From: an uncultured Clostridia bacterium
GTDB lineage: Bacteria; Bacillota; Clostridia; Oscillospirales; Ruminococcaceae
Direction: 5' to 3'
Assembly (NCBI GenBank): GCA_947307175.1
Contig: CAMZIK010000019.1
Span: forward strand, 1-37,031
DNA: 37,031 nt
Shown: positions 1-37,031 of the stretch, piece by piece
Position numbering within the stretch: position 1 is the first letter of the stretch
Layout of the letters: the number at the start of each line of letters is the position of its first letter
Translations under genes and position numbers: made by a program
Notes under the pieces: model-generated
Seen by the model: the letters and a program-made list of their open reading frames with translations, nothing else
Told to the model about the DNA's origin: nothing
The model's database searches: none

Positions 1-163
1 AAGAGAGGGCTTTCCCTTGCCCCGTGGTAACGCCAGCCGCCTCAAGCCGCCTGCGAAAAGGCGGCTTGAACATCAAATGTTAAGCTCTTGTTTTGGGGGC
101 TTTCCGATCGCCCCCAAACCCCTTCGGACACACACTTGTATAATAATATAAATTCTGATTTAT
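1..163. repeat. Right part of a dispersed hairpin-rich intergenic element (copy 1, truncated by window edge)
   Basis: 1-163 matches 18606-18769 in direct orientation with about 7 substitutions and one 1-nt indel; ends in tataaattctgatttat (147-163), the same terminal sequence as copy 2. Confidence 0.9.
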
Positions 164-207
164 TTTTTAATACTTATGATAGAGTATCTTTGAAAGAAGG
201 ATAGTTA

Positions 208-1227
208 ATGAAAAAAAGAATATTGTCTGTCCTTGCAGCAGCCTGCCTTTGCTTGATGTGTGTGACGGGCTGCAGCGAAACCAGCTCGGAAAAGGACGAC
301 AGCAAAGCGCTCTCTCAGGCGGAGCAGACCTCGCAGACAAGCGAGACTTCACAGGAAACGACCACGCAAAGCACCATCACTACGCAAACTTCCTCTGAAT
401 CACAAACCACCACAACGACCGAAGAAACAACTACCACAACTTCCGCCGAAACAACAGAGCAGACGACCACAACATCTGCTTCTTCTCAGCAGGCGCAGCC
501 TCCTGTTCCTACGCAGCGCACAACTGCAAACACGACTGCCGCAAAACCAACAGAAACAACTAAAGCACAGACCACCGCTTCAAAGGTCAAAAGAGTAAAA
601 GGCACATCGCCCAATATCTCGTTTTATCAGTCAAGGCTCGTTGTCGCAGGCGATTCCGTTGCCGCAGGATATAACGCCTACGGCTATATCCCCGATAACC
701 ATAACCTTGCGATAAAAAATGTCTCCGTGACATCATACAGAAATTATACCTTCAATGCAACAGGTCAGTGGCTCGGCATCGTCGAGTCGATAGAAAAAAT
801 GAAGCCATCGCTCATACTCACATCTATGGGCGCAAACGATTGCCTTATATCTCCCTCGCTCTACGGACAGAGATACAGGGACTATCTCAAAAGGCTCCGT
901 GCCGCTTCTCCCGACAGCATCATTCTTGTCGGAGCGCTCACGCCGACCGCACTTAAAACCAACTATCCCCACGTCACTATCAATATCGTCCGCAGCTTCA
1001 ATGCCCAGCTCAAAGCGCTGGCAGAGTCAATGGACGATAAGGTCATATACTTTGATGCCTTTTCTGTAGTCGTTGAGGATAACGGAGTCTATATGGATCC
1101 CAATTTTGCAGCCTTTGACGGCTTTCACCTCCAGGAAAAAGCCTATGAGGAGCTGCTCAGGGTCATGGCAGTAACACTTGACAGCCACGGTGCAAAGGAA
1201 AAGATAACCGCCCGTGAAAACGGATAA
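208..1227 (+). CDS. SGNH/GDSL-hydrolase family lipoprotein with Thr/Ser-rich linker (paralog 1)
   Basis: Lipobox-like LMCVTGC; Thr-rich linker; VAGDSVAAG, GANDC and DGFHL blocks of SGNH hydrolases. Confidence 0.88.
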   Translation: MKKRILSVLAAACLCLMCVTGCSETSSEKDDSKALSQAEQTSQTSETSQETTTQSTITTQTSSESQTTTTTEETTTTTSAETTEQTTTTSASSQQAQPPVPTQRTTANTTAAKPTETTKAQTTASKVKRVKGTSPNISFYQSRLVVAGDSVAAGYNAYGYIPDNHNLAIKNVSVTSYRNYTFNATGQWLGIVESIEKMKPSLILTSMGANDCLISPSLYGQRYRDYLKRLRAASPDSIILVGALTPTALKTNYPHVTINIVRSFNAQLKALAESMDDKVIYFDAFSVVVEDNGVYMDPNFAAFDGFHLQEKAYEELLRVMAVTLDSHGAKEKITARENG

Positions 1228-1247
1228 ATCTAATTGTTCAAAAGGGA

Positions 1248-1271
1248 ATGCTCCTGCGTTCCCTTTTTTTG
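1248..1271 (+). terminator. Intrinsic terminator after SGNH paralog 1
   Basis: AAAGGGAA-loop-TTCCCTTTTTTT. Confidence 0.7.
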
Positions 1272-1275
1272 TCGC

Positions 1276-1304
1276 TTGACTTTTGCAAGCATAAGTGCTA
1301 TAAT
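1276..1304 (+). promoter_or_regulatory. Sigma-A-like promoter for SGNH paralog 2
   Basis: TTGACT-N17-TATAAT. Confidence 0.75.
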
Positions 1305-1347
1305 ATGCAAATCATAGTCTGAATAAATCGGAAAAGAGGAAATATAA

Positions 1348-2361
1348 GTGAAAAAGAAATTGTTAGCAGTGCTGTTTTCCTTCTGCCTTGCAGCTCTCCA
1401 GCTCACAGGCTGCGGAAACAACGTCGAAGATGCCTCAGGTATCTCCCAGGCAGAACAGACGACCGAAAGCACCACCACAACAAGCGATACTACCCAGGAA
1501 ACAACTACCATCACCGAAAGCGCCGTAGAAGCATCTGGCAGCCTCGCAACATCGGAAACCTCCGAAACAACGACAAGCGAGACTACAACAACTACCACGA
1601 CCACTTCCGAAACAACTACCACCACAACTCAGCAAACTACCACCACAACAAAAGCACCTGCACAGACGACCACCGCTCCAAAGCAGACCTCTAAGCCTGC
1701 TGTGACTACTAAGCCTTCCACAGCATCAAAGCCTGCACCCGTTACCACTAAAACTCCAGCTGCAAGCTCGTCCAATGTAAAGTTTTATCAGGACAGGGTA
1801 TATGTGACCGGGGACTCGGTAGCACTCGGTTTCAAGGTGTATAACTATATCCCTGCTGCACATAACCTTGCGATAGGCTCTCTTTCGATGAACAACTACA
1901 CATGGTTTGGCACTGTCAACGGAATGAGGGTGATCGATGCGATTGCAGCAGCTCAGCCAAAGCTTTTGTATGTTTCTATGGGCATAAACGATGTCAACCT
2001 TACAAATGCGCAGACATATGCGGCAAACTATGCGGGATTTGTGAAAAAAGTCAGGGCGAAAGTGCCCGGCTGCATAATCGTTGCGGCAAATATCACTCCT
2101 GTCGCATCGTGGTCGAACTTTACATCTATCAGTAATATAAGAAACTGTAATACTGCTATGAATAATGCTGTAAAAGCTCTCAACGACCCAAATATCATTC
2201 TTTTTGATGCATACAGCGTCGTTTCGGCAGGCGGTGTATATATGGTGAGCAGCTACAGCGGCGGCGACGGCATACACCTTGCAGGTCATGTTTATCAGTA
2301 TATTCTCAACAGGCTCGCAGTTGTGCTCGACCAGTACGGCGTGAAGGAAAGATTGTCGTAA
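1348..2361 (+). CDS. SGNH/GDSL-hydrolase family lipoprotein with long Thr-rich linker (paralog 2)
   Basis: Lipobox LQLTGC; VTGDSVALG, GINDVN, DGIHL motifs; poly-Thr linker. Start codon GTG. Confidence 0.88.
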   Translation: MKKKLLAVLFSFCLAALQLTGCGNNVEDASGISQAEQTTESTTTTSDTTQETTTITESAVEASGSLATSETSETTTSETTTTTTTTSETTTTTTQQTTTTTKAPAQTTTAPKQTSKPAVTTKPSTASKPAPVTTKTPAASSSNVKFYQDRVYVTGDSVALGFKVYNYIPAAHNLAIGSLSMNNYTWFGTVNGMRVIDAIAAAQPKLLYVSMGINDVNLTNAQTYAANYAGFVKKVRAKVPGCIIVAANITPVASWSNFTSISNIRNCNTAMNNAVKALNDPNIILFDAYSVVSAGGVYMVSSYSGGDGIHLAGHVYQYILNRLAVVLDQYGVKERLS

Positions 2362-2420
2362 AAACTAAAATATGCGTTATTATGGGAGCATTTTTGGTAA
2401 AAAGTGCTCTCTTTTGTTTG

Positions 2421-2449
2421 TTGACAAAAAGCGACAATGGTGATACAAT
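2421..2449 (+). promoter_or_regulatory. Sigma-A-like promoter for SGNH paralog 3
   Basis: TTGACA-N17-TACAAT. Confidence 0.75.
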
Positions 2450-2480
2450 AATAAGTGTATGTGCGAATAGGAGGAAAGTA

Positions 2481-3350
2481 ATGAATAAAAAAATATTGGC
2501 AGCTCTCGTGAGCGCTGTTATGGCACTTGGAATGCTCACAGGCTGCGGAAATGAGATCAAGGGACACGAAGCGAGAGTTATCGACGCAGATCAGAGCAGT
2601 CAGACCGGAAACGACAATAATTCAACTGATCCCAATATCAACGACAGCATAACTCCTTATTATGACCCGAATATCGAGAAAGTAGACAGCATTGATTATC
2701 TTAAAGCCGATAATATGAAATATTATTTTGAAAAGATGGTAGTTGCGGGAGATTCTATCGCAAACGGCTGGCAGTTCTACGGACTGCTCCCAAAGAGCAG
2801 ATCTATCGCCTACGGCGGACTTTCAACGTTTGGTTTCACCGTGTGGGAGTATGATACCACAGGCAAGACTCTCGGAATGAGAGAGACACTGAAGAAAGTC
2901 AATCCGACTCTTTTGTATGTCTGCCTCGGAATGAACGATGTAAATATCAGAGATAAGGAGACCTTTGCTTCTCAGTATCTCGACCTTCTGAAAAAACTTA
3001 AAACCTACGTTCCCGATTGTTTTATCGTTGTGCAGAGCATAACACCTGTCGCAAAAACAAACGTCTATAAGCAGGTCAACAATTCTTCGGTAAGGGCATA
3101 TAATGCAGAGCTAAGAAAGGTAGTTGCCGAATTCGGCAGGGAAGATGTCATATACTTCAATGCCTATAATTCATTGCTTGACGAAAACGGACAGCTGGAT
3201 ATGAAATACGAAGCAGGCGACGGTCTGCATATAAATACCGAAGCTTATAAAAAACTGCTTGAGGATCTTTCCAAGAGACTCAATCAGGAAATGGCAAAAC
3301 AGCGTATCGAAGCTGTCGAGGAACAGCGCAAGGAAAAAGCTAACCAGTAA
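2481..3350 (+). CDS. SGNH/GDSL-hydrolase family lipoprotein (paralog 3)
   Basis: Start at ATG 2481 (MNKKILAALVSAVMALGMLTGC) after aggagg-like RBS; VAGDSIANG, GMNDVN, DGLHI motifs. The upstream part of the 2382 ORF lies over the promoter. Confidence 0.87.
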   Translation: MNKKILAALVSAVMALGMLTGCGNEIKGHEARVIDADQSSQTGNDNNSTDPNINDSITPYYDPNIEKVDSIDYLKADNMKYYFEKMVVAGDSIANGWQFYGLLPKSRSIAYGGLSTFGFTVWEYDTTGKTLGMRETLKKVNPTLLYVCLGMNDVNIRDKETFASQYLDLLKKLKTYVPDCFIVVQSITPVAKTNVYKQVNNSSVRAYNAELRKVVAEFGREDVIYFNAYNSLLDENGQLDMKYEAGDGLHINTEAYKKLLEDLSKRLNQEMAKQRIEAVEEQRKEKANQ

Positions 3351-3380
3351 GGGAAAAATATTATCTGTGGGGGAAAACAT

Positions 3381-4709
3381 ATGAAAAAGAAAGGTATAAA
3401 GCTGACTGCCTGTGTGAGCGTGCTTGCAATGGCGCTTTCGGGCTGCGGCAGCAATGTCTCTTCAAGAGCCATCGATGAAGGCTCTAATGGCGCAGTCGAT
3501 GCCAATGCATCAACGTACAATATCACAGCCGAGGTCAATACAGTCTATTCTGCCCAGAAGCTCGGAGAACTTGCATCTTTCGGAGATGGCTATAAGTTTG
3601 AGTTCGACGGAAGTGAGAATGATATAAAATTCTCATCTCTCGGAAAAAGCTCAGTCGGTATAAAGGCGATCAAGGACGGACAGGATTCAAAGACGCTGGT
3701 ACTCAATGTGAATGTTGTCGATACCACAAGCCCCGTTTTCAGCGGCATAAAGGATATAACCATCAAAGCTGGGGAGTCTGTTGACCTTAAAAGCGGAGTC
3801 ACCGTCAGCGATAACTACGACCAGAATGTCGAGTTTACCGTGACCTACGATAAGGACGATACCAATACCGGCGCACCCGGTAAGCACGTTATAACCTATG
3901 TTGCCAAGGATTCTTCGGGAAATGTCGCTTCAAGAAAAGCTACCCTTACTATCGAGGGAGACTCCTCGCAGAGCGACCAGACAACAACGACCACCACCAC
4001 AGCCCAGACCGAAGCTCCAAAGACAGAAAGCAGCAGCGTGTCAACAACTGCCGCAGCACCTGACCCGAATGCTAAATCCGATAACGTCAAGTTCTATCAG
4101 GATAGGATTGTTATCGCAGGCGATTCGATAGCTTACGGCTTTTGTGCCTACGGATATGTCCCTTACGAGCATAATATCGCAAAGGGAAGCACAGCGATGA
4201 GAAACTATGACGATACCAGCCTGTTCATGTTTGACCCGACAGGCAGCGACCTGTCTATGATGGACGCTATCAAGGCAGTAAAGCCAAGCCTTCTGTACAT
4301 CTCTATGGGCATGAACGATGTCAACCTCATCGACTCCGAGACCTATGTTTCAAGATATAAGGAGTTTATCCAGAAAGCGAAAGAGCAGGTACCTGATGCG
4401 ATAATCGTCGCAGCTTCCATAACACCTATCTCATCGACCTGCGGATTTACCGATATAAACAATATCAAATCCTGCAACGAAGGGCTTAAAAACCTCATCG
4501 GATCGCTTAATGACCCAAATGTCCTGTTCTTTGATGCTTACAGCGTGATAGTCGGCTCGGACGGCTCATATTCCGCACCGAACACCACAGGACCTGACGG
4601 TATACATCTTGTCGGCAGCTGCTATCAGCAGATACTTGAAAAGCTCGCAGTCGTGCTCGACCAGAGCGGCATAAAGGATAAGATAACCGAAATAGAATCA
4701 AAAAGATAA
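3381..4709 (+). CDS. SGNH/GDSL-hydrolase lipoprotein with an extra Ig-like (DUF5011-like) domain (paralog 4)
   Basis: Lipobox ALSGC; TSPVFSGIKDITIKAGESVDLKSGVTVSDNYD...YVAKDSSGNVASRKATLTI resembles bacterial Ig-like domains; IAGDSIAYG, GMNDVN, DGIHL motifs. Confidence 0.87.
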   Translation: MKKKGIKLTACVSVLAMALSGCGSNVSSRAIDEGSNGAVDANASTYNITAEVNTVYSAQKLGELASFGDGYKFEFDGSENDIKFSSLGKSSVGIKAIKDGQDSKTLVLNVNVVDTTSPVFSGIKDITIKAGESVDLKSGVTVSDNYDQNVEFTVTYDKDDTNTGAPGKHVITYVAKDSSGNVASRKATLTIEGDSSQSDQTTTTTTTAQTEAPKTESSSVSTTAAAPDPNAKSDNVKFYQDRIVIAGDSIAYGFCAYGYVPYEHNIAKGSTAMRNYDDTSLFMFDPTGSDLSMMDAIKAVKPSLLYISMGMNDVNLIDSETYVSRYKEFIQKAKEQVPDAIIVAASITPISSTCGFTDINNIKSCNEGLKNLIGSLNDPNVLFFDAYSVIVGSDGSYSAPNTTGPDGIHLVGSCYQQILEKLAVVLDQSGIKDKITEIESKR

Positions 4710-4717
4710 GAAATAAG

Positions 4718-4748
4718 AGGTAAGAGTTTTGTTCTTACCTCTTTTTTT
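4718..4748 (+). terminator. Intrinsic terminator after SGNH paralog 4
   Basis: GAGGTAAGA-loop-TCTTACCTC followed by a T run. Confidence 0.8.
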
Positions 4749-4760
4749 GTCTCTGAAAAC

Positions 4761-4789
4761 TTTACTTTTTTCTGCGATTGTGATATAAT
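4761..4789 (+). promoter_or_regulatory. Sigma-A-like promoter for the aminotransferase gene
   Basis: TTTACT-N17-TATAAT. Confidence 0.6.
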
Positions 4790-4855
4790 AATCTGTGTAT
4801 GTTCCCAGAGTTAAAAAGACGGGAAAACTAAAAACGAAAGGTATGGCGATCTATT

Positions 4856-6049
4856 ATGGATTACAGATTCTCACAGAAGGTATCTCATCTTCAGGCTTCG
4901 GCTATCAGAGAGATACTTAAATTTACATCAGACCCAGAGGTAATATCCTTTGCGGCAGGAAACCCTGCACCCGAGGCTTTCCCCACAGAAACTCTCACAA
5001 ACATCTCAAAGGAGATATTTGAGCAGGATCCTATCCTTGCACTTCAGTACAGCATCTCCGAGGGCTATACGCCTCTGCGTGACCTGCTGAAAAAAGAGCT
5101 TGAAAAGAAAGGCGAGTTTGTTCCCGGAAGAGACGAGCTTATCATCACCAGCGGCGCTCAGCAGGCAAACGAGCTTGCAGCCAAGGTGCTGTGCGACGAG
5201 CATGATGTCCTCATCGCCGAAGCTCCCTCATTCATTGGTTCTCTCAATGCCTTCAAATCATATAACGTTGACCTCAGAGGCGTTACGCTCGAAGAGGACG
5301 GCATGGATACCGATGAGCTTGAAAGCGTCCTTAAGCAAGGAAATACAAAGCTCATCTATATCATCTCCAATTTCCAGAACCCGACAGGCAGAACTACCAG
5401 CCTTGAAAAGAGAAAGAAGATATACGAGCTTGCAAAGAAATACGGTGCAATGATCCTTGAAGATAACCCGTACGGCGACCTTCGCATCGCAGGCGAGAAG
5501 ATACCGTCTATCAAGAGCATGGATAAAGACGGCATCGTTATGTATTCAAGAACGTTCTCAAAGATACTTGCACCTGGTATAAGAGTCGGCTATATCAGCG
5601 CACCAAAAGAAATAGTTGCAAAGATGATAGTCTGCAAGCAGGTGTCCGACGTTCACTCAAATATCTGGGCGCAGCTCCTTGCATATAAATTCATGCAGAA
5701 AGTTGACATCAATGAGCATATCAGGGGCTTGCAGGACATCTATCGCAAAAAGTGCGACCTTATGATAAGCGAAATGAAAAAGAATTTCTCCTCAAAGATA
5801 AAGTACGAAGTGCCGCAGGGCGGACTGTTCATCTGGTGTACGCTCCCCGAAGACTGCGATATGCCTTCTTTCTGCAAAAAAGCAGTCAGCGAGTATAAAG
5901 TGGCAGTCGTTCCCGGAAATGCCTTCATGATAAGCGAGTCTGATAAGACCTCGTCGTTCAGGCTCAACTTCTCTACGCCGACCGATGAACAGATAATCAA
6001 GGGCTGCGAGTATCTCGGCAAGCTCTCAAAGGATATGTTCGGCGAATAA
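4856..6049 (+). CDS. PLP-dependent aminotransferase, class I/II (2-aminoadipate transaminase / MocR-catalytic-domain-like)
   Basis: FAAGNPAPEAFP, QYSISEGYTPLRDLL, NFQNPTGRTTSLEKR, EDNPYGDLR, YSRTFSKILAPGIRVGY (PLP Lys) motifs. Confidence 0.9.
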   Translation: MDYRFSQKVSHLQASAIREILKFTSDPEVISFAAGNPAPEAFPTETLTNISKEIFEQDPILALQYSISEGYTPLRDLLKKELEKKGEFVPGRDELIITSGAQQANELAAKVLCDEHDVLIAEAPSFIGSLNAFKSYNVDLRGVTLEEDGMDTDELESVLKQGNTKLIYIISNFQNPTGRTTSLEKRKKIYELAKKYGAMILEDNPYGDLRIAGEKIPSIKSMDKDGIVMYSRTFSKILAPGIRVGYISAPKEIVAKMIVCKQVSDVHSNIWAQLLAYKFMQKVDINEHIRGLQDIYRKKCDLMISEMKKNFSSKIKYEVPQGGLFIWCTLPEDCDMPSFCKKAVSEYKVAVVPGNAFMISESDKTSSFRLNFSTPTDEQIIKGCEYLGKLSKDMFGE

Positions 6050-6083
6050 CTTTTACCTCTTACATCAAAAAGGTGGTGATGTT

Positions 6084-8858
6084 TTGAAAAAAGCGCTGCT
6101 CAAAGATACCTTCCGTGAGATAAAGCGTACCGCAGGAAGATTTATGTCCATCTTTGCGATAGTTGCGCTCGGCTGCGGTTTTTTCGCAGGCATCAAAGCC
6201 ACCATGCCCGATATGGTCGATTCTGCAAACGACTACTTTGAGAAAAATCACCTCATGGACTATAAAATGGTGTCCACCATAGGCGTCCGTTCCGAGGACG
6301 TCGAGGCAGTCAAGAAAGCAGACAGCGTGCAGGGTGTCTGTGCAGGCTATTCAAAAGAGGTATTCTATAATTATAACGACCAGAGCTTTGTCCTCAAAGC
6401 GCTGTCGTACAGCGAGATAAGCGATGAAAACCCCAATAAGCTCAACAGACCCGTGCTTGTCGAGGGCAGATTCCCCGAAGCAGAAGGCGAGTGCCTTATC
6501 GAGACCAAGCTCTCAGCTCCCGACAGCTTCAAGATCGGCAATACCATCGAGCTTTCCGATACCGACGAAACCAAACAGCTCACCGATTCTCTCGGCAGCA
6601 GCGAGTATAAGATAGTCGGGATATGTGTCTCACCCATGTATATCGGCTTCAAACGGGATAATACCAAAGCAGGCAATGGCTCTATAACCTGTAATATCTT
6701 CCTGCCTGAAAGAGAGTTCAAAGCAGGGTATTATAACGAGCTTTTCGTCCGTTTTGAAGGAGTCCACGACATCGACCAGTTTACCGACGAGTACAAGGAT
6801 AAGATTAAAGACAAAAGCGCAGATGCTTTTGAAAGATTCAAAAAAAGCGTCACCACCCGCTACAATAAAATAAAGTCTCAGGCACAGCATGATGTGGAGT
6901 TTGCAAAAAAACAGGTGCAGTCTCTTGAGCAGATGCTTGCACTTGATGAAAAAGGACTTGCGGCTCTTGATAAACAGCTTTCACAGCAGCAGGAGCAGAT
7001 AAGATCAAAAAACGAGCTGTTCTCCGATGCAGAGCTTGAAAAAATAGAAACCCAGCGCAAAATCATAGCAGGACTTTCAGCCGATAAAAAAAGCGGCACA
7101 ACAAAGACCGCAGATGAACTGAAAAAACAGCTTGACGAGTATAAGGACGGCATCGCTCAGGGCGAAAAATCCCTGTCCGAGATACCTGAACTTCAGTTCT
7201 ACGGCTTTGACCGCTTTGAAGCAAGCTCTGATTACGCCTCATACTGCGGCGATGCAAATAAGATCGACTCCATCTCCAAAGTTTTTCCCGTTTTCTTTAT
7301 CCTCATCGCCTGCCTCGTCTGCCTGACGACTATGACCAGAATGGTCGATGAACACCGAATAACCATAGGTACATATAAAGCGCTGGGCTACGGCGCAGGA
7401 AAGATAGCTTCAAAGTACCTGTTCTACGGCGCTTCTGCAGCAGTGCTGGGCAGCTGTATCGGCACAGTCATAGGCTTGCAGGTCTTTCCGAACATCATTT
7501 ACAGCTGCTATAAGATAATGTATAATATCCCTTCGATAGATACACCTTTCAAGCTGTGGTATATGCTCGGCTGCTGTATCGTGTCTGTCGTGTGTATCTG
7601 CGGTGCAGTGCTTTATTCCTGCATCAGAGCATTGAGAGCGCAGCCGTCACAGCTCATGCGCCCCAAAGCTCCGCAAAGCGGAAGGAGAGTGCTGCTCGAA
7701 AGGATAGGCTTTGTCTGGAAGCACCTTTCCTTCCTCAGCAAAGTCACCGTCCGTAACCTGCTTAGGTATAAAAAGCGCTTCTTTATGACCATAGTAGGTG
7801 TCGCAGGCTGTACCGCACTCATAATCACAGGCTTTGGTCTGAAGCGTTCTATCTCAGCGATAGTCCATAAGCAGTTCGGCGAGGTGCTTTTGTATGACGG
7901 CGTGCTTGTGCTCAATACCCAGAGCTTTACCGAGCAGCAGCTGTCCGATAAGCTGTCATCGTTTGAGCAGTTAGAACAGTTCAGCCTGTCTCATATCGCC
8001 GACGGCGAAACATTCCATAACGGCAAAAGTGCAAATTCCTCACTTGTCGTTCTGAAGGACAGCGATAATATCCACGACTTCCTCAGCCTGAATAACGCCT
8101 ACGGAAGCGGAAAGCTTGACCTTGAAAAAGGCAAGTGCATCATCACACAGAAAATGTCGATGCTTCTGAATATAAAAGCAGGCGACACCATCGAATATGA
8201 ACTCGATAAGGAAAAGACAGTTTCGCTTGAAGTCAGCGGCATAGCTGAAAACTATGCTATCCACTATGTCTATATCGACGCCGAAACGTTTACCGACCTC
8301 TACGGCAAAGCCCCAACATATAACACTGCGTATTTCAATTTCAAAAGCGATGTTGACGAGGGCAGCTTCAAAGGCGAGGTGAACGGCTGTAAGGAGTTTT
8401 ACGGCATAACGCTCATGAGCGAATCGGGAGTTGATTTCCTCAATTCCCTTGACAGTCTTGATGCAGTAGTTATACTGCTGATAGTCTGCGCAGGACTGCT
8501 TGCGATAGTCGTGCTTTATAACCTTGCGAACATCAATATCACCGAAAGAGTCAGGGAGATAGCAACCATAAAAGTCCTCGGCTTCTACGATATAGAGACA
8601 TCTGCATATATCTACCGTGAAAATATCATAACAGCCGTCCTCGGAATAATCGTAGGCTCGTTTGTGGGAATAATCCTGCATAGGTTTGTCGTCATCACTT
8701 CAGAGGTAGATATAGTGCTTTTCAACCGAAGCCTCGTGTGGTGGGCGTTCCTGCTCGGCGCTGTGATAACCATAGTATTCACGGTAATTGTCAACTTTGC
8801 ACTCCATTTCAAGCTCAAAAAGATAGATATGGTCGAGTCGATGAAGTCAGTAGAATAG
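6084..8858 (+). CDS. FtsX-like ABC transporter permease with large extracytoplasmic coiled-coil segment
   Basis: 924 aa; N-terminal TM, extracytoplasmic domain with Gln/Lys/Glu coiled-coil, FtsX permease blocks (MTRMVDEHRITIGTYKALGYG...; NITERVREIATIKVLGF). TTG start. Confidence 0.88.
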   Translation: MKKALLKDTFREIKRTAGRFMSIFAIVALGCGFFAGIKATMPDMVDSANDYFEKNHLMDYKMVSTIGVRSEDVEAVKKADSVQGVCAGYSKEVFYNYNDQSFVLKALSYSEISDENPNKLNRPVLVEGRFPEAEGECLIETKLSAPDSFKIGNTIELSDTDETKQLTDSLGSSEYKIVGICVSPMYIGFKRDNTKAGNGSITCNIFLPEREFKAGYYNELFVRFEGVHDIDQFTDEYKDKIKDKSADAFERFKKSVTTRYNKIKSQAQHDVEFAKKQVQSLEQMLALDEKGLAALDKQLSQQQEQIRSKNELFSDAELEKIETQRKIIAGLSADKKSGTTKTADELKKQLDEYKDGIAQGEKSLSEIPELQFYGFDRFEASSDYASYCGDANKIDSISKVFPVFFILIACLVCLTTMTRMVDEHRITIGTYKALGYGAGKIASKYLFYGASAAVLGSCIGTVIGLQVFPNIIYSCYKIMYNIPSIDTPFKLWYMLGCCIVSVVCICGAVLYSCIRALRAQPSQLMRPKAPQSGRRVLLERIGFVWKHLSFLSKVTVRNLLRYKKRFFMTIVGVAGCTALIITGFGLKRSISAIVHKQFGEVLLYDGVLVLNTQSFTEQQLSDKLSSFEQLEQFSLSHIADGETFHNGKSANSSLVVLKDSDNIHDFLSLNNAYGSGKLDLEKGKCIITQKMSMLLNIKAGDTIEYELDKEKTVSLEVSGIAENYAIHYVYIDAETFTDLYGKAPTYNTAYFNFKSDVDEGSFKGEVNGCKEFYGITLMSESGVDFLNSLDSLDAVVILLIVCAGLLAIVVLYNLANINITERVREIATIKVLGFYDIETSAYIYRENIITAVLGIIVGSFVGIILHRFVVITSEVDIVLFNRSLVWWAFLLGAVITIVFTVIVNFALHFKLKKIDMVESMKSVE

Positions 8859-8871
8859 GGGCGTTTAGAAC

Positions 8872-9291
8872 TTGTTTGATAAGATAGCTGATGCACTTAT
8901 GCCGGTAATTTTTGTTTTGTTGTTTGCATCGCTTGTTTTTGTTCTGATAAAGATTCTTGTCTCAAGATGGGGAAAGGAAAAGAAAAAAGAAACGGGAACA
9001 AAAGCCCGTGCTAAGATACTGTTTAAGAGTGTAGATGAATATGATGGGACTAATTTCACTAACCTGACATCTTATCATGTAACAAACTATTTTCTTGACT
9101 GCCTTATAGACGGCAAGACGATGACTTTCAATTGCTGTGAATATATGTACAACTATGTACAAAAGGGAGAGACCTATGATGTTATATGCGGAAAGCACTG
9201 GATAAAGCTGGACAGAAAGTATTATCCCGAGAATTTTGATGAATACTTTGAGGAACTTGATAATCCTGACATTGAAGAAGAAAGTCAATAA
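8872..9291 (+). CDS. Hypothetical small single-pass membrane protein
   Basis: N-terminal TM helix (VIFVLLFASLVFVLIKIL) then soluble domain; TTG start as called in the ORF track. Confidence 0.55.
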   Translation: MFDKIADALMPVIFVLLFASLVFVLIKILVSRWGKEKKKETGTKARAKILFKSVDEYDGTNFTNLTSYHVTNYFLDCLIDGKTMTFNCCEYMYNYVQKGETYDVICGKHWIKLDRKYYPENFDEYFEELDNPDIEEESQ

Positions 9292-9315
9292 ATATTTATA
9301 GAAAGAAGGATCTGT

Positions 9316-9570
9316 ATGAACGAATTTGAAAACATATTTGATCTGAACGAAGAGGAAGAATGCTGCTGTAACTGTAAGTGCAGCAAGGTGTGGAAAACTA
9401 TTGCGCTTATACTTATCGGCGTTGCGATAGGTTTTCTCATCTCGCCCGTAAAGAACGGAAATACCGTTATCACAGGCAACGAGAATGTTGTCGTTAAGGG
9501 CGGCAAGAAGAAAAAGAAGAAAAAGAAGAAAAAGAAAAATAAGAAGAAATCGGAATGTGAGGAGAATTAA
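9316..9570 (+). CDS. Small membrane protein: Cys cluster, one TM helix, poly-Lys tail
   Basis: RBS gaaagaagga; ECCCNCKCSKVWK, ALILIGVAIGFLI, KKKKKKKKKKKNKKK; 3 nt before ychF start. Confidence 0.6.
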   Translation: MNEFENIFDLNEEEECCCNCKCSKVWKTIALILIGVAIGFLISPVKNGNTVITGNENVVVKGGKKKKKKKKKKKNKKKSECEEN

Positions 9571-9573
9571 TTT

Positions 9574-10668
9574 ATGAAACTTGGTATGGTAGGACTCCCG
9601 AACGTCGGAAAATCAACGCTTTTCAATGCGCTCACAAATGCAGGCGCAGAGTCGGCGAACTATCCGTTCTGTACGATCGAAAAGAATGTCGGCGTCGTAA
9701 GCGTCCCTGACGAAAGGCTCGATAAGCTTGCCGAAATGTATCACCCCGTCAAGTTCACACCTGCAACGCTTGAGTTCGTCGACATCGCAGGACTTGTAAA
9801 GGGCGCATCAAAAGGCGAAGGACTGGGCAATAAGTTCCTTGCGGACATCCGTGAGGTGGACGCTATCGTTCACGTTGTCAGGTGCTTTGAGGACGATAAT
9901 ATCGTCCATGTTGACGGCTCGGTGAACCCTGCAAGAGACATCGAAACGATAGACCTTGAGCTTGTCTTTTCAGACATCGAGATAATCGAAAGAAAACTCG
10001 ACAGAACAAAAAAAGCTATGAAAGGCGATAAGTCTCTCGCAGAGGTCGTTGACTTCCTTGAAAAGCTCAAAGCCCACCTTGAAGAAGGAAAAGCAGCCAG
10101 AGCATATCAGATGACCGACGAGGAAAGAGCAATGCTCGCAGATACTCCGCTTTTGTCGCTTAAACCTGTGATCTATGCCGCAAATCTCAGCGAGGACGAT
10201 TTCCGCAATAATATCGACACCAACGAGAATTATAAGACCGTTCGTACCATAGCCGAGAACGAAGGCTCAGCAGTTTTCCCGATCTGTGCGCAGATAGAAG
10301 CGGAGATCTCCGATATGGACGACGAGGACAAGCAGATGTTCCTTGCCGATCTCGGACTTGAAACATCAGGTCTTGACCGTATCATCAAGCAGGGCTATGC
10401 GCTGCTCGGACTCATATCCTACCTTACCGCAGGCGAACCCGAGGTCCGTGCCTGGACAATAAAAAAAGGCACCAAAGCGCCACAGGCAGCAGGCAAGATA
10501 CATACCGACTTTGAAAAAGGCTTCATAAGAGCCGAGGTCGTATCCTTTGATGACCTTATGTCCTGCGGAAATATGGTGAGCGCAAAAGAAAAAGGACTTG
10601 TCCGCCTTGAAGGCAAGGACTATGTGATGCAGGACGGAGATATTGTCCTGTTCAGATTCAACGTTTAG
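9574..10668 (+). CDS. ychF: Redox/ribosome-associated GTPase YchF (Obg family)
   Basis: [55 protein letters not shown]-terminal TGS-like region. Confidence 0.97.
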
Positions 10669-10753
10669 GGCTGACCGCGGCGGCTGATAGAATCAGCCGC
10701 CTTTTCTGCGCCCTTTGGGCGCAGACGTGGGCGCCGCCCACTGCAGTCAGCCC
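10668..10753. repeat. Cloverleaf-like palindromic intergenic element (outer stem enclosing three perfect hairpins)
   Basis: Outer GGGCTGAC(668-675)/GTCAGCCC(746-753); hairpins 679-701, 706-724, 727-741. Confidence 0.8.
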
Positions 10754-10758
10754 GCCAA

Positions 10759-10797
10759 AAAAACGAGGCACTCAGTAAGATCGAGTGCCTCGTTTTT
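10759..10797. terminator. Bidirectional intrinsic terminator between convergent ychF and YhgE-like gene
   Basis: AAAAACGAGGCACTC-9nt-GAGTGCCTCGTTTTT. Confidence 0.9.
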
Positions 10798-10824
10798 ATA
10801 TAGAAATAGAATGAAAGGGAGAGC

Positions 10825-13455
10825 TTATTTGTCCTTCTTGGCGCTGATGGCTTCAGTCTCAAAAATGAACTTGACTTCACCGTCTGTGCCGTCTGAGATC
10901 CCTGAGAAGTTGTTGTATCCGCCGGAAGCGTTGGTAACAGCTGAAAGCCTGTCAAGCAGTACCTTGATGTCGTTCTTGTAAACGCTGACGATCTTGTCAA
11001 CAGCCTCCTGCTTGAACTTCTTCATGCCGTCCTCAAGTTCCTTTGAACCCGATTCAAGCTGCGAAACACCCGAAACGAGCGCACCGCTGCTGTCCTTGAG
11101 CGTGCCGATGCCGTTTTTCAACTCCGTGCTTCCGTTGTAAAGCTTGGTCGTGCCTGCATAAAGCTCGCTGAGTTTTTCCGCAAATGTCTTTGCACCCGTC
11201 TTGAGCTGTCCTGCTCCTGTCTGCAGCTGTCCGATACCGCCCGAAAGCTTTACCGCACCGTCCTTGAGCTGTCCGATGCCCGATGAGAGCTGTGCAGCTC
11301 CTGCGTTCAGCTGTGAAGCACCTGTCGAAAGCTGACCAAGTCCGCCTGCAAGCTGGTTCACACCCGTAACAGCCTTGTTGATACCGCCGCTGAGCGTGCC
11401 TGCGCCTGTGCTGAGAGACTGAAGTCCGCTTGTGATCGTCTTAGAGCCGTCAAGGATACCTGTGCCTTTCTCGTTGAACTTGTCGTTGAGAGTTTTCAGT
11501 CCGCCTGATATCTGTCCAGCGCCTGTCTTGACCTCAGTCATAAGCTTGTCAGCGCCGCTTGAAACAGCCGAAGCACCCGTGCTTACCTGCTGAGCGCCTG
11601 TCGAAAGCGTATCAACGCTCGTCTTTATCGTTTCAGAGCCTTTCTCCAGTGCGCTTACTCCATCCTTGATAGTCGGATTCTTAGCGTCTGTTCCGCTTTT
11701 CAGACTTGCAAGAACAAGCTTCTGTCCTGCGATAGTCTTTGTCAGCGTCTGTACCGAAACGTTCAGAGTCTGGTTTGTCGGGTCAGCCTCCAAAGCCTTT
11801 TTCAGTGCCGCAAGTACCTGCTCGTTTGCCGAGATAGTGCTTTCAAGTCCAGCCGCTGCCGTGTCAACTCCTGCGCCGAGTGTCTTGACCTGGTCAGGCA
11901 GATCAGCGACCTTTGTGTTCATCTGAGCAAGTCCTGCAGAAACCTTTGCTGCTCCCGAAGAAACAGCTGCAGCGCCTGCCGAAAGGCCCTGAGAGTTATT
12001 CTTGTCAAGCTGCTGCTCCATAGCTGCCGAAAGCTTCTGTGCGCCCGTCTGAAGCTGAGCAACACCCTGCTGTGCCTGTCCAAGACCCTCTGTCAGCTTG
12101 CTTGAACCGTTGTAAAGTGACTTAGCACCGTCAGAGATCTGCTTTGCACCTGTCTGGAGCTGTCCTGCGCCGGTCTTGAGTTCAGGCAGCTTCTCATTTA
12201 TCTGCTTGAATCCGTTTTCCATATCGCCTGCGCCCTTTGCAAGCTTCTGTGCGCCTGTGAAAGCCTCTCCGAGCTTTGAACTGAGAGTATCCGCACCTGT
12301 TTTCAGCGTAGTGATACCGCTTACGAATTTATCTGCCGAGCTGTCAAGAGTAGCAGCACCGTCAGCCAGCTGCTTTGCTCCGTCATTTGCAGTCTTGAGT
12401 CCGTCGTTGAGCGTGCCCGAGCCTGTGTAAAGCTTGTCGATACCACTTGTCAGCTGAGGAACAGAAGCGTTGAGCGTCCAGATGCCAGTGTGCAGCTTCT
12501 GTGCGCCGTCAGCCAGCTTCTGTGCGCCGTCTGCAGCCTCGTTGAGCTTTTTCTCAACTTCGTTTACTATATCGTCTGTGTTGATGTCAAGGCTCGAAAG
12601 CAGATTGCTTGTCGCCAGAGTGATGACTGTCGGCATCTCAAACTTATTTACATCAGCAGTCAGCTCGATGAATTCGGGAATATCAACTCCTGCATCTTCA
12701 ATTTTCTTTGAAGCTGTCGGAGCGTTCTGTTTAAGGTCTTCCTTTATCTTGTCAGCGCCGATGCTCTCTTTGAGACCAGGAAGAGCTATACCCACAAATA
12801 TCTGCTTGCTTCCGTCAGAGATGACCTTTCCGTTTGTGATCTCAACATTTGAGAACACCTCTCCGTCAAGGATAGAACCCGTCGTCATGATGAACGGAGT
12901 CTTTATTTCTTCTTCCTTGCCGTTGATAGTTACCTTCTGTGCAGTCTTGTTCTCAAAATCGTATCTGATAGTTACCTTGCCGCTTTTTCCTGCAAGATCC
13001 TCAGGGCTGATCTCTTTTCCGTCCAGCTTGTATGTGACCTTCATATCTATCGGCAGTTCGCCAGAGTAGTTGCCCTTGTAGTAGATGTCTCCGCCGTCGG
13101 TCTTCCATGTCAGCTCATTGCCCGAGCGCTCAAAGCCTTCATCTGTCTTAGTGTTCTCAATGTCCGAAAGCTTTGATGTGTCTTTAAGCTCTGTAAGACC
13201 CTTCGGGTTCTTGAGCCAGTCGCTGACGATGACCTTGTCCTTTGAACCGTTTGCCTTGGTCATAACATAAACAGTTTCTTCTTTATATGTCTTGCCGTTT
13301 TCATCTTTTGCCTGCTTTGTTTCTTCTTTAGCGGCAGTATTGGCAGCCTTGCTTTCTTCATCTTTCTTATTGTTTGCCATTGCATACATTCCGGTTGCAC
13401 CTGCTGATAAAAGTACAGCCAAAGCTCCTGCGATAACCTTAGAATATGTTTTCAT
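10825..13455 (-). CDS. YhgE/Pip-like secreted protein with dozens of short L-x-x-G type repeats
   Basis: N-terminal signal sequence (MKTYSKVIAGALAVLLSAGATGMYAMA) starting at residue 7 of the ORF; repeats such as LSGGIGQLQTGAGQLKTGAK; next to MMPL transporter. Confidence 0.75.
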   Translation of the reverse strand: MKTYSKVIAGALAVLLSAGATGMYAMANNKKDEESKAANTAAKEETKQAKDENGKTYKEETVYVMTKANGSKDKVIVSDWLKNPKGLTELKDTSKLSDIENTKTDEGFERSGNELTWKTDGGDIYYKGNYSGELPIDMKVTYKLDGKEISPEDLAGKSGKVTIRYDFENKTAQKVTINGKEEEIKTPFIMTTGSILDGEVFSNVEITNGKVISDGSKQIFVGIALPGLKESIGADKIKEDLKQNAPTASKKIEDAGVDIPEFIELTADVNKFEMPTVITLATSNLLSSLDINTDDIVNEVEKKLNEAADGAQKLADGAQKLHTGIWTLNASVPQLTSGIDKLYTGSGTLNDGLKTANDGAKQLADGAATLDSSADKFVSGITTLKTGADTLSSKLGEAFTGAQKLAKGAGDMENGFKQINEKLPELKTGAGQLQTGAKQISDGAKSLYNGSSKLTEGLGQAQQGVAQLQTGAQKLSAAMEQQLDKNNSQGLSAGAAAVSSGAAKVSAGLAQMNTKVADLPDQVKTLGAGVDTAAAGLESTISANEQVLAALKKALEADPTNQTLNVSVQTLTKTIAGQKLVLASLKSGTDAKNPTIKDGVSALEKGSETIKTSVDTLSTGAQQVSTGASAVSSGADKLMTEVKTGAGQISGGLKTLNDKFNEKGTGILDGSKTITSGLQSLSTGAGTLSGGINKAVTGVNQLAGGLGQLSTGASQLNAGAAQLSSGIGQLKDGAVKLSGGIGQLQTGAGQLKTGAKTFAEKLSELYAGTTKLYNGSTELKNGIGTLKDSSGALVSGVSQLESGSKELEDGMKKFKQEAVDKIVSVYKNDIKVLLDRLSAVTNASGGYNNFSGISDGTDGEVKFIFETEAISAKKDK

Positions 13456-13473
13456 ATCAGTGTCTCCCTTCAC

Positions 13474-15588
13474 TTATTTTATCGCCGGCATCTGAACGCC
13501 GCGTGATTTTGCATCGTTTTTCTTAACTTTTTTCATACCGAATGTTGAGCGGATTATGATCGGATCAAACAGCATCAGCATTGACGGCAGAACAAGGATA
13601 ACCGTAAACATACTGATTATAGCACCTCTTGAAAGCAGGTTGCACAGCTGAGAGATCATATCTATCCTTGAGAAAACTCCTACACCGAATGTAGCAGCGA
13701 AGAATCCGAGAGCCGAAACGATTATAGACTTGATAGAAGTCGAAAGAGCTATCGTAACAGCTTCCGTCTTGTCGTGACCCGAGATCCTTTCTGTCTTGTA
13801 TCTTGTAGACATCAGTATCGCATAGTCAACCGTTGCACCGAGCTGAATAGTACCGATAACGATAGACGCTATGAAAGGTATCGTCGTGTGCAGGTAGCAG
13901 GTCAGACCCATGTTTACGAATATCGCAAACTCAATTACCGTCACAAGTATGAGCGGCAGCGAGAATGACTGAAGAACGAAGAAAATGATGAGGAATATCG
14001 CAAGTATCGAAACAGCGCTTACCACCTTGAAGTCTCTGTCCGTTATCGTGATAAGGTCCTTTGTACACGGAGCTTCACCGATAAGCATTGCCTTCTTGTC
14101 GTATTTTGCAGCGATGTCCTGAAGTTCTTCGATCTGGTTGTTGACCTCGTCCGAAGCGGTCTTGTATTCCGACCCTATCAGCACCATCTGCCAGTTCTTT
14201 GATTTCAGCGCCTCGGTCAGCCTTTCGGGGATGACCTCCTTAGGAATGTTCGGACCGATAAGCGAGCTTAATCCGAGCGAGAACTTGACGCCGTCCACCT
14301 TGTTCATCTCACCCAGCATATTCGTCATGTTCTTTGAGCTGAGATCCGCATCACACATCAGAACGTGCGTCGTGGACATATGGAATTCTTCTTCAAGCTT
14401 TGTGTTGGCAACTATACTGTCCAGATCTTTCGGCAGGGTAGCCGTCAGATCATAGTAAACGTCCGTGTGGGTGTATCCGTAAAGTGCAGGGATAAGCACT
14501 ACCAGAAAAGCAGTGATGCACACCGCACGGTGTTTGATTATGAACTTTGAAAGCGTATCGAGCTTTGGGATAAACTCTCTGTGCATCGTCTTTGTGAGCG
14601 CCTTGTCGAAAATGAGTATCATCGAAGGCAGCACAGTTACGCAGGCGATAACACCGATAACAACACCCTTTGCCATAACTATACCCATATCAAGACCGAG
14701 CTTGTAAGACATAAAGCAAAGTGCAAGGAATCCCGCAACAGTCGTTATCGAGCTTCCGACAACTGAGCTGATGGTCTTTGAGATAGCCATAGCCATAGCT
14801 TCCTTGTTGTCGTTGGGGTGCAGCTTCTGCTGCTCTTTGTAGCTGTGCCACAGGAAGATCGAGTAGTCGATCGTAACACCCAGCTGAAGCACCGCTGTAA
14901 GCGCCTGAGTGATGAACGAGATCTCCCCGAAGAAGATGTTCGAGCCTAAGTTGTAAAGTACAGCCATACCCACGCTTATCATAAACAGTACAGGTATAAG
15001 GAACGAATCCATCGTCAGCGCAAGCACAAGGCTCGTAAGGCAGACAGCCAGGATAACATAACCTGTTGTCTCATCGATCGTCAGATCTTTAATATCGTTG
15101 ATCGCTGCAGTCATACCTGCAACGAAACACTCTTTGCCTGCGATCTTCTTTATCTCTGTCAGCGCTTCAAGGCTTCCGTCCGCAGCCGATGTCTCATCAA
15201 AGAATACCGCCATAAGCGTAGCCTTGTCTGAGTTAAAGAAGTCGTAAAGTTTTTTCGGAAGCACTTCCTTAGGAAGATTGATGTCAGCTATCGAGTCGTA
15301 CCAAACAACATCGCAGACATGATCCACCGCAGCGAATTTCTTCTCCAGCTTCTTGACGTCCTTGTCCTGCATACCGTCTATCATAACGAATGCAAAGCCG
15401 CCCTTGCCGAACTCATCAAGCATAATGTCCTGACCCTTCATCGTGTCAAGATCTTTCGGCAGGTACGAGAGAATATCATAGTTTATCCTCGTGCCAAGCA
15501 TTCCGATAAGCGACGGTACAAGCAGCGCAATACTCATTATAAGTATCACAAATCTGCCCTTGACGACCGCTTTGCCGAATTTGTACAT
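13474..15588 (-). CDS. MMPL/RND-family transporter
   Basis: 704 aa; two repeats of SSD/RND TM blocks (LGVTIDYSIFLWHSYKEQ; LGATVDYAILMSTRYKTER). Confidence 0.9.
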   Translation of the reverse strand: MYKFGKAVVKGRFVILIMSIALLVPSLIGMLGTRINYDILSYLPKDLDTMKGQDIMLDEFGKGGFAFVMIDGMQDKDVKKLEKKFAAVDHVCDVVWYDSIADINLPKEVLPKKLYDFFNSDKATLMAVFFDETSAADGSLEALTEIKKIAGKECFVAGMTAAINDIKDLTIDETTGYVILAVCLTSLVLALTMDSFLIPVLFMISVGMAVLYNLGSNIFFGEISFITQALTAVLQLGVTIDYSIFLWHSYKEQQKLHPNDNKEAMAMAISKTISSVVGSSITTVAGFLALCFMSYKLGLDMGIVMAKGVVIGVIACVTVLPSMILIFDKALTKTMHREFIPKLDTLSKFIIKHRAVCITAFLVVLIPALYGYTHTDVYYDLTATLPKDLDSIVANTKLEEEFHMSTTHVLMCDADLSSKNMTNMLGEMNKVDGVKFSLGLSSLIGPNIPKEVIPERLTEALKSKNWQMVLIGSEYKTASDEVNNQIEELQDIAAKYDKKAMLIGEAPCTKDLITITDRDFKVVSAVSILAIFLIIFFVLQSFSLPLILVTVIEFAIFVNMGLTCYLHTTIPFIASIVIGTIQLGATVDYAILMSTRYKTERISGHDKTEAVTIALSTSIKSIIVSALGFFAATFGVGVFSRIDMISQLCNLLSRGAIISMFTVILVLPSMLMLFDPIIIRSTFGMKKVKKNDAKSRGVQMPAIK

Positions 15589-15636
15589 TTAAACATTACC
15601 CCTTTCAAATGACCTGTACAGTATACTATATCAATA

Positions 15637-15782
15637 TGACCGCCGGTCATTTTATTCATCGGAAATTATTGTAACACAAAAATGACCGTTAGTCAATATC
15701 TTTACGAAAGAAAATTGACCGTTGGTCATATTTTTGTATACATTGCCAAGTGAAAGGGTCGATATTAAATGACTATTGGTCA
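15637..15782. promoter_or_regulatory. Four 13-bp palindromic operator-like sites, consensus TGACYRNYRGTCA
   Basis: TGACCGCCGGTCA (15637-15649), TGACCGTTAGTCA (15683-15695), TGACCGTTGGTCA (15716-15728), TGACTATTGGTCA (15770-15782). Confidence 0.85.
15668..15696 (-). promoter_or_regulatory. Sigma-A-like promoter for the MMPL/YhgE genes
   Basis: Minus strand TTGACT-N17-TACAAT; the -35 box is inside operator 2. Confidence 0.75.
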
Positions 15783-15792
15783 TTTTTACATC

Positions 15793-15821
15793 TTGACAAG
15801 CTGATATTTAGGTCTTATAAT
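15793..15821 (+). promoter_or_regulatory. Consensus sigma-A promoter for the tetR gene
   Basis: TTGACA-N17-TATAAT. Confidence 0.85.
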
Positions 15822-15870
15822 TGAAATAACCTACGAAAAAGCGGTTCTTTCAGCATAAGGAGTGAAAATA

Positions 15871-16476
15871 ATGAGCAAGCTCGACACTAACAAAAAGAAA
15901 AAAGAGACCTCTCTGCTTGATACAGCCTTCAACCTTTTCACCACCAAAGGATTGAATAAGACCTCCATTTCAGATATAGTCAGCAATGCAGGCGTTGCAA
16001 AGGGAACGTTCTATCTTTATTTCAAGGACAAGTACGACCTGCGCAACAAGCTTATCTCTCATAAATCCTCCCAGCTGTTCAAACAGGCGATCGCCCAGAT
16101 GAAAGCAACCAAAATGGAGCATGACTTTGAAAGCGATATAATTTTTGTTATAGATAATATCATCAACCAGCTTACCGAGAATAAAGCGACGCTGAATTTC
16201 ATTTCAAAGAATCTCAGCTGGGGAGTATTCAAAAACGCCCTTACCACCAAGACCAACGAAAAGGACGTAGACTTTGCAGATGTCTATAATATGATAATAG
16301 AGAATGCCCCCAATACAGTCAAAGACCCTGAAATAATGGTCTTTATGATAATCGAGCTTGTAAGTTCGACCTGCTATTCCTCTATCCTTTATTCCGAACC
16401 GTGCGATATAGGCTCGCTCAAACCGCATCTTTACCAGAGCATCAAGCATATTCTGCACGACCACATCGACTATTGA
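15871..16476 (+). CDS. TetR-family transcriptional regulator
   Basis: N-terminal HTH: TAFNLFTTKGLNKTSISDIVSNAGVAKGTFYLYFKDKYDL; divergent from MMPL gene; ATG 15871 after aaggag RBS. Confidence 0.92.
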   Translation: MSKLDTNKKKKETSLLDTAFNLFTTKGLNKTSISDIVSNAGVAKGTFYLYFKDKYDLRNKLISHKSSQLFKQAIAQMKATKMEHDFESDIIFVIDNIINQLTENKATLNFISKNLSWGVFKNALTTKTNEKDVDFADVYNMIIENAPNTVKDPEIMVFMIIELVSSTCYSSILYSEPCDIGSLKPHLYQSIKHILHDHIDY

Positions 16477-16506
16477 GTTTATCTCATAACAATACACCTC
16501 TTCGGC

Positions 16507-16549
16507 CGATACTCTTTTTACAGAGTATCGGTCATTTTCTTTTTTTGAT
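16507..16549 (+). terminator. Intrinsic terminator after tetR
   Basis: GCCGATACTCT-loop-AGAGTATCGGTC followed by T-rich tract. Confidence 0.7.
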
Positions 16550-16574
16550 ATAAGTTTTAATAAATTACCGACTA

Positions 16575-16603
16575 TTGACTTTTGATAAAAGATATGTTAA
16601 AAT
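16575..16603 (+). promoter_or_regulatory. Sigma-A-like promoter for the CWB2 protein gene
   Basis: TTGACT-N17-TAAAAT. Confidence 0.65.
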
Positions 16604-16657
16604 GTTAATAGAATTTAATCAATACACACAAATTCACATCGATGGGAGGTCACAATA

Positions 16658-18329
16658 ATGAAAAAGCGCTTATTGAGCCTGCTGACTGGTGCATTGATGC
16701 TGCTTTCGCTTGTCGCCTATGTCCCGTTTGATATAGGCGCAGCCGCACAGACAGAAAGCATCTCGGCAGCACAGCAGGAAGAACGAAGCCTTATCGAAAG
16801 AAGCGGGGCAGCGTTCGGTGAATGTATCGAGATGTCTGCCAGCGACTTTAAGCCGCCAAGCGTCCGCACAGAAAAGCTCAGTGTTAACGGTTCGATATGA
16901 TGAAGCAAATCAGAAATATTTTGACCTGTCCTATGTTGCTTCAAGCAAGAATACTTTTACCCTGACAGGACTGCAAGCAAATACTCAGTATAAATTCGTA
17001 CTGACTGCTTATAAGACAGTCGGCGGCGAGAAAGTGCTGAGTACCAGGGAAGTCTCCATCAAGGTAACTACCTCAAAGGCAGAGGAGCAGTTCACCAAGA
17101 AGGTCACAGGTGCAAAGGTTTCTGCAACTACCACCGATTCGGTAACCCTCAAATGGGATAATCCGACTTACGCAGCAGGCGTTGTGATAAGAAGATACAA
17201 CGAAACAACAGGCAAATATGATACTATCGCAAAGCTCGGTACTGATAAAACAAGCTATACCGATAAAGGACTCGATGCCGAAAAGGCCTATAAGTATGTG
17301 ATCTATACCTATAAGCTGAACGGTACGACCACTGTTCTCAGCGATGAGTATGTCAAGCTCAGTGCAAAGACCCAGCAGGCGCAGAAGCAGGCAGAGATTA
17401 TCAGATATGAGGGCAGCAACAGGTTCCTGACAGCTGTTGAGATCTCCAAGGCAAGCTTCCCAAGCGGCGCAAAAACAGTTGTCCTTGCATACGGTATGAA
17501 CTATGCAGACGCTCTCGCAGGCGTTTCTCTCGCCAAAGCCATGAATGCACCTATCCTGCTTACAAATCTCAAAGCGATCCCAAATGAAACACTTGCAGAG
17601 ATAAAACGCCTCGGTGCAAAGAATGTCATTATCCTTGGCGGCATTGGCGCAGTCAGCGCAGATGTCGAAAAGGTGCTAAAAAAGAGTGGACTTAAAACCG
17701 AGAGGATAGCAGGCGCAACAAGATTTGAAACAGCGACTAAGATCGCAGAAAGACTTCAGATCCTTAACGGCAAAAAGCCTCAGGAAGTTTTCTTCGTGTA
17801 TGCTTTCAATTCTGCCGATGCACTTTCTGTAAGCGCAGTAGCCGCAGTCAAGGGCGCACCAGTCATTTACTTGAAAACCATGGGCGACCTCGACGAAGCG
17901 ACCTCAGCTTACCTCAAGTCAATAAAAGGCAGAGTTAATAATGCTTATGTCATCGGCGGCGACGGCGTAATATCAAACGACATGATGAAGAAAGCTGGCA
18001 AGGCTCTGGGCGTAACAGCCAAAAGAGTTTTCGGCAAAGACAGATTTGAGACCTGCGTTGCTGTCAATACCAAATTCAAGAGCGTCCTGAACGGTGATAC
18101 CATCTGTGTTGCAACAGGAATGGATTTCCCTGACGCACTTGCAGGCGGTGTGTTCGCAGCGATGAACAAAGCACCGCTGTTCCTTGTCAACGGAAAGGCA
18201 AAGACCCTCAATCTCAGCGATTTGCAGGCAGCATATCTTAAAACAAAAGCTGCAAAGAAGATATGTGTCCTTGGTGGTACGGGCGCAGTTCCCGATTCAC
18301 ACGCCCTGACTATTGCCGATGCCGGATAA
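16658..18329 (+). pseudogene. Secreted Fn3 / cell-wall-binding-repeat-2 protein, apparently frameshifted in the first Fn3 domain
   Basis: 16658-16900 encodes signal peptide and ~80 aa ending ...RTEKLSVNGSI*; the +1 frame continues VRYDEANQKYFDLSYVASSKNTFTLTGL (Fn3), a second Fn3, then CWB2 repeats (RYEGSNRFLTAVEIS..., RIAGATRFETATKIA..., RVFGKDRFETCVAVN...). Confidence 0.7.
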
Positions 18330-18334
18330 GACAT

Positions 18335-18377
18335 TAAAAAAATGCCCATGAGCTTTAACGCTTTTGGGCATTTTTTG
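18335..18377 (+). terminator. Intrinsic terminator after CWB2 gene
   Basis: AAAATGCCC-loop-GGGCATTTTTT. Confidence 0.85.
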
Positions 18378-18393
18378 TTATAGTGTCTCTAGA

Positions 18394-18769
18394 ATAAATC
18401 AGAATTTATAGTTCTAATCAGACTTTGAAAACCTGTCATAATAACAGGTTTTTCGGTCAAGCCTTTTCTCGTAAAAAAGGCTTGCGGGTCAAGGGCAGCG
18501 CCCTTGCCGACGTCCGCAGACGGCGGAATACCTGAGCGTCAGGCGCACGGCAAAAGACGTGAACAACCGAACAGCAAGCTGTTCGCTCGAGAGGGAAAGC
18601 CCTGTAAGAGAGGGCTTTCCCTTGCCCCGTGGTAACGCCAGCCGCCTCAAGCCGCCTGCGTAAAGGCGGCTTGAACAACAGATGTCGAGTTCTTGTTTTT
18701 GGGGGCTTTCCGATCGCCCCCAAACCCCTTCGGACACACACTTGTTTAATAATATAAATTCTGATTTAT
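18394..18769. mobile_element. MITE-like / multi-hairpin repeat element with 17-bp terminal inverted repeats (copy 2)
   Basis: ataaatcagaatttata (18394-18410) and tataaattctgatttat (18753-18769) are perfect inverted repeats; eight or more perfect internal stem-loops; right part repeated at 1-163. Confidence 0.75.
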
Positions 18770-20127
18770 CACTGTCTGAGGTAAACTCCGTTTTCCTCAA
18801 TGTATTCTTCCATATCCTCTTTGTATTCGAGGTCAAGCAGGTCGTAGTTGTCAAGCGCCTTGAGCGCACGCTGTCCGATGTCGCTGCGGTAGTGAACATC
18901 TACCCAGCTGATCTTCTTCACAGCCTCATAGCTCTTGTCCAGCGCACCCTGCAAAGTCAGCGCCGTGCAGGTAACACCAAGCACACGAACGCCGTTGTTG
19001 GTGAACTTGCCGTCACTGAGCTTCGTTCCTGCGTGGTAAACGAATGCACCTTCGACCTGACCGTTTTCGTCAAGTCCCGAGATCTCATAGCCTTTCTTGT
19101 AGCTTGTCGGGTAGCCGCCGCTTGCCATAACAACGCAGGTGCAGAAGCCCTCTTTCCAGCCGATCTTTACATCAGCAAGTTTATGCTCGTAAATAGCCTC
19201 AAATATCTCGCAGAGATCGCCGTCAAGCATCGGCAGAACGACCTGAGTTTCAGGGTCACCGAAACGGCAGTTGTATTCGATCACCTTAGGACCCTTCGGA
19301 GTCAGCATCAGTCCGAAATACAGACAGCCCTCAAAAGTGCGTCCCTCAGCGTTCATCGCATTCATCGTCGGCAGGAATATCTGCTCCATGCACTGCTTTG
19401 CAATGTCCTCTGTGTAGTACGGATTCGGAGCAACAGTGCCCATTCCGCCCGTGTTCAGTCCGAGATCGCAGTCCAGCGCCCTCTTGTGATCCATCGACGA
19501 GATCATCGGAACGATAGTCTTTCCGTCAGTGAACGAAAGCACCGATACCTCAGGACCTGTCAGGAACTCCTCAACTACGATAGTAGCGCTGCTCTTGCCG
19601 AATTTCAGCTCGTCTATCATCGAGTGTATAGCCTCAACAGCCTCAGCCTCGTTCTGTGCCAGGATAACGCCCTTGCCCAGAGCCAGACCGTCCGCCTTGA
19701 TAACAGCAGGGTAGCTGTTCTGCTTTTTCACATAAGCGATTGCCTCAGCGCTGTTGTCGAATACCTCGTACTTTGCAGTCGGGATATTGTATTTTTTCAT
19801 AAGCTCTTTTGAGAATACCTTGCTGCCCTCGATTATCGCAGCGTCCTTCTTAGGACCGAAAGTCTTGAACCCTTGAGCCTGTAAAGCGTCTACCATGCCA
19901 AGCACCAGCGGGTCGTCAGGAGCAACAGCCACCATGTCCACTTTCAGCTTCTTAGCCAGAGCCACAACGCCCTCAATGTCCGTCGCCGCAACGTCAAAGC
20001 ACTCAGCGTACTTTGAGATGCCGCCGTTTCCGGGCGTGCAGTAAAGCTTGCCAACTTTCTTTGATTCAGCCAGCTTCATAATTATTGCATGTTCACGGCC
20101 GCCGCCGCCAACAACGAGTATGTCCAT
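18769..20127 (-). CDS. purD: Phosphoribosylamine--glycine ligase
   Basis: MDILVVGGGGREHAI, KADGLALGKGVILA, EEFLTGPEVSVLSF, FGDPETQ motifs. Confidence 0.97.
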   Translation of the reverse strand: MDILVVGGGGREHAIIMKLAESKKVGKLYCTPGNGGISKYAECFDVAATDIEGVVALAKKLKVDMVAVAPDDPLVLGMVDALQAQGFKTFGPKKDAAIIEGSKVFSKELMKKYNIPTAKYEVFDNSAEAIAYVKKQNSYPAVIKADGLALGKGVILAQNEAEAVEAIHSMIDELKFGKSSATIVVEEFLTGPEVSVLSFTDGKTIVPMISSMDHKRALDCDLGLNTGGMGTVAPNPYYTEDIAKQCMEQIFLPTMNAMNAEGRTFEGCLYFGLMLTPKGPKVIEYNCRFGDPETQVVLPMLDGDLCEIFEAIYEHKLADVKIGWKEGFCTCVVMASGGYPTSYKKGYEISGLDENGQVEGAFVYHAGTKLSDGKFTNNGVRVLGVTCTALTLQGALDKSYEAVKKISWVDVHYRSDIGQRALKALDNYDLLDLEYKEDMEEYIEENGVYLRQ

Positions 20128-20151
20128 ATTTTCTTCCTCCGTAAAAAAAAA

Positions 20152-21333
20152 TTAGTGGTGGAACAGTCTGATGCCCGTGAATGCCATAGCAATGTTGTAT
20201 TTGTTGCAGGTCATTATAACATGGTCGTCACGGATAGATCCGCCCGGCTCAGCAATGTAAGCAACGCCCGACTTCTTAGCTCTCTCGATGTTGTCGCCAA
20301 ATGGGAAGAAAGCGTCAGAACCAAGGCAAACGTCCTTGTTCTTAGCTATCCATTCTCTCTTTTCCTCAGCGGTCAGAACTTCTGGCTTTACCTTGAAAAG
20401 TGTCTGCCAAACGCCGTCAGCAAGTACATCGTCATGCTCATCGGAAATGTAAACGTCGATGGTGTTGTCTCTGTCAGGACGTCTGATGTCATCAACGAAC
20501 TGAAGTCCGAGTACCTTTGGATGCTGACGCAGCCACCAGATGTCAGCCTTGTTTCCAGCAAGTCTCGTGCAGTGTATCCTCGACTGCTGACCTGCGCCGA
20601 TACCGATAGCCTGTCCGTTCTTAACGTAGCAAACAGAGTTGGACTGTGTGTATTTCAGAGTGATGAGCGAGATAACAAGGTCTGTTTTCTTGTCGTCAGG
20701 AATGTCCTTGTTGTCTGTAACGATATTTGTGAGCATATCGTTGTCTATCTTCAGCTCGTTTCTGCCCTGCTCGAAGGTAACGCCGTAAACCTGCTTTCTC
20801 TCGATAGGAGCTGGAACATAGCTCTCGTCTATCTGAATGATGTTGTATGTGCCTTTTCTCTTTGATTTGAGAATCTCAAGAGCCTTGTCGGTGTAGGAAG
20901 GAGCGATGATACCGTCGGAAACCTCTCTCTTGATAAGGTTAGCCGTGCAGGCGTCGCACTCGTCCGAAAGAGCGATAAAGTCACCGTAAGATGACATTCT
21001 GTCAGCGCCTCTTGCCTTTGCGTAAGCGCAAGCCATAGGTGTCAGCTCGCCCAGATCGTCAACAAAGTATATCTTAGCCTCAGTCTCTGTAAGCGGAGTT
21101 CCCACAGCCGCACCTGCTGGGGAAACGTGCTTGAAAGAAGTCGCAGCGCAAAGCCCCGTAGCCTTTTTCAGCTCCTTTACCAGCTGCCAGCCGTTGAAAG
21201 CGTCCAGCAGATTGATGTAGCCCGGCTTGCCGTTAAGCACCGTGATAGGCAGCTCCTTTCCGTCCTCCATAAAGACCTTTGACGGCTTCTGATTAGGGTT
21301 GCAGCCGTACTTTAAAAGCATTTCGTTTGCCAT
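20152..21333 (-). CDS. Stand-alone AICAR formyltransferase (PurH C-terminal-domain type, no IMP cyclohydrolase domain)
   Basis: LKYGCNPNQKP, LNGKPGYINLLDA, SFKHVSPAGAAVG, LKYTQSNSVCYVKNGQAIGIGAGQQSRIHCTRLA, SDAFFPFGDNIERA; 393 aa with no N-terminal MGS-like domain. Confidence 0.93.
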   Translation of the reverse strand: MANEMLLKYGCNPNQKPSKVFMEDGKELPITVLNGKPGYINLLDAFNGWQLVKELKKATGLCAATSFKHVSPAGAAVGTPLTETEAKIYFVDDLGELTPMACAYAKARGADRMSSYGDFIALSDECDACTANLIKREVSDGIIAPSYTDKALEILKSKRKGTYNIIQIDESYVPAPIERKQVYGVTFEQGRNELKIDNDMLTNIVTDNKDIPDDKKTDLVISLITLKYTQSNSVCYVKNGQAIGIGAGQQSRIHCTRLAGNKADIWWLRQHPKVLGLQFVDDIRRPDRDNTIDVYISDEHDDVLADGVWQTLFKVKPEVLTAEEKREWIAKNKDVCLGSDAFFPFGDNIERAKKSGVAYIAEPGGSIRDDHVIMTCNKYNIAMAFTGIRLFHH

Positions 21334-21349
21334 TTTCCATTACCTCCGT

Positions 21350-22084
21350 TTATTTGATAGTGTAGTCTTTCATTTTTTCTTTATCTCCAAAGAACGCATC
21401 CATGTCGATGTGTTCTTCTTCGCCCTTATAGCCTTCGAGCCTTGCATCGTCGCTGTACTGCCAGAAGACCCAGTCTCCCACAAACAGCGGCTTGAAATAA
21501 ACATTTCTTATCCACAGCGGATAATCTGCAAGTTCGCTTTCTTTTATGTATTTGTCATAGCTTTTGCCTGTTGCATATATTATCGGCTTTACCCCGTAGT
21601 GTTCCTCCAGTGCTTTAGCCATATCCAGAACTTCGGGTACAACATCGCTGCTGTCTTTCGGAGACTTTTCATAATCCCCGTAAAACTCAAGGTCAATCAC
21701 AGGCGCAAGCATACCGCTTTTCTTTTCAACAGTCTTTATAAAATGCTCTGCCTGCTGCTTTCCGCTGCTGTCAAAGCTGAAAAAGTGGTAAGCACCGCAG
21801 ATAAGATCGGTCTTTAATGCATTTTCAAGGTTGTATTCAAACCTTTCGTCAATATGCTCGCTGCCTTCGGTCGCTTTGATGAAAGCAAAGTCTATGCCTT
21901 TTGAAGCAAGCACCTTCCAGTCTATCTCGCCCTGATAGCTTGAAACGTCAACGCCCTGCATCTCATAATTGCCGTAGAACATATCGTTCGGGTGCAGTAT
22001 CTTAAAGTAAACAAGACCGAGCAGCGCGGCACATATTACAATCAAGCAGGCAAATACTATAAGAATCTTTTTGCGTATACTCAT
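21350..22084 (-). CDS. Glycoside hydrolase family 25 (lysozyme-like), membrane-anchored
   Basis: N-terminal TM; GVDVSSYQGEIDWKVLASKGIDFAFIKATEGSEHID, GAYHFFSF, PVIDLEFYGDY, IYATGKSYDKYI. Confidence 0.92.
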   Translation of the reverse strand: MSIRKKILIVFACLIVICAALLGLVYFKILHPNDMFYGNYEMQGVDVSSYQGEIDWKVLASKGIDFAFIKATEGSEHIDERFEYNLENALKTDLICGAYHFFSFDSSGKQQAEHFIKTVEKKSGMLAPVIDLEFYGDYEKSPKDSSDVVPEVLDMAKALEEHYGVKPIIYATGKSYDKYIKESELADYPLWIRNVYFKPLFVGDWVFWQYSDDARLEGYKGEEEHIDMDAFFGDKEKMKDYTIK

Positions 22085-22087
22085 TGA

Positions 22088-24103
22088 TCATTCCTTCCAG
22101 AACTCCGTGTTGAAGTATTCCGAGTTCTGCTGTATCTGCTCTGTGAACTCGTCTCTGCCCATTTCCTCGGCAAGTGTTTTTTTATCTGAGAACAGGTCGG
22201 TCCCCAGTCCCAGTCTGCCGCCTTTTATCTCTGCGCCCAGCGCCGAAAGGGTAGTGGGGAACATATCCATAGGCGAGAAAATTCGGTTCTTAGGGTTTTC
22301 AGGAGTCTTCTGCGCATTGATGAAGCAGTTGTACGGCGTCCTCTCGTAGCCGTCCTGTTCAAGCTCCATTCCCTCAGGAACGTGTTCTGCGATGTGATCT
22401 CCCGTGATGATTACCACCGTGTCCTCAAAGTAAGGCTTTGTCTTTAGCCAGTTTATAAAGCTTTCCACCTGCCTTGAAGTGCAGTTCACCGCCGAAGCGA
22501 ACCTGTTTCCGAGGCTGTTGTCGCAAAGCGGGCAGCGGTAGCCTTCCTCGAAGCTGTGCGTGTCCATAGTGTACATCGTCACCGCAAACGGCTTGTCACC
22601 CTTTGCAAGCTCATCTATCTTCTGCTTTGAGAATTCAAACATCTTTCTGTCCTCAAAGCCCCACATCTCAAAGTAGTCCTCTGGTATAAGCCCTTCCTCT
22701 TTTGCCTTGTTCAGATCGAAGACATTGCTGTCCCCGTATCTTCCGACATAGCTGTTGTAAGCCGCAAAGTTTGCGTCCGAGCCTTCAATGAAAAGCTGCT
22801 CGTAGCCGTTGTCGTGAAGCACATCTTCCAGCCTGCGCAGCGACGGCAGAAAGCTTTTCAGCTCGCCCATGTCGTTTCTCATCTTTCCCAGCGGAGTCAT
22901 CAGCACAACGCCTGAAGTCTGGGCGATAGTCGCTCCCATCGTGTAAGCTATGCTCGAAGTGCGTACTACCGAACCGCCGAGCTTGTCGGTGTTAGAAAAG
23001 TTCAGGTTGTCCTTTGCAAGCTTAGTAAGCTCAGGCATTATGTCCGAGTCCTGTATACCGCCGTTTTCAGGCGTCGTGTATGAGTTCTCAAATGATTCGA
23101 GATATATGTAAATAAGGTTTTTCTTCTTTTCGGGGAACACTATATTCTCAGCGCTTGGCGCAACATAGTGCTCCTCATAGATAGTCGATGTATGCAGCAG
23201 ATTGCTTATGTACGAGAATGTACTCGTCTCATAGAACAAAGCCGCTGCCGAAAATACGGGCAGAACTATCCATACCGTCAATCTTGCAGGCTTAGCTTTT
23301 GCCCTGAATTTTGTTTTTTTGTCCGGGCATCTGAATTCGATGCTGTCCGAGCGTGTCATTCTGATAAGCCTTACGCAAAGCACCGCCGCCGCAGCGACCG
23401 CCAGACACGCATATATCACGAGCTTTCTGGCCATGTCGGGAGAGTACCCGTCGTTAGCAAAACGTATCGTGAACAGTATCGCTTCGATGTCCATGCTCGG
23501 AAAGTGAAAATGCAGAAAAGTCGTCGCAGTCAGCATCAGAGCCGACAGACACATAAGTATGCACCCGACGATAAGTCCTATCTTCCTGCCGACACTCCTT
23601 TTCCCGTCCTTCTTTTCAGCGCTGAAAAACGGCTGTATCGACATAAGCAGCAGCCTGTACACCCTGAATATCACAAAGGGCTTGAACGGCTTTGCCGCAA
23701 GAAAGCTCATCAGCCTGTGCAGCACAAGCGCTCCCAGGCATATCCCTATCGGTATCAGCCAGATGACCAGCCACCTGATGTGCCTGTGCTGACCGTAATA
23801 AGTCTCGCTGCAAATGAAGTTTACCGAGCTGTCGTAGCCTGTGCTTGCAAAAATGTATATCCCCACGACCCTGTACAGCCAAAGCGGCGACCTTACAGGC
23901 GAAACGCAGGGCAGCCAGAAAGCCGTAAGGCTTAAAAACGGACACAGCGCATAGAATACCCCTTCAAAAATGCCGACATCGAGAAATGTCAGCAGAAGCT
24001 GCATTATCCTTGCCGTGACCGCAGCCGAAGCCGCAAGCGTAAATATTATATGACCCTTCGGGTTTTTCTTTATACAGCCTGCATATGCGGATAAAAGTCT
24101 CAT
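22088..24103 (-). CDS. LTA synthase-like membrane sulfatase/phosphoglycerol transferase family protein
   Basis: Multiple N-terminal TM helices; YIYLESFENSYT, FIEGSDANFAAYNSYVGRYG, TMDTHSFEEGYRC, VVIITGDHIAEHVPEGM. Confidence 0.88.
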   Translation of the reverse strand: MRLLSAYAGCIKKNPKGHIIFTLAASAAVTARIMQLLLTFLDVGIFEGVFYALCPFLSLTAFWLPCVSPVRSPLWLYRVVGIYIFASTGYDSSVNFICSETYYGQHRHIRWLVIWLIPIGICLGALVLHRLMSFLAAKPFKPFVIFRVYRLLLMSIQPFFSAEKKDGKRSVGRKIGLIVGCILMCLSALMLTATTFLHFHFPSMDIEAILFTIRFANDGYSPDMARKLVIYACLAVAAAAVLCVRLIRMTRSDSIEFRCPDKKTKFRAKAKPARLTVWIVLPVFSAAALFYETSTFSYISNLLHTSTIYEEHYVAPSAENIVFPEKKKNLIYIYLESFENSYTTPENGGIQDSDIMPELTKLAKDNLNFSNTDKLGGSVVRTSSIAYTMGATIAQTSGVVLMTPLGKMRNDMGELKSFLPSLRRLEDVLHDNGYEQLFIEGSDANFAAYNSYVGRYGDSNVFDLNKAKEEGLIPEDYFEMWGFEDRKMFEFSKQKIDELAKGDKPFAVTMYTMDTHSFEEGYRCPLCDNSLGNRFASAVNCTSRQVESFINWLKTKPYFEDTVVIITGDHIAEHVPEGMELEQDGYERTPYNCFINAQKTPENPKNRIFSPMDMFPTTLSALGAEIKGGRLGLGTDLFSDKKTLAEEMGRDEFTEQIQQNSEYFNTEFWKE

Positions 24104-24137
24104 TCGTTGTCACCACTGTACATTTTTTTGTACAGTT

Positions 24138-24575
24138 TTACCCCTGTTCTTTTTTCTTTTTCCGTTTCAGCATAAGCTTTTTCGGTCTTATTTTTATCTT
24201 TCTTTTTTTCTTTTCTTTTGTCGGGATCGTCCTGATCTCGTCAACGTGAGTGAACACATTTTCGGGATTTACAAAGCCGTAATCGCTCTGAAGCTCTCTG
24301 CCCACATAGATGTGTACCTCCGTGCGCATGCCCTTGTATTCGTTTTTCACGCTTCCGTTGAGCGTAGCGATGACAAGCTCGCCCGTGTCCTTTATCGTAC
24401 CGATAAGAGTGACCTTTGTAGCGATAGGCAGTCTTCCCGTCTTGACAGCAGCTTCCTCGCCGTCAATGATGAGCCTTGTCCTGCCCTTGTTCACTATCCT
24501 TATCTCATGACCGTTGTAGTCGGTGCGCCACGCCTCATGGTCGCCCATTTTGTAAGCAAGTGTTTCGGTAGCCAT
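24138..24575 (-). CDS. Hypothetical protein with strongly basic C-terminal tail
   Basis: 145 aa; C-terminus KEKKKRKIKIRPKKLMLKRKKKKEQG. Confidence 0.6.
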   Translation of the reverse strand: MATETLAYKMGDHEAWRTDYNGHEIRIVNKGRTRLIIDGEEAAVKTGRLPIATKVTLIGTIKDTGELVIATLNGSVKNEYKGMRTEVHIYVGRELQSDYGFVNPENVFTHVDEIRTIPTKEKKKRKIKIRPKKLMLKRKKKKEQG

Positions 24576-24589
24576 CTCAAACCTCCGTG

Positions 24590-25306
24590 TTATTTAGAGT
24601 ATTTGTTTACGACCTTTGTTGTTGCCTTTCCGCTTTCAATATCAATGAATCTTACAAACAGCGAAACCTTGTTGTCCTCGTTCAGAGCGTTCCACAGATC
24701 GTTTGTGAAAGCATCGATGTCGTTTGGTATCTCTATCTTTTCAGGTTCGCCCTCAAAGCTCGGCAGCGGGTTTCCGTCGCCCATGTATGTGTGGATAAAG
24801 TGACCCACGCCGTCCAGAGGCTTGGTGTAGGTGAAAGTAAATCTTTCAGCACAGTCAGGGTTTCCGTCTGCTGATTTGATGATGTTCATAGCATAGTTGT
24901 ATTCGCCGTTTCCAACGTGCATAATGCCTGAGATACGAGGAGTGTAGTTCGGAGCATCGTCCTCGTAGAGCCTTGTGCGCAGAGCCTGCTCAAAGGTCTG
25001 CTGCTTGTCCATAAGCTCATATATAGTGTCGGTCTGGTCGCCGTTAGTAACGATAGTCTTGTTTCCCAGAACTCTGACAGGGGAGTAGATGATAAGGTGC
25101 GGATCTGTCAGCTTGCTCGGATCGGCAGCCTCGGTCTTTATTCCGTCCTCAGTTTCGGTGAAAACTCTGTTTCTTGAGTTCACGCTTCTTCCCATGATGA
25201 AATAAGCCGTAACAGCGCTCTTTCCGTCAGCGCTCTTTCCGATGATTATTCCTCTTCCGGGGTAGCTGTTAGCCTTTAAAGCCTCATAAATGTCGATGGT
25301 TTTCAT
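24590..25306 (-). CDS. IMP cyclohydrolase, PurO-type (IMP_cyclohyd family)
   Basis: ANSYPGRGIIIGKSADGK, YFIMGRSVNSRNRVF, TPRISGIM, HTYMGDGNPLPSFEGEPE. Confidence 0.85.
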   Translation of the reverse strand: MKTIDIYEALKANSYPGRGIIIGKSADGKSAVTAYFIMGRSVNSRNRVFTETEDGIKTEAADPSKLTDPHLIIYSPVRVLGNKTIVTNGDQTDTIYELMDKQQTFEQALRTRLYEDDAPNYTPRISGIMHVGNGEYNYAMNIIKSADGNPDCAERFTFTYTKPLDGVGHFIHTYMGDGNPLPSFEGEPEKIEIPNDIDAFTNDLWNALNEDNKVSLFVRFIDIESGKATTKVVNKYSK

Positions 25307-25344
25307 GGTATCTCTCCTTATAAGTTATTTTTCCGTTTTCTTCA

Positions 25345-25536
25345 TTATTTTCTTTTGCGCCAAAACATAAACAGACCTGTCATAAGAGCAAGGGTGCCTG
25401 GGAAGATAAGGTTTGCGCCTATACTGAACTCGAACTCACTGCTTGTGATGAATCTTGAATACAGATAGTCCAGAAGTGTGTAAACTCCAATGAATATCGC
25501 AATATAGGCTATAAGCATCAGTATCATTCTTGCCAC
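25345..25536 (-). CDS. Hypothetical small two-TM membrane protein
   Basis: 63 aa, two hydrophobic helices, basic end FWRKRK. Confidence 0.5.
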   Translation of the reverse strand: MARMILMLIAYIAIFIGVYTLLDYLYSRFITSSEFEFSIGANLIFPGTLALMTGLFMFWRKRK

Positions 25537-25542
25537 AGTCTA

Positions 25543-26046
25543 TTAGTCCCTTTCAGCTTTCATGTTTATGCAGTCCCACTTTTCGCCGCCGAATTCAAAA
25601 CTATCCTTTTCGGTGTCCGTCGGGATAAAGCCAGCTGCCTTGTAGCAGCCCAGTGCGCTTTCGTTGTTCGCAAAAACTCCGAGCGTAACGACCTTTGCGC
25701 CGAATATCTCAAACGCATATCTCAGCGCCTGCGAGAGCATCTGCTTGCCGTAGCCCTTGCCTCGCATTTCGGGCGAAATGATTATGAAGCCCATGTGTAT
25801 GCTGTTGTTTTCACAGTCTGCTTTGCGGAAAATAAAGTGTCCGCAGACTTTTCCGCTTTCGTCCAGCGCCGTCATGAACCACGCATTTTCGTCCTTGCAG
25901 AATTCGTCGTATCTGTCGTTCAGCTGCTGCGGTGTCATCGGGTATGTGTACATTCCCGCACACCATTTCATAAAGCCTTTTTCGTCTGTCAGCCAGCTGC
26001 TTATTATCCCGCTGTCTGACTTCTTGTACGGTCTTAATCTTATCAT
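25543..26046 (-). CDS. GNAT-family N-acetyltransferase
   Basis: MIRLRPYKKSDSGIISSWL start; GFIIISPEMRGKGYGKQMLSQALRYAF acetyl-CoA motif. Upstream extension of the ORF overlaps purN and is unlikely. Confidence 0.88.
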   Translation of the reverse strand: MIRLRPYKKSDSGIISSWLTDEKGFMKWCAGMYTYPMTPQQLNDRYDEFCKDENAWFMTALDESGKVCGHFIFRKADCENNSIHMGFIIISPEMRGKGYGKQMLSQALRYAFEIFGAKVVTLGVFANNESALGCYKAAGFIPTDTEKDSFEFGGEKWDCINMKAERD

Positions 26047-26087
26047 TTTTGTCTCTCCTGATCTTCTGTCTTTTGTTTTTTTATCTC

Positions 26088-26723
26088 TTAGTCGTCTTCT
26101 CTTATGACGTATGCCTTGCCGTCTTTTATCTCTATCCTGTCCTCGCAGAAAAGCGAAACAGCTCTGGGAAGTATCTTCCATTCAGCTTTTTCCATTATCC
26201 TGCGCTGGAGCGTTTCGGGAGTGTCATCATTTCTGACTGCAACAGGGAACTGCAGGATTATTGCGCCTGCGTCTGCCTGCTCGTTTACGAAATGCACAGT
26301 CGCACCCGATACCTTTACACCGTATTCAAGCGCCTTTTCGTGAACTTTCAGCCCGTAGAAACCTTCTCCGCAGAAGCTCGGGATAAGCGCAGGGTGAACG
26401 TTTATTATCCTGTATGGGTACGTCTTGGTCACACATTCGTCAAGGATAGTCATAAAGCCCGCAAGTACCACAAGATCAGCCTTCTGCCTGTTGAGCTCCG
26501 CAAGGATAGCCTCGCTGTAAGCCTTGCTGTCTGAGTATTCTTTTCGTGGTATAACTACCGTCGGTATATCTGCTTTTTTAGCACGCTCCAGAGCAAAAGC
26601 TCCGTCCTTTGAGGATATAACGCAGGTTATCTTTCCGCCTTTTATCTCGCCTCTGTCCTGCGAGTCGATGAGCGCCTGTAAGTTCGTTCCGCCGCCCGAA
26701 ACGAGTACAACTATGTTTTTCAT
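26088..26723 (-). CDS. purN: Phosphoribosylglycinamide formyltransferase
   Basis: VLVSGGGTNLQALID, LVVLAGFMTIL, NVHPALIPSFCGEGFYG, GATVHFVNEQADAGAII. Confidence 0.96.
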   Translation of the reverse strand: MKNIVVLVSGGGTNLQALIDSQDRGEIKGGKITCVISSKDGAFALERAKKADIPTVVIPRKEYSDSKAYSEAILAELNRQKADLVVLAGFMTILDECVTKTYPYRIINVHPALIPSFCGEGFYGLKVHEKALEYGVKVSGATVHFVNEQADAGAIILQFPVAVRNDDTPETLQRRIMEKAEWKILPRAVSLFCEDRIEIKDGKAYVIREDD

Positions 26724-26875
26724 ATTTTCAGTTCCTTAAATCATTATTATAGCCACCCGGCAAAACAGCTCCGATGCTGTTGCCGCTGCGTGACTGCGGA
26801 AATTCTTCCGGTGCTTTGTTGAGTAGATCCTTTTGAAAAAGAATCTTTCCTGAACTCTCTCGGGATCTCTCACTA

Positions 26876-27044
26876 CTTTTTCGTTATCGGGGTCTTTTGA
26901 CCCCGATGGCGAAAAAGCAATAAAAGGTTTCTGAAAGGGGGATAAGCGGCCTTGCGGTCGCTTGCGAGGATATTCAAAGAATATCCTCGGGGGACAACAG
27001 AGTAACCGTTGCCACGGTTACTCTCGAAAATGCGCAGCATTTTC
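26876..27044. repeat. Cluster of five consecutive perfect or near-perfect stem-loops in the purM-purN intergenic region
   Basis: Hairpins 26876-26917, 26946-26961, 26965-26989, 26999-27024, 27026-27044. Confidence 0.85.
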
Positions 27045-27096
27045 TGCTTCATCTAAAAGAGTTTGCCCCAATAAAACACCGAAAGTATCTCCTCAA

Positions 27097-28143
27097 TTAT
27101 TCGGTGATAACTACGCCGTAGTCGGCTTTGATAAGCTCGCCGAGGACATAAGCGTCTTCGCCTGCGGCTTTGATAGCCTCAACAGCCTTATCTGCGTCAG
27201 CCTTGTCGACAACTACGGTCATACCAACGCCCATGTTGAACGTGTTGAACATATCTCTTTCGGGGATATTGCCTGTCTTTGCGATAAGATCGAAGATAGG
27301 CAGCACCTGAACGTCTTTTCTTGAGATCTTAGCCGAAAGACCCTTTGGCAGTGAACGTGGAATATTCTCGTAGAAGCCGCCGCCTGTGATGTGGGAAATG
27401 CTCTTGACGTTTACTTTGTCAAGCAGGCTCATAATAGCCTTGACGTAAATTCTTGTCGGAGTCAGCAGAACTTCACCGAGAGTCTTTCCGCCAAGCTCGT
27501 CGTAAGTCTTTGCAAGGCTTTCTTCGCTCACGTCAAAAACCTTTCTAACAAGGCTGAAGCCGTTTGAGTGAACACCGCTTGACTTTATGGCGATCATAAC
27601 GTCGCCCTCTTTCTGCTTGCTCGGGTCGATTATCTTGTCCTTGTCAACAACGCCGACAGAGAAGCCTGCAAGGTCGTAGTCCTCATCAGGCATAAGACCC
27701 GGATGTTCAGCTGTTTCTCCGCCGATAAGTGCGCAGCCAGCCTGAACGCAGCCCTCTGCAATGCCGGAAACGATCTGAGCTATCTTTTCGGGATAGTTCT
27801 TTCCGCAGGCGATGTAGTCAAGGAAGAACTGCGGCTTTGCTCCGCAGCAGATAATGTCGTTTACGCACATAGCTACGCAGTCGATGCCGACAGTGTCGTG
27901 CTTGTCAAGCAGGAAAGCGATCTTTATCTTCGTGCCAACGCCGTCAGTTCCCGAAACGAGAACAGGCTTGTTTATGCCTGTGATGTCAAGCTCGAACAGA
28001 CCTCCGAAACCGCCGATGCCGTCGAGAACTCCCTTTGTGACAGTCCTTGCGACATACTGCTTCATAAGCTCGACAGCCTTGTATCCTGCCGTAACGTCAA
28101 CTCCTGCGTCCTTGTAGCTGTTTGAATAGCTGTTATTGTTCAT
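27097..28143 (-). CDS. purM: Phosphoribosylformylglycinamidine cyclo-ligase
   Basis: [74 protein letters not shown]. Confidence 0.96.
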
Positions 28144-28176
28144 ATGTCTTATCCTTTCGTTGTATATGATATTTGG

Positions 28177-29610
28177 TCATTCACTGCAATTTTCTTTTCC
28201 GTTCCAGCAGTATGTGCAAAGCTTGCAGCCTTCAAGCTCCACTGCTTTGACAGTGCCTTCGAGCGACTGGAATTCAAGCGATGTGAGTTCAAGTCTGCGG
28301 CATATCTCATCTCTGAGCAGCCTGCCTCTTTCGGTGTTGGAATCGCTGTACTCACTGATGTATTTAACTCCCTCAACGCCCTCGTTCTCGTCGATTATCT
28401 GTCTTGCGATAAGTTCAAGCTCCGAATTGCTGCGAGAGAAGTTGAGGTATTTGCAGCCATACATTATCGGCGGACAGGCAGAGCGCATATGAACTTCCTT
28501 TGCGCCGTTCTCGTAAAGGAACTCAACAGTTTCTCTCATCTGTGTTCCTCTTACGATGCTGTCATCGACAAACAGCAGCTTTTTGCCTTTGATAAGGTCG
28601 TGGACAGGTATCAGCTTCATCTTTGCGACTTTGTTTCTCATCGACTGGTTGGTCGGCATAAAGCTTCTCGGCCAGGTCGGAGTGTATTTGATGAACGGTC
28701 TTGCAAACGGTATGCCGCTTCGGTTCGCATAGCCTATCGCATGCGGAGTGCCTGAGTCGGGAACGCCGCAGACGTAGTCAACATCGGGCAGCCTGCCATT
28801 CTTGATGTCGTTTTCCGCCATTATCATGCCGTTTTTGATCCTCATGACCTCAACGTTCTTGCCCTCATATGTAGCGTTGGGGTAACCGTAATAAGTCCAT
28901 AAAAATGTACAGATACTCATTTTGTCGGTGCCCTCGGCAAGTATCTCATAGCCGTCTTTGTTCAGCTTGAGTATCTCACCTGCTTTCATCTCGTGACAGG
29001 TCGAATAGCCCAGTTTCATGAAAGCGAAGTCCTCAAACGAGAAACAGAAACCGTCAGATCTTTTTCCTATGATTATCGGCAGCTTGCCTGCCTTGTCTCT
29101 TGCGCAGATAACGGAATCCTCAAGCATTATCACCAGTGACATTGTTCCGTTTATCTTGCTCTGTGCATATCTGATGCCTTCAACAAAATTTTCTTTCTGT
29201 GCGATCAGCGCACCGATAAGATCTGCTGCGTTTATCGAACCGCTGCTCATTGTTTCAAAATTCGCACAGCCGCTGTGAAGAAGCTCGTTGGACAGCTCAT
29301 CTGCGTTATGTATGACTCCTACCGAGCAAATAGCGTAAAGTCCCAGCTTTGAGCGTACCATGATAGGCTGTGGGTCAGTATCACTGATACAGCCGACGCA
29401 GACCTTTCCACGCATGCTTTCAACATCTTTTTCAAAGTTAGTACGAAACGGAGAATTTTCAATGCTGTGGATATTTCTCTGGAAACCAAGCTCGGCGGAA
29501 TAAGAGGTCATACCGCCTCGTCTTGTACCGAGATGAGAATGATAATCAGTTCCGAAAAAAACATCCTGAATGCAGTCGTTAGCTGAAACTGCTCCGAAAA
29601 AACCACCCAT
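28177..29610 (-). CDS. PurF-like amidophosphoribosyltransferase homolog with degenerate glutaminase site
   Basis: PRPP-binding LLFVDDSIVRGTQMRETVEFLYENGAKEVH and GVPDSGTPHAIGYA; N-terminus MGGFFGA instead of MCG; C-terminal CKLCTYCWNGKENC. Confidence 0.85.
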   Translation of the reverse strand: MGGFFGAVSANDCIQDVFFGTDYHSHLGTRRGGMTSYSAELGFQRNIHSIENSPFRTNFEKDVESMRGKVCVGCISDTDPQPIMVRSKLGLYAICSVGVIHNADELSNELLHSGCANFETMSSGSINAADLIGALIAQKENFVEGIRYAQSKINGTMSLVIMLEDSVICARDKAGKLPIIIGKRSDGFCFSFEDFAFMKLGYSTCHEMKAGEILKLNKDGYEILAEGTDKMSICTFLWTYYGYPNATYEGKNVEVMRIKNGMIMAENDIKNGRLPDVDYVCGVPDSGTPHAIGYANRSGIPFARPFIKYTPTWPRSFMPTNQSMRNKVAKMKLIPVHDLIKGKKLLFVDDSIVRGTQMRETVEFLYENGAKEVHMRSACPPIMYGCKYLNFSRSNSELELIARQIIDENEGVEGVKYISEYSDSNTERGRLLRDEICRRLELTSLEFQSLEGTVKAVELEGCKLCTYCWNGKENCSE

Positions 29611-29660
29611 AGTATATCACCTGAACCTTTTTTGAAATGAATTTGACCAAGATAACATCA

Positions 29661-30158
29661 TCAGATGTTTTTCAGTGTTTCCTGAAGAGCAGCGTCCTTA
29701 GCCTTTACGCCGTCAAGCATCTTCTGTTTCTCGTTTTCAAGCTTTTGTGCAAGTCCTTCATCAGAAAGCGCAAGCATCTGTATCGCAAGGATAGCAGCGT
29801 TCTTTGCACCGTCGATAGCGACAGTTGCAACAGGTATTCCCGACGGCATCATGACCGTAGCGAGAAGTGCGTCCATTCCGTCAAGTGCAGCCGACTTGCA
29901 GGGGATACCGATAACTGGAAGTGTGGTGTGTCCTGCGATGACACCTGCAAGGTGTGCAGCCATGCCTGCGGCGCAGATAATTACGCCGAAGCCGTTAGCT
30001 TTCGCATTTGCAGCAAATTCGCTTGCAAGCGCAGGCGAACGGTGAGCGCTCATAACGTGGCATTCGTAAGGAACTCCGTAGGCTTTCAGCTCTGCGATAG
30101 CTTTTTTTACTACCGGCAGATCACTGTCCGAGCCCATGATAACAGCAACTTTTTTCAT
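29661..30158 (-). CDS. purE: N5-carboxyaminoimidazole ribonucleotide mutase
   Basis: [67 protein letters not shown] ggagg about 8 nt before ATG. Confidence 0.95.
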
Positions 30159-30171
30159 TTTCATTACCTCC

Positions 30172-30206
30172 GAAAAACAAAAAACTGCAACTTGACCGTT
30201 GCAGTT
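30172..30206 (-). terminator. Intrinsic terminator in the purE leader (candidate attenuator)
   Basis: Minus strand AACTGCAAC-ggtcaa-GTTGCAGTTTTTTGTTTTTC, 9-bp perfect stem ending ~25 nt before the purE start. Confidence 0.88.
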
Positions 30207-30330
30207 ATATTTTACCTGTATTTGTCTGTATGCGTGCAGACATACTTGTGTGCGCAAAAGCAAAGCGGTAAGCGCCGTGACAGCAGTATCCGCCGATAGC
30301 GTATGGAGATTTTGAAATGCTTTTTCTCAT
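30205..30330 (-). CDS. Putative 41-aa purE leader peptide
   Basis: MRKSISKSPYAIGGYCCHGAYRFAFAHTSMSARIQTNTGKI; preceded by gcggaggg RBS; stop TAA overlaps the terminator 5' arm. Confidence 0.55.
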   Translation of the reverse strand: MRKSISKSPYAIGGYCCHGAYRFAFAHTSMSARIQTNTGKI

Positions 30331-30396
30331 AGAAAAGCCCTCCGCACCCGATTTTGCGTCCAAGCTGCTTTCACGCAGCAAGAAAACCACAATATA

Positions 30397-30425
30397 ATTG
30401 TACAATATTTGCTCGGAAATTTCAA
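30397..30425 (-). promoter_or_regulatory. Sigma-A-like promoter for the purine cluster leader
   Basis: Minus strand TTGAAA-N17-TACAAT. Confidence 0.65.
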
Positions 30426-30509
30426 CACCCGTGCATATAAAATTTATGTCAATTTCTTTCGACATAATTGTGAATTTTAACCACGGCTTGTGTTTTGCTT
30501 GCTTTTCGG

Positions 30510-30746
30510 TCACAAGAATTGGGAGCCTTGCTGCATAATATCACTGCCTTCAGGGTCAGTCATCCTGTTGACGAGCTGCTGCATTTCCTGTGGTGAATGG
30601 GCGTTATGGCTGTCGTTTATGAGCTGCTGTTTCTGAACGGGCGAGAGCTTTGCGAAGACATCGAAAGCCATAGCATTCTGCGCCATTGCCATTGAAAGAC
30701 CAAGAGGAATGTCCTGAGGTGAATAAACGGGTTTTATCTTTTTCAT
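30510..30746 (-). CDS. Hypothetical small protein
   Basis: 78 aa MKKIKPVYSPQDIPLGLSMAMAQNAMAFDVFAKLSPVQKQQLIND...; RBS aaaggagaa. Confidence 0.65.
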   Translation of the reverse strand: MKKIKPVYSPQDIPLGLSMAMAQNAMAFDVFAKLSPVQKQQLINDSHNAHSPQEMQQLVNRMTDPEGSDIMQQGSQFL

Positions 30747-30848
30747 GCCTTTTCTCCTTTCGCACTTATTTCCACGGAAATATCCTTCCGTACCTGATAT
30801 TATGCCCGAAAAGATGCTGCTTAATCGGGATAAGCGTGGAAAATGCTG

Positions 30849-30877
30849 TTGACATGGCGCTTTTGTGATGATATAAT
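30849..30877 (+). promoter_or_regulatory. Consensus sigma-A promoter for rsmA
   Basis: TTGACA-N17-TATAAT. Confidence 0.85.
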
Positions 30878-30908
30878 CATATCAGTTAAACTTTGGAGGA
30901 AAAACGGC

Positions 30909-31769
30909 TTGGAAAACTTATGGAACATCGGAACGATAAAGTCGGTCATGGAAAGGCACGGCTTTACTTTTTCAAAAGCGCTGGGACAGAATTTCCTTGT
31001 AAATCCGTCCGTCTGCCCGAAAATCGCCGAGCTTGGAAATGCGAAAAAAGGTTTCGGAGTGCTGGAGATAGGAACGGGCATAGGTGTGCTTACAAACGAA
31101 CTTGCCAAAAGAGCCGACAAGGTCGTGGCTGTCGAGATAGACGACAGGCTGATACCTGTTTTGCGTGAGACTCTTGCTGAGTACGACAACGTTAAGATAA
31201 TCAACGATGACGTGATGAAGGTTGACCTTTCAAAGCTCATAGAAACGGAGTTTGCAGGGCTTGAAGTTGCTGTCTGCGCAAATCTTCCGTACTACATAAC
31301 ATCGCCTGTTATAATGATGCTTCTGGAGCAGCGGTTGCCGATAAAGACCATAACTGTAATGGTGCAGAAAGAGGCGGGAACGAGGCTTTGCGCAAAAATG
31401 GGCACAAGGGAAATGGGAGCTGTTACTGTTGCGATAAACTATTTTGCGACAGCTAAAGTGCTTTTCAACGTGTCACGAGGAAGCTTTATGCCGCCGCCGA
31501 ATGTTGACAGCTGCGTGGTGCAGTTTGAACTGAGGGATAAGACACCTGAAGGAGTCAGCGATGAAGCGTTCTTTTTCAAGGTCGCAAGGGGAGCGTTCTC
31601 CCAGCGGAGAAAGACGCTGTGCAACTCCGTATCTTCGGCGCTTTGCATAGACAAGGCGACTGTATCCGAGGCGATAGAAAAGGCAGGTCTTGAACCGTCC
31701 GTCCGCCCCGAAAAGCTTTCGATGCAGCAGCTTATAGCTTTCAGCGAGCAGCTCAGGAAAATGATTTGA
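30909..31769 (+). CDS. rsmA: 16S rRNA (adenine1518-N6/adenine1519-N6)-dimethyltransferase
   Basis: FSKALGQNFLVNP, VLEIGTGIGVLTNELA, VCANLPYYITSPV, GAFSQRRKTLCN; TTG start after ggagga, since the longer ORF start precedes the -10 box. Confidence 0.95.
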   Translation: MENLWNIGTIKSVMERHGFTFSKALGQNFLVNPSVCPKIAELGNAKKGFGVLEIGTGIGVLTNELAKRADKVVAVEIDDRLIPVLRETLAEYDNVKIINDDVMKVDLSKLIETEFAGLEVAVCANLPYYITSPVIMMLLEQRLPIKTITVMVQKEAGTRLCAKMGTREMGAVTVAINYFATAKVLFNVSRGSFMPPPNVDSCVVQFELRDKTPEGVSDEAFFFKVARGAFSQRRKTLCNSVSSALCIDKATVSEAIEKAGLEPSVRPEKLSMQQLIAFSEQLRKMI

Positions 31770-31778
31770 ACATCAAGG

Positions 31779-31805
31779 TGCAGGATCACAGGTCCTGCAT
31801 TTTTT
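31779..31805 (+). terminator. Intrinsic terminator after rsmA
   Basis: GCAGGA-loop-TCCTGC followed by ATTTTTT. Confidence 0.85.
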
Positions 31806-32158
31806 ATGCCTTTTTATTCAGTTTTCAAGATGCTCCGGCACACCCGATCGCCGCCTTTGAGATAACGACCTTGAGTTATCGGGCTCTGCGTGTGCCCGGC
31901 TGACCGAAACTGACCGCTGTTGGAGACTGTACTGTGGCTGACTAAATCAGAACTGGAAAATGCTAAAGCTCAGAATACAGTTTTCGGCAGCCCGGACTTA
32001 CTTTATTTTTGAAGGTGAAGCCCTGTAATGAATTCCTTTCAATGCACTTGTCCGACACGAACGCCCTGTTTTTCGGCATTTTGTGGCTATTGTCTGTCAC
32101 GAGAAGCACGTTCTTAATTTCCGACCAAAAGCCTTGCCGCAGGACGAGCTGTCTGCAC

Positions 32159-32212
32159 GGAACGTATGTTCTGATTAGAAATTAGTTTAGCACATATGTT
32201 CGATTTTGTCAA
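32159..32212 (-). promoter_or_regulatory. Candidate SOS promoter: two LexA-box-like sites with an excellent sigma-A promoter, reading leftward
   Basis: Minus strand TTGACA(32212-32207)-N17-TAAACT(32189-32184); CGAACATATGTG in the spacer and AGAACATACGTTCC (32172-32159) near +1. Confidence 0.65.
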
Positions 32213-32386
32213 GCAGGTGGGCGGAAATTCGGCGGACTGAACAGTTTTCAGGCGGCAGAATGTGCATATTGCCGACAGCAGAATACCAATTTATTATACG
32301 CCTTAAATCGACACCGTTTTTACGGCATTTGCTGTATGATGTTTACGGCTGTGAATATCAAGGAATACGAAAGGTGTCGTGATAGA

Positions 32387-34684
32387 ATGGAAAAGATAAA
32401 AAACTTGGTAAAAAGGCGGTTCGAGGCGCAGGAGCGAAGGCTGCTGACAGCGGCGGTCATGCTTATGCTGGGGTTTGTTTCGGGGTTCGGAAAGATACTC
32501 GGCTTCCCGTCACAGCTTGGCGTTGTGCTTGCGGCGGTTTTCGGTGAGAATATCATTCCTGTTTTTGCAGGCACGGTGCTTTCCTATGCGGTGATGGGAG
32601 ATCTGTCTGCAGGCATAGTTCCTCTGTGCGCAATGCTCGTTATTGCAGGGCTGAGGTGTATTCTTCCGCAGGACAGGCTGAGCGTTTTTACAAAGCGCAG
32701 CGAGCCGCTTCTGACTTCTCTGGTCACCTGTGCGGTGCTTATACTTTTCGGGTGCGTGATGTCGGCTGCTTCGCCTGCTGATGCTTTTACGACCTCGATG
32801 AGAATGGTCAGCGCTCTGCTTTGCGGCTGCACGGTGTTTGCGGCGATGAACGTGATACAGAGCAGAGCTTCGGGCGGGAGCTTTGAACTTGGCGGTCTGA
32901 ACGGCATTTACATAGGTATGCTCTATATCATGGCAATTTCGGTGCTGACCTCGCTGCCGACGGGAGTTATAAACATAGGCAGGGCAGCAGGCTGTTTCTG
33001 CATGCTGATGGCGGTGCGGCGGTATCATCAGACGGGCGGAGCTGTTGTCGGGGCGCTGACGACCTGCGGAGTGCTGATAAGCGCTCCGATGCTTGCGAAA
33101 AACACGCTGCTGCTGGCAACTTCGGGGCTTATCTGCGGAGTTTTCTATCCTGTGGGGATAACGCTGACGGTGCTTATTTTTCTCGGAGTTTCGCTGATAA
33201 GTCTTGTTGCTGTGGGGACGGGACCCGACACGTTTCCGATGTTTGCGGATATTCTCCTTGGCAGTCTTGCGTTCATAAGCGTTCCGCTTCCTGCGGTAAA
33301 GAAGCTGACAAAGCGCATCAGCGGCTTTAAAAGCCCTGTCGATATAGTCAGTCAGACCACATCTTCAAAGCTTGGATTTGCCTCGTCAACGATAGGGGAG
33401 ATAAGAGGTCAGCTTTCGCAGGTGACAGCGGCGATGAAGCGCAGAACACGCAGGAGCGACATCTGCGATATGGTGATAAAGGCTGCCTGCATGGGCTGCA
33501 CGCACAGGAACAAGTGCTTTGAGAACAGGCAGCAGCTTATGTGGTCGCTCGGAAAGCTCGGACACATCAGCGCTAAGTACAACTGCATAAGTGAGGACGA
33601 TGTTTCGGCGCAGCTGTCCTCTTGCCGAAGAAGCGCTTACATGACTGAAGTTTTCAACCGTACCTATTCTTTTATGGTTGCCGAAAAAGCCAACGATATG
33701 CGCATTTCTGAGATGAGAGATCTGCTTTGTGAGCAGCTGGGTTCGATGCAGGATATTCTCAGCGATCTTTCGTTCAGGGTCGGGCAGGTAAGGAGCATTG
33801 ATGCGGCGCTATCATCGCAGGTGCGAGCCTGTTTCGATGCTCTGGGTTATCCTAACTCCAAGGTGTGCGTTTATGTCGATGACAAGCTGTGCCAGCGTGT
33901 TGACGTTTATCTGACGGCTGAGTTCTGCGGTGATGCGGTGAAACTGACCTCGATGGTCTCATCGGCGGTAGGGTGCGACCTTGAGCTGCCCGTCACGGTG
34001 AAAACGGACAGTCTCACGAGGCTGACGTTCTGCGAATCGCCTGCATTTACGGTGGAAACGGCAGCGTTCAGCGCCTCACGCAGCAGCGAATACTCGGGGG
34101 ATACATATGATATTTTCGATGTGAGCGCTGCGGAAAAATACATTATTCTTTCGGACGGGATGGGGACAGGCAAAAGAGCAAGGCTCGACTCGGTGTTCTC
34201 GGTGAGTCTTGTTTCAAGGCTGATACGGTGCGGAATGTCGGTGACGACTGCGCAGAAAATGGTCAACTCGATGATGAGGGTAAAGGGCTGGGAGGAGTCG
34301 TTCGCTACGCTGGATATTCTCAGGCTCGACCTTTACGGCGGGAGCGCAGGTCTGATGAAATCGGGCGCAGCTGCGAGCTATCTGTGCCGTGACGGCGGAC
34401 TGAAAGTTTTCTCATCGGACGCTTTCCCGGCTGGTATCCTTCCCGAATGCAGACCGGACACTGCCGACATAAAGCTGTTTGACGGAGACATTATAATGCT
34501 TGCATCGGACGGTACGGACCCACAGGCTGCAAGAAAGCTCGCTGCACTCTCGGCAAAGGGAATGGAGCTTGAAAAAATATGTGCAAGGCTCGGTGCATTT
34601 TGTATGGACAAGTGCGGCGGAGAACCTGCCGATGATATGACGATAATACTGGTAAGAATAGTAAAAAAACGAACAAAATGCTAA
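32387..34684 (+). CDS. spoIIE: Stage II sporulation protein E-like PP2C phosphatase
   Basis: N-terminal multi-TM region; C-terminal PP2C/SpoIIE: YIILSDGMGTGKRARLDS, MKSGAAASYLCR, IIMLASDGTD, DDMTIILVRI. Confidence 0.92.
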   Translation: MEKIKNLVKRRFEAQERRLLTAAVMLMLGFVSGFGKILGFPSQLGVVLAAVFGENIIPVFAGTVLSYAVMGDLSAGIVPLCAMLVIAGLRCILPQDRLSVFTKRSEPLLTSLVTCAVLILFGCVMSAASPADAFTTSMRMVSALLCGCTVFAAMNVIQSRASGGSFELGGLNGIYIGMLYIMAISVLTSLPTGVINIGRAAGCFCMLMAVRRYHQTGGAVVGALTTCGVLISAPMLAKNTLLLATSGLICGVFYPVGITLTVLIFLGVSLISLVAVGTGPDTFPMFADILLGSLAFISVPLPAVKKLTKRISGFKSPVDIVSQTTSSKLGFASSTIGEIRGQLSQVTAAMKRRTRRSDICDMVIKAACMGCTHRNKCFENRQQLMWSLGKLGHISAKYNCISEDDVSAQLSSCRRSAYMTEVFNRTYSFMVAEKANDMRISEMRDLLCEQLGSMQDILSDLSFRVGQVRSIDAALSSQVRACFDALGYPNSKVCVYVDDKLCQRVDVYLTAEFCGDAVKLTSMVSSAVGCDLELPVTVKTDSLTRLTFCESPAFTVETAAFSASRSSEYSGDTYDIFDVSAAEKYIILSDGMGTGKRARLDSVFSVSLVSRLIRCGMSVTTAQKMVNSMMRVKGWEESFATLDILRLDLYGGSAGLMKSGAAASYLCRDGGLKVFSSDAFPAGILPECRPDTADIKLFDGDIIMLASDGTDPQAARKLAALSAKGMELEKICARLGAFCMDKCGGEPADDMTIILVRIVKKRTKC

Positions 34685-34796
34685 TATTATTAAGACAAAA
34701 AGCTTTTCGGAGCTTCAAATGCTAAAAACTTTTGTGCAATGTGTACAAACTGAACCTTTGAAATATGTAGGAAACTGAAATCATTAACTAAAATAC

Positions 34797-34825
34797 TTGC
34801 ATTATTCATTAAAAAAGGTTAAAAT
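34797..34825 (+). promoter_or_regulatory. Sigma-A-like promoter for glgB
   Basis: TTGCAT-N17-TAAAAT. Confidence 0.6.
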
Positions 34826-34900
34826 ATATGTTGAGGAAGAATGTACCTTCGGGGAACAGTCTTTCTTGAAAAAATAATCATCATTGTCAGGAGGTCAGAA

Positions 34901-36970
34901 ATGGCAAATAATATACCAAAGGATTACGAGCTGCCTGTCTATCTTTTCCATGACGGCACCAACCTGGAAACATACAAGTTCCTGGGCTGCCACAAGGGAG
35001 ATATGATGGGTCTTCAGGGCTACTTCTTCAGAGTGTGGGCGGCTCATGCTAAAGCAATTTCTCTCGTGGGAGATTTCAACAACTGGGACGAGAACGCTAA
35101 CCCGATGACGCTTATGGGCGACACGGAGATCTGGGAGACTTTCGTTCCGGGACTCAAAAGATTCGATACATATAAATACTGCGTATTCGGCTGTGACGGG
35201 AAAAAGCATATGAAATGCGACCCTTACGGCACACATATGGAGGTCGCTCCCGATACAGGCTCAAAGGTCTATGAGATCGGCGGCTACGACTGGGGCGATA
35301 CAAAATGGCAGGAGGAGAAAAAGACCAAGGACATCTATAATGCTCCTATGAACATCTATGAGGTGCATCTCAACAGCTGGAAGACCTGCACGGACGGAAA
35401 GTATTACTCCTACACAAAATTTGCGGATTCAATTATCCCGTATATGAACGAAATGGGATATACACACATCGAGTTCATGCCGCTTGCCGAGCATCCTTTC
35501 GACGGCTCGTGGGGCTATCAGGACATCGGATATTTCGCTCCGACCTCACGCTTCGGCACACCGCATGAGTTCATGAGAATGATAGACAAGTTCCACCAGG
35601 CAGGCATTGCCGTTATACTTGACTGGGTACCTGCACATTTCCCCAGAGACGAGGCAGGACTTTTCGAGTGGGACGGCGGCGCAGCTTATGAGTATACAGA
35701 CCCTAAAAAGAGAGATCACTTGACATGGGGCACGAGAGTGTTCGACTACGGAAGACCTGAGGTAAGGAGCTTCCTGATTTCAAATGCACTGTACTGGCTG
35801 GAGCAGTATCACGTTGACGGACTCAGGGTAGACGCTGTGGCTTCGATGCTTTATCTTGACTACGACAGACGTGACGGAGAATGGACTCCGAACAAGGACG
35901 GCGGAAACCATAACCTCGAAGCAGTCGAGTTCCTGCAGAAGCTCAATGCTGCGGTATTCTCAAGGATACCGAATGCTTATATGATAGCTGAGGAATCGAC
36001 GGCTTGGCCGATGGTGACTAAGCCTGTTTCGGACGGAGGTCTGGGCTTCAACTTCAAGTGGAACATGGGCTGGATGAACGATATGCTCAAGTATATGCAG
36101 TACGACCCGATAGACAGATCGTTCCACCACGATATGCTGACATTCTCCTTCTTCTATGCTTTCAGCGAGAACTTTATCCTGCCTATCTCGCACGATGAGG
36201 TGGTTCACGGAAAGGCTTCGCTGGTAAACAAGATGCACGGCAGCGATGTGAACGGAAAGTTCGATCAGTGCAGGCTGTTCATGGCTTACATGATGGCTCA
36301 TCCGGGCAAGAAGCTGACGTTCATGGGAGCTGATTTCGCTCAGTTCAGAGAGTGGGACTACGAGAACGGTCTGGAATGGTTCCTCGTTGACGAATATGAG
36401 AACCACAGAGACTTCCAGCAGTTCACAAAGAACCTCAACAACTTCTACAAGAACACTCCTGCGATGTGGGAGAGAGATTTCAGCTGGGAAGGCTTCAGCT
36501 GGATCTCAAACGACGATTTCCGTCAGAGCATCATTATTTTCAGGCGCTTTGACAAGAACGGCGGAGAGATAATCGCTGTTTGCAATTTCGTTCCCGTCGA
36601 GAGAAAGTCGTACTGCTTCGGTGTTCCTTACAAGGGCAAGTACACAGAGGTGTTCAACTCCTCAACGCCTGACGGAAAGCCAGCGACAAACGGCACTGTC
36701 AAGAGCGTGGATCAGGGAATGCACGGCTTTGAGCAGTCGATCTGCATCGACATTCCAGCTTTCAGCGTGATGTATTTCACGGTCGAGAAGGAAAAGAAAA
36801 GAGCTGCAAGAAAGACTGCCGCTAAAAAGGCAGAGCCGAAAAAAGCAGCAAAGAAAACCGCTGTCAAGGCAGAAGCAAAAAGCACGGAAAAGAAAACTTC
36901 CGTGAAGGTGAAGCAGGCTGAGACTGCGGCAAAGAAAACAACAAGGACAGCTAAAAAAGCTGAAAAATAA
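34901..36970 (+). CDS. glgB: 1,4-alpha-glucan branching enzyme (GH13) with Lys/Ala-rich C-terminal extension
   Basis: MANNIPKDYELPVYLFHDGTN start after aggagg; FRVWAAHAKAISLVGDFNNWD, SWGYQDIGYFAPTSRFGTP, DGLRVDAVASMLYLDY, AEESTAWPMV, ISHDEVVHGK. Confidence 0.96.
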   Translation: MANNIPKDYELPVYLFHDGTNLETYKFLGCHKGDMMGLQGYFFRVWAAHAKAISLVGDFNNWDENANPMTLMGDTEIWETFVPGLKRFDTYKYCVFGCDGKKHMKCDPYGTHMEVAPDTGSKVYEIGGYDWGDTKWQEEKKTKDIYNAPMNIYEVHLNSWKTCTDGKYYSYTKFADSIIPYMNEMGYTHIEFMPLAEHPFDGSWGYQDIGYFAPTSRFGTPHEFMRMIDKFHQAGIAVILDWVPAHFPRDEAGLFEWDGGAAYEYTDPKKRDHLTWGTRVFDYGRPEVRSFLISNALYWLEQYHVDGLRVDAVASMLYLDYDRRDGEWTPNKDGGNHNLEAVEFLQKLNAAVFSRIPNAYMIAEESTAWPMVTKPVSDGGLGFNFKWNMGWMNDMLKYMQYDPIDRSFHHDMLTFSFFYAFSENFILPISHDEVVHGKASLVNKMHGSDVNGKFDQCRLFMAYMMAHPGKKLTFMGADFAQFREWDYENGLEWFLVDEYENHRDFQQFTKNLNNFYKNTPAMWERDFSWEGFSWISNDDFRQSIIIFRRFDKNGGEIIAVCNFVPVERKSYCFGVPYKGKYTEVFNSSTPDGKPATNGTVKSVDQGMHGFEQSICIDIPAFSVMYFTVEKEKKRAARKTAAKKAEPKKAAKKTAVKAEAKSTEKKTSVKVKQAETAAKKTTRTAKKAEK

Positions 36971-36995
36971 AACTTAAATTGGTGGGTGAATAATT

Positions 36996-37031
36996 ATGTT
37001 CAACAAGAAAGAATGCGTGGCAATGCTTCTT
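36996..37031 (+). CDS. 5' end of probable glucose-1-phosphate adenylyltransferase (truncated by window)
   Basis: MFNKKECVAMLL resembles the GlgC N-terminus; follows glgB. Confidence 0.6.
   Translation, partial: MFNKKECVAMLL

Follow-up and report, generated by a model that had tools for sequence, protein, structure and literature searches.

We found a conserved leader upstream of purE, the first gene of a predicted purine biosynthesis operon, in which a short open reading frame (ORF) led by a Shine-Dalgarno (SD) sequence ends at an intrinsic terminator. As judged from sequence comparison, this leader may act as a translation-coupled attenuator, in which a pause of RNA polymerase inside the ORF would set the distance between ribosome and polymerase, and would then be a purine counterpart of the pyrBI and pyrE attenuators (rough probability 0.6). 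It occurs in Ruminococcus and in dozens of related gut bacteria of the family and its order. The window, that is, the whole 37,031-nt stretch of DNA analysed here, carries the leader and the purine genes as follows:

30397..30425, minus strand: sigma-70-type promoter TTGAAA-N17-TACAAT, read from the sequence (-35 TTGAAA 30425-30420; spacer 17 nt; -10 TACAAT 30402-30397)
30364..30379, minus strand: 5'-UTR hairpin GCTGC-gtgaaa-GCAGC, read from the sequence; not conserved
30338..30343, minus strand: Shine-Dalgarno sequence GGAGGG of the leader ORF, read from the sequence
30205..30330, minus strand: leader ORF, start ATG 30330, 41 codons (30330-30208) and stop TAA 30207-30205
30264..30294, minus strand: hairpin GGCGG...CCGCT inside the leader ORF, candidate pause hairpin with its 3' end 12-13 nt ahead of the pause site (RNAalifold; dG and position against shuffles)
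30251..30262, minus strand: candidate RNA polymerase pause site (G-10 = 30261, C-1 = 30252, A+1 = 30251)
30183..30206, minus strand: intrinsic terminator hairpin AACTGCAAC-GGTCAA-GTTGCAGTT, perfect 9 bp
30173..30182, minus strand: terminator U-tract
29661..30158, minus strand: purE, first gene of the operon, SD 30171-30167 (TIGR01162, E=1e-55)
18769..29610, minus strand: downstream purine cluster (profile matches)
28177-29610, minus strand: purF-like gene
27097-28143, minus strand: purM
26088-26723, minus strand: purN
24590-25306, minus strand: archaeal-type IMP-cyclohydrolase-like gene (PF07826, E=3e-69)
20152-21333, minus strand: stand-alone AICAR formyltransferase (PRK07106)
18769-20127, minus strand: purD

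The near-perfect promoter predicts a transcription start near 30390 and a 5' UTR some 60 nt long, and the same promoter with its 17-nt spacer is common to every leader of the window's genus and to most other genera. The first-pass annotation had described this promoter, the SD-preceded 41-codon ORF whose UAA stop lies on the 5' arm of the 9-bp terminator, and the purE ribosome-binding site and ATG (30158) behind it; all of these are present, the stop codon overlapping the terminator arm. The GCTGC-gtgaaa-GCAGC hairpin that it also listed is found in the sequence, but is absent from the consensus structure of 25 relatives, and a conserved hairpin and pause-like site within the ORF (30294-30251) had been overlooked. 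The downstream purine cluster is presumably co-transcribed with purE. Bifunctional PurH is replaced in this cluster by the archaeal-type IMP cyclohydrolase-like protein and the stand-alone AICAR formyltransferase, and the cluster also encloses, at 21350-24103 on the minus strand, genes for a GH25-type lysozyme and a membrane protein with a sulfatase domain (LTA-synthase-like). A 78-codon ORF immediately upstream of the promoter (30510-30746, minus strand) has no NCBIfam or Pfam match. At 208-4709 the window carries a row of four ORFs for secreted lipoprotein-like proteins; Thr/Ser-rich linkers occur in some of them, and by look they resemble GDSL/SGNH hydrolases.

The SD/ORF/stop-at-terminator architecture is practically certain to be real. 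We compared the window's genome and 28 other species of its genus (29 genomes) with other genera, counting distinct purE upstream regions with a terminator within 170 nt (n=163) and scoring the layout as an ORF of at least 18 codons with a required SD 5-mer and a stop codon between -16 and +8 nt relative to the terminator arm. The nulls were dinucleotide shuffles and other terminators. The alignment of purE upstream regions, which the first-pass annotation had named as a check, revealed that the ORF frame and the overlap of stop and terminator are conserved across genera, with the layout in 118 of the 163 leaders compared to 6.0 in shuffles. Counting one locus per genus-level unit, units that are not fully independent of each other, gave 68/100 against 4.0 by shuffle, and an earlier, stricter pass on 84 loci gave 57 with the layout against 0.7 expected. 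At other terminators in the same loci the layout was found in only 15/292 cases. Within the window's genus, 25 of the 27 leaders with a terminator keep every element, from the promoter and SD through the start codon and open frame to the stop at the terminator. The distribution of stop codons relative to the terminator arm has peaks at -1 and -7 nt, and alignment gaps are divisible by three in 26/40 cases inside the upstream ORF (uORF) versus 14/69 in the 5' UTR. Conservation of the promoter, of an apparently translated frame and of the stop/terminator overlap is secure by this comparison.

About 28% of the purE leaders with a terminator contain no detectable uORF, and many purE genes lack a terminator directly upstream. 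One genome of the comparison (G001) has an intact leader that is separated from purE by another gene. At four loci (L055, L073, L077 and L010) the uORF stop lies inside the terminator, as a TAG in its loop, so that a ribosome terminating there would be positioned on top of the hairpin.

The layout persists beyond the window's genus although the encoded peptides are no longer alignable; leader peptides of different genera are unrelated to each other. This bears on the reading offered by the first-pass annotation, in which translation or release of the leader peptide would set expression, and on a version of it in which the nascent peptide would stall the ribosome at or near the stop codon in response to a purine-linked ligand. 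Such a mechanism would account for a stop codon placed at the terminator, and the peptides of the window's genus do share part of a motif, S-x-x-Y..GG..YRL..HS. The synonymous bias that had been suggested as a check did not appear, in that pooled pN/pS in this genus was 0.78 in frame, which is no lower than the 0.81 of one shifted frame (1.14 in the other), and selection at the peptide level was thus undetectable in this test. The [HY]S position lies anywhere from about 7 to 16 codons before the stop, and the leaders have no conserved residues at a fixed distance from a stall site of the kind found in TnaC, SecM or Erm leaders. Inspection of the peptides also revealed no shared run of codons for one amino acid. 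A recurrent C-terminal 'G-I-x-A/V' (GIxA) is a nucleotide-level motif, as GGNATNNNTGYA, the sequence behind it, is conserved and turns up in each of the three frames. We dropped GIxA and HS as arrest-peptide motifs, because the same nucleotides occur in other frames and lie at a fixed distance from a hairpin. Since the peptide is not conserved, control through arrest or release of a specific peptide is quite improbable.

Could the RNA itself be the sensor, with the ORF being incidental? RNAalifold on 25 leaders of the window's genus recovered only two conserved helices, the terminator and the GGCGG..CCGYC helix inside the ORF, and the latter shows covariation, with a change from G-C to A-U in one clade, as would befit a riboswitch not yet described, or an RNA bound by a protein, with this hairpin at its centre. 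Its loop, however, varies in length and neither loop nor flanks contain a conserved core, most genera lack an in-ORF hairpin altogether, and it is the frame and the stop codon that are conserved. Partition-function folding of 57 leaders gave the terminator 5' arm no pairing partner that the leaders share, i.e. no antiterminator. An Rfam covariance search of the window returned no match at the gathering threshold, and a search of 11 homologous loci at a relaxed threshold returned only an irrelevant hit (E=0.73), which bears out the earlier statement that no purine/guanine, PRPP or ZTP riboswitch is recognisable here. Taken together, we give an RNA sensor of this kind very little credence. A possible long-range pairing of SD and CACUC, seen by eye in some species, was not general on inspection. 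The ZTP riboswitch (RF01750) is absent from all 29 genomes of the window's genus. Several other families of the order have it immediately before purE (L271, L272, L279, L289 and L295), and control of purE thus appears to have been exchanged between this riboswitch and the coupled leader.

Inside the ORF, the leaders carry a signature of transcriptional pausing. NET-seq logos of paused polymerase show G-11, T-3 and G-2. The elemental pause consensus includes G-10, Y-1 and G+1 (PMC12288461, PMC9291695), and the nucleotide motif behind GIxA coincides with this signal. We scored the combined consensus as GG-N6-TGYR, with Y at -1 and R at +1, in any reading frame of the 70 nt before the terminator. 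It was present in 53 of 85 genus-level units (window's genus excluded; units not fully independent) compared to 5.9 expected, and it was found in all three reading frames. A scan of spacings had its maximum at the canonical N6 (53), with 31 for N5, 25 for N7 and at most 11 for all others. Other terminators had the motif in 17/292 cases and without an N6 peak (Fisher p=4e-27).

The window's genus lacks GG-N6-TGYR and belongs to six genera with a second form, in which a hairpin of varying sequence precedes the Y of a [C/T]AC step, so that Y is followed by A. The 3' end of this hairpin lies at -12 to -14 relative to Y, close to the published distance of 10-13 nt between hairpin and RNA 3' end at pauses (PMC12288461). 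Its mean dG is -11.9 in the window's genus, versus -1.9 in shuffles, and -7.9 to -13.4 in the other five genera, and G-10 is present in 29 of 39 rows, with one locus counted twice. In hairpin distance, G-10 and Y-1 this form resembles a class I hairpin-stabilised pause of the his type, as far as sequence can tell. The pause site in the window was placed by aligning the [C/T]AC sites of the six genera and by the published consensus, and is a candidate in this sense. Both forms are found in one region of the leader, in most cases between 5 and 50 nt ahead of the terminator. Recognition of the motif was post hoc, although it is defined independently of these data and was set against several kinds of null. 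We consider it likely that the pause is real and needed.

These elements suggest the following course of events. Transcription from the promoter would expose the SD-led ORF, and the polymerase would then pause within the ORF at a pyrimidine/purine step, held by the hairpin 12-14 nt upstream in the window's genus or by the elemental pause consensus in most other genera. With ATP (or GTP) scarce, escape would be slow, since a purine nucleotide is needed next, and during the long pause a ribosome could catch up and follow the polymerase. Upon reaching the stop codon, it would cover the terminator 5' arm while this is being made, which would block the hairpin and allow transcription of purE and the cluster. 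With purines plentiful, the polymerase would leave the pause and run ahead, so that the terminator folds and transcription stops. Few purines would thus lead to a long pause and to read-through, a negative feedback of the right sign.

That a ribosome held at the stop codon covers the terminator arm had been proposed in the first-pass annotation, and this part of the earlier reading gains support from the stop/terminator overlap across genera and from precedent in E. coli, where termination fell from about 90% to less than 10% when the stop codon was placed 5 bp instead of 28 bp ahead of a terminator (PMC4824070). We consider read-through by ribosome occlusion of the terminator quite likely. 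What speaks against the mechanism is that Bacillota are thought to show runaway transcription, with the polymerase outrunning the ribosomes (PMC13323073, PMC7858274), so that ribosomes would rarely catch it and termination next to a stop codon would ordinarily proceed. For the same reason, an in-ORF pause would be needed for the ribosome to catch up, and this pause would have to overcome the runaway.

Runaway transcription also invites a simpler explanation, namely that the ORF is a short independent gene with its own terminator and without regulatory link to purE. Stop codons near terminators are normal where transcription outruns translation, and a short stop-to-terminator distance is, according to the account of Johnson 2020 given in PMC7858274, a proxy for this condition. 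The leaders, however, encode no conserved peptide as gene product, and short SD-led ORFs end at only the 15/292 other terminators of these loci mentioned above. Moreover, expression of the purine cluster needs some read-through, because the terminator separates all of it from the conserved promoter. An unrelated small gene is thus a highly improbable explanation.

Within the coupled attenuator that we prefer, the signal sensed would be, by a slight preference, the level of ATP or GTP. The base following GG-N6-TGY is a purine in 60 of 69 leaders (A40 G20 C7 T2), compared to 18 of 33 cases elsewhere (T12 A10 G8 C3; p=8e-4). A+1 predominates in the leaders, whereas the usual consensus has G+1; an A at this position suits ATP sensing and could weaken the pause. 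The same attenuator could instead respond to translation capacity, be it initiation, an effect of ppGpp/GTP on ribosomes or growth rate, with the pause serving only to synchronise ribosome and polymerase. All evidence on the architecture fits this version equally well, and synchronising pauses with a +1 purine are also found in amino-acid leaders (PMC9291695). The +1 purine bias, however, is missing after the same motif at other terminators, and the device is located at the purine cluster and not at purC or, with one exception, pyrB. We regard a translation-capacity signal as rather unlikely.

Regarding this specificity, no such leader was found in purC upstream regions of the window's genus. 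A purC-like match is present on two contigs of the window's genome (G000:C226:769-1512 and G000:C18:5-730), reflecting a duplicate gene or assembly redundancy. At pyrB, included as a positive control with U+1, terminators are rare and a uORF ends at one in 1/30 loci, and the control was uninformative because so few loci had a terminator. In that single case (L341, upstream of pyrB in genome G070) an SD-led uORF ends at a terminator made up of a G+C hairpin and then ATTTTTGGTG, and this leader may be a genuine counterpart for pyrimidines.

The proposed purine attenuator shares individual traits with several known systems. In E. coli rph-pyrE, translation ends just upstream of the terminator, and a ribosome at the stop codon can block it. 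The leader described here likewise ends translation at a terminator, but does so with a dedicated short ORF without conserved peptide, rph being a full gene. In pyrBI, the polymerase pauses in the leader when UTP is low, which gives the ribosome time to reach it and block the terminator (PMC10135430). As in E. coli pyrBI with its pyrL leader, we find a leader ORF in front of a nucleotide biosynthesis operon, with a predicted pause in the leader and an intrinsic terminator that a close ribosome would block. Unlike pyrBI, the purE leader serves purine and not pyrimidine genes, is found in Ruminococcus and related Bacillota, has its stop codon at the base of the terminator, and features a pause signature with a purine at +1 in place of a U-rich template. 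A purine-rich tract as analogue of the pyrBI U-tract was not found: over the 110 nt that precede the terminator in leaders of the window's genus, purines make up 34-54% per 10-nt bin, with one bin at 57%. The putative pause resembles those of the his, trp and leu leaders, with G-10 and a hairpin that precedes a pyrimidine/purine step by about 11-13 nt; unlike these, the purE leaders have neither a single-amino-acid codon run, on inspection, nor an alternative antiterminator. With the ZTP (pfl) riboswitch RF01750 the leader shares its position upstream of purE, but it contains no aptamer. Leaders of the B. subtilis tlrB/vmlR type combine polymerase pausing with a leader peptide, but their pausing is NusG-dependent and they respond to ribosome-targeting antibiotics, in contrast to the biosynthetic feedback proposed here. 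In the literature searched, we found no description of a purine version of nucleotide-sensing coupled attenuation, nor of this purE leader itself.

Coupled attenuation that senses nucleotides is known from pyrimidine genes of E. coli. The layout reported here is found in roughly two of every three genus-level units examined with a purE terminator, despite the classification of Bacillota as runaway (PMC13323073). If our reading is true, the leader shows where and how coupling is engineered in bacteria with runaway transcription. It would also be a candidate for the control of purine synthesis in the abundant Ruminococcus of rumen and gut, in which the ZTP riboswitch was not found. We tentatively propose, at a little less than even odds, that these bacteria share a clade-wide purine-NTP sensor whose only parts are a pause of the polymerase, an expendable leader ORF and a terminator, and which may stand at purE where other families of the order carry a ZTP riboswitch. 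Its ATP- or GTP-gated pause would restore coupling locally and thereby switch the whole pathway.
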